From Lepidurus packardi (Eukaryota > Arthropoda > Branchiopoda > Notostraca > Triopsidae): DNA of 64,000 bases. The notes below the pieces were generated by a model. The model was not told where the DNA came from. It saw only the letters and a program-made list of their open reading frames with translations, and did not search any database. The stretch spans positions 3,601,001 through 3,665,000 of the forward strand of contig JAKZAN010000006.1 of the NCBI GenBank assembly GCA_023053545.1, written 5' to 3'. The position numbers and the translations under genes were made by a program. Of this stretch, positions 1 through 64,000 are shown one piece after another. The stretch's first letter is position 1; each line of letters starts with the position of its first letter.

Positions 1-798
1 TGTGGGAGGCGGGAGACTCATAGTAGGTGGGGGACTTGTAGGAGGCGGGGTAGTCATAGTAGTTGGGAGACTTGTAGGAGGCGGGAGACTACTCGACGAA
101 GCGGCTGGAATAGTTGTACTAGGAACAGTTACGCTTAAGCCATTGGTTGTAGAGGCAGGGGTAGAAGTAAGGGTGATAGCAGAACTCGCAATGGTAGTAG
201 GAGTGTTGGTTGTAGGAATTACAGTAGTCGAGCTAGCGGTGGAAATAAAGCTTGTAGTACTAGCTTGGTTAGTAGTGGAACTAACAGGACTAGTTGGATT
301 TGTGGTGGCAAAACTCGTACTTGTGGTAGGATTAGCGATGGTAGAGCTTGCAATGGTAGGATCAGCTGTGGTGGAACTCAAAGTGGTAGGGTTGGTAGAA
401 CTCAGAGTGGTAGAGCCATCGGTGACAGAAGAACTGCTAGTCGTAGAGACGGTGGTGGTGGAAGTCGAAGGGTTGGCTGTCGTCGAACTGGCAATAGTAG
501 AGCCATCGGTGGTAGAAGTGGCTGCAGTTGTACTTTCTAACGAACTACTAGAAGCTGTCGTGGTTGTTATTTCTTCGCGATTCTGTGTTCCGAGTATACT
601 AAGGTACCCTTTAACAACGGCAACGTCTATGCCGTTGTAGATTCGTGTTTCATTCTTCCTTCCTACGACTTTCGAATTGCATGCTACCAACTTAGAATAG
701 GCGTATAAAGGTTAGTAAGTATTAATGTTTTTTTTTTATTTATGTCTAGCTTCACTTACCCAGGTAAACAGCATAAGTACCAGTACTGACAACTTCAT
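1..798 (-). CDS. Secreted Ser/Thr/Pro-rich mucin-like protein, 5' part (runs off left edge)
   Basis: Two exons read on the minus strand: 760-798 and 1-690, in phase. The first encodes Met-Lys followed by a hydrophobic run (MKLSVLVLMLFTW), which looks like a signal peptide; its donor is GTAAGT and the acceptor of exon 2 ends TTCTAAG. The mature start (about 45 residues, LVACNSKVVGRK...) is ordinary sequence. It is followed by at least 180 residues made almost only of Ser, Thr, Ala and Pro in loose repeats (TTDGST, STTANPST), ending in Pro-rich repeats (PPPTSPPPTM) at the window edge. Such tracts are normally O-glycosylated, so an extracellular, mucus or peritrophic/cuticle role is likely, but no functional domain is visible. 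The plus-strand Val/Gly-rich open frame over the same DNA is its antisense shadow. The 3' end is missing, so family and length are unknown. Confidence 0.72.
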
Positions 799-1014
799 AA
801 CTGCTCACTCTAAGCTGGCGTAAATAACCAACTGTTTATATAGTAGCCTACTCCGCTTGTATTTATACTAGCGATAGTATAATTACGACAAAACAAGACT
901 TGACATACAAAATTCCAGTTTATTTCCTTCATGTCAGTTGTAGTATTCATACAAAAGAAAAGCAATACTAATTAACTCGCAGTACAATAACTTTCCGAAA
1001 GTCTTTCGTGTTAT
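799..1014. other. Tandem intergenic spacer: MED15 3'UTR and mucin-like gene promoter
   Basis: A short AT-rich spacer between two genes both transcribed leftwards. It must hold the MED15 3'UTR and polyadenylation signals as well as the promoter of the mucin-like gene. No other coding sequence was seen. Confidence 0.5.
835..842 (-). promoter_or_regulatory. TATA box of the mucin-like gene
   Basis: On the minus strand this reads TATATAAA, 37 nt upstream of the signal-peptide ATG at 798. A second TATA-like element (AGTATAAATA) lies further upstream near 859-868. The spacing leaves room for a very short 5'UTR, typical of tightly regulated secreted-protein genes. Called by eye only. Confidence 0.45.
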
Positions 1015-3712
1015 TCACATTCCCATGGCCACCTTCATTGCATTCATTGCAGTAGGCGGATCCTTTCTATCACGCTGACAGTTTTGACGTACGCTCATTT
1101 CCCATACTAAGAGAAGCTGAGAAAGCGAATACCGGCTAGGCAGATACGTCATTCGACTCGACAAAGCACCGTTAATAGACTTCGCAAATTCCGAATCTAT
1201 AATGAAGTAAACTTTTACCCCTAACAGCAAGTTCAGCTTTATATTTACCTTGAGCTGTGTTTTTAAGTTTGGGATTCGGAGCCACGCGAGGGTAATCCTT
1301 TGACACTTCCACCGTTAAAGAGGGTACGCTCGGCAGCAGTGGGTCATTTAGCGTGCACAGGAGCGTCATACTCTCTGCACCAGGCGGTTGAAGTGGATCT
1401 TGTTTAACCTACATAAACGAAAAAATTACTTGGATTCCAAAAGGTATACTAAATGTCTTTACCTCAAAGCGCTGATCTAAATTAGCTGCTTCTTTTTTAA
1501 TCAAATCTATAGCTTGGAAATCTTCAACGTCGTCGGTTTTGCGCTTTTTGGGAGGCGAGAAAGGTAGTATATCGCAACTTAATAATGTTTCCATTACAGG
1601 GCCAAAAGTTCGTCTCAAGGTGTGATTTATAACTGGTGATTTGGCCTAAAACGAGTTAGTTTAGACTAATGTCAAAAGGTAGTTAAATTTACCTGTGAAG
1701 CAATAGTTTCTAGTAAAGAATGTAAAGGCGTTGCAGCAGTCTCGCGAGAAGCATTAACAGGAACAGCTAGGCTTGGAACCGAAGACTGCGAAGCTGGACC
1801 AACACTTGCAGGATCCTAAGAATTCGAAACATACGTTTTACTTAAGAATCATAAAATAGTGTATGTAACCATTAATACCTTTTTCAGATCCATTTTCTCC
1901 AAAACGACTTCACATTTAAGAAGCGTTTCCATTGGTACCTTTTTCGAAGGATTGGATAAAATTTCTAAAAGCTTTTTCATCTTGGCCAATTTTTCGGTAT
2001 CTATCAATATATGCACGCATTAATTTAGAAATTACAGCTGGAGGGGGGAAGTACCGTCATCGCCAAGTTTAGCGATCATTCGAGTTAAGGGATCAATGAA
2101 ACGACTAAGCTGGCGAACTTTTTCCAAATACGCTTGATCCTCGGTCATGGGCACTCCCCCACCACGTGGAGACGGAACAGAACCAGGATGGCCTGGTGTA
2201 TTTAACATGCTTCCAGGTGTGGCTATATTAAGAGTTCTGGGTGGCTGCCCTGGTCCCACGCCCATCACTCTACCGCCAGCTCCTGCAGGAGAAGGTGCGA
2301 TACCAGATCCAGGTGAATGGGCATAAGCTGGTGAAGCTACCATTTGGCTGCCATAAAAGAGGAAAGTTAGTTAAATTAAGGACAAAAGTGTAAGTTATTT
2401 ACCTTGCTATACTGGACGACATAACCTGACCAATAGAAGCGGGCGAGGGTTGTGATGTCATCATACCGGGATTAGGAGACTGTGAAATGTACTGTGTGGG
2501 AGTTCCTTGACGTGGCATAGGTCCGGCATTGTATTGTTGGACATTAGGCGCTCCCTGCATCTCATTCTTTCTTTGTTGCATAAGTTGCTGCTGCTGTAAT
2601 AACTGCTGCTGCTGAGGCGTTATACCACCAGACTAAGAATTAATTAGTTAATTAAAGACTGCCAGATCAAAAACCTATCAACTCGCTTTTACTTGATTCA
2701 TAATGTTCACATTTTGTTGTTGTTGCTGTTGTTGCTGCTGCTGCAGTTTTAAGCGCTGACGTTGTACCATCAAAGCGTTCACTAAAAACAAAAATATAAG
2801 AATAACTTAGCAGAACTGGAATGTGTGCTTACTTGGGTTGTTTGCAGCGTTGGAATGATTCAACTGATTTAATAGTACTGATGCTGGATTGTTTTGTTGC
2901 ATTTGTGGGTTTTGATTTCCCATGTTAGGCATCATGGGAGTGGGCGGGTTAAAGTTTGCCATGTTCCCATCACTGTTGAAGTTTTGATTAAAGTTAGAGT
3001 TCACATTATTCTGCTGAAAATTAGGATTGACAAGCCGCGGATTCCCCATTGGCTGGCTGTTCATTGAGGGATGTCCTTGACTCGCATTGTTCATTGGATT
3101 GGGCATATTTTGCATGAACATTTGATTCTGCTGAACGCCTTGAGTTGAGACGTTGCCGGGCTGACCTGGATGTGGACCAGCATTCACTCCAGAACCTTAC
3201 CAAGAAATCAGCGTTAATAAATGACAGCATATAAGGTACGTTTGTAGTACCTTGTCTAGCGAGGTTTTGAAGAGCGTTGATGGGATCTTGGGAAGACGGG
3301 CCTGTAGGTGTGCTTGCATTGCCCCCTTGATTTGGCTGAGTTCCCTTTTGTTTGGTTTCTATACAATAAATTTAAATACTTGAAATGTTTAAAAATTATG
3401 AATTACGCATTTCGTGAACGTGAAGCAGAAGGCGGGCTAGAAATCCAAGGTAATCCTCCTATGAGAACTACAAAGTAAAAAAAAAAAAAAAAGCATAAGA
3501 AAATACCCTATTTTTGGCCTTCTGGAAGAAATGGGCTTCCATCTCCATAGCATTTTTAGTTGTAGGATTGCCGGACTGCTTTATCGCTTCGTCTCTAAAC
3601 GGGAAGTTTGTGGTTATAGGTACGGTATTGATGTACGCAAGCTATATAGATAATACATTTTTGCAACCACACTTTGGCGGTACGTTGGCGAACGCCAATC
3701 TTCTCCGGACAT
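1015..3712 (-). CDS. MED15: Mediator complex subunit 15 (MED15/ARC105)
   Basis: MED15 is a Mediator tail subunit that links activators to RNA polymerase II in the nucleus. Thirteen exons (minus): 3657-3712, 3507-3594, 3407-3458, 3251-3358, 2833-3195, 2693-2781, 2403-2632, 2055-2347, 1879-2000, 1693-1815, 1463-1645, 1249-1408, 1015-1196, giving 682 aa with phase kept at every junction. The N-terminus ([20 protein letters not shown]) and following EAHFFQKAK and [17 protein letters not shown] match the KIX-type activator-binding domain, residues about 1-68. The middle is rich in Asn, Met, Pro and Gln, with CAG-type Gln runs near residues 235-290. The C-terminal half has [19 protein letters not shown], a basic stretch (PPKKRK) and the terminal [12 protein letters not shown] motif of the MED15 assembly domain. 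It is shorter than the vertebrate protein (about 780 aa), mainly in the low-complexity part. Head to head with ALDH7A1. Confidence 0.93.
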
Positions 3713-4307
3713 TCTTGTCTTATCGAGAACGCAGATATTATTGACACACGGGTCCAAATTCGGACTTATGCAATACTCGGGCTTGCTAATAGGTAGTGCA
3801 CAACCTATGTACAATGTTTTCCAATGACGTTAGCAATAGCAATATGCAAATTAATAATTAATTTTGCAAATATGAGAAATACTTAAAAGTCTGTCCTTTA
3901 GATCATGGTTATGTACTAGCTGCTAACAAAACTAAATTTTGGTTTTAGATAGTTTTCAAATCTGACAAGCCCTTTTGGAGAAATCTTGTTCCGACAGCAC
4001 ACAATTTATTTGGCATATTGTGCTGCCAATATCAATATGCTATGTTGGAGTCTATTGCCCTTTAAGTTCTCTACTAAGTCCTTGTTGTTGTTGAGCTTCT
4101 TAGTAGGTGGCAGTGCGTACTGGTTGAAAACGACGGAAAACCTGCTCCGGAAAGGCACCATTTAGTTTCATGTATGTCCCATATCTACATTGTAATACTC
4201 ATAGGTTTGCAGTGTACCGTTTGGCTGGGGCTGGCTTAACCTTGCGAAAGGCCCACCTCCGTCGTCCTATTGGTTAAAATAGGAAGTTGTATATCGTACG
4301 AAGTAAC
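3713..4307. promoter_or_regulatory. Shared divergent promoter region of MED15 and ALDH7A1
   Basis: A 595-bp gap between two start codons pointing away from each other. It must contain both 5'UTRs and both promoters. No TATA box in a convincing position and no other ORF were seen; a bidirectional housekeeping promoter is the simplest reading (inference). Confidence 0.5.
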
Positions 4308-6359
4308 ATGGCAGGTATTATCAGAGTAATCTCTTCCAAGCATTGTCTGCTATCTCCTGCTGCATTTCGTCACCTTACTGTATTACATCGTACAATGAGC
4401 TCGTCTGGAAAATACCTAATTGAAGAACCGGAATACGCGTTCCTAAAGGACCTTGGACTCCAAAAAAGCAACCCAGGAGTTTATAATGGTAAATGGTTTG
4501 GAAATGGCGAGGTTAGTATTTCGTTTTACTTTTTTTTTATTTTTTTCAATGCAACCTAACGTTTTGTATTTTTTTCTTGCTAGGTCGTCAGTTCTGTTTC
4601 TCCTTCAAATAATCGACCCATCGCTGATGTCCAGCAAGCTAGCGTAGCTGATTATCAGCAGTGTGCAGCAGCTGCCAAGGAAGCATGGAGTTCTTGGGTA
4701 GATATTCCTGCTCCCAAACGGGGAGAAATTGTCCGCCAAATTGGAGATGCTTTGCGGAAGAAGATTAAACCCTTGGGACAATTGATTGCCTTGGAAATGG
4801 GTATTAACTAACGTCTTTTTTATGATCATTAAAAGGTACAAATCCTTTCTGACGTGCGTTGCTTGTAGGTAAAATTTTACCAGAAGGTGTTGGCGAGGTT
4901 CAGGAATACGTAGATATATGTGACTATGCCGTGGGCTTGTCTCGCATGATAGAAGGAAAATCCTTCCCATCCGAAAGGCCTGGGCACATGTTGCTTGAGC
5001 AATATAATCCTTTAGGAGTTATTGGAATTATAACTGCATTCAACTTCCCCGTTGCTGTTTATGGATGGAATAATGCTATTGCCATGGTAAAATTAACATG
5101 TATTTTACTGGTCTTGATCTCTAGTTATAAACCAGGTTTGTGGGAATACTATGATTTGGAAAGGAGCGCCTAGTACCCCTCTCTGCAGCGTTGCAACTGT
5201 TAAAATTGTGGCTTCTGTGCTAGAAGCTAATGGTTTGCCAGGAGCAATCTGTAGTTTAGCCACTGGAGGTAAAGACGTTGGTGAAGCAATTGCACAGGAT
5301 AAGAATATCTCTTTGGTTTCCTTTACTGGAAGCACCCCTGTCGGCAAGCAAGTACGTATCCAGGTAATGCATTTTATTTTATTCATATTTTGTTGTTCTA
5401 GGTGGCGCTCACTGTACATGGAAGATTTGGAAAAACACTCCTGGAATTAGGAGGCAATAACGCGATTATTGCTGATGCAGATGCAGATGTCGAAATGGTA
5501 TTCAGATCTGCGCTATTTGCCTGTGCCGGAACGGCTGGCCAACGCTGTACCACAGCGCGTAGGCTTATACTTCATACGGATGTCTACGACGAGACTTTGG
5601 AGAAATTGAAGAAGGGTTACGCGTCTCTGCTCACCAGAGTAGGAGAATCGCTTCAGGTATGATGCCGGATCAACTTGAGGAAAATATGAACTATTATTTA
5701 CTTCTCTCGCCAGGAAGGTGTTCTGTACGGGCCTTTGCACAATCAAGATGCTGTACGACTTTACAAGGATGCTATTGAACAAGCTATCAAGTTGGGTGGC
5801 AAAGTTGAGTTTGGAGGCAAGGTAAAACACATTACTGCTATTTGTTGATATTCACACTAAGACTAAGCCTTCATTTTAGGTGATTGACAGGCCAGGAAAT
5901 TTCGTGGAACCTACTATTATTAGTGGTTTGCCACACAACAGTCCAGTTGTATTAACGGAAACCTTCGCTCCTATTGTTTACGTTCTAAAGTGCCCCGATT
6001 TGGATACTGCTATTCAATGGAATAATGAAGCAGAGCAAGGATTGTCTTCCAGCTTGTTTACAAAGAATCTAGGAAGTGTATACAAGGTACGCCCTTATTT
6101 TCGCAAAATTGACTCCCTGAACTTACGAAAGTTTACGTTTCTCTAGTGGATTGGACCCAAAGGCTCAGATTGTGGATTAGTTAATGTTAATATTCCGACT
6201 AATGGAGCTGAAATTGGAGGAGCATTTGGTGGAGAAAAAGCTACCGGAGGTGGTCGAGAATCGGGTTCAGATTCTTGGAAGCAGTACATGAGACGCTCAA
6301 CTTGCACACTGAATTTTAGCCAATCTCTGCCTTTAGCTCAAGGGATCAAATTTGAGTGA
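4308..6359 (+). CDS. ALDH7A1: Alpha-aminoadipic semialdehyde dehydrogenase, antiquitin (ALDH7A1)
   Basis: An NAD-dependent aldehyde dehydrogenase that oxidises alpha-aminoadipic semialdehyde in lysine breakdown and also acts on betaine aldehyde and lipid aldehydes. Eight exons: 4308-4511, 4584-4800, 4869-5086, 5136-5351, 5402-5656, 5714-5821, 5880-6086, 6147-6359, giving 545 aa, the usual family length. Visible motifs: [10 protein letters not shown], the general-base Glu300 in [10 protein letters not shown], the nucleophile Cys334 in [13 protein letters not shown], and the antiquitin-specific [20 protein letters not shown] near the end. I chose the donor at 5352 (GTACGT) rather than a second GT 12 nt later, because it restores the family spacing [14 protein letters not shown]. 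Residues 1-29 look like a mitochondrial presequence; an in-frame Met30 (4395) could give a cytosolic form. Divergent from MED15. Confidence 0.96.
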
Positions 6360-6563
6360 AGGATCCTACGTAACCAACCAACTGATATTACTCTGGCTCG
6401 CCAGAGACTTTGACTTTCATAATAGAACAAGAATTAAATGGTGCCATATTTTGCCCTGTATTGCGGGGGGGAATAAACATGAAGGGATTCGTAGCCCTGA
6501 ACAATCCCTGAAGATTAGCGCTTTCTAATTAAAAGTGTACGCATTGTACACGAGATCAGGAAA

Positions 6564-7805
6564 TTACTTAGCAAATTCTGGGTGCTTTTTAAAGAAGCCT
6601 GCAAGCCGCGAGGGATAATCGGTCATGACTCCACTCGCTCCTAGTCGGAACGAGCGAAGCATATCTTCCTCACTGTTAAGTACCCACAAATACGTAGGAA
6701 TGCCCCGTTTATGTAGATGTTTAAATAAAGCAGGTCGCATTAACAGTGAACCAATACTCCAGAGGAGAAAACGGCGCAACGGATGAATATGAATTCCTTG
6801 AATACCTTCGCTCCTAGGATACTCGTTTGAAATTTACTGGAATGTAAAAAAAGGAATCGAAAAAATACTTAAGGAAGATTTCAGGCAGAAACAATTCCAA
6901 ATGCGTTTCTTTGATATGAACCAGTGGTAATAATCCCGTGTAGAATAGAAAGACTAGTTCCACAACTCGGCGAGTTGAAAACAATAAGCAGATTTTCGGA
7001 TTCTGAAAGCGTCGCTTATAAGTTACAACGCAACGTTTCTAAAGTGTTATGCTTCATTTACCTCTTTGTAGCAGGCACAGCAAACTCGGTCCGAAAAATT
7101 ACCCCAAACTGTGAGCTCTTCACGTTTATACTGCGAAACCAATCTGGAAACTTTACTTATCAATTCTTGAGTGCCGTCTTTCAAGTCAACGTTCATCGGC
7201 ACATCCGGAAATTCACGGAACACTTCTTCGAGCAATGGAATACGGCGAATCTCGGGATCAAGAGATCCCTCAAAAACCTTACCTAGCTCAAAGATTCGCT
7301 CTTAGTCGAGGCCAATTAAGCGTTAAGTTATTACCAGGGTCAAAATCGATAGTAAGCCTCGTACATAACGGTGGCAAATCTGCGTAATCCACCTGAGATA
7401 TGGTTTTGTCTACCCCGCACAGTCTTCTGAGGCTACCATCGTGAACAACCGCAATTTTTCCGTCTTTTGTCAAATGGACATCAAGTTCAAACATTTGAGT
7501 ACCTAGGCGGTGCGCACTAGAATATAGCTTAAATATTAACGAAATGAGAGAAAGGCTCTCAATTACTGCCGAAATGCCGATAAGGTGTTCTCGTAATTTT
7601 CTCCCGCTCCTAAGAAAATAAAAGATTGTATAAATATAATATCAAGTTTAAGAGCGTCAAGGCTACCTCCTCTGTGGCTAATGTGCTTGGCAGTAAATCT
7701 GGGAATTTTCTTTTTGTGGAGAAGTTCGGGATTATAAAGCAGTACAAGAGAGGTCAAAACGTAGCCGCCAATAGCTGTCAACAGTACTGGTACTGGAATC
7801 ATCAT
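6564..7805 (-). CDS. GDPD1: Glycerophosphodiester phosphodiesterase, GDPD1/GDE4 type
   Basis: A membrane-anchored GDPD-family enzyme. Mammalian relatives act as lysophospholipase D, releasing lysophosphatidic acid or N-acylethanolamines. Six exons (minus): 7667-7805, 7567-7609, 7335-7516, 7062-7282, 6869-7002, 6564-6813, giving 322 aa, close to the human length of about 314. Residues 5-24 form an N-terminal membrane anchor. Catalytic motifs follow in order: HISHRGGAGENYENT (His44, Glu50), FELDVHLTKDG (metal-binding Glu and Asp), VVHD, then the long INIDIK-equivalent VDLKDG, LTVWGNF and the terminal GASGVMTDYPSRL. A hydrophobic run LVFLFYTGLLPLVHI lies near residue 215. Its first exon points away from RPLP2. 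ALDH7A1 versus GDPD1 is a tail-to-tail pair. The main uncertainty is which paralogue (GDPD1 or GDPD3) it represents. Confidence 0.92.
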
Positions 7806-8189
7806 ATTTTATTTTGTAGTATTTTCGCCACGGTATCGTTCACACGAAAATATCGGTTTTGTTTAAAATGCTAAATTATAGAACGACATTAATTAATAAG
7901 TTGAAAACGGGTTTGCAATGGTACAATTTTGCTGAGCAACTATAATCGTTACACTGCAATAAAAACTTCCCGCCCCGTTTTTGTTTATATAATGAAATGG
8001 GGATGACGGTCCTAGTCAAAGGAAAAATAAAGATTGCGGACAATTTTTATAGCGTTCAGATGAATAATTTGTATTCATGATTTTAAATTTATTTTAGGTA
8101 TACATTATAAATATCAAAGTAATCTACATTCCAGTTTATGTTCCGGCACTGATTTGAGTATGGCATCACCCCGTCACTCCTGCTGTCCA
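7806..8189. promoter_or_regulatory. Divergent promoter region, GDPD1-like / RPLP2
   Basis: About 385 bp between the GDPD1-like start codon and the inferred RPLP2 first exon. AT-rich, no coding sequence. It should hold both promoters. No specific element could be assigned with confidence. Confidence 0.4.
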
Positions 8190-8246
8190 TTCAGTGAACC
8201 TTTGTAGCTGAAGAACGTTTCGTGTCCTTACTCTACGGACTTAAAA
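8190..8246 (+). other. RPLP2: RPLP2 5'UTR exon (approximate 5' end)
   Basis: The P2 coding exon begins one base after a splice acceptor (CTTGTAG, 8668-8674), so an upstream non-coding exon is required. The best donor is GTAAGT at 8247, after the segment ending TACGGACTTAAAA. The 5' end is an estimate. The resulting 428-nt 5'UTR intron carries no recognised RNA gene. Confidence 0.5.
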
Positions 8247-8675
8247 GTAAGTTGTCTCTTGAATTTCTGAGTTTCTTAGTTGTTTTGTATTAAAATGTTT
8301 ATAAAAGTAAAAACTTAATAAGGTGCAGTATTGCAAATTACGGTGTCGACGTTCTGTTTCTGAAAAAAAAGTATTAATCCTACCTACCACATGCATTGCT
8401 CTTGTCACGTTTCAGGCGTGCCTTAAAGCATTGCATTTTAGTCTCGTTTATCTTAATCATCCTTCGTCAAACCTTTACATTATAATGTTATTATATTTGA
8501 TAAATATCTGGCAAGTAGTTATGATGTGAAACATGCCCTATTTTTCCGATATTCATGACGAATAAGGTACGGATCCAATTCCTGACGCTACTTGCCCATA
8601 GCATTTAAAATTGACAAGCTCTGTTAAGCGTAGAACAGCGATCGTTAAAAATTATAAAAATACATATCTTGTAGA

Positions 8676-9541
8676 ATGCGTTACGTCGCAGCCTACGTAC
8701 TTGCCGCCCTCGGTGGAAATGCTTCGCCATCAGCAGAAGATTTGGAGAGGATATTGAGCTCAGTTGGAATTGAAGCCGACTCCGCCAAAGTTGCGAAAGT
8801 CATCAGCCAGTTGAAAGGAAAGGACCTAGCGGCAGTGATGGCTGAAGGTAAAAGAAAATCATGCAATAGTTTCTGCGTTTTTTTAAATTTTATTTTTAAA
8901 AAGACATATAACAGTCCAAATCATTTTACTGGGGAGAAATTCTGGGTTACTTTAAACGAAGTCTGACGTACTGAAATTTTCTCGAGACTGTTATAAGCCT
9001 CTTTAAGTTTAACATGATGTTTTTTACCATCTTTCGGCTGACACCACGCTGATGCCAGTTATCCAGAGCTGATACATTTACTTATCTAAAGATGTTAATA
9101 ATTGTCGGCGATCCTGAACTTAACGTTTACTACGTTTGTACTTAATAGGATCCAAAAAACTGGCGTCCATGCCTGCTGGTGGTGCCGCTCCCGCTGCTGC
9201 CGCCGTGGCTGGTGGTGCTGCGCCAGCTGCAAAGGGTATGTTAATGCTTTATACGTAGGCTACAAAACTTTGTATTTTGCTCGTGTTAGCATTGCACGCA
9301 AAATGACTCAATGAGAGTGTTAGTATGATGCCAATATCTAATTGCTTGTATTCCGATGAGCAATAACCCGTGTTTCTGATTAACTAACTTGCTAGCTGGA
9401 TTTTTGCTCGTGTGACAATAGTTGTGAACTATTTATCGACGGGTGTCATTTGTCTTTTTAGCCGAGGAGAAGAAGAAGGAAGAGAAGAAAGAAGAATCCG
9501 AAGAGGAAGATGATGATATGGGTTTTGGCCTGTTCGACTAA
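8676..9541 (+). CDS. RPLP2: 60S acidic ribosomal protein P2
   Basis: Part of the ribosomal stalk, where P1-P2 dimers on uL10 recruit translation GTPases. Three coding exons, 8676-8847, 9149-9235 and 9462-9541, give 112 aa, the canonical P2 length. The N-terminal dimerisation domain starts MRYVAAYVLAALGG and contains ILSSVGIEADSAKV. An Ala/Gly hinge follows in exon 2, then a charged Lys/Glu stretch and the invariant stalk tail EEEDDDMGFGLFD, which binds elongation factors. As in many ribosomal-protein genes, the introns hold box C/D snoRNA candidates (9004-9085 and 9319-9388). The stop is followed by about 100 bp before the next transcription unit on the same strand. Confidence 0.98.
9004..9085 (+). 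ncRNA. Box C/D snoRNA candidate, copy A (28S rRNA guide), in RPLP2 intron 2
   Basis: Boxes seen: C-like ATGATGT at 9014-9020, D' CTGA at 9038-9041, C' TGATGCC at 9050-9056 and D CTGA at 9069-9072. A weak terminal pairing TAAGT/ACTTA flanks it. The 12 nt before D' (ACCATCTTTCGG, 9026-9037) are complementary to the conserved large-subunit rRNA segment CCGAAAGATGGT. By the D+5 rule they target the second A of GAAAG, the site known as Am1511 in human and Am807 in yeast (guides SNORD32/SNORD51, snR39/snR59). Ends are approximate. Confidence 0.7.
9319..9388 (+). ncRNA. Box C/D snoRNA candidate in RPLP2 intron 3, target unassigned
   Basis: A perfect 6-bp terminal stem (GTTAGT 9319-9324 with ACTAAC 9383-9388) encloses a C-like box ATGATGC (9325-9331) and a D box CTGA (9376-9379) preceded by ACCCGTGTTT. 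This is the classical layout of an intronic C/D snoRNA of about 70 nt. I could not assign an rRNA target. Confidence 0.55.
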
Positions 9542-9734
9542 AGACCGTTCCTTTTGTTGGAGCGGTTTCTTGTGTTTTTTAATACAAGAATACGTTTACG
9601 TATACGGCAGTTTTCGAATTAATATTTTAGGCTTCAATTTGGGACGTTCTTACTTCAACCTTTCTTCCGTCAGTATTTCGGGACCATAAAAAGATGGTGA
9701 GTAGCCTCCTTTCGTTTTACATTGTCTACAAACC

Positions 9735-9812
9735 CTTGGCTGATGATTCTCAATCACCATCTTTCGACTGAATTGTTTTGATGTATTATTTTTCAATAAA
9801 CTGACGCTTGTA
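9735..9812 (+). ncRNA. Box C/D snoRNA candidate, copy B (28S rRNA guide)
   Basis: Boxes: C CTGATGA (9740-9746), D' CTGA (9768-9771), C' TGATGTA (9779-9785), D CTGA (9801-9804). The guide TCACCATCTTTCGA directly precedes D' and targets the same large-subunit rRNA adenosine as copy A; only the base next to D' differs. It lies in intron 1 of the putative host gene. Confidence 0.72.
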
Positions 9813-10091
9813 AAATAAGCGTGAGTAATTCATCTAGTAGTGAAATGATTTAATGATATACTGTGTTTTGTAGACGTTTCAAACGAAGCCCGTTCTATGG
9901 CGTCCGAGTTTCAAGTTCTGCGACTCAACAGTTCATTGGTACTCGTATTGTAAAAGGTATTCGTAGGTGTTTGAATTACATTAGCTGGGGTTTTGTAATA
10001 CTTGGTTTTAAGTCGGGGTTCAAAAGCTAGGAATCTCTTATTAACTTTTAAGTAATTCACAAGGTTTTAGTTACTTATTGCTACGTACGTA

Positions 10092-10122
10092 CTTCTACTT
10101 TTAACATTGTTAAAAGTTGAAG
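10092..10122 (+). repeat. Short perfect-like hairpin in intron 2 of the putative host gene
   Basis: CTTCTACTTTTAAC (10092-10105) pairs with GTTAAAAGTTGAAG (10109-10122) with one mismatch and a 3-nt loop. Too short for a miRNA precursor. It could be a structural element of an unrecognised intronic RNA, or chance in AT-rich DNA. Confidence 0.5.
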
Positions 10123-10499
10123 TATTAAGCACAGGTTTATTGTTGCTTCTGGCATGTTGCTGATGGTCCGTCACTTCGTTAACCGTGTTCGGGAAACCAA
10201 CGACTGGGATAGGTATTCAGTTTTTCTTTTCTCGAATAAAGCGATTTTTTGTCTAATCACTTGGAAATTGTCTGATGACTTCACGCCCGGGCCTATGATT
10301 AATTGGGTTTCCCGTAATTTTGTATTGTTCCTTTTTATTTTTACTACTCGGAGAGAAGAAAAGGCGAATTTTACCACATTAGCTGATGATTTGTTTTCCA
10401 TGATAGGTAGTTTGGTATTTTCGTCCGTTTTCCGTGACGGTAACATCCCTCGCTTCATGTCTAGGTGAGTTGTACTAGTAATTGTCTGTAGTCACATTC

Positions 10500-10572
10500 T
10501 ATTTACATGATGCTATCCATCACCATCTTTCGACTGAGACTTTGATGCAAACCTTTTTGGACTGATGAATTT
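10500..10572 (+). ncRNA. Box C/D snoRNA candidate, copy C (28S rRNA guide)
   Basis: Boxes: C-like ATGATGC (10507-10513), D' CTGA (10534-10537), C' TGATGCA (10543-10549), D CTGA (10562-10565). The guide TCACCATCTTTCGA (10520-10533) is identical to copy B. It lies in intron 4 of the putative host gene. Confidence 0.7.
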
Positions 10573-10711
10573 CTTACAAAACGCTTTGCGTTTGTTGATA
10601 AAGCATAGCGCTTAATTGTGTTTCTTTCTCGCTTTCAGGTGATGCTCGACTGTGTTTTGTGGTATTTCTTAAACTTGCAGAAAAAAATACATTTCCAAAA
10701 TTCCAAATTGT

Positions 10712-11769
10712 TTATTCATCATAAGCAAACAAGGGAGGGTATGAGCGCTTACATAAAGTGTTACGACGAGGATGATACAGTTTGTGTAAAAAAAGGTTTT
10801 TGAGTTGTCCATGTAAGTTTGCACCAACATACAGTAATATCAAGCTAAAACCTTGCGCAAGGGAATCGCTATGCAAGTTCCATACAAAATGCTTGAATTT
10901 TAAAACTACAAAGGCTGTGAAGTAACCCTGAAGCCACAGGTGCTCAGAAATGCTTAGCACCATGGCAGATTTGAATAAGAGCGACATGTGGGGATGGGTG
11001 GGAGGAAGGTAGCCCAATGTTAAAAGGAGAAACACAATACTACAGTTTAGCTTAATTACGTACCCCAAGCATTCGATTGTTTGCGAGGTAGCTACTAGAG
11101 TTTCACTAAAGCCGTAGCTTATGCCCCAAATACACCACGCTGTCAATATCAAGTACTCCAATATTAAACCAATGGATGTTGGCTCGCCTAAGAAACGACG
11201 AACTATGGTCCGCAGTGTCACGCGATTTTCGCTTATCAAAATTATTATTATAAAGCCTAAATCGTGTAAGGACCCCAAAGCGAACCATAACTGAGAGAAA
11301 AATAAAACGGGTAGCCCCCACCTTATGGGTAGGAGAAAATCCGGTTGCGTTTGAACAACGCAAGAATCATCTTGGGTCACCCTTGACGTATTAGCATACA
11401 TGTCGCACCAGGCAATAGAAACAAACTGTGCGCAGAATGTGATTTCCAAGGCGAAAGATACCAGCCGGACAATTAGCCAAAGTATCGTTAAGATTACTAT
11501 GATCCTCGGCGATTCTTCACCCCATAACCGGACCTGTTGGTACGACTTTGTTCGGCGTAACCTTGTTACCAAATCGCTCTTGTTTTCCTATATTACATTA
11601 AACACCTCAATCAGTTACAAGCAGGCATTTTAGTTCTATAGTATTCAAATACCTGCGCAGTTATAGTAGAGTTCTGCGACCGCATAAGCAAACAAGAAGA
11701 TTCATCGTCACTCTCGTATTTGGTTTCACGCTTATCCCCAGCTTCGAACTGTACTCTTACACTGTCCAT
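10712..11769 (-). CDS. Unrecognised multi-pass membrane protein (about 6-7 TM)
   Basis: Two exons (minus), 11653-11769 and 10712-11587, in phase, give 330 aa. The first 50 residues are polar and acidic (MDSVRVQFEAGDKRETKYES) with no signal peptide, so a cytosolic N-terminus is likely. Hydrophobic segments follow at about residues 65-95 (IIVILTILWLIVRLVSFALE), 130-160, 180-207, 213-235, 240-270 and 288-305. There is a short loop with two Cys between the first two (YANTSRVTQDDSCVV), and a basic C-terminal tail (HKLYHPRRNTLCKRSYPP). I do not recognise the family. A chemoreceptor-like or lineage-specific TMEM protein are possibilities. It is divergent from the carboxypeptidase D gene and convergent with the snoRNA host gene. 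Confidence 0.8.
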
Positions 11770-12337
11770 CGCAGTTAGTTGATTTAGCAACGGGGCTTTT
11801 ACCCATTCTTATTTATAGAGGATGTCTCCCAACTGACTTACTGGTCGGGAGGTAAACTTGCAGTGAGACCTTGAGACGGAAGATGTTTTACTACCTTTTC
11901 ATAGCCAAGGGTGCGTATATCCGACGCAGTTACCCTGCGTAGACCGACCCCGTTTCCACGAACACGATGTTTTTCCCCTCCACAGACCACTACTGTAGAT
12001 GACCTTGCATTCGTTCCACTTATCCCAGGCTAATATTGTAGTGCAAGCTAATGAACCCTAGCTTGGATTCCCCGATATTTTCGGCTTTTAATCTTCTCAA
12101 AATTAGATTAGGTAATAAAAACTCACGAGAAACATGCAGGTCAAAAGAGCCCGTGATAATTGTTATTTAAACTAATTGCAATTTCGCACTCTTCCTCAGC
12201 CGGGTTTAAATTTTGGCGCTGAAATGTTCGAAGTGCCATCTATCCGCTGAGATGGAAAACATGTGTTGTGTACCAAGAACTTGAGGTCAAAACACTGCAC
12301 GTAGGACTAACTTGGCAGATGTTGGGAAGTTCGTACC
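11770..12337. promoter_or_regulatory. Divergent intergenic region, membrane protein / CPD
   Basis: About 570 bp between two divergent start codons. No ORF, RNA gene or repeat was recognised; presumed to hold both promoters and 5'UTRs. Confidence 0.4.
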
Positions 12338-15300
12338 ATGGTTATCTTTACATTTTTTGTTTTAGTTTACTGTGCTTGTCACGCAAGTAGTTCAGCAAGT
12401 GAAATTTCATATCTACCTGCAAGGATTTCCAGACAATCGAATTATATTTCCAATCCAATATCTGCCTTAAATGTGAAATATCTCCATCACGATGATGTCG
12501 AACAACTGTTTTCTAGTCTAAAAAAGAACTTCGCCAATTTAGCAAGATTACATGTGATTGGTAAATCTGTATTAGGTCGTGATTTATATGCCATCCAGAT
12601 TACCAGTAATGTCACACAACCGAGAGCCTTAGGGAAACCTATGTTCAAATATGTTGCCAACATGCATGGAAATGAAGCCATAGGCCGACAGCTTGTTCTT
12701 AGTCTCGCACATCATTTACTCCATGAATATGGAAAAAATGATCGTATCACATCCTTGGTTAACAATACGGACATTTTTCTCATGCCAAGTATGAACCCTG
12801 ATGGCTTCGAAAAGGCTAAGGTGCGTAAGATATATACCGTAAAATGATCGATCTTTACTGTGATATTTTTCTTTTTTTTAGGAAGGCGATTGTGAGGGAG
12901 AGAATTACGACTCTGGGCGCGAAAATGCAAACAATGTCGACTTGAATCGCAATTTTCCTGACCAATACGACCCACTGCCTGATAAACTAACGGCCGACAG
13001 GGAACCGGAAACGCTAGCGTTGATGACCTGGATTGCCAACAACCCATTCGTTTTGTCTGGCAACTTGCATGGAGGATCTGTAGTAGCCTCATACCCTTTT
13101 GATGACACGAGGTAAAGTGCTGCTGTCAGTAGTAGTATTTGTCGTTTTAGCTTATACGATTTTTTTTTTTTATTTTTAGACAGCATCATAATTGTTGTGT
13201 GAACGGAACTAGTCCTGATGAAGCTACATTCCATCTCTTAGCGTCAATATACGCAAAGAAACATTTCAACATGCATACTGGAACCGTCTGCCCTGATGAA
13301 AAGTTTCCAGGCGGTGTAACAAATGGAGCATTTTGGTACGACGTGCCTGGAGGCATGCAAGACTTCAATTACGTTCAATCAAACTGTTTTGAACTCACTT
13401 TCGAACTTTCCTGTTGCAAGTATCCCAATGCTTCTAACCTGATGACTCAGTGGGAATACAACAAAGAAGCTTTGATTTCGTTTATGGAAGCTGCGCACAT
13501 GGGTTTCAAAGGTTCGACCATTACACGCTCGTTGTCATATCGATTGTTAAATGGATTTTTAGGGCTAGTGACGGATGAAGTAAGCGGCCAAGGGATAGCC
13601 AAAGCTGTTATTGCTGTCTCTGGTGTTGCGCACAATATCACCAGCACAGATAGTGGAGAATATTGGAGATTGCTGGTACCTGGCAATTACACTGTTCAGG
13701 CACATGCATGGGGGTAAGCAGAAAACTAGTGTCTTCAATCCTGATTGAATACATTTTCGTTTCTCTTGTAGATACGAATCTGTCTTGTCCTCAAAAATTA
13801 CTGTTATTGATGGAAAACCGACTATTTTGAACTTCAAGCTGAAGCGAAGTCCACGATTAGAAGAAGCTTATAATCCACCAAACACGTCGTCGCTGCAATT
13901 GGAATTCAAACATCATAATTATGAAAGCATGAAGGCATTCCTAATTAAAATTAAGCAAGACTACCCCGATATAGCCAGACTCTACAGTATCGGTACCAGT
14001 GTACAAGGAAGAGAGCTGTATGTTTTAGAAATTTCTGACAACCCAGGGATTCACGAATTAGGTAAATTATTTATATTTTAATGAATGATTGTAAGGCTTG
14101 GATTTTATTGTAGGCGAACCAGAGTTTAAGTACATAGGAAACATGCATGGAAACGAAATCGTTGGCCGTGAAATACTGCTGAACCTTATTGCGTATCTAA
14201 CTGGCAATTATGGTGTAGACGAGAGGGTAACAACCCTAGTTAATACTGTACGCATACACATTATGCCGTCGATGAACCCAGATGGCTATGAAATATCGAG
14301 AGAAGGTAACATTTTACTTCAAAAAATATTTTTGTTAAGACATTTCTTACCTGTATAGGAGATAGCCAAGGGATAGATGGACGAGCAAATGCGCGCGGAA
14401 AAGACTTAAATCGCAATTTTCCAGATCAGTACATAGTTAATGACGTAAGTACCTTAATGCTTTTAGAATAGATCTTGTTGTATGTTTCATTTCCATTACT
14501 TAGGAAAACAGAGTGCAAGAACCGGAAACGTTAGCAGTAATGAAATGGGCCAAGACCTTTCCGTTTGTCCTTTCAGCTAATCTGCATGGAGGATCCCTTG
14601 TAGCAAATTACCCCTTCGATGACAATCCTACAGCGGAAAGTGAAAAGTATTCTGTCTCTCCGGACGATACAATTTTCAGAATACTAGCGTCTTCGTACAG
14701 CGAGGTACATTTACTAGTATTCCCAATGACTTGTTTAGGTAATCCGTAATTATATAATAATTATGGCTCTTAAGGCGCACCCGCGGATGCATTTGGGAGA
14801 GCCCTGTCCATCTTCAGGGATGTTACTGTCCGAGAAATTCCCTGGAGGCATTACCAATGGAGCGCAATGGTATAGCGTTAGTGGCGGAATGCAAGACTGG
14901 AATTATTTACACTCGAATTGTTTCGAAATTACCATTGAAGTAGGTTGCTTCAAATTTCCGCATTCAGATGAGCTGAAATCATTTTGGGAGGACAACAAAG
15001 AAGCCTTGCTAACTTACATAGAAAACGTAACTGACGATTTGCTTAGCTTCTTGTTATGAGATGCTTATACTTCTGTGATTATTAGGTTAGGACTGGCTTG
15101 AATGGTTTTGTGTTTAATAATCAAGGGGAACCATTACCAAATGCTAAGATTTTAGTATCGGGGATTGATCACTTCATAACCAGTGCCGAGACGGGAGACT
15201 ATTGGAGACTTTTGGCGCCGGGAGAGTATAAAGTCACTGTAACAGCGACAGGGTATTTCTGTTGTGTTAAACAAAGTGTTTCCGTTGAAAGCGTTATTTG

Positions 15301-18300
15301 TTGGAATAGGTACGGTCACCAGACTCGAAATGTCCATATTCCAGAGAAGGGATCCTTAACTGTAAACTTCACACTGCCTCCAGATATTCTTCGGATTTGG
15401 TCCCAAAAGTTGGACTACGACATAGCAGAAAATATGCTGTCGGAAAAATACTTGAGCAATGCCGAATTAAATGGGGCTCTGGCTGACATAGAAAACGAGT
15501 TCCCTACTATTGCAGAGTTTGTAGCTGGGGAAAGCGATTGGAGCATACTTGTGCACGCTTTGAAAGTTGGCATAGAGGTAAAGGAATGTGTTAGCTTAAC
15601 TTGCACTTGCAATTTTCACAATTGTTTGCATAGGAGAATAGTTCTAGGAAAAAGCTACAAGTGGCCTTAATTGGAGGACTATTTGGCTCACAGCCAGCTG
15701 GAAGAGAGCTACTACTTCGATTTAGTCGACATATCTGCCATGCGATTTTCAAAAAGGATCCGAGGATTTTAGATGTCATGCAGTATATTGACCTTTATAT
15801 CATTCCTGCAGTTGATTCGTCCGGTTTTAATAATGCCAAGTCTGGTAAACAAAACAAAAAATTTGCAACGCACATAGTAGCACTATAAGTTTTTCTGCTT
15901 TATGTTAGGTCAGTGTAGTTATAATTCATTAAGCGACATGCTTGAGGAAGTAGGATCCAAGTTTGGTGTTGATCCTGATGCCCCACAAACGGTAACAGCC
16001 TTAAGGTCCATGTTTAGAGCCTTGAGTATCAATGTTGGCTTGAGCATAGAAAGCGGCGGCATTTTCGTGAGGTAAAACGTATAAGGTCGGGTTTTCTAGT
16101 TACATTCCTTTTCTTTATCTGCAGATATCCAAAAGACCAAAAAGGAACAGTCAACGCCATTACCGCGGAGGAGAGAATCTTTCATAGGTTGGCAGAGAAA
16201 TATATGCTGGCTCATCCAACTATGGCAAGTCTGAAAACGAACCCTTGTTCGCAAGATGGACGCCCAAGTTCGGCAGTTGGACTTAGACATGGAGCCGATC
16301 TTAAGGTTTGAAAGATTTGGATGTTACTTTTATCTCCAGATGAAGACAAACGTTGTATTGTTTAGGTATTTTCTGGAACGCTGTTGGACTGGGCGTTTGA
16401 CAACTTGGGTAGTCTGGTAATAGGAGCCCATGTGTCTTGCTGCAATTATCCTTTACCAGAACATTTACCCACGTTATACCAAGAGAACCTTGAACCCATG
16501 AAAGTTTTCTTACAAGCTATACTTCAAGGTACTTTGCATTTTGGATTTAGCTCATGTGGCAAATTTAAGCTAACCTTTCTTTTCCGAATCAGGTGTACAG
16601 GGTGAAGTGATTGCATCTGACGGACATCCATTACCTAATGCTACTTTAGTTATTACCAAAAGCGCACGGTCCGTCTCTTTACATCCGTCTACTGCCACAT
16701 TTATTGAAGTGCTCGAAGAGGGAAGCCATATAATAAACGTGCGTATTTGCTACTTACGATAATTTGTTTTCCGAGCCATTCAAACTATCACATAGGTTGC
16801 CTTGCAAGGATATGAAAGTAGAAATGTGCGGTTTGAAGTCCAGGCTGGAAATATTACCAAGATGCGTGTAATGCTTGATAAGCTAGAAGGACAGATGATG
16901 TATCAGAGTCTTCATGTTATGGAAGATACGATGCGAGAATGGAAAAAAATTTACCCAGGGATTAGTTGCTTGCAAAGGTAATAATTTAAATTGTAAAATT
17001 ATATTGTCGTTTGATTCCTTCAGTATGTTAATGTGTCCGTAATGTTCAGTTTGGGCCTTACAACGCAACAGCGTCATACCTGGTCTGTGCTGCTAACACA
17101 AGATGCTACTTACCTATGCGGGACCCCGTCCAAAATTAAGGAGCGCCCTTCTAAGTCGGTAGTGTTTGCTCCTCCAGTCTTGATATGGGCTCCGGGTGAT
17201 GCTCCAGCAGCTACAGCCATTGTTTTCCAACTAGCAACTTACTTGGTTACCCATAGCGAAGACCCAGTCGTTAAAGATCTTCTAAAAAATTTCAGGTACT
17301 CCCACTTCTCTTGTCCAAGATAATTTTTGTTAAAAAAATTAACATTGCTTAGGATTTATTTTATACCTTCTGCGGATCCGGATTTGACAGCGCAACTAGA
17401 AAAAGAAGTTCATATTGGCTGCGAGAAGACCAAAGCCTCGTCCTTACCGTCAGTCCTAGCCGATTGGGCTGAAAAGGAGCGTTTCTTGTTGAACCTCGGT
17501 GTTGATACAGGAAAGTATGGAATTCTGCCTTTTGGTCATTTCCCATCCAACAGCTCTGTAACCGAGGTAATTTCTGTCGTATAATAGTACAATTATATTA
17601 ATGAATGTCTTGCACAGTTTTTGTCACACGAACATCTTATGAAGCTGATGAAAAGCTTCGAAGTTCCAGCATGTTCGACTATCCCTAAATTGGATATGCA
17701 GCGAAAGTTTTCAGTAGGTTATTTTTAGTTTTATGAGAGTATAGGTGTTTATGGATCGGACCGTTTCTAGGATATCTTGGAGAACGCCACATCTACTCCG
17801 TCTGTGACTGTTATGCCGTCGTGCTGTGCCAAGCCTGAACCCAAGGAATTGGCAATGGATTGGGCTAGGATAAAGCCGGTGCTGCTTTCATTGCTAGGTG
17901 ATAGCAAGCAATACGTTTCCGGGTTTTTATTGAATGCGTACAACGAACCCATTGTTGGTCTTATTGAATTTGGGAGAATTAAGCTGAGAAATACGGATTT
18001 GGGAGCTTTTTGGGTGCTAGCGAGCCCTGGTGAATATGTGATAACGGCCTCGGCGGATGGTTATTATGCTACTACGAAGGCCGTTCGGGTCTTTGACGGT
18101 ACCCCTGCGAATCTCAATCTTCGGTTATCGCGAGACGAGCGTGTAGCTGGAATTCCTCGGATGGTATTTGTATTACTAACGGGCTCTACCTTGTTGGTTG
18201 GATTGATCGTGTGTTTGTGTTGTTATGCTGTGTGTTCGAAGAGATTTCGGAGGAAAGATATTGGCTTTCAACTTCTTCCCCGTCAGCCAATGCTTTTTGA

Positions 18301-18517
18301 AGACGACGACGAAGATGAGTTATTTAGCACGCCTTCCAAAAAAGTGTTTAAAAGAACGATGCCTCAACGGGTAATGGGTAATAGATTAGGCCAATATTAT
18401 GACGAATCTACGGAGAGTTCCAGCGGGTCTGAAGATGGAACTGATGTTGCACTTTGTCGCCAGCCTGACAAAGGACGCTCGATACAAATTGGTTTTCGAA
18501 ATGGAAAGAATCTATAA
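12338..18517 (+). CDS. CPD: Carboxypeptidase D (silver homologue) with four carboxypeptidase-like repeats
   Basis: An M14B metallocarboxypeptidase that trims C-terminal Arg/Lys from peptides in the trans-Golgi and endosomes. Twenty exons (12338-12820, 12882-13111, 13180-13511, 13563-13713, 13772-14061, 14114-14305, 14359-14444, 14504-14704, 14775-15026, 15086-15577, 15634-15844, 15909-16071, 16125-16305, 16366-16528, 16593-16738, 16796-16977, 17050-17295, 17353-17566, 17618-17713, 17771-18517) give 1685 aa. Residues 1-20 are a signal peptide. Repeat 1 has zinc ligands His110/Glu113 (NMHGNE), [15 protein letters not shown], and FELTFELSC with the catalytic Glu. Repeat 2 has the same set (His507/Glu510). 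Repeats 3 (about 860-1215) and 4 (about 1220-1565) keep the fold and transthyretin-like modules but have lost the HxxE zinc motif. TM about 1568-1590, then a tail with [10 protein letters not shown]. Human CPD has three repeats and about 1380 aa. Confidence 0.95.
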
Positions 18518-19968
18518 ATGTTGTTGAGCAAGATATGGAAGCATGTTTTTCGAAGTTGCACATAATGTCCTCGTTGGTTAATTCGGAATGCACCGAAGTG
18601 CCTTTTAAATGTATTTAGGTAATTTTATACTGGGCTTGGGAGAAACAATATAATAATAATACGTTTTCATGTAGTAGTAATGTGTAATTAATTTGAATGT
18701 AATGCCTTTATTTTGAAAAACTTCCTTTATACCTTTATTAAGATGGAATCACAAAATCTTGATTCTGGAGGTGAAAGAGAGCGGCAAAAGAATGAAAAAT
18801 GGACACATCAAAAGACGGCTACGAAATGAGTTAAGAAATGGAAAACTATATTTTTTTTTTCATTTTGAAAGGGATTCCAACAAGGATACGGACTTTTTTA
18901 TGCTGTAGGTTTGGTGGATCTGATCGTGCTATTTTAGTATTACAAAAGTACTACTGTTCTTAGTGGTATAGCTTCCACAGCCGTGCTCGCTTTACAGATC
19001 TTTTAATACTGTTGTCTTTATTTGGAAAAAGTAGTCCATACCTTCAAGTTGCTGGATTCCGCCAAGTTTTGATTTAGAAGAGATGGGTTCAAAAAGTACG
19101 AGTTGCAAAACAAGACCTAAAACGGGAATGCTTCGAAACCAGAGCCTCAGTACATTGCCCAAGGCAAAATTGAAATCAGAAAAGTCAGGATTTTTTTAAC
19201 AGAAATAAGATATGGCACATACGTAAAGTTTAGACGTTTATTGTCTTTTAAGTTTCGCTGCACAGAACTTGGGTGCAATTGATTGTGAAGGGCAATACAC
19301 CGCACATGGAATATCTGCTAACTGTATTGGTGTTTATTATGGATTATTTATAAGTATTGATGAGCTTCTCCTCATCCACAACTTTGAGATATACAAACAA
19401 TTCATGGAAAATGGGGATTCAAGTTATGTATCACAAAGGGGACTCATTTTCTCACGAGTCAACGGTTTCCAACAAAAGCTCTAAAGCAGCAAACGTTTTT
19501 TTTTTCTTTCTCTAAATTCATGTACATAAAAATACTTGAGTGAACCATCTTTGTAGGTTTTCTAAAAAGCTGCGGCGCTTTTTTTGCTGAATCCATATAG
19601 CAAGTAATATGTGTGTAAAGTAATGTGCAGCATAAAAGCACTCCATACACGAAAGTAATTTACATGACAAGCCTCGTGGCCTGCTCCAGAAGCTCGCCAA
19701 CATCCTTACAGTGGTTACTTTATGGAGAACTTCTTGTCACACGTTACTCTCTCGATCCCCTATCAACATAAAAGTTAACAAGCTCGGAATTATTTTTCAC
19801 GGCTCCTATACAATATTATCAAATAGAATACATGACTAAAACTTCCACGAGGACACTATGAAGTGTACTTAAAATGTCATCCGTCTTCACTGGTCCCTTT
19901 TGGAAAATCCTCCAAGCTCTCTTTCTTATCCCACGGTTCACACAACTTGAATTCTGCATTATAATCGT
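18518..19968. other. Convergent 3' region between CPD (plus) and CIRL (minus)
   Basis: About 1.45 kb between two stop codons facing each other. It must contain both 3'UTRs. Minus-strand AATAAA hexamers are present near 19018 and 19232 and could serve CIRL; no plus-strand AATAAA was seen close behind CPD. Small open frames here have no coding character. Confidence 0.5.
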
Positions 19969-22900
19969 TTAGCATTCGGTGAAGGAAATGTGACTTTTTC
20001 CCCTTTGCTCGTTTGAGGCCAAAGTTCGCTCCAACTCATCCGCACTGACCGGCGTCATACCGACGTTGGGCTGGACCTGACACAATACCCGATCCCCGTT
20101 CAACACAGCTACGGCCAAACTGCCATCATTGATGGGGAAAAGTAACTGTTCCGTGTAAGCTGTCTGCAAGTGTTCATTTGAGGGATACTGCTGCTGCTGT
20201 TGTTGTGGCGTTAGTAATTGTCCATGCCTATCTCTGTGACGTGCTTTCAAGTGTGGCGAGCTAAAAGCGCAACTGATCGTGGTCAGTAAATCGCGATTAT
20301 TGGTGTTGTTGACTTGCTGCTGGTTATAAGGAATTAAAGGCCGATGGTCTCCGTAGGACCTCGACGACTGCCTGCTCACGTCACTATTGGGACGGCGATT
20401 GTCTTCATCACTGAGATCAGAATGCTGGGCGCAGTGTCCGTAAACACAATCACTGTTGGCGCTTCGCTCGATTTCTTCATACACTGGATCGCATGTCTCG
20501 GGGTCCTCCCGCAACGTGGGATTAAGCGCTGTCAAGGGAGCTGTGCGATAGCGTAGGTCAATCTCGGTGTAGGTATGATTCCAAGGGCTTCCCGAACGCA
20601 GTCGCTTAGATGCCTTATGTAAATGTGGGTAAAGTTTGGACGCCGACGCTGTCGCTTCATTCTCGCGTACAAACTGGGCCACCAGTTGTGCATCCAAAGC
20701 GGCATTATGAGAGAGGGCAGGATTAGGTACAGGATGTGGAAACGCCCGGCGACCCATGCTCCCACCGAAACCTTGTGGGTGGAACGGTGAAGCGCGTTGA
20801 GAGTGATTGCTAGAAGGAAAGGCTACAGAGCGAGGGGAATCTTCTTGTTCAGAGCCACCATGACCAGAATCGTGTCCATAAGACTTAAAAGATGCATTCT
20901 AACAAGATAAGAGAAAACGAGGTCGTTAATTGAGCAATTCCATGATTTTAAAAGGAGCAGAAATGGAACTACGTGTGCTACGTACTTCATTCTCGGTGTG
21001 TGGCAGAGTGAGTGCTCCAGTTCCTCGGAGACTGCCCTGGGTGTGAAGGGTGTGTGCTTGGGGGTGGGCTATTGGCAATGTCTGGCCGTGTCCGAGTGCC
21101 AGGGCCTGGGCTGTAGCTAAGGCACTGCCCGTGGGCGTGGCACTGGAGCGTAGACTGCCCATGCCTGGGGTTGTACCCGTGCCGGGACCCGACCACGACC
21201 GTACTAGGTACTGCAAGAATGAAAACAAACACAAATTACAGACCTTTGCCAAAAATATACACTAATAAAGCTGGAAATGGACCAAATGTCTCGGTGTGTC
21301 CATAAGGGGACCTAATATAACCAATCACCAAGCGCACCAAAGCAAGCTCCAAGTTGTGGAGGGAACTGGAGTTATGCAGCCACAATTTTTTAAGCTTCGG
21401 GTCTCGCGAGAAGTCAGAATACCGTAAATTCCCATGTCAATGTTGTGAAATTGAGCTATCGGCATTAGAAAATACAGAAAAAAACAAGCCTTTCCTCGCT
21501 AATCCCCCCTGCGTAACTTGTGGACTACCTTGGTGCGCTGGAGCAGCCGGCAAAGGCAAGGGCCCTGCCCTTATAGGTTGGATCCACATCGAGCCCGGGT
21601 AAGCTTCCCCTTCAGCTATGCCCACTTCCAGCCGACACGGTATAAGAACTGCTGGATGATGACGATGGCTGTGGCTATGACTATGGCCTACAGGAGGTGC
21701 GGGCCGAGAGGTCTCGACCATCGCATGACATGTTACATCTACTTGGGCATAAGGCCGGACTGTATCACGATCTCCGCAAGGCGCGCAAGTATCAGAATCG
21801 CTTGCGCTAGTATCAGTTTCAGTGGTAGCGGATTGTGTAGACGAAGACGACACTTCCACGTAGATGGAAGCCGGATGCGACAGGGTATGGGTGTGGGCGT
21901 GGCAAGCATACGGACAACTTACATTGTTCGGTGTATGTGAAGCGCCTGTGCTGCTCGTTGACTGGGAATGTGGGCATGACGGTGTGGCGTTGTACAACGA
22001 AGACGTTCGTTCCTTGGAATCGGAAGCCTCCAAATGAGCAGCACGTAAACACACTTGAAGCCACGTGTGCTGACGAACTAACTTGCGGTACTCCTTCCGA
22101 ACCTACGACGAAAAAAAAATATCGAGCTTAGCGGACAAAAGCTCAGTGATACAACGAGTCTTACCTTATCGTTTTGCACGCAGTGGAAGAAGAAAATAAA
22201 CAGCCCTTGAAGACTATTCAGGATAGTGAACACGTATGCCATGACGATGGTGGCTTGGTTGATGTAGAGCAATCCGAAGGTCCACGTCAGTCCCAACAAG
22301 AAGACCAGAACGAACGCGCCCCGCAGCCAAGAACTAAAATGGTAAAATTGAATAAGATTTCAAATAATCAAACCTCACAAATATATAGGACAGGACAAGT
22401 ATCACATTAACACACACACATACATGCTTGAAGCCTTTCCAAACATCGTAAGTTCCAGCACGAGTGGCGTAGCTTTTAGCTCGACACATAAGACCAGCTA
22501 GAGCCGTACACTGGGCATATGAACCGGAAGCCAAGCAAATAACGAGCATGCGATAAATTCGCTTACACGTGGTAGGTCAATTTGCTGAGCAAGGCGTCCG
22601 CTTTGCCATCACTAGCGACACCCACGTGGAAGTCGAGGGATTAGTAAGAAAAAAAGATACCAGAGTAACTACTAAAACTCGTGCAGTGCAACAATGTCTA
22701 CTATTCTACTTTGAAAACAAAAGGCAAATTTTTAATAAATAAAATTGCCAAAAGAGTAAGAGCAGGAAGACTGTTATTACCTGGCACTTGCTAAACGAGT
22801 TTGTTCTTTTGTTTTCATAACCGCATTCGCACTCCTGTGGCGACACATCATATAAATGGCCATGAAGAGGAACACGAAGTTCGCCTGCAGAGAAGAAAAA

Positions 22901-25900
22901 AAAGACGATGGCGCATTAAAAAACCGGTTACAGGCTGACCCTTCTTCTTTGAAAATTCTCAAACGTACCAGCAAGATCAAGATAACGGGGCCAACAAATG
23001 CGAAGATGAAATAGTTGTCCGTACGGAGCCAGCAATAGCGTTCAGTGCCATACGAGAAAGGATCCACCACGCAGGAAATGGCCACTATCAAAGTGGGCAA
23101 GCCATAAGCGAAGAGATAATACCACTTGATGCGGGACTTCTCCGTCTCGAAAACTTCTACCAGCATCACATACAATTGAAAACCTAAATCGGGATCGCAA
23201 AGCAAGAGTCAAATAATGGATCATGTTACTGACACGACGGTTATAAGGTTCTAACGTTACCTTCCAAGAACATCCACATGAACGCACAAAGGAAGAAGAA
23301 ATGAAGGAGCCCAGCAACGATGCCGCACAGTATGGGTTGATGTGTCTGCTGGATCCCGGCCAAGAAAATGACTTCGGCAATGAGGAGGCACATACACAGG
23401 TTCTTATGAATCGTGGTCCTATCAGACTGTGGAACAGAGAAGAGGGGAAAGAAGGAGAAAAAAAGAAGACGAAAAAAATAAAAAAAGACAAAAGAACATG
23501 AAATGGGACGTTAATAAAAGTGTGGGTTGGGAATATTTTATGCCGCTATAAATTACTTTGAGTCCGCGGAAGCATTGGAAGGTAAGGATGGCCAATAATA
23601 AGCAGAGAATGGAGATGGCGCATCCCACATAGGTGATTAACGACAAAGCGGCTTCTTGGCCTGGGCTCAGCACGGTGGAATGCAAGTCCATTAGCAAGGC
23701 AAAATTGGTCAAATGGTCGCATTTGCAAATTGTATGACTCCGGTTTGTGTCCAGAACGCGGCAGCCTTCATCGGACCATGCACTATGGCAACCCATACAA
23801 GAAAAAAAAAGTTATTACAAAACAGTCAGGAACGAAAATTTCAAGATTGAGTTATATAGTTACCTGACTGTATAATCCCAGAAGACACAGGAGGGATTGG
23901 ACACGTTGTCTTGCCTCAGATGTTTCAGAGTTAAGGTTACCGGCTGCGGCAATTGAATATGTCGACCCTTCCCAAGTGACGCAGAAAGAACCCGCGAATT
24001 CACAATCCGTGTAGAGTTGCCCGCACTCCACTTTTCCCAAGCTTCGCGATCTCGCATGGGGAAAGAAAGCGTACCAGAGCCTTGTGGATACCGCCCTTCT
24101 TCCAGGGGTGACAGGATATCTTCCAAATTGTTATAGGCGAAAAGAACAACGCGGACCAGGCCAGCTTCACTGTTATCCAATAGTGCTTCAGGAGGTATGG
24201 TGATCACATCGTCGCTGGGACCCCAAACTTCCCATTCTTCAGCACCAGGAAAGCTCAATTCTGAAAGTTGTCTGGATTCCAAGACTCTGACAGACATCAC
24301 TGTCAAGGAAACCGAAAAATTAGTTTCCATTTTGACTCCCCCACAAAAAAAAGTTATTTGACTTACATATATTTTTCATGGATTGGACGGTACTCTTTTG
24401 CCTGGTCATTGTATTGGCTAGTAAAAAGGCGTTTTCTTCCAAGCCCGTAAGTAAAGCGGTGGCTGTTGCTCTGGCTTGCTGTTCCCTGAATCCCGATAAG
24501 CTAGCATGGGATTCTGTAGCCAGTCCCAAATCTCTCCATGCAAGACTTTGCGAGGGCTCTAATAAACTAGATCCTGCTCGCATCAAGCTTTGGACGAGCT
24601 CCGTGACGATAGCTTCACGCTGCCGCCAATCTGGGAAAGCTTGTAAATCTAGCGCCATCTTGAGGGCCATTTGACGCAATAGTCGCGTTGCTGCAACCAT
24701 ATCACCGCCATAGAGCGTCTTGGAGGCCGTTACCTGCGACGAAACACATTACCCATGAGAAACGTCTACACTTGGGTTTATACAACCACCACCGAATTTA
24801 CGTTTAACCTTTACTCACAAGCTATGTAAACTCCATCTCAATCCCCCCCTACCCGAATATAAGCACACACATCCTATTGCGTCAAACACCCCCTTATTTC
24901 CCTCTCTGACCCAATCACCCCACCATGCTTTAGAAAGGCGGGGATGCTTTTCCGGGTTATATATATATATATATATATATATCCTATGTCAATAATGTGC
25001 GCATTTCTATGCAAACAAGAGTAGGATAAGGTGATTGCGAAAGGGAAAAGCCCCCACAAAGAAAAACATAAATGCAACGGGAAAGATCCTGAAAGGATGC
25101 GACGGAGCAGAGAAGACGGGTGATTTACACACTTTTATATGCAAATTACTTGGCCCATCTAATCACGACGCCATTACGCATGCAAACATGAGGGTGAACC
25201 ACCCAGTCCCCCTCCATTTTTTTTCTTCTTCTAGGACCTGTGTCGTGATACTAATATGCCAAAAAAAAAATCAATCTAGTCCAATCATATTGGAAATTCA
25301 AGCTCCCACTCTAGCCGACCCACTCTAAGCTCCCACTCGAGCTTTCCATAAAGATTTTGCATGTTTTAAGAAAAGAAAGCCGCCAAAAGTTACCAGGCTT
25401 GAGGAGTAAAGAAGGACTATAAATCCGAGAGCATATATAGTATGCAAGAGTGTCGCTGTGAGTACAGGTCCGTTGTTGTTGTTCTTACCTGAGCCAAGTC
25501 ATTTGCAATGGAGATGAGGGAGTCGCCTTCACCAATCCGCGATTCTAAGCTCGTAAGCCACACAGACTTGCATTCGCTCAAATCTGGAGCGGCAGGGAAC
25601 CAAGCAGCCGGCGAAGGTCCTGTCGCTGAAGAGGGTCTTTCTTCTGCGTTAATTCCTCCGCCATTCCTCAACGACGCATAACCCGGTCCGGCACAGCGCC
25701 ATCGAGCGTAGCCCGTGGCACCCCCTGGACAAGGCTGTACAATGACATCTCCAGCTCTGGTCCAGTTCCAATACAGTCCTCGTGTCACCGTCGGCGGACA
25801 GTAGGACGCGTCGTCTGAAGGCGGTATTAAAGGCAATTTGCCTTCCAAAGACGGATACGCCGGACGCCGGGTGGTAGCTACACACAAAAAAAATACACAA

Positions 25901-28900
25901 TAACAAACAAAGAAAACATTAAACAGTTCTTTTTCTTTGCTTGCTCCCATTGCCCAGAACAATAAAGAACCACCCAAATAGGATAACATACTTGACGGAG
26001 GCGGGGTAATGGGCTCGTTGTCGGTTTCGAGGCCATGATCGTGCTGCATTATGATGGTCACTGACGTGGCGGTCGTGGAAGTGGGCGAATTCTGTTGATC
26101 TCGGTCGCGATCAAGCCACTTATGGGGTCCTACGGCCATTCCCCGTTGCCCCATGACATCGGGCACCGGAACAGTGACCGAATTTTCTTCGTGCAGCACC
26201 GGAGGTAAGGGCGTCGAAGTGGTCGTTTTGGTTGTCATTAACGTCGTGGTTTGGTTCACGCCTCCAGGCAATTCTTCACCTACAAGGTCTGCACCACTGG
26301 GCGATTTGGCTGGTGATGCAGCGATCGTTGTAGCGGCTACTGGGCTCACCGGTTCAGTTACAGCCGTTGTCGTCGAAGACGTGGTTGATGTACTGGTGCT
26401 ATTTTCCATGTCAGGCTTGGCAGTACTCCATAGTGCCGGACCCACGGAACTAAACCAAGGCGGCCTCGGTCTGGACGTGGACGAGGTAGGTGTGGCTATG
26501 ATAAATCAGCAAGACAAAAAGACGATATTAGACAAGCGGCCAGGGTGCGTCACTGACTATTCCCCCCCTCCTCCTCTCGTCTCCTGAAATTAAAACTGTT
26601 TCAGCTGACCGAGGAAAACAATGTCAGAAGCATACAATTCTAGTTCAAGTGTCGTATTAAGATTCCCCCGCATCAGCTGGTTCTTTCCGTTTTCTTTTTG
26701 GCAACATACCTGGTACGCATTGATAATGGGCTTCGAGATACTTGAGCGTTCCTGGGCAAGGATCCCCAAATACCGTCGTGCTTGCCAAAATGGAGCAATT
26801 GCTTTGCTGATTACATCTGTGAATAGACAACAGGACACCAAGCGCATTAAGATAACAAGATACAATAATCAATGGCATCAATGCATGCAATATACCGCGT
26901 TCCTCTGCAGAATAACTCGCTCGCAAGTTTCCAGCCGCCGCAAACTCTGTCCTGACTCACGTTAGCCCTTTATACAGCACGCAATGCGTACAAGCTTAAA
27001 GAGAGCCAAGGGGAGCTTATAAAGTTCGTTACTATCGAGTGATTGACGTGCGTGCATGTTACCTATTTTCTAGTAAACGAAAACAGTCCCTTTCTCTAAG
27101 CTTTTCATGCAGCTTGCTCTTCCGTTGCTAAAGAGCTTTTGAACCGTACCTGGCACGTCGTAACGGGTTAAGTAACGTTGGCATAAACGAATGTCGAGCC
27201 GGCTTTGCGTTTTATACACGGTATCAAATGCTCTCACTCTACTCCCACCCCGATTCCCCTTTTTCCTTGATTAGATCGACGCCCAAGCAACGGACTTTAA
27301 AGCTATAAGGCGATCATCATTGTTCCCAATTTAGTTGCTTGGGAATAGAAGACGTCCTGGGGCGAAAGAACAACGATTTCGTAGGATATTGATGAGTGCG
27401 GGAGAGGGGGAAAAAATCACTTCCACATCTTTCCTATCTTCGCCCGCCAAGACGCAGAGCGCCATTACGGGCCATAAATTGCGGCCGCCTGCCGGTGAGA
27501 TACGCCCCTTAGTCACACCCCCCTTCCTGCATGGCGCGCACGATGAGAGCCAGAGATTTGAGTGTATTACGAGAAAAGAAATACCGATACTTTTCAGAAT
27601 AGACTGCTTTTCTTCAAAAGGGTCATATAAAAAAAAAACTTCCTTTTAAAAAATATTTTACTGAGCCCTAGTAAGGAACTCGGGACACAACAATAGACGA
27701 TTGCAACAACACAACTTATCGCGTCTGGAAGAGTATAGAGGGAAGAAAAAGAAGAAAAGGATGGAGACGACGAAGTGCTGCCTCGAGGGATCGCCATGGA
27801 TGCACATACACAAACTCGAGTCTAGAAGATTTAAATTCATGCTCAACTCTCAAGGGGGGAGCTCTAGCACCGAGGGGTGTCAATAGTCGATTTCTCGCTG
27901 GCTTAGCATCGCTCTGTACGCAAGACAAGACAACACACCCAGACGAAAAAAGGGGGCTGCCTAGCAAAGACAAATCTCGAAAAGTTGTCTTCCTTTTCAA
28001 TCTGGACTTGATTTTGCAACTCAAAGCCGCGCATTCTAGATGACAATTCTGGGCAAACTATTCTTTGAACTCCCGGTGTCTTTAAAGAAAAGCTTTGTTG
28101 CTCTCATTCACATTTTTTTAACGATTTTTAACTCCCTTCGCGCCTCCGAATTATTCCACGGGATTCGGGCCTAATTACACTGAGCTAGCTGTTAAGGTTA
28201 GGGCAATTACATGCCATATCAGGCTGACGATGCAGCGCACGGAAAGGGGAAAGAAATAAAAATCATGACGGCGAAAGAGCTTTTCAGGTTTTGAGGTTTG
28301 ATGAATATAGAGTCGCGGACAGAATCACTGGGCGCTCTTATGGAAGAGTTTTCTGGTCCCTACCAAGCTCGCTGCATTCCCTCTCCAGCAAGTCCTTTAG
28401 GGTCCAAGGTTGCGGATCTTTTTTGTATTCCGGGCTATATAAAAAATATCCTAGGCGCCAATGGAACAGCAATAATGATGGTCTGGTAAGCTAAGCGGCA
28501 ATAAGCCCGAAGGAAAAATATAAAAATCTCTTCTCTCTATATAAGACAAAAAAGAAAAAAACAACACATTTTTCACCTTTTAGGTAGCTAGACAAACCGG
28601 TTTTGAGGGCTGGGCTTGACAACGCTAGTTGCGAAAGCTGGTGGCGTCCATGATAAAGAGTCAACAGACGACATAACACTAGACTCAGCCAAGCGAGATT
28701 GCTGGAGTATTTGAAGACAACACTCAAGTACCGTTTTTTTAACTCCCGCAACAGTTTTATGGCTCCCAAAAAAACAAGAAAAAAGATGGAAATGGCGTAA
28801 AGTTGCGAGCCACATTATAAACGGGAGATGTTTATAGCAAAAAAAAAAAGGCCGCAAGCAAATTTTCTGTACTGTTGGTTCCTCTTCTATGATGTATCTC

Positions 28901-31900
28901 TCCCAACACGACGTGAATTTTCGCATTAGGGCGAAACGTGATAATAACACAGGGATTGTTGAGGATTTGTGTTTTGGTATTTTCTTGTTACGAGTTCTGG
29001 GTAAAAAAGAGAGGGGATGGGGGGCAGACGTGGGGGGGAAGACTTGACAGCATGCATGGTAAATGCCGGCAAGGGAAATTTTGGTGTGCTGAATATATTC
29101 AGCGCTTGGGAGAAGTCGCTTTTGCTCCGCGTCGTGATGCTCAGATATATATACAAGACTTCTCATTTGCATACGGACCTCTACACATCACCGGTTTTCT
29201 TTCTTTTTTCACGTCCAGCTGCAGAAACGTGTAAGTTGCAACTCTTCAACTCCCCGGCACTTGGCAATTCGCTTTGCATGTCCTAGTGCACTCTAGCCTA
29301 CTCGCCTTGCCCTAACGTGGAAACGGCCCAAACTTTTTTTTTGGCTTGCAAAATATACTTAACCGTCGAAGAATGCTAATTTAACCTCAAGACAAATCAC
29401 TTGCAAGCATGGAACGGAACAAAATAGCATGCACAAAAGGCTTGTATAGACATGTATGCAAACAGAAATGGCATAGACACGTATGCTTTTAAAAGCGATT
29501 TAAAACGAAGACAATTCGCCATAACTTACTTGGAATGCAAAACGCGTAATGATCGATGCGACATACAGTTGACACTCCAATCCGTGTCCCCGTGTTCATT
29601 GCAAATTGTGATGGAAAAGCGTCCGTAATTTGCTCGTACTAGATTAATGACTTCACTATTTTCACAGGACAACTGAAGCGTGGATCCTTCGCAAGCATAC
29701 GCTGTCCGGTACTTTCGCTGCTCTGTAAACAAGAAAGAATAAAAAGAAACATTAGTCCCGGTCTCCACGGACACCTATCAACACACACAGGGCAGAAGCA
29801 ACAAATAAACTGAAAAAATAAACAGAATTCCAGCCCCACTACTTATACCTTCTCTCATTGTTTATACGGTACACGTTGTGTTTGGTTTATGTACCCGAAA
29901 ACAAATAAATTCTAAACTAATGGCAAAGGAATGTGGGCCACATTCCGGAAACCGGGATTACTCGCATTACTCTGACGCGTTTCTTGGTTGGATTATAGTG
30001 GTCATTCTCGGTCCAGTTTTCCTTTGTCCTAAGCGTTTCCGTTACGTCTTCCGAAACAGCCTCCGAATACCAAACAGTTGATATAGATATTCCAATGACG
30101 GCAGCTCGAGACGCCCAAATCCGTGACGAGACTTCAAAGGAACGCGTACGTATCATAAGCGAACACTTTCGCCCACCACAAGTCGAAGTATGTGCAGCAG
30201 CGGACCCCTTTATCATGACGGTCACATCTCCCAATGTAGACCAGCTTTAGTTTAGCTCAAACCACACGCTACAGCGATAGGCATCGTCGCCATTAACAAG
30301 GTGGAAGTGCCCAGACGCCCCCCCCCCCCAGTATCCGCGACAACATATCCGCTAGATAAATATGCGTTGTGACGCGGTAGAATGTCGCCAAAAAGCGCCC
30401 AAGCATGCATTCATCTCTTCTTAACTCCACGTCATGTTCCTTGGCTGTCGAAACTAAACCCCACGTATACGTTGGAAAGCTTTTAAGAATAGCTTTGAAA
30501 CCGCCTAAGATGTTTTCTCTGCCAACACTTATAAACCCCCAAACCTTTTCCAGCCTAAAGAAATTCTACGGATACGGACGGTCAAGTCCTGCTAGCTGTC
30601 CTGTCAACCACGATACACATACCACACACGTAACTTGTCTTCTTGTTCCTTTTACACGATGGCATACATACATATGATATTCATCCAATTTGCTATTACA
30701 AGTATCCGTGTTTAACCTAAAGCACAAGCTTTTTACAAGCCTCTAAACAAGAACAAGTGTGACTGCTTTTTTATACGAATTATCGTGAGCATTTACGGGG
30801 GTTCTTGTTTAGAGGCTTGTAAAAAGCTTGTACTTTAGGTAAAACACAGATACTTGTAATAGCAACTTGGATTATCGCCTTGGTCAAATTTTACTACAGG
30901 GGTGACACGAGATGATCGTGATTTGTGTGCAAATAAATGCTACGGCGACGCGACTTGTTCCTTGGAAGGTGCTCTTGGTCCCGAATATAAGGCAAGAGAT
31001 AGAGATATAGCCAATAGAGATATAAGACAAGATATAGTACAATATAGCTAGAGGCAGCCTAGGATATGATTCCAGCCAACACTCTAAACTACAAAACTGG
31101 GGCCATTTCAACACTTTAAATGGTCCCATTCCAAAGGATGTAGTAGCTACAGCTTTAGACAGCCTTCGAGAAAAGCCAGCGACAGTGGAGATGAAAATCA
31201 AACTGTACAGTACGAAATGTACACGTATTATACCGCGGATATAAGTCACCTCGAAAGTTCTCTGGGGTTCAGCAACGACCAAGTTTTTAGGTGCAAGACG
31301 CACCAGCCCTGTTCCCAAGGTCGACATCAACAGAGCCAGCAGTATCAGCAACAAAGTCCTTAAAAATAAACTCGCAACACCTTCTTTGCTTGAACCTGCC
31401 TGGAATTCAACTCAGACCTCTTTTGCGGGGACTCTTTTTTTTTTCTTCTTCCCTTTTCTTGTTATCCTTACTGCTCGGTCCCAAGATGTTTGTTACCTGC
31501 ATCCAAGCTCCGGTCCGGTCAGGTAATACCGCCACATACCTTCTTCCTTATCGCTCACTCCCCTGTTCTTTTTTCTATTCATTCCTTTTCCCCCACTTTC
31601 TTCTTCTACTTCTACGCCAGCAACACTTCAACCACTGAGTCTAAAGACGTAAAAGGAGAACGAAACTACGGTACGGTTTACCTTGCTTATAAGCCCGCGT
31701 ACAGTCAAAACGTTTGATGGCAGACGGCCTGTGGAGATCACATACGCTGGCAGGCTAAGCCCGGGATAAACTAGCTCAAGCCTTCCCCCTAAAATGGCCT
31801 TGATCACCCAAAGCTTATAACCTCATTACACACAAAGTCTCTCTTTCCCTCTCCCCTCTCAGATTTAGAGCCCACCATTTTTTATAACTTCTAAGCCATT

Positions 31901-34900
31901 CAATGTTCGGCGTTGCTCGTTTATTTAAGCCGATTTCATCTCGTTGACACAGCCCGCAAGTCTTAGCACCCCGCTTATCCAATGTAGGGCGAACTCAAGC
32001 AGTGGAAGCTGCTGTTGCCAATATACGGAATGCAATCTCTATCGCGTAATCATTTCCTACACACAACCTAAACTTTCCGGGAGAAAAAAAGGAGCTTTAC
32101 ATCCCCCCCTTTCACTGTTTTAATTTTTGGTTTCCGCGCACTGTGTTATGTACGGGTCCGGGTTGTTTTTGGTTGTGCCTGGCTTGAGCTCTGCCTATAA
32201 AAATGCCGGATGGCAGGAAAAATTATGGCGACCTAGCGACCTTTTCCGACATTGAGTATCCAGGGACGCTCAAGGTAAAGTGGAGGCGTCATGACGAGAA
32301 CTCTTTCAAGTTTATTACGTCTGGTTTTTGGGCTCCGAAATTACCTAAGCCATCGATACCTCTTTAGCTTGCAACGAACTGCATTTTGTCGACTTTTACG
32401 TACCATTTTCTCCCAGGTCCGGGTTTCTGTACTCACTCCATGAAGCTTATGTAATATTGCACTTTCTATAGATGATTATCCCGTAGCAGAAGTGTATGCT
32501 GGATGATTTAGAAACAGCTTTATACTTTGTTAGCATGCGACGAGCTATTAAAGTAAGCAGTTGTAAAAATGCTTAATGCTGGTCAGAGCTGCCTCTTCTA
32601 TATAAGTCAACGTCTTTCGATCAATCAGAAAATGTTCCGTTACACATTTTCTCGCTCTAACAATAGTTAAGCCTGCACCGCAACATGCCTATAAAAAGTT
32701 CCGCTTCATTATGCAAATGAGCTTGTCTGACCATGTTGGGTCTCAGCAGGCGGTGCTTGCTGCCTCATCATCCTCATCAACCCCGTTTGTTCTTTTTTTA
32801 AAACTTTTTTTCTATTCAAAACCCAGCCTGCGTCATCTTGGAGCAATTCAACTCTTTATTTCACTAGGTATTCGATTGTCAAAGTTCTCAGATGAACAAA
32901 CCGTAACCTATATGACGCGAAAATGTGTATTAAACTGAACGGAATATCACGGGCTTCACTACCTAGCAGGTAAATAACGATTGGGTAGAAAGAAAAGGTA
33001 GAGGGAACGGCACTGCGTGAACCCTTCAGATGAAAGCCAAATTAACCCCAAAGCCAGCTACTGATAACTACATGTATTATGATTATAGTCTGCCAAGTGA
33101 TAATGACCTGTTAATGGTTTACATCTTTCCAGGAGACTTGGGCTGACCTGATTACAACAGGTACCCAACCGCATCAGATGACTAGTTTTTATCACACATC
33201 ATCGTCCACATGTGCAAGGAAAGGGCAGTCCCGGATCTCCCGACCATTAAAGGTACGAATTATAAGTAATACGAACTCCGTCATGACCAAATTACGTGCA
33301 AAAAGAGCTCATCAATGTACTGTATAAGGCTAAAAGAGAATTCCGTCATGAATGACTTGATCTCTTTACGAAAGTCAGTAATTTGCGGGAGCGCTTCTCG
33401 AGAGAAACGATTTCCAAACATAAACCGTACAAAACGTTTAAGGGCAAACGGAACCCCGCTTTTTTTCTAAGCGACATGGCACGTACACATGTGAAACCGT
33501 GCTCGAAATCCATCATGCGAGTTGTCCTACAGTGGATCTATCAAGCTTTCTATCAAAACGTCCTTTCGCATTTGATGTCTACCGGCAAGCGCTTATCTGG
33601 CGAGACCGTAAACCAAGTAATTTGTGGCCGTCCCATCGGATCAAAGCACACACCTTATATTAAAACTTGCGGGACCAGTTTTTCAATCAAAGCCACGACG
33701 GAGCCACATTGCTGATGAGAAGTACCACACCTGATCTCCCGCAGACCACATTTCAAGGTCCCAAAAGGTATCTCACTAATGAGTCGTCGTCTTTCTGGCT
33801 CTTTTCCTTCTTTCTCAACGTTATTTTCCCAGGGAAAATAATAAATACATTGCTGCTAAAAAAAAAGAAAGAAAAAACTCTTTAAAATGGACTTCGAACA
33901 CTTATTACAAGACTGGATCATAAAACCTCCCAAGAGACATCTTACAAGGAATCAGCAATGTTCTAGACCTTTTCTCAAAGTCTTCGAAAACACGAACAAG
34001 CTTTTTGGGGAAGTGCCAGGAAGTATTAAGGGAGTCTTGACGACACATAACTTTTTAATCAGCCTTACCCAAACAACACCCGGGGTAGTCCTTATCGATT
34101 TCTGAGCTCTACAGGCTGCGTGTGTGCTCTTGGCACAACGACTGGCTGCTCCAGCGACCTTTTCGCTTTGCTCTGCTTCACACCGTAGCAATATCGTTAA
34201 TGCTTCTAAGCGAGTCACTACTAAACGAAAATATTAAGGCAGAGTGAGAGACGGTGGGAGGGCTTAAAGATTATTGGGTTTTTTGACACTCGGAATTTTA
34301 GGGATCGTAATTGAACGTTGACACAGGGGACGTGGAGATGGAATAATTATTTAAATGTAACCACAGCACGTGGTTTTGTCCCCCTCCCACCAACCAAGTA
34401 AAACTACACGCCCTGTATGTTCTAGATTGGGAACTTCTTTACTTTGCGGCACTGGAAACCTCTATCGATTAGTTGGCAAGGTTTTCTTTTGCCTACTGAA
34501 GTAGGTAACACATTGTGTACACAGATTGACACACTTGTGTTCTAGGTGGTTTCACTTTGACGGATTTAAGTCCAGTTGTAGAACAGCAAACGGAAACCCG
34601 TTGAACAAAAGGCTCTTGCTACACCACTCCCTTTCAAGAAGTAGGAAACTACCTCGAAAAAGATTAACTACACTATCCTTACATGGGAATTGTTGGAAGA
34701 TACAGGCGTTAGTTTTTTTTTAAGGCATGGATTTCCCGTTGGCCCATGTTCGTTGGGCTTTTTACGACTTTTTCCAAGGCAATATTTTGCGGCGTGCCAC
34801 GGCGTGCTATGAAACTCCACAAACTCTTGCCTCGAAAAAGCAGACTATCGGATGAGAACCGAGACACAAGAGGAGAAACTTTCCGGGAAAAAAGACAGCG

Positions 34901-37900
34901 AGATGACTATCAAATGATGGCCGACACTTCACGTAAGTAGACGCGCTTCAAGAAGAGGAGGTCAATGTTCCTGCTAAGGTACTTCTATTCTTTTCTTCCA
35001 CCGTTTATCTAAAGTAGCCCACCGCAGATCTCCGGTACTGCTGGCAATAATTTTGCTTCTCCCACTTTTTGTTTTGTTAAATGCCTTACCCCTGTGGTCC
35101 TTCTCGTCTATCCTTCTATCTCCATTCAAGTAAAAGTGCGAATCGTAGAAGGCACAAACTGCACTCAACTCATTTTATCCGCAGCTTCATAGCCCATAAC
35201 TTGTGCCCTTTCACTCTTGAAAGTAACGCTGTACGACATGACAGCTGTTTTCTTGCCTATAGCAAATCAACAAAGCTCGACTTTTTGGGTTCTGTCGCTC
35301 GAGGAACTTTTTCAACTCCAAGATTCTGCTATTGCATACTAATTACCTGCTGTGTCCACTGCCCGTGATGTCCTGTTTCGGCTCAAGGCACCTGCATTGC
35401 ATTGCAGATCAAGCTCAAGCTGAAAAAGGCATACAACCTTGTACGCCAGAAAAGTAAAAAATAAGGGCCAAAAAAAGCCACCTCAAAACTAGAAAACCTT
35501 TCCTCTCCAAGCTGTAGAGCAGCAAGGTGTCACCGTCACATTGGATGCCCTAATCAAGCCGTAGCCATCATCCCTAGCTCGGTAATCACGAACGAAACGC
35601 GAAGGGTACTACTGCCTGGCTCACAATTTTTGATGGCTCACGCTTCTCAGAAACGTCTGCAACCTGGAGTGCCTGAATCGTGCGCCTGCTGGCAACATTG
35701 CATTGCGGAAACTTTGCCGCTCCGCGTCGCAAAGTACCCAAAGGCATCTCGAAGATATTAAGAGCTTTCTTTATTTCCTTGCCATCGGCGAAACGACGGC
35801 CTCGGTATACCACTAAAGATTGTTTTCCCCTTTAAAAAAATCAAAAATTACACTCCCCCTCAGCAATGATAGCAAACAAGATAAAATAAAAACGAAAGGC
35901 CCTTTGAAGGAAAAAAAAGCCATTTTCTTTACAGCCATTTTTTTCTCAAACACATTATGCTACAGCTTCTACTCATTGGTCCAAAGCTGATTACACTGCC
36001 TGTTTCCAGGCAAATACACTAGACAAAAGAACATGAAAAAGAATACGGGTATTCAGTGAAACATAATGCAATACTCGCACTCCTCCAAAAAAAGGGTAAA
36101 AAAAGCTGTAATTTTAAGACAGCCGTGGTAGTTAGCCGGGATCCAACTGAAAGGTCTCCTACAGCGATAGCGGAGGGAGTCCGTAATCGTTTGTCCCTTG
36201 ATTGCAGCCACATGATGGGCCATGAAGAATTCAGTTTGTCGTTTCCTGTTCTGCGAAGCTATTGTTACGAGTCTCTCAACCCCCCAAACGCAACTTCCAT
36301 ATCCTCGCATGCGGTCTTTCGACGCTCTTTCTTTCCTCGACCTGCCTGAATAGCTCTCGTTTTAAAGCAAGCCTGCTGCAAGAAACATACATAGATTCTA
36401 TGTTTGCCCCCACGTATGCGTAGCCATACAATCTACTATTCGTCTGCTCGCCTTTTTTCCTTTCTTTTAATCCCAAACCACCCTAGAAGAGATATCCCCA
36501 CTTCGGTTACATACATTTTCCAGGCCTACCATATCCACATCCTCTCCCTCTCACACACACAGTAAGACGGGCGAAAAGGGAATTGAGAGATACACTCTCA
36601 GTGATGGACTTGAACTATTACACACAACCCCCATACTATTGATCACACTAACCTAAAAGTAGCCTTCCCCGAGCCTGCACTACTTCTCTCTACTTGTCAA
36701 GCTTAACGCTTGGCTCCTTTTAGTTCCTTTTTGGCTCATCGTAATACCGGATAATGATGCCTCCAGCTTTTAAGGCTCCATGTTCCTCATACTAAGAGTA
36801 CTACTACTTCCTATCAAACTTGAAAAGAAACGTATTGCATTCACCAACAAGACGGCCAGCCCATACCATACCGTAAGAGTCAAGACCTAGGAGGATCGCT
36901 GTGTAGCATCATCACAAGGCAGGTCGACGGCTCACGTTCATTGTTCTCATCGCTGCCGCTGTGCAAGGTCTCCCCCCATCAACCATCAAGGCTTGGTAAA
37001 GGACATTTGGCAGAGATGGATTTGTTTTGCTTCTGCTTTCCTGCCTTGTGACCGGACCGAATGCGAAGGGAACGAAACTCCTACCACAAAACTTTAAACC
37101 TTAAAACCGTATCTTATCTCTTGGAACACAGTAGTTTAAAACCTCCAACAGCAAAAAGGAGGTCAATTCCCTTTAGCTTGGACGAGCTCGGCTCTTCTGT
37201 ATTCGTCCCGAACTCTCGGTTGACAAATGCGCCAGGTAAGACAATAGCATGATCCGAAACATGCACCGTCTGCTCATTGTTGGCCGCGTTCTCTCCAGGA
37301 GGTCTCCGTCAGCCAAAGCTTTTTGACTTGCGCTGCCTTTTTTTTGCATTTAATGAACATGTCACTGTCGCTATTGCTCCGGTCCCGGACTCGGCCTCAG
37401 TAAAAGCAACAGTATTTATGACGAAAACTGCCATATTCCCCCCCTCTCAGACATTTTCATCAGCTCCGAGTTCTCACTTACAAACATCTTACCCCTTTCT
37501 CCCCTCTATTAACTTCCCAAAGTCCCCATTAGAGTTGCTCATCATCTCGGAACGACGAAGTGCGCTGCTCCCTACGTCATAACAAAACAAAGAGCGTGTC
37601 TCGCCCCATCTTAACTGCAATTTTGTCGGGGTTCTAAAACCCCAAATGCGAAATCTTAGTTTACAGCCATAGCCATTAAAAAGGTTTTCGCATCTCAAGT
37701 GGTCACCAGGTGCTTCGAATTAAGTCGTCAATCTCGCCCCTTCAGCGTAGTCTTTTCTCTATTCCGTGTTCACACGCTTAATTTTTTTATTTTTTTTTTT
37801 GCTTTTGCTCTCAATACAATACCAATGGACCAGCCGGACCAGTAACAAGAGTGGATGCATACAATAGATCAGCAATAGCGTATTATACAAGGGTCTTTCG

Positions 37901-40900
37901 ATAGGGCTTCTGTTGTATGGTCTATGGAAATCATTTGCCATGTGTGTGGGTTCAGAAAGGGTCACCCAAGTCCAACAATTTCCCTAACGCCTGTTTCGAT
38001 CATCTTCCATCAAGTTTCTGCCAACATTCGACAACCACTTCATTCGTCTATGAACGCGTAAGAGGCTTTGAATTACTACCCAAAGTCATTGCTTCTTCTC
38101 GATAACCTTATTTGGCAGCCTTTTGTTCATAATTTACTTGGCAAAAAAAATACATAAAAAAAAAATAAAAAAAATACATACAAAAAAGCGCTCAAGGGTC
38201 AAAAGATGCTCTATTTTCTTCCTTTTCATACGTGTCCTATCCAAAAACTGGCTCGACTTGTAATTCAATTGACGTCTTTCCCCAGTACAGTTCAGCCGGA
38301 CAAGGCGCTGCCCAACAACTCTTATTGGTTTAGGCTCGCTTGCATCGATGACCCTGCACGCAGCACAGCTCTCAACAATGCCTGGCAATCGCAACAAGCG
38401 AAAAAAAAGACCAAGAAGACCTCGTCTCACAGTCAGCCTTCGTTCTGAGGCTTCTATTGTCCGCAGTTGCTCAAACTTGCCAAGCACGATCGCGCGAAGC
38501 CCACCTCAAGACAACAGCAAACACCAAACTGCATTATCGACAATGCAGCGCGCGGGTTTAGCAACGAAATGAAAGAAAAAACCAACACAAACGACAGACT
38601 TGAAAGAAAAAAACTTTTGGGTCTGCTGTAAGTCCACTGTTCCCTGCATTCGGTCTCAACCTTGTATACACATATGAGATAACTAACCCCTTGGCTGTTT
38701 GCGTGAGCACCGCACCATGCTCCTTCATAATTTATGTGCTCATTTTCTCCCTCGTCTCTTCTATTCAAATCAGGCCTGTATGTCCCAGCAGGGTGCAGCT
38801 AGTTCAGTAGCAAGCAAAGCGTCACAGAACGCTAAACCTACTCTTTTTTTTAATATACTTAATCCTTTGCAGCGTTATGGATATCCCGTTTCAATGCTAC
38901 AATGTGAATCAGCGAATAAGCATCTCACAAAACCACGCGTTAACGGAAACGAGGAGCGACAGTGTTTTCTTTTTAAAAAAACAACAACTTCCAGACGGAA
39001 ACAGAAAACAATTTTATATTCCCAAGTGTCCTTTCGTCGTTCTCTTGCTCTCGACAAAAACTTTTGCTCCAAAAATTCGTTCACCAGCGGGGCCGCTTTC
39101 TGCTTCCGAAGCTGACAACACAGTCGCATCACTAACGACCACTTCCGCCACAACATTATTATCCATTCGCTCTGGAGCCCTTAAAACTATATAACCTGAA
39201 ATTGCCACTAGTTCCGCAGCATAAAATATAATTCCTGCGACCCCGGCACACAGTCCGAGAAACTAATTGCAACCAACTTAAAAAGCATTCGCCCTGTTTC
39301 CCCGGGAATTACACTTGAACAGGGGTACAACAAAATAATTAGAGGCAGGACTCGGACGACTTTCAGTTCCACGTTTTTGGCTCTTTTTTTTTAGAACCAA
39401 AACCGCAACTGAATGTATTCTCATAGCTATGTGTATTATTCTCAAGTGTATTAACTACGCGACGTGACGACAACGACACACGTATGACACGGGAAAAAAA
39501 GCTGTAATACAAGTTCTCAATTTTCCAAGCTACTTGATAATGTTCACAACTTGTGTCCCCACAACGTATTCACGGCCCATCATTTATCTCTGTTCAAACA
39601 CGTCGTTCGAAACAGGAGGGACAACAAACTGGCTGCTGCCTAGGTTCCGATTTTTAAAGACAAGGAAAGCAACAACACAGGATACGCAGAACGTTTCTTT
39701 TCCCCTTTACAAATACACGTACATAACTCACGAATAGGCTCTTGTTCGCGTTGCTTAGCAACCCGTTTCCCGAGCTGGTTCTCAGTTTCTCTTAGTTCGC
39801 CGTCTAACCCTCACCCAACAGAATGAGAAGAGCACATCTTATCAAAATTATATTCCCAGCAGCCAGACTTTCCTCCGCTCGCTTACTTCCAGTGATTTTT
39901 TCGTAACGAACTTTTTCTCCGTCCAGGAAAAAAAAATTGCCGCCAAAGGAAAACCCACTCTCCGCCTACTGCTACGCTCAATACCTTCCCCGAGTCTCGC
40001 ATTCTTTTTTCTTTTCCATTTTTTCGCATTTTTCCATGTGTATGAAAGAAACATGTAACTATGATCTTGCACGGCATGGCTCTTTTTTTAATCCTAATTC
40101 GTTTCCTCCCAGACCCAAAACGGAAAAGCGAAAAATCTTGGCTATTCATTTCTCCTCCCCACTCTTTTCTGCTATGACCTAAGCCAAGCTCCTAGCGCGT
40201 CCCTCCAAAAAAAATGGCCCTATTCTGTCCGCTGGCTTTTTCATCTAATGCGAGAAAATTGGGTTCATAAAATACAAAAAAGGGCAAGCGGACCCGTCCA
40301 AGTCAACCAGGATAGGATAAATAAAAAAAAAGTTTAGACAACGATGCAACGGCCTTTTTTATTATTATTTCCTAGGTTTTGGGCCTTGGCTGCCTGACGT
40401 CTTATGACGTACAAAACTACAATTCTGTACAACAACTGTTTCCCCCCGTCTTTCTTATTGCATGCCTCTTTCCTACCCCCCAAAAGATAAAAAATGGCAA
40501 GGCGATTTTGTGTAATCTCACGCACTGCATTAAAGGCGTGTGAGGTGCCAAAAAAAGACGGCACTCTTCACTGGCAATTGCGCGCACCTTTTTGTTTTTA
40601 TGTTTCAAAGCTTGCACACGAGCTCGCCAGCCATCTCACACAATAGAAACCCACAAAAGACGAAAAAAAAATGCTAGTCTGCTCCGCCTTACATGTGGAA
40701 CCCAACATTGATGTCTTGCCCCTTTTGCTTTAGCGGGGATCCTAACATACGCATGATCCAAGTTGACATGATTAATGCCTTGCCTTGGCCTTATGTACAA
40801 CCCTCCAACACATTCTTGGCACCAGCCCTCGTCTTTCTCCCGTTTATTTTCCTATTTTTGATTAACAAAAGCCTTTTTGGTGGATTGAACCGAAACGCGT

Positions 40901-43609
40901 TCTAGACCTTTCCTAATAGGAGAGAAGTTAACAGATGGGAAAAAAATCTTCCAGGTTTTCAAAGCATAAAACCCTTGTTACCACCATTTTACCCCCGCTA
41001 GAGCGAACAGCCAGGTGAAGGAGGGGTTAGTATAGATAGCTTGATGGCTTACATCAGGGGGTCCTTTTGGGGGTCATACCTGGAGGACCCCCGAGCACAC
41101 ACCTTTTTTACGAGACTTTTAGGTTTCAATCACACGTTCCAAGCGAGGGGGTTGGTATTCATTTCCGCTAGTCTCTACTACCACTACTGCTCGCGCTATG
41201 TCTGTGCGGGCTTTCTACAGTTGCACGTAACGGCTTTTGGAAGAGTCAGTGTGGTGTGGGTAAGGATCGGGAGAGAGGAAAGACTCGGTTCCTCGACGTT
41301 TTTTGTCCTTTTTTTCGTACTGTTTTATTATGTAATTAAACTAGGGGTCGCACCTTGGGATCTTCCCTCCAGCTTGTCATTTTCCCTTTTAACAGTTCGA
41401 TGTGAAATGCGCGGGCTGGTTAGGGTTCATTCAAGTTGACGACCAAGCCAAATTAGTCTTCCTCTCTTTTTTTTTTCGCTTCCTTCTTACAACTCCATAC
41501 CTCCATTACAAGAGCGGGGAACAGCTCACTGCTAAAGAAGGTTGTATGCTGGCAATAAACAAAACGACAGCTATTGAAATGCGCGCGTCTGCTCACTAAC
41601 AACACGAGCGACCATTGAGCAATGAGTGCAAGAGGGCCTAGACCTGAGCTTAAGCCGGAATTGCCATGCTATCATCAGTAGGCGATGTCGTCTCTTTTTC
41701 TTTTTAAGAAAAAAAAAAAGAACGACGGGTGTTGTACCCCACAGGCTTTTAACTATTACTGTCCAACTTGCCAAGTTCAGACAAGTCAAAAAGGCTCAAC
41801 GGGAGTTGCTTTAGACGGAATTGAGAGCCGTTTGAAGGACAATAGCCACCCAAAGTTCCATGTTTAGCTTTTGATGGATGCGTGTAATCTGCGTTACTTA
41901 ATAAACGTTGAGGAGTTCGTGGTTGTTGTTCATATTCTATGCCCACAACAGTAAACAAGTTACCCCAGGATTACCACGGACCCCGAGAGGCCCGTGACGT
42001 CCTAAAGCCAAGCAAGCCTGTTCCAATGAATTCCAATTAACTGTTTTTTTTTATTTAATTGCTGAGTTACTACTTCACACGGTATGGAAAGACACAAATA
42101 GATACTCGACTTTCGCTCCACCTTTAAGCGCTGTTACTCTTCAACTTGCCTAGACCAGTTTCAGACATGCCAAGATAGACTCAAATGCGGTTCGAATTGG
42201 TGGGGAATCGCGAGCCGCTTGAAAGGTCTCAAAAATTGTAGAGGCGGTCGGCCGTTTATAAAGCTGTTAAAATTGTATGAGAGCCCGGCCAAAAGAGACG
42301 CGTACCGAGAAACATGACTGTAAAAGGGAGAACTTGGGATATCTCAAGACGGTCAGGTGGCCGTGCAACAATCCGGAAAAATTCGATACTCTGACGGGTA
42401 AAAAAGTAATCAGTTCTCATCTCACCCTCCTTTCTTATCCTCTCGTATAGGCTCTCGTCTCGCTCGTGAAAAAGTCGTATTACTTTTTTTTTCGTCCGTA
42501 CTTTACGAGCGTTAAACGTCACACGCGTGGCAGATATAGAGCCGCAATTGTTTCACACCTCCCTTCGCAACCTTCGGCGCATTCCTATTTTACATTTCTT
42601 TCTCTTACTCATATACTCCTGGTATGACACCACCCACTTTCTGGGATGACCTCCATGGTCTGGTCTACAAGGAACACACGCAAATGATAAACAAGTTAAA
42701 AGACAAGCCGCTCTTCAAAACACCTTAAGTCGAATAAAATGAGAAGGTTCCCAAGCCCAGAAAAAAAAGAAAAATCTGCTAACTTACTTCTAAAACACTT
42801 TGGGTCCTTCTACGTGTTCATTTATCCTATCCCAACCAATCCACGGCTTTTAGATCGATAAGTCCGCGCTAAGATATACACGCAGATACTAGCCCCTTGC
42901 ATGTTTACGTTTTCAAATGTACAAGCCCAAAAAGAAACCAAGAAACAAGAAAGAGTATACGTGCGCTCTCTAATAAGCCCATTTCTCCCCAAACTCAAAT
43001 TCAAGCTGCTTTTTGCCTCGATTCGTCCTGGCACTAATTAAGACGACCTTCTCAACCTACTTTTCATTCCACCCTAACAAACATAACGAACTTGGAGTAG
43101 TCTGGGTATACCCGGCTAGAACCCAAACATCAACCGTGCTCGAGGGACTCCTGCTGTTCGGCATGGGACACACGGCATTAAGTATGCAAATGAGTATGGA
43201 TCTTAAAGAGGGGTTTTTACGCATGACGAAAAGAAACGAAAGGAGTGTCTTGTCTCGCAGCACGTGAACTAGAGGAAAATTCATAAGACTCTTGAGAACG
43301 TCTACGTTCATCTCATCATACTCTCGTGCTCTATGTAAGTGTAGGTCTCACTTCTCTCTTTTCCCCTTTCTTTTATCTTCGACACAGTGCCTAACGTCCC
43401 GGGACCAACGTAAGGAAAACATCACTATTCTTTTTTTTTTTGGTACTATCTCCCTTTTTAAGTCTAAGCAGCAGGGCAGTAAACGACAACGTAATTTCAG
43501 TCACTTAAGCCAAATGAAAATGACACTTACCAGCTGCTCGTCCCAAGACCACGTGACCACTGCAGAGGATCATGGTCACCAGCCACCATAATGTTAACGC
43601 CATTACCAT
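19969..43609 (-). CDS. Cirl: CIRL / latrophilin adhesion G-protein-coupled receptor
   Basis: A neuronal adhesion GPCR: the extracellular part autocleaves at the GPS and the tethered Stachel peptide activates the 7TM part. Fifteen coding exons (minus): 43531-43609, 29530-29722, 26710-26816, 25992-26495, 25489-25877, 24367-24733, 23864-24335, 23557-23782, 23261-23426, 22969-23183, 22781-22884, 22165-22333, 21923-22102, 20986-21210, 19969-20898, giving 1441 aa, all in phase. Domains: signal peptide 1-25; SUEL lectin about 33-125 ([17 protein letters not shown]); Thr/Ser/Pro-rich linker to about 300; HRM about 318-380 ([11 protein letters not shown]); GAIN about 390-730 with GPS ending [14 protein letters not shown], cleavage expected at Leu728/Thr729; 7TM about 740-985 ([13 protein letters not shown]); tail about 455 residues containing DPVYEEIE and a Gln run. 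It lacks an olfactomedin domain, as in other invertebrate CIRLs. Confidence 0.95.
21437..21922 (-). other. Cirl: Open frame continuing past a CIRL tail exon (possible alternative C-terminus)
   Basis: The tail exon 21923-22102 ends at a good donor (GTAAGT). If that donor is not used, the frame stays open for a further 161 codons and stops at 21437. The sequence is rich in Ser, Thr, His and Pro ([28 protein letters not shown]) and resembles receptor-tail sequence more than random intron. A retained-intron isoform with a different C-terminus is possible, but not shown. Confidence 0.4.
22567..22611 (-). other. Cirl: Candidate 45-nt cassette exon of CIRL (third cytoplasmic loop)
   Basis: Inside the intron between exons 22781-22884 and 22165-22333 there is an AG acceptor, 45 nt of open frame in the required phase 2, and a GTAAGC donor. 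Inclusion would add 15 residues ([15 protein letters not shown]) just before SWLRGAF, between TM5 and TM6. The polypyrimidine tract is weak, which fits optional inclusion. Confidence 0.45.
24959..24982. repeat. (AT)12 microsatellite
   Basis: Twelve AT units in the intron between the CIRL exons 24367-24733 and 25489-25877. Confidence 0.95.
26817..29529 (-). other. Cirl: 2.7-kb intron within the CIRL lectin domain
   Basis: It separates the two exons of the SUEL lectin domain (29530-29722 and 26710-26816). It contains pyrimidine-rich and purine-rich stretches but no convincing exon, RNA gene or transposon. The open frames in it have no conserved motif. Confidence 0.7.
30684..30871. repeat. 71-bp near-perfect inverted repeat (hairpin)
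   Basis: The left arm 30684-30754 and right arm 30801-30871 are reverse complements with four mismatches, separated by 46 nt. Core shared segment: CTTTTTACAAGCCTCTAAAC. No flanking target-site duplication is evident. It could be a small non-autonomous element or a hairpin RNA. Confidence 0.93.
41737..42229. repeat. Diverged direct duplication of about 110 bp
   Basis: Segments 41737-41846 and 42118-42229 share blocks such as CAACTTGCC, TTCAGACA and GAGCCG.TTGAA in the same order and strand. The first reads as an open fragment with a CPTC motif; the second is interrupted. This is possibly decay of an older repeat or gene fragment. Judged by eye. Confidence 0.4.
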
Positions 43610-43614
43610 GGTTC
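43531..43614 (-). other. Cirl: CIRL start-codon exon (signal peptide), with upstream splice acceptor
   Basis: The exon begins GAACC before ATG (43609), right after a strong acceptor (TTTTTTTGTATTACAG). It codes for a typical signal peptide ([20 protein letters not shown]) and ends in phase 1 at a GTAAGTG donor. The acceptor shows that at least one 5'UTR exon lies further upstream, to the right in this window or beyond it. A second in-frame Met follows two codons later. Confidence 0.85.
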
Positions 43615-43965
43615 CTGTAATACAAAAAAATGCAAATGAAATTCAATTTCGTAATTCGTTCTAAGTTTTACACACAAAAAAACTTCATTATGGTTCACGA
43701 AATACACAGCTCTTCCTCTCGGCTTGAATCAGGGACTGGGAGTTGTGCTTCCAACTCAGCCATTTAAGCAAGTTGCACTCCAAGCTTTCCAATTAAAGTC
43801 CCCCCCCCCAGTAAAGCAAAAAGTTCCTCCTATTCCCCCATTCACGACCTGAGCGTAGCACAAAGTTTTCACAAAGTTCTAGTTTCCGAGCTTTCCGTTT
43901 CTGCAAATAACGTAGCAAAGTCCCATGTTTCCGAAACCTTTGCATTAGTTTTTTTCCCTGACCCT

Positions 43966-43994
43966 CCCCCCCCCCCCCCCCCCAAAAAAAAAAA
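43966..43994. repeat. Homopolymer junction C18-A11
   Basis: Eighteen C followed directly by eleven A, upstream of the CIRL start exon. The exact length is likely to be assembly-sensitive. Confidence 0.95.
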
Positions 43995-44902
43995 TCTCAA
44001 CGTTATACGATACACTGACAGCTTGTATCTCTCTTGCGTTAAATTCATTCTAAAGCACGAGTTCCAGACTTTAGGTATTGGCCATCAAAAAGGAAAAGTT
44101 TTTGTAATTCCAACACTTTTTTCCTTTACTATTTAGTTTTACGTTGTGCACGTCACGTGTAATAGGAGCTTACAGACGGCGAGCGTAAAATGTCACTCAG
44201 GGAGACCGTACTCATTACATTCCCAAACTTAACCATGTTTGACATGCATGATTTGCAGGCACATGTTCGAGTGTTGGGCCTGTGTGACGTTTCACCAGCT
44301 GGTCGCTTAACTTGGCCTCTTCCATAACCCATCTTGACATGCAAAAGCTACCAAGCTAAAGCCAAAAAACATCACCGTGACCCCCAACATTTCCTTTCGC
44401 CTTTCGGGGGTCTTAAAAGATACATCTTGCATGCAGGCAGGGGTCATTACAACCCGACACCCTACCCTGGCATTCCGCCCTTGCGACGAAAATTCAGTTC
44501 CCGACTTCTGACATATGTAGACCACGTTACCACCCTTAATGAGTGAAAGACACCCTGTGGAATGCACAAGTGATTTTCAGGGACCTTGCCTTTTCGTTTT
44601 CCCTCTCTTTTCCATCTTACTTGGTTTACAAAAACGTCATTCAAGACCAAATCCCCACCATTTCTTTTCTTACTTCTTTCTCCTTTCAAGACCAAACTTT
44701 CCCATAGGAGTAATAAAAAAGAAAGGTCTTTTGTCTTCCAAGATACCCAACACAAGGCCACGCCCCCTAAACCCGTCAAAATAATGACGCCCGGACAGGA
44801 TGGCCACCGATATCGAATCAATAAGATCATGATCACAGCCTATTCCCTGGACTGTTCGCAACATTGCTATAGCAACGCAACGTCCACTCTTTTCTACGAC
44901 GT

Positions 44903-44904
<2 letters not shown>

Positions 44905-44935
<31 letters not shown>
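44905..44935. repeat. Poly(T) tract, 31 nt
   Basis: Uninterrupted T31. It could be the poly(A) tail of a minus-strand retroposed sequence, but no target-site duplication or parent sequence was recognised. Confidence 0.95.
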
Positions 44936-44937
<2 letters not shown>

Positions 44938-45279
44938 GTCGGTACCTTTTAACCTACGGCACATACCTTGGTTCCGACAATCGACACGGGGCCTTTTGCA
45001 GCACTTTCAGATAAGCTCTCTCCCCACCCCCTCAAAGAAAGCCCGGAGCCTCGTACCCTGGCCGATTACATGGTATTACAGCAATAATTCCATGAGCTGC
45101 GCTTCGATCAGTCCAACTACACTACGCCAACCGAAATAAAAAAAATGTTTTGGCCAAGTAACCCTGTTTCTTTCTTATTTTATGTCTTTCTACCCTGTCT
45201 CCACTACTTTCATACGTCGCCCTGACGGAGTCGGTGTCGACAAGGTAAGGGTCATTCGGATGGCAATTAACAAGAACTA

Positions 45280-45296
45280 CCCCCCCCCCCCCCCCC
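45280..45296. repeat. Poly(C) tract, 17 nt
   Basis: Uninterrupted C17, followed by TCCCC. Confidence 0.95.
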
Positions 45297-48200
45297 TCCC
45301 CGTCAACGGCCGATCAATATTGCTGTAATGGGTTGTCCCCTCCTAAATTCCAATGCTTTAACTCTTTTGCTCCTGCGAACACCGTTTAGCCTTATCTTGA
45401 CAATTTTACTTGGCATGGACCGCCTATAGCACCCCCTCCCCCCGGATAGAGGTCAAAGGGCGCGACGCGACATTCTAATCGAAATGATTCCTCCTCCCCT
45501 GCCCCTTTTTCCTAAAGGGTTTTTGAATTTAGTGAACAAGGCTTTGCTCTTCAGCACTTGGCTTTAGCGACCACAATCTACCGGCTCTTCGAGCAAAGGG
45601 GAGGTCGGGGGGGAGGGGGGGTTAGCGAGACAGCCTGAGGTAATATGCCTCTTTCTCTTCGTTCAGTCTTCGTATTGTAAATGCAACAAGAAGCAGAAGA
45701 GCGAGAGGGAGAGAGATTTTCGTTGGAAAAGGGCCACTGACCGCATAAGTCCAAGATAAAACCCCTCTGGCCCGCAATCTCGCCATATTTCTTTTCAGGA
45801 GACAAGGAGAGAGAAAGATTGAGCAGTGCCGCCTTCACCTTCAGTTCACAAACTCCAATCCGTTTCATCCTTGACTAAACAATGCTTCAGTGTTTCTTCT
45901 ACTTTTGAGCGGTACCTCCTAAACGCGTCGTGTACTAATCCATTGGTGCCTTTGGTATCTAAAGCACATACAGAAAACACAACTCGTGAGCAACAATGAA
46001 CTTGTTGGCCGGCAATTTTCCGTCTTATATTAGGATAAATGGGAAGCGGCTCGAACGCTTTCATCTTGGGACCCAATTGACATTAGTTTACAGTTTCTTT
46101 GCGGGGGCTATAAGATCCAATCATATTATGAGCGACTCCGGCGGTATCCACATTACCGCAAGCCAAACTCAAGCCAACGCAGATCGACACCAAGCGCATA
46201 AGTAGACACAAAGCTGGCATGTTTGTTTTTCAGCAAGCTTTAGGAAGACACTTTTTTTGCCGGAAAAAAAGCCGAAGAACAAACGAGCTAATAGGAACTT
46301 CTACCCATCCTTTTTGTTCTACCCCCTCCAACTATTGTCTTTCTCGCTTGGCAAGCAAGTTATGCAAATGAAATGTGAAAAACATTCAAGGGCAAAACCA
46401 GCCTCCGAGCACATCAGACAATACAGTCGAATGGCTCCAATTAGTTTCTAGAATAAGAAGCGGCATGTTCAAGGAGAAAAGCACCTTATTTGTAGTTTGG
46501 CTTATGGGGTCTGGCATTGAAAGTGCGAAGTAGGGGTCTCGTAACTGCTCTACTAAATTGCACTTGGGCCTTCCTCACCACAAACTTACCCACCCTAAAA
46601 ATTTTGGTTATTAAAGCGTAGATAGTGAAAAGGAAAAGACGGGAAATAGTAAGGGGGAGGAGGGAGAGTCGGGGCAATGTGAGATGCCTGTCTAACTGAA
46701 CAAATAACGTCCTCGGAGACATTCCCTGCTCTCACTAACGCAAACACATAGCCTTAGCCTAATGTTTCGGACAAGGAGGGGGAGGGGGTCACCGTGTAGC
46801 TTGGCATGTAAGTTCCAATTCCCATAGATTGTCAAAAACACAACGGAAGAGCTGCACGCAGTACAGGGAAGGGTGTCAAAAAGAAAAAGTCGGCCCAGTT
46901 TTATGCGTACGCTTACACCCCTATTTATAACGGATGTATAGGCATACAAGGGTGAAGACGGATCGATACATCTTATTGCATTTTGGGTCCTTGCTTTCCC
47001 CCCGGTTCGGGACCGAGGCGGCCTCACAACGCAGTCAAAAGGAAGTATATACCAGCCAGCCAAGGAACGAGGCTTCGACCTCGACCCTTCACTTGACCTG
47101 ATCTTTGCCAACAAGTTTTTGGGGCCAAAATAACGAAATTGAGTGCCAGAAACCGACGCGAGAGCTACGTTCAATCTATCTTAATGCCATTCTCTTACAT
47201 GAAAAAAAAAACGGATAAGAAAGGCATGCTCCCACACCGTACTTAGGGTCGCGTGACAAATGCAAAGCACCTTTATATAATTAAAGAGGGCTTAATGAAA
47301 AAATGCCTGGGCTCGAACTACGAGTTTGCAACATACTCATTTCTCATTTGTCAGAAAGGTCAGGTAAGCCCTGTGCTGCGAAACTCCCAACAAAAAATTA
47401 GACGCGAGACTCTTTATGTTTCCTCGATTGTCGTTTTCCTTTTCCTAACTTGGATCGCGTTTCTCTATTTTTTTGTCTGTTGGTTATCTCAGGGTTCTAG
47501 AAGCGGCATCAATACGAGCTCTGCCACTAACAATTACAACTTTTACTCTCTTTAAGAACCCAACTCCGTGGTCCTGTCTTTCCCCGTTTAACCACGTTGT
47601 TTCTTAGTTTGTGCTAAAATAAGAGTTACAAATGAAAAGAGAAAAGAATCACTTTAGAAATGCCGAAATCGGTAAAGTCCAAGTCTTTTTGTCTGGGCTC
47701 TAACCCATTTGGATGATAAGTGTACGTGTGCGTCAGTTCGCTTGGCTGATTCTTGCGGTACGGCACAGATACTACTCACTCACGACAGACTTGGTTGTGT
47801 GTGGAAACTTGGAATGTTTGGATCTTTGGTAGAAAGCTCGAGCTACGCATTGGGTATTTTTTTTTTACTTTTTCTTCTTTTCCGTTACGAAAAAGCCCCG
47901 GACTAGAGCAAGATGCCACGGCCTCCGGTCGTAACCCATTGCAATCAATAAGCCCTACCGACGCCAGGAAACGTCTTATGGTTATGGTGCAAAGCACGGG
48001 GCTCAGTGAGTCTAGTATACATACGCCAAAACCGCTGGAGCCCCGTGAAAGAGCTCCTTCCCAAGCAGTCCAGGAACAGAAAACGTTCGCCGTTGATCGT
48101 TTTCAGTTTCTGTTTACTTGTTCTCCTGTTCTGCTTGGAATCTTGCTAAACAAAGTCTTTCGGTTTCCAACTCCTCACCAAAACAACGCGTCTTTTAATC

Positions 48201-51200
48201 CCGGGCTCAATCTTGTATGCCAGCGGAACCCACATGACAATACAACGTGCAAGTTTTCTACCACCATCCATTCTTCAACCGTCTGCTATGAGCCCAATTT
48301 TCCACTTCCAAACATGTTTTAGGTTCACTTGAGCAAAAGAAAAGGCGACCGGACGGGCAAGCGAAGTTTTGGGTAATCAATCTGATACCTGGACCAAAAG
48401 CGCAACCCGAAACTGTGGAGAAATCAAAGCGCAGAAAGAATGCCAACCGCAGAAGCTTGCTTTTGCCCTGGAGCGCTCAATGGAATAAAATGCCTCTCGA
48501 ACCTTTATCCCAGGGCTGTCGTGCTATTAACAAACACGGATCATGCGAATGATTATCTGTTCGGGACATTGTCACCTAGGCATACTAACAATATGTTTAC
48601 TTCTCACGCTACTGTCGCTTTCGCCTCAAACAAAACGACGAAAAAGGTCGATGGAGGTCCCCCCCTGAAAAAATATAGGGCCAGAATGTATTGCGTTGGC
48701 AACAACCCCGCAGTCGATGGTTTTTGCAAGGTGTTGTCTTTCTCTCATACCCTTGCTAATTGAGTCGAGTTCAGGAAGAAACGCTAATGGATCGCCATTC
48801 CTGTCCTTTAGTCTAGTCTCGGTTTCTCCTTCTTTTCTTTCCAGAGAAGTAAGGGTGGACTGGACTGTCAGTATAGACGTTTCTCTCATGGGGTTCCCTC
48901 CATCCCTCTCCTAGTTTTGAACCCCAAACAACCCTGCCTCACCCCAGCGAAGTTCATTTACATAACTGCTCTTGGAAAGGAACGAGAAAAACCTTGATTT
49001 GCGCACAATTTCAACTTGCTCGCCCACTTCCTGTTCTTCTTTTTTTGAAGTCGAGTGCACGACTAACGACTTTGGCCGCCAGATATACCGACAGAACGAG
49101 TGTTAAACTTGCTGGAAAAAATAGCCTAACGGAAATAGTCAACTTTAACAAACCAAATAAATGATGCAAGATAATAGTTTGGCTGACATTTCGATTAATC
49201 AGAAATTAAGCGGACAGTAAACACCCAACTGTGATGCAGATAGTGGAATGAATAAAAAAGCGAATATTTAGTTAGCCTTTTTCTTACCGTTCGGATTTTT
49301 TTTTTCAATTTTCCTGGGGGGCGAAATGCTAACTAACCTAATGGGCTAGACGACTCGACTGACTCGGAGCTTTAGACTTGGTACAAGCCCAAGTATCGTG
49401 TTCCCATTTGCCATGAACCATAAGTAATGTAATCAATAAAGAAGAGAGGGATGAATAAAAAAAAGAGGGATGCTCAGACGGAAGAAAAAACTAGTAATTT
49501 TCACGACTTTCGCTTCGTCCTTTTCCTGATTCACAACTAACGGGTTTACACGCTACAGAACAAAGGCTCCGCTAAAAATGACTGTTGACATTTCCAACTT
49601 GCAAATTCAATTTTTGATGTGCAGCTTGTAATAGCGGTGCCTCGTTTACGCTCAGATAAAGGGCAACGCCCTCTTTTTCGCCCTTTTCCAACGCTCCAAT
49701 CTGAGAATGTCCCAACCACTGCCCACTTTTTGCCACTAATTTTGAAGCGAGGATAAGTTTGTCGAGCCGACATCACACTCAAAAGGAGACATTTTAGCGT
49801 CGGGACCATGATCAGGACACTCTTTGCGCCAAATCCCGTCAACGAAACACTCGGCCGTGTAATCAAGAATCTACAAAGCAGACTCCTTTCCCTCTTTTTC
49901 CCCCGTGACCATCGTTTTGCACGACTCTTGCTATCTTCTCACCCCCCAAGGTAAAGGCCAAGCATTTTGGTCAGAAATTTGTTCGTGTCACGATAACAGA
50001 TACTGCGCTTGCTTAAGCCCTTACACGCACGCCACACGCAATACATGTCTGATTTGCATTACTTCTTTCACCGCCACACGGGTGAATAAATTAATGAAAA
50101 ACCTGTCTCTTTTTAGAGGGGGGGGGGGATCTTTCATCTTCCTTTTGTCCCCGATTTTTCTTCTGCATGTTCGTTGACTAGCCTGCAAAACGAGCGAGCT
50201 TTTAAGGGGCTTTTAGCCCTAGGTGAACCATTTGCCCCAACACCTCAGCCCCCCTGAACCGCCTGCTAGAGAGAAAAGTAAGTCTTAGGAAAATGCCCAG
50301 TTTTGCAGAGACCATGCGACCGACCTGAATGTCTTAAAAATTTAACATGTAAACTTCCAGCTGGGGTTTCTTTCGTCGTACCCATACTTTGCTTTCGCCG
50401 TAGCCGTACACTGTGCCCCTCGTCTACCTACTCATTAGCATGCGACACTGAAACTCTAGGATCTCTTTAAATTTTTAAAATTTCACCCCGGAAAGCGAAT
50501 GCAACAAATAAAAGGAAAAATCGATATCATCTTGCTAAACCTAAACTGTGAGTAAAAACCTAAAACTCCTAACCTAAAAGGGATTGGAGCCAGCTTTTCG
50601 AAAGTCGAAAATGCTTCACCAAACTAGCAAACAGAGGCCATTTTCTTTTTGTTTCCTGTATAAGGCCCACGATATCTTTATTTTTTGAGTGGTGCACGGA
50701 ATACGACGTGAAACACAAATATTACACTAGACAGAGAGCGTCTAGCGAGGGGAAAAGCCCTTCATCTTGGGTTTAACTTTGCTTTTAGCCCGGACCTCGC
50801 TTTCTTGAGGCAGAGGGGAGGGGGAACGGGCAATTTAGCCTCAGACTCGCGAACGCGTAAACAAGGTAAAAACTTGTAAAACTCTTTCAAACCTTCTGCT
50901 TCCTTGACGACAGATTTATGCAAACTTTTCCGAGGCCTGCTGTGGTAAACTGTCACGAAGAGAAGAAGACACGTACCTGGTTTGTCCCCGCTCTGTCGAA
51001 AAGATGAAACAAAAAAGTGAACTCTTCTGAGTTAATGACAAGAAATCCGAATTGGCATGGTAGTAGCGACGAAACTCCCGGTTATGATCACCACTAGTCG
51101 TAGTAGGTAGACAAAAAAGTGACTCAGGCGACGGCCGATTCACAAAAAACCACTCGTTTTGAGGTGTGAAATTTACGAGCAACAGCCTGCAACAAGAACT

Positions 51201-53052
51201 TTTTGACTGTCACGACTTTTAGCAACGTTAAGGCTGTCCATCTGCCAAATCACTAATTCAGCTTTGTGCACTGTGAGAAACGATGCACGACACAAAAATC
51301 TCCCGTCACAAATCTGTAATCCAACATCGAAGTTTAAAAAAAAAGCCTAAGTAACGGGTACAGTTTGGCGCTTTTGAACGTTTTTCTTAAAGTAGTGATT
51401 TCGGTAACTGGAATGGATATAAAAACTTTCGGCTCAACTGGTTCTGTTCACTTATTTTACTAGAATATCCAACTCTGAGACTGCCGCCTTTGTGGTGCGT
51501 CAACGGCAAACTAAATTCATCGAATTAAAATAGAACGGAAATATTGTTGGCAAAAACCCAGCAATTTTGGAAGTAATCCAGTAGGGTCACACTTGATCTG
51601 AATTTAGTAATCCAAGAGGCAAAAGTTTGCTCTGCAAAACTTTCTCGCAAACAGCAAATTTGCTGATAACGCGCACTACAACCACACGAACGTTAGAATG
51701 TCTAGCAGTCGACTGACGAGAGCTGGCGGCTGGCTTCAGCATAGTACCGACTGTTGGTAAAACGTTCGCGGCGCCCCGAAGGTGCATTTGCTTGGTAGGA
51801 GAAACACTGCGCACCCAGGCGTAGTCGAGTAAAGGCGAAGACTTGGGTTCAAAATGCCTGCAGCAAACTGGGTTCGACGCGGTGTATCACGGCGAAAAAC
51901 CGGCGTATAAGCCGTGCGGTCGACAGGCACGGGGAACCTTCAGCGACTGCCCGTGCCGTGTTTCACAACACCGGGAAGAAGCTTGGATGGTTGAACCCGG
52001 ACTTCTGCTGTTTGGTTGGCAATTTGCACGACGACGTACCCTTAACCTAAAAAAAAAAATAGCAAACCAAAAAGATCCTTCACGAAACACTGTATTTCAT
52101 ACAACGACCACAGTTAATAGATGCTATATTTAACTCTAAAAAAACGAGCAGGGTTTGAAGTTCGACCGACGACTGCTATGTTTTTACTTCAGAAAACAAA
52201 ATCTTGGAACAAGAACAAAGTAGTCAAAAACATTCAGAACGCTGAGCGATGAAGCTTTCATCGCTACGCTGAAGAGTGTTGACAACTTTGGCAACCAAAT
52301 TACCTTCGCTCTCGCCTCCCCACCTTTCACCTCTGGCATCCTTCTTCTGTGGTAACACAGCGTACCCCATTAACTCACGCTTCAAGGACTACACAACGAT
52401 AGACGGCTTAAGACGAGTATAACTGCAAAAACACTGCTCCACACTTTTTAGGTTCTCATATGTCTTAATACATTAACATGGTTTCAGAGCTTGCAACTTG
52501 TCTATCGGCTTTGCACAACTTGCTTTGAACTTTTTCTTTCCTTTTCTAAAAAAGAAAAAAGCTTAGCAGTGCCAATTAAAAAGCACACTTGGCCAAGAAA
52601 CGTGAGCGTTGGTGCTCCAACACATAAGGTGCACAGGAGTGTCCAAACTTTAAGCATTTATAGCTGCAGGAAAAGTAATGCAAGTGGGAACTTTTCGCGT
52701 TTTTAATAAGGCGGGCGTCTGTCGACACATGACTCCCTGCATGGAATCAAGTCCCGTTTTTTTCCTAACGCAAACGGTGGAATGACACAGCCTCATGTAT
52801 CCTAACGGAGGAGCGTGAAAAATTAATCCCGGGACCAAGATGGCGTCCGGCTATTGATCCGTACCCCAGCAGGATCACATCAACATTGGTTTCACAGCCA
52901 AGCAAATAGCCTTTTTCTAACGTGCTTTTCTTGGGTCTCCCACACTCTTTATCTGGCCAGGCATGATGAGCCTCAATAATATAAGGGAAGAGCTTTTACT
53001 ACACTAGCAAGGTCATGCGAGGCGATAAAGATTGAACTTATAGCCCCGGCAA

Positions 53053-53107
53053 CCCTCTCATTCCTTTCCAGCCAAGGATAGCTCTTTCGAAAGGGCTAAT
53101 GAGAGGG
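53053..53107. repeat. 55-nt hairpin with 10-bp perfect stem
   Basis: CCCTCTCATT (53053-53062) pairs with AATGAGAGGG (53098-53107). The intervening 35 nt contain further self-complementary pieces (AGCC/GGCT, CTTTCGAAAG). Function unknown. Confidence 0.6.
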
Positions 53108-55816
53108 TGTTGGCCATCGCTTGGCCAGTTTCCGGCGCCGAGGAAGAGGGAACGCCACTTCTACCGAGCTTCAATCATAACAAGTGAACTTCATGCACTT
53201 GTTTTTCTTTTGACCAATTAATGTGTCGGTACTGTCATGTATGCAATGCACAACATTTACGTAAAGAAAGTAAACGTTTCTTTCACAACAAAAATTCCGA
53301 TAATGTGAAGCTAAAAAAAAATTTTCGCTCTAAAATAGCCCTTAACCATTTTTCTTTGAACCGTGTATAGAAAATTTACAATGAAAGGCCATTTTTTTTT
53401 GCCAAAATGATAAATTGCCGCCATGTTAAAGAAGCAAACCGAATCAAGTGATCGTTATGTTGCTAGCACGCTCGGGCTGTGGAATCTAGCGTTCGTTAAG
53501 GTTAAGGCTGAGATGAAGATCCCAGATCCCGATCTGCTCTTGCGATCCGAGACAACACAATAGAGCAAGGGAAGGGGGCGGGAGGAGCAACGGGTTGATA
53601 AGAGTTGTGGTCAGTTTACGCTTTCTTCTGGCTCTCCCTCGGTCGGTTAGCGCCAGGATCAGGAGGATCGTGCGATGTCCTAGAAGGGCCCCGGGAAAAC
53701 CGGAAGACTGTTGGAGGAACATGCGAAGAAATTGATAAACACTACAAGGCGTCGTGGCACTAAGCAAGGTGCAAAAGAAACCCCCAAGAGGACTTTGGCA
53801 CTTCGCGTCGTGCAGGTTATGGAGCCCTTGTCCATCTGCCTCGTGAACCCTCCCGCTCTTGATTCAAACGCTTGATTAAGCCAAGTCTTACCATAAACAA
53901 CACTTGCTCCCAGACGGGAAAGAATCGTTTCCATGGGACAGCCAAAGCAGCAACTTATAAACGTGAACCATACATCATCAGAATGCCCATTTTTTAAAGC
54001 TCCACCACGTTCTTCATAAAAACACGCACAGCTTTAAGCGGCTGATAAAGGCAAAAACAGCGAACAATGCAAGATCAGGTTATAAACCATTCTGCGCACT
54101 CATGATTGTGCCTGTGATCATGCACTTTACTCGGAGCTCATTAGCCCATTTCCTGGCTCCAGAAACAAGGGCAAAGCAAGGCTAGACTCGTCTCTTCAGT
54201 TCTTGTTAATTTGGCAAATATTTTCTGGTTATTTACTGTAGACAGTACAGTATAGATAGACCTTCCCTTTTACCCCCTCGAACGGATAAGAACATTTCAG
54301 ACACTAACGATTTTGACTGTCTTGCTTTCCCATAAGGCGAAATTCGCCATAGTTGACACTGGCTAATAGGGTCACAAGACCCACCCTCCGAAAGGGTCTT
54401 TCCCTATGACCTTGCCCGCTTGATGACCTTATTGTGTTCTTGGTTTCGGGCAAACAATTCATGTGTCGATAATGGGCATTGATACCTAGTGTCTGCATGG
54501 ACTTAATTGTTCCTCGTGCATCCAACCTCCCGTCACGCAAAAAGAACGGAAACCATTCTTCCCATTGATACGATTTCCATATTGTTTTGGTTTAACTTTT
54601 TTTTTTATTTTTCGACGTGAAGCCCTTCGTGCCGTCTGTCATTTGGAGCCTGAGAGGTCCCAAAAAACAAACCCACAAAGGAATGGTGTTCTGTGTGGTG
54701 TATACGTTCTTTGGAGTTCTAATTGCCTTGGAAGTCTCCGCCTTTGAAGCTTTTTTTTCTAAAAACATACGCTAATTACCAAGGCTGGCAAGTTCAATTA
54801 GGAGCTGGATGTGCCAGCGCTCTAGTCAGAACTGGTTGCTTGTATGATAAAAAGGAGGGCACAGCAGGAACAAAAAATAGTGTGGGCGGAACACCACACA
54901 CGTCTGCCGCTTTCCGAGGGTTGCCTAAAAAGGCCTAATAGGAGGAGGTCAGCAAGCTAGTTATCGACTGCAGATTATCCCGACCCTTGAAACTTTCCGA
55001 AACTTGGCGTGTCACGTCAAACCGTCAAGTGACGACCATGTACATTACGTGTGGTTGAAGCACCTACATCGCGATGTGAGGTCGAGAAGGATCCTAAGCC
55101 AGAAAGAATTGTACATATATCCCCTTTCCAGTGCCATACGTGTTTTTTTTTCAGTAACCAGAAACTAACACGGTAAGCCTGTACAGCATTTGCTGTACGG
55201 CTTCCCCCAGCAAGGATCATGACGACTGTGCCGCCAACACAAATCGCATAATGTCATTACGGGCTGAGATACACATTGACAGGTAGAACCCTAACAAATA
55301 TCTTCCGTTAAGCGAAGCAATTGCATAACCACGGAGCGTAAGAAAAGGATTGTAGAATTCAAATTTCCTTGACGTAAGAACCACCAAACTAGTAAAACCT
55401 TGGAAAGATGACAAGAATATATGTAAGTTATGAAGAAGCACAGCCTCATCCATCAAAAGAGTCAAAGCTAGCAGGCTAAAGGAGCCAAAACTCGGAGCGG
55501 AAGATCTCAGAAATAGCTCCGGCAGAATAGAGAAACGGCCTTATGAAACTTTTTTGGGTGTATACATCTTTTTCGTTGCCTGAAGCTTTACTACTGGTGT
55601 ATTAAGTCATTATCTTCTAAAGCAAGCAAGAGCATACGGCTTCGTAGCTATATATCTCCTTTAGCGTAAGTCCCCAAACCATTTGATTGAATCCGAAAAA
55701 CCCCTTGTCTGCTTATTAAGCGTTTTTTATGTTTACTTTTGCCGAGATAACTGAAATCTCGCTCCCCCTCTGCACCACACACAAAAAATCTTGAGGCTTA
55801 TGTAGGCTGTTCAACT

Positions 55817-55887
55817 TCAGTTTACGAGTAATGTGCTTCTATGGAAGTCGCTCGGATTTAAGCGTCACACATTACCATCTAAACTGA
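55817..55887. repeat. 71-nt imperfect hairpin, miRNA-precursor-like
   Basis: TCAGTTTACGAGTAATGTG (55817-55835) pairs with CACATTACCATCTAAACTGA (55868-55887) with a small internal mismatch and a loop of about 32 nt. Size and shape are compatible with a pre-miRNA; no known miRNA seed was recognised. Confidence 0.45.
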
Positions 55888-56911
55888 TCTGCGGTCTGTT
55901 ATTTGACAGTTAATTCCAAGACTGCACGACGCAGTTCTTTTGAAGTCTAGATAAAGTGAGTGTAGCTATACTTCAGAAGTCTACATTCTTTATTTTATGA
56001 GTATACTGTTGCAGCACTTTGGCTTAGAGGATGCCGCAGCCTCCGATGTTTGGGTTCAGATTTTGGATTCAGATACAATGCTAAAGGAGATCTTCGTTGT
56101 CCAAAAGCAATGCGTCTTCACTTGGAGGGCCGCTATACATTCAATACTGAAGCACTTCAAAGACAAAGGGGTTTCCATTTTCAATAGTTTTGCAAGAATC
56201 TTCTTTTGACGTTTTGTTGCTTAAGTTCAGCACCAAGTTCGGGTATCAAGTCTTTTGCCCTGCCAACAAGTAAAATAATTACAGCCGTTCCTTCTCTCAA
56301 TCGCAGTGACTCGGAATTTGTGTTCACACACCAAAGTAACAATATAAGATCACGTTGCTTGGATCTGTCTCATTCTCTGTCCTTGAGCTGTAAAATTGCT
56401 AAAAAGGAGTGAATTACTTGGCAGGGTGTGATTTATTTTTTAGAAAAGAGCTCTACTCTTTGTTCTTATAACACTGATGCTTCTTTCTATTGCTTCATTC
56501 GACACTTCCCGGCTGCTTAATTGTGTTCTCCATCGGTAAAGGTGTCAGAGGTATTAAATAACAAAAATGTTTAAATTCTCCTTAGCATACATGGGTGCAT
56601 TACGCCTCGTCAGGGTTCGTATGAAGGCGGTGTAAATGAGAAGAAAGAATGAATTGTCAGACCACTTGACGGCTTCAGCAGCAGACCCCTTCGTATATGA
56701 AGATGTCAGATCATCCTAGAAGTTATACACGCCCCCACAGGTACGTACGGGATATTTCGTCCAGACACCTTTACACGAATAACCTGATTTTTCACGGTCG
56801 CTACTCCAATCAATTTATGAGTGGAAACCTTGCGAATCTTGGGCTTATTTTTGAATCATTTGAAAAATTTCGGTTAGGATTTGAGGGTGTGGTAAGATTC
56901 TTGTGAATCAA

Positions 56912-56916
<5 letters not shown>

Positions 56917-56945
<29 letters not shown>
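56917..56945. repeat. Poly(A) tract, 29 nt
   Basis: Uninterrupted A29 in non-coding DNA. Confidence 0.95.
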
Positions 56946-57690
56946 CAGATGGCCTTTTTGTTTTTTTTTGGAAATATTAGAAGACTCCTGTTATAAACCG
57001 GTACGATTTTCTCTTTTCTTCTCAGTAACGGAAATAATACCTATTGCCCCAAACTCTTTATAATGGAGTGGAGCAGTGGGGGAACTAGCAATACGTGGCT
57101 AGAAAATAAATACGGCATATGAAACTTGAGAACCTGTTGCACTACTTCGCATATGATGTGAGGCTTAAGAAAATTTTTTGTGCTTTTCTTCTCTCAGATC
57201 ATACGCAGACCGAACCGTTTTCTTCGTTTCCTCTCCCTGAAACGTGATCGCCATGATTTATGTTGGCCCCTTCCTTTCTAATGAGAAAATCCATAATTAA
57301 ATTCTGGTCTTTCCAACCTAGTGGAGCAGCTAGTACGGCAGACAAATCATAAGGCCTATCTTATCAATCATGCTTCCGGGAAGTATACACTCCTAATCGT
57401 CCACAAACAATTGTAAGTAAGAGACAGGGTATTTATCAGTAGGACCTATCGTGATGATTTTCCTAAGCCTATGCCTGCAAAATAGACGGCGCCAGGAAAG
57501 GGTTGTATCCATGGCTAATGGATATGCCTAGCTCAAGTCATTATCAAAGATGGCTAAACATTTTTTGGTTAATAATAGACTGCAAAGGGGAGCTAAACAG
57601 TAAGCTACTTCATAATATGTAATAGAGCAAGTCACATGTTTGTATTTTCCTGGTTAGCTGTTGATTAATTAGCGAATATCAGCTTTAGCT

Positions 57691-57735
57691 CCGCCGTCAT
57701 GTCATGCCGCCGTCCATGTCATGCCGCCGTCATGG
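57691..57735. repeat. Short tandem repeat, 16-17 nt unit, 2.7 copies
   Basis: Units CCGCCGTCATGTCATG, CCGCCGTCCATGTCATG and CCGCCGTCATGG follow one another directly. Confidence 0.85.
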
Positions 57736-60700
57736 CTACGAGGTTCGGCGTGCGGCTACCAGTATACAGTTCCAGTTACGCATGTTGTCTACCTTTGAAA
57801 TAGACAGATAATGATAACAAGATATATCATAAGCAAAATTTAGATTATGAGTAATTGTGAAGAGGCAATTTGATCATGTAAGGAATTACTGACAAACTCG
57901 TGACTCCGTTATGACGTCGCCATCTTGCTCAAGCGAGGGGCGGGGATAAAATGCCAGATTTCCTAGCTTCGCTAAAAAATGAACTCTTCTATAACACATC
58001 AATAGATAGTTGTACACTTTAGTTACCCTTTAATAATATTGAAGAATGTACATTTAAAAATACTTCAGAAGCCATTCCTATCTCAAATCTCGTACACTGT
58101 AAAAATAATTTCTATATGTAATTTTTGTTTCTTTGTCCTAATTGAAATCTGTCGCCATTTACAATATCTTATTTATGTGTAGAAAAGAATCTATGAAGAA
58201 GTACTCCTACATTTATTTTTCACATTGTCAGTTGCTACTTTCATTATGATTCCACAAATACTTTCTTGGCATAAATGGTACCTGGTACCAGAACGCTTTT
58301 GCTGTGTACCGGAAAACGTCAAAATAGCATCCTAGGATTTGCTGAAAGTATTTATACCGCACGTACTACAAAGGAGGTCAACGAAATCAAAGAATAGAAA
58401 TCGCGAGTGAACACTATAATTCCCAAAAAGGACAACTTTGCGGTTCACCGCACCGCGAATTACGTACTGTTACAATTTTAACTTTCTCACGTTTGGTCAA
58501 TGCTTGATGACCGGTAAGTAACCATTTGGTGAGTTGGCAATCGTGCAACCACCAACAAGTATGGCACCAGGCACAAAAAACAATTGCTAAAGCTATTTGG
58601 TAATTTTGTTTTATTTCCAGGATTTTTTTTTTCTTTATTACAGAAAACGTTGTTACCTTTTCCCTCGATTTCCACATCAACCAGAAAAGAAATAGCGAGA
58701 CCCTACGCCTAGACGTGTTTCCTCCCAGCAGCACCAAAGACCATAACCGGAATAGCTAGATTGAATTCTAATGGCCCATGATACACAGTTACGAAGATGT
58801 GGTCCACATAGCGTGCGGATGATATAGCTTACATTCTCTTTTATGGACTAGCAAAGGCGAGAGCTTGGGAGTCTAAACAATCCAAGTGTGGTTTGAATAA
58901 ATAAATCGTAAAACACACATAGATAGCAAACTCGCTGAAGAGTAAAAGCCTGCACATTCCGGAGCGCACATCGCACTCCAAACGACCGAGGCATTTTCGT
59001 TTGTCGAGGAAAAGGTCCCTTTTACTATTTTACTAGTGTGCAAGTGCGAGAGCATGTCGCGTGTCAGAAAAGGGCGTTCACAAGGTCCCTGCATTAGGAG
59101 TGACCCACGTCCTTATCAATAACGTATACTACTGCAAGTAAATATATGTATATAAAACCTTTGAGCATACCACATTTCAACGAATGACGTCCGAGCCTCT
59201 TTTTTTCACATGCTGTATAAAGAAAAGTTAGGGTTTGTTACGAAATCAGGATCTAACTAATGTACCCATCCTTTGACCACCAAAGCCAGCAAAGAATTGG
59301 ATCTTGGATACGAAACTAACAGCAACCTGAGCTCTTGACTACAATTCATGCATAGTTCTATGTCGGGGGGCGACTATGCCCTGATGCAATTCAAAACCTT
59401 TTAACAGTATCTAAAATGCTCGAGAAAACGAAAGGTTTATTGACTCACATCTCTCCTAGAGCATATAAGCGGGATCATCCCACCATGGCAACAGATAGGA
59501 AACCCCACCAAAAAAAACTTTTTAAAAGGAAAAGAGAAAATCCTTGAGCTCGCCAAGTTGCTGATGGAGGAGTTTCAGACTCCCATTAGTGTTATCGGAT
59601 GACCCAAACCAGTACTAACCCACGGCCACGGCCAAAAGCCTTAGCCGAGACAGGAAAGTCCCTTCTGTCTAAACCTAGCTGCAGAACTTGGAAATACAAA
59701 AGTGAAAAGAGATCTTTGGCAACATGGAATAGGGATGGGTCTCATGATGACCGTCTCGAATAATGGCTGTAAGACAACTCGCTAGCAAGTTATATACCCG
59801 TCTCGCTCTTCTTTAAGGTATGCGTACTTTTTTCCTGTATTTATTTTCTTGTATTTATTCTTGTTTCTAAAACAACACACTGCTGTGGACTGACAGCACC
59901 CAGAACTAACCTTTCTCTACCTACCCGTTCTCTTTTGCTCACTCTTGCGTTTTAGATACATTTTCATCCCAAGCAAGCCATAAACATGCGATATGGATTT
60001 TATAACAGAAATAGTCCGTCTCTGACATGTATGCAAAAATTTCATATGATTAAACAGGTCTTTACTGAAGACCACCTGGTTTCTTACAGTTCGGTTCGAG
60101 CGCTGTTAAGGTTGAAGATTATTGACTTGGGCAATATGTGGCACGGCTTGTTCAAAAGCTTTTTCTCAAGTCTGTTAAGCCAGTATTATTCTTTGCGTGG
60201 GCGCGTGGATGGAGGATCAAAACCCAATGGTTTATTTCCATGGCTCGATTAGAACGTGTACTTCGCATGACCAAAAAGCTCCATTCTCTGGCTTGCTTGT
60301 GGCATCCCTGGCGAGCACAAACGTTCAAATTCAAGATTTACAGCCCCCTAATTGATTACCATAAGAAGGCCCTATTATAAACCTCGAACCTGTCGTAAGT
60401 GAGGTTTCAGGCTTGGTTCTGTAGAAGGTGGAAAAGAATTCATAAGCGCATCCAAACAAAAATTCAATAACCTTTAACCCAACCAATAAGGCACTTTCTC
60501 TTACTGTCTGGATACTATTGGATTGCCTATAAAAATGCATGAGGATTTGTACTTTCTCTTGCATCCAAATCACACGTTCAATACGGAATGCACGCAAGCA
60601 ATCAATGGGTCAAGGATTTTTGCAAACATAACTTAGAAAGGTGCCAGTTGCTTGGCGAGCACGTCAAGCAACACTTCCATCTTCAGTTTCAGTTTTCAGT

Positions 60701-62195
60701 TTCACACTCACGGATTCTGTCGTCCTTAAGCTATTCTCCTCTGACGAAGAGAAAGTATTCCAAACATTTTGATTAGTAGCTTTTTACCGGGTAGTTATGT
60801 CTAACATGACTGCTTTTAGCCCGTATCAGTACACAATATCACGCTAATCCACTAGCCAACATGCCAAAGCACAAAGCCTAATCATTTTTTCTGAAAGCTA
60901 CCGAAAGAATGCTTAAGTGTAGGTTTACATTTTTTTAGTTCCAGCTGCAGGACTAATGGACTGTCCAAGTATGTTTTTTGGTTCTTCTGTAGCTAAAGGA
61001 AGGTATGCAATAGAGCTAAAAAATAATAATAATAAAAAAATCCTTTGCCAGTTCAAAACCCACTTGAGAGACGTCCTCGCTCCTTGACTAATACTTTTTT
61101 GGTATTTCGTATGTCTTCCCTTCCATGAGCTCCAACGACACTTCAGCTTATATTTATTTATTTCCTAGAATTTTCGAACAACGTAAAGTGTTTTTTTTTA
61201 GAATTTCCTTTGCATATTAAACAGTCCTCAGTTACACCGTCTAACTTCTGTACGAAAGTTGGTAAATCCTGGTTCCCGTGCAAATAAATTTTAACCGAAC
61301 TTAAAACCACAGAGAAACCGACGTACAACTTAATTTCTTTTCAACACCTAAAAGAATTTTACATCCTCCCTCGACGCTTACCGAATCTTTGCCCTTTTTT
61401 TGTCTGTCAAGTAAAGGAAATGAGGTTGAAAAAAAGAAGACGAAACTCCCTTTGGAGTATTTGCACGCACGACAGCTCTCGTAAGAAACACCGAATCAAC
61501 GACAGCCTCAACTTATCTAAAAAAGCCAGACACAAAAAAAGGAAAACGGAATGTACCGACGGTGGACTTTATCGTGCTAATGCTGCAGTGTTCTTCTATA
61601 TGGCAACGCGGTTTTCCTTTAACATGAGCAGGAGAGGGAGCAGAAACAGAAAGAGACGGCAAGAGAGCCAAAAGGCAAAGTCGTTGGAAAACGTCGCGTT
61701 TAGCGTTCTGGCATTATTATCTGCCGATTTTTTCCATTAGGAGTTTCCATGGTGCCATCAGCCAAAGAAGTAACGTTGTCGACAGTCTAACATGTCCATT
61801 GTGGTGACAGTCCCATTCGGTATGGGTATTGCTAGCGAGAAGGTCTAATGCATTGGGGTTTTTGGTGGGCAGGAACCGTGTAGTATATAGGGTATGTGGG
61901 GGCCATTGTTCGCCAAGACGACGACGAAGCGCGAGAAAGGAACTCTTGCTTCCTATTCACCGCCATTTCCTGGCCGTGTGTACGCGTCTTTCCACTTCCG
62001 TGCTCCCATAGAGTACCGTGGCCAAAAGAAAATCAAGAGATCTATGGGTCAGTTTCATTTTCAGGTGCCAGGTGATGGAAACATATAGAAAGAAGAAAGA
62101 AGAACAGGGGGCACTGTGAATTAGAATTTGGACGGTTCTTGTACGCGAGGACACAGGAAGAATCAAGCGCGACCCTCGCCGGAATTTTCAGTGTT

Positions 62196-62213
62196 GGGGG
62201 GGGGGGGGGGGGG
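62196..62213. repeat. Poly(G) tract, 18 nt
   Basis: Uninterrupted G18, a potential G-quadruplex-forming tract. Confidence 0.95.
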
Positions 62214-62826
62214 CAGGCTGATGCTAGAAGGTGTCCTCTTCTTTCTTTGAGACCTAAATGGGGAACATGGCACTGGACAATGAAGACATCAGGCGTTCGG
62301 CACCTTTTTAACACCGTGGAAAACCCAGTACGAAATTCGTAAGCTCATCCAAGGCAGTTTCTCGACTGTGAGGATGTCCAAAGGAACTGCTATTAAGAGC
62401 AACAAACCGCTTCTCTATGGCATTAGTTTGACCTATCTATAACATACTTTAGTCTGGCATTCACAATTGGTATGCATCAACATATGGCCAAGTGTCACTA
62501 CGGCATGGTATTTATCAGAGCTTATGGGCACTAAAAATCCTCGCCTTCAACCTTATATACATACATATATATATCTAGGACCCTTTTGCCGCCACTGTCA
62601 AAGCGAAAGCCACTTGAAGCATTTTGACATCTTAAGAGAAGAGCAAGCCTTTGTGCAGGGATTTGCAAGAGGATTGGGAGCATAGGGATGCTTTCATAGA
62701 GTCCAAAAGCCAGAGCTAAGAGTTTGTCTGTCTACAACCTTTCGATTCCCTCGCTTCTATCAACATGACTCAATCTGCAGTTTTTGGGGAAACAGAAATT
62801 CTCTAGACGAGAGAAGCTAAAGGGAT

Positions 62827-62851
62827 AGCTTGCGTTTCCTGAACGCAAGCT
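62827..62851. repeat. Small perfect hairpin, 10-bp stem
   Basis: AGCTTGCGTT and AACGCAAGCT flank a 5-nt loop. Similar small palindromes occur at 63215-63238 (CTTTTACC/GGTAAAAG) and 63633-63654. Confidence 0.7.
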
Positions 62852-64000
62852 TTCGATGTCAGGCCAAACTCGATAAGAGACAGCATTACAAAAGGAGGGG
62901 GAAAAAGAATTAAAATGGGCGTATCAGCTCAACGAGTATAGTGCGCCCTTCTCCTTCCTCCCCAGAAAGTTTTGAGTTCCGCCTTTCGCATTTAAAGTAA
63001 GGGGTTTACTGGACTGCACCAATTGGCGTCACATGGGCTTGATATGTAAATGCCAATGGCAATAAAGTCAACTCACAAGAAAGTTGGAACTGCAACTCCA
63101 CACTTCCAACAAACTTGCCTGTAAACCCTATATTCTAAACGAGAGAGCTCAAAGCACGCCGACAAACAAATGGAAACAACCTTTTGTACCAGAGTAAAGT
63201 GAAATGCAATCTCGCTTTTACCCTAATGAAGGTAAAAGTCAAAGAAAACTTTGCTTACGCCCCTTTCTCGTGTAATGCTAACAAATTACTGTAATCAACC
63301 AAGTTAACAGCCTGTTGTTCCAGACATGCGAGACTGGAAAAATTTCCGTAGACTATATAATTATTCGTAAATATGTGCGAAAATTTTCTAATTGTAACGC
63401 CGTTTACCATATTGTATTTGTAATTTTACAAATTTCAAATGTGAATTACCATCATTTTCTTACTGTAATATTGTGCCTTGCGTTCTAATTTTTAGTTAAC
63501 CCCGTTCACACAAAAGACGATCAAATACTGTAAAAAGTTGTCGTTGGAAAGGAAATGATTTTTACTAGAAAAGACTGGTTCCAATGCGTATGTCTTGTCT
63601 CAAGTGAACCTGATTCGAGAGTCCGCTAGCTCGGAATGCAAAGCTTGCATTTCCTCTCTCAGTTTTTCTCCCTTTTCGTTAATTAATTGGAAGGGGGCTT
63701 GTTGCTTGGACTCTTGCAGTCAAGAACAATGACGACGGGTTACCTTCCTGGGTAGGCTGTGGAGTCGACAAGCAATGAAAATAAATGGACTACGGTCGGG
63801 TTGTCTTGTTACGAAGAGACAAACTCCAGCAGTCCAGTCACCTTACGGGCAAACAGAAACAGTCTATAAACTCATTAACATGCTCTAGAGTGTCTCTCGT
63901 GCAGCCGCCAGTTGCAACCCACCCAAATTAATCCTACTCAAGCCAGCAAACACAACTTGTAGCTAGGATATAAATAACAAAACCAACCGTACACATCTTG

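Follow-up and report, generated by a model that had tools for sequence, protein, structure and literature searches.

Three predicted intron-encoded box C/D snoRNAs share one 28S rRNA guide across RPLP2 and an adjacent unit in Lepidurus packardi

Results

We analysed a 64,000-nt stretch of the Lepidurus packardi genome (hereafter the window), revealing three elements that we interpret, with a probability of roughly 0.88 on sequence grounds, as intron-encoded box C/D snoRNAs of the U51/U32/snR39/snR59 group, all directed at a single 28S adenosine. This reading is based on their boxes, complementarity to the species' own rRNA, a guide–D′ block with no exact match elsewhere in the genome, and D boxes situated 69–89 nt before predicted 3′ splice sites. 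Each snoRNA would be transcribed with its host and released by splicing of its intron, the excised intron would then be trimmed to the snoRNP, and the antisense before D′ would position fibrillarin at the central A of CGAAAGAUGG in 28S. With one copy in RPLP2 and two in a small adjacent unit, the guides would be redundant in the living organism.

C/D snoRNAs have C (RUGAUGA) and D (CUGA) consensus boxes near their ends and C′ and D′ boxes internally, and all three copies carry C, D′, C′ and D in that order, with each C box deviating from the consensus by one base. Copy 1 (9009..9077, plus strand) lies in RPLP2 intron 2 and contains a C box ATGATGT (9014-9020), the guide ACCATCTTTCGG (9026-9037), a D′ box CTGA (9038-9041), a C′ box (9049-9055), a second guide AGTTATCCAGAG (9057-9068) and a D box CTGA (9069-9072). 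Copy 2 (9735..9809, plus strand) lies in what is predicted to be the first intron of the second unit, with C box CTGATGA at 9740-9746, guide TCACCATCTTTCG at 9754-9766, D′ at 9768-9771, C′ at 9778-9784 and D at 9801-9804. Copy 3 (10502..10570, plus strand) lies in the predicted last intron of that unit (10465-10638) and combines the C box ATGATGC (10507-10513) with the same guide TCACCATCTTTCG (10520-10532), D′ (10534-10537), C′ (10542-10548) and D (10562-10565). A preliminary description of this DNA had placed three copies here, and the boxes bear out all three places, but the limits it gave were a few bases too wide; the outer ends given above are themselves estimates.

The distance from the end of the D box to the predicted intron end is 76 nt in copy 1, 69 nt in copy 2 and 73 nt in copy 3, compared with 89 nt for a further putative snoRNA at 8511-8596 and 82 nt for a weak candidate at 9319..9388 (both described below), and spacing of about this length is typical of intronic C/D RNAs. 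Copy 3 has a terminal stem of 5 pairs (one G–U), one base off the boxes. Copies 1 and 2 form outer stems only, with no stem adjoining the boxes (UCUUUA/UAAAGA in the fold of copy 1; missing from the centroid fold of copy 2), and none of the three copies folded better than its shuffles. A stem-and-box scan missed both copies 1 and 2 because no stem lies directly beside their boxes, and returned four places within 8200-10700 and four more in the rest of the window. One of these, 10272-10386, was dropped on account of its length (115 nt), its antisense of 8 nt and its overlap with a predicted splice site.

The RPLP2 coding region spans 8676..9541 on the plus strand (exons 8676-8847, 9149-9235 and 9462-9541), and its spliced protein matched Pfam PF00428 (3.4e-25) and P2 chains in the PDB (best E 1.1e-38), which confirms the host gene proposed earlier for copy 1. 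The numbering of that intron as the second, also taken from the earlier account, holds provided that the predicted 5′-UTR intron (8247-8674) is real.

The complement of the shared guide, CGAAAGATGGT, is present in this genome's own 28S gene, which includes GGGACCCGAAAGATGGTGACC. Watson–Crick pairing to it extends over 12 nt in copy 1 and 13 nt in each of copies 2 and 3, giving every copy at least 10 nt of rRNA antisense upstream of D or D′; a duplex-extending TC is found in copies 2 and 3 and is missing in copy 1. The methylated nucleotide is set by the D′+5 rule, which here predicts as target the central A of CGAAAGAUGG / CGAAAGATGG in 28S, equivalent to human Am1511, in the register that had been proposed. 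A guide for the CGAAAGAUGG adenosine is the mark of the U51/U32/snR39/snR59 group, to which the three copies accordingly belong by guide. In the excerpted text of PMC3511168, AtU51 Am814, U51/U32a Am1511 and SnR39/59 Am805 are listed as one site, and U51/U32a and SnR39/59 are assigned to clan CL00054.

On a loose pairing score the three D′ guides (32-32.5) exceeded all 60 control sites (best, 31). Between 8200 and 10700 there were eight rRNA antisense 12-mers on the plus strand and none on the opposite strand, and five antisense runs of at least 12 nt, each ending 0-1 nt before a CTGA, with none on the other strand. The window contains 386 CTGA boxes (plus strand, 184; minus strand, 202). Only five of them have a perfect rRNA antisense at least 12 nt long ending 0-2 nt upstream; these five lie on the plus strand, within the snoRNAs reported in this study, against 0/202 on the minus strand. 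An 11-nt threshold would not discriminate, since 5/184 boxes on the plus strand and 4/202 on the control strand then qualify. The 28S target set used for these counts holds an insert-like stretch, whose only effect is to add chance matches. In the rDNA on contig C16 (L058), the distance between two 28S anchors is 4.2 kb; 28S is usually shorter than this implies, and the gene there looks as if it carries an insert.

No Rfam family reached its gathering threshold anywhere in the window, and the best matches, with E-values from a 2.6-kb search spanning 5.4e-4 to 0.17, were to clan CL00054 families and nematode ceN109. Copy 1 matched RF00535 (Me28S-Am982; 28.4 bits, E 0.051) and, as its best match by E-value, ceN109 (27.0 bits, E 0.0023); copy 2 matched RF00535 (36.9 bits, E 5.4e-4) and ceN109 (20.9 bits); and copy 3 matched RF00280 (SNORD51; 33.8 bits, E 0.0019) and ceN109 (21.9 bits). 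The scores of 28.4, 36.9 and 33.8 bits fall below the 49-50 needed, although the gathering score is a curation threshold and not a biological trait, and the group assignment here is made by guide and site. A genome-wide profile search with RF00535 and RF00280 at E 0.001 gave no match and is uninformative, as 14 control genomes were also silent.

The second unit, whose introns contain copies 2 and 3, was placed at 9659..10700 on the plus strand, both ends being guesses; CCTTTCTTCC at 9659 is, we presume, a possible TOP-type start. Splice-like motifs delimit introns at 9697-9873 (containing copy 2), 9957-10134 and 10465-10638 (containing copy 3), with a possible extra intron at 10213-10406. No C/D candidate was found in intron 9957-10134, and folds of stretches from the two other introns were unremarkable (z -0.89 and -0.72).

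The unit had been suggested to exist mainly as a carrier of snoRNAs, which now appears doubtful, because it may instead be a protein-coding gene that hosts two of them; we consider coding and non-coding about equally likely. The three-intron model opens a 139-codon frame that begins at the first ATG (9694) and reaches its stop codon just inside the last exon (9694-10641), a length reached in 1/2000 shuffles of the spliced sequence and matched from that ATG in 3/5000, odds that are too favourable given that three splice models were tried and one was open throughout. Adding intron 10213-10406 reduces the longest frame to 55 codons, and the unspliced frame of 115 codons is within chance (37/500 shuffles). 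Joining the exons lifts the Pfam SAYSvFN match from 15.2 bits to 17.5 (E 0.0038), still under the cut-off of 25, and no other Pfam family exceeded its cut-off, no PDB match was found up to E 10 and no second copy of the unit was found in this genome. Compared with 10121-10468, 4/84 null frames have a higher codon score, while exon 2 in the 139-codon frame scores low (-0.171), both values coming from a test with scant training data in which RPLP2, one of the ten training pieces, was out of frame.

Three further frames lie downstream. At 10712-11587 on the minus strand, a 291-codon frame with hydrophobic stretches ends near the second unit and gave no Pfam match at E 1 or below; by eye, 12311-18517 (plus strand) resembles a multi-domain carboxypeptidase and 19969-26505 (minus strand) an adhesion-type receptor.

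The copies may also have partly different jobs, with copy 1 additionally guiding methylation of 18S G251 and the shared guide perhaps acting on another RNA, a possibility that we take seriously at somewhat below even odds. Immediately upstream of the copy 1 D box, all 12 nt of AGTTATCCAGAG are complementary to 18S, a feature that the preliminary description overlooked. This stretch pairs with positions 247-258 counted from CTGGTTGATC, and +5 falls on the G at 251 in the same count, the first G of CUCUGGAUAAC, so that copy 1 might serve as a double guide for 28S and 18S. The main guide of this copy (9026-9037) also pairs with 18S CTGAAAGATGGT, near the 18S 3′ end, through 11 Watson–Crick pairs and one G–U. 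Human U32A/B is itself a double guide, and U32A together with U51 acts on peroxidasin mRNA, according to excerpts of PMC2653536 and PMC6667457. On the other side, no comparable second guide was found in copies 2 and 3, and peroxidasin was recognised by eye in 0/31 guide complements outside the rDNA. The loose score of the 18S duplex (29) was matched or beaten by 3/60 control sites, which leaves the perfect 12-nt run as the one notable feature. The site table of PMC11542601, in the part available, lists a plant Gm246 lacking a human or yeast entry, which may or may not correspond to the predicted 18S target of copy 1.

The earlier account also overlooked a predicted fourth C/D snoRNA at 8511..8596 (plus strand), in the predicted RPLP2 5′-UTR intron (intron 1). 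It has a C box ATGATGT (8521-8527), the guide TACGGATCCAATT (8568-8580), a D box CTGA (8582-8585) and a 10-bp terminal stem (GGCAAGTAGT/GCTACTTGCC, one G–U). The guide is a 13-nt antisense to a second 28S site, where +5 is the second U of AAUUGGAUCC, a position that we take to lie near, not at, the U34/snR62 uridine. No snoRNA match to this element was found in Rfam up to E 10, and TGATG followed 8-24 bases later by TACGGATCCAATT occurs nowhere in the genome, the element's own C box lying farther upstream. A weak candidate at 9319..9388 (plus strand), in RPLP2 intron 3, has a C box ATGATGC (9325-9331), a D box CTGA (9376-9379) and a 6-bp stem (GTTAGT/ACTAAC); its rRNA complementarity is only 8 nt, and the scan that found it is the one yielding four places elsewhere in the window.

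Taken broadly, RPLP2 and the adjoining unit could make up a single cluster with four or five C/D snoRNAs spread over 2.1 kb, in which copy 1 would be a double guide adding an 18S methyl group that has no human or yeast counterpart, the intron-1 RNA would mark a further 28S uridine, and the triple guide would reflect selection that keeps the Am1511 site almost fully methylated. We regard this combined picture as speculative and somewhat doubtful. The further uridine is absent from the site table of PMC11542601 as excerpted, which steps from Um1892/Um2837/Um1888 directly to Um2114.

Returning to the three snoRNAs with a common 28S guide, we compared the copies with each other and searched the genome (108,557,554 bases in 344 contigs) for their guide. 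In the three-copy alignment, the 11-base guide, the cores of the C and C′ boxes and the D′ and D boxes are invariant and the remainder is mostly divergent. Between the host introns, blastn recovered the guide–D′ block (19 identical bases in copy 2 versus copy 3, and 15/16 versus copy 1) and, beyond it, only short matches at noise level, in agreement with the old origin proposed earlier, since only guide and D′ box still align. The copies may have arisen by duplication, as that account held, or through separate insertions, and selection may have retained all three. It is nonetheless conceivable, if unlikely, that only one or two copies make a working snoRNA and that the rest are decaying or barely expressed duplicates, as might be expected where the sequence outside boxes and guide differs nearly everywhere and copy 1 is without the TC of the other two. 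However, four boxes and the guide–D′ block are intact in all three copies amid introns whose similarity has fallen to noise, which argues against neutral decay.

The common guide that had been described is confirmed by ACCATCTTTCG, which occurs without mismatch exactly three times in the window. Guide plus D′ (ACCATCTTTCGNCTGA, the guide followed by NCTGA) has three exact matches in 108.6 Mb, all within this locus. The exact guide alone occurs at 54 sites genome-wide compared with 48 for the reversed pattern, so most such sites are due to chance. Among the 51 outside the window, 43 were inspected (12 in rDNA and 31 elsewhere) and none combined an upstream TGATG with a CTGA immediately after the guide; the other eight are all on C16, two being rDNA and six not inspected. 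One exact-guide site (L015) with CTGA two bases behind was rejected, having no C box upstream. With up to two mismatches, guide–D′ matched 190 sites compared with 145 for the reversed pattern. A chance resemblance without any snoRNA genes, which would fit the lack of an Rfam match at gathering level, is hardly credible and already contradicted by the guide–D′ counts, with three exact blocks in 1.5 kb, each with a C box upstream, against 0.20 expected genome-wide (assumed base frequencies), and TGATG upstream of 0/6 inspected one-mismatch sites (7 among the matches listed, the seventh, on C195, not inspected).

Discussion

Three predicted snoRNAs that share a guide add one more lineage with several redundant guides for the Am1511 site, after yeast, vertebrates and fly, and such recurrent redundancy at one rRNA site hints at selection for full methylation there. 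They also provide a clean example of boxes and antisense being kept while the remaining intron sequence diverges. Yeast, humans and flies were already known to have duplicate guides for this site, and the redundancy of U32A and U51 is stated in the excerpt of PMC6667457, which makes the present case well preserved but ordinary. Among the papers listed in a literature search, none named such an arrangement of intronic snoRNAs involving RPLP2 and U51, as judged from titles and the opening lines of abstracts.

The closest counterparts are SNORD51/SNORD32A of vertebrates and Me28S-Am982 of the fly, which, like the copies described here, have the same guide before D′, the same 28S site, membership of clan CL00054 and an intronic location. 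The nematode RNAs ceN108/ceN109 match the copies weakly in Rfam across the guide, D′ and C′, below gathering score. The hosts differ: in chicken, according to the available part of PMC2653536, this guide resides in EEF1B2, as opposed to RPLP2 and the second unit here, and RPLP2 intron 2 hosts the H/ACA RNA ACA52 rather than a C/D copy. Such differences are in line with the snoRNA mobility described in the excerpt of PMC3511168. The same excerpt reports that yeast, too, has several guides for the same adenosine (snR39/snR59), although there are two guides in yeast and three, across two adjacent units, in the locus analysed here. Non-coding hosts of the Uhg/SNHG type yield a spliced transcript that lacks a conserved reading frame. 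Clustered intronic snoRNAs are likewise found in the Drosophila Uhg genes, as outlined in the accessible portion of PMC13228274; unlike these, two of the three or four predicted introns of the second unit hold a recognisable snoRNA, and the unit may be coding.
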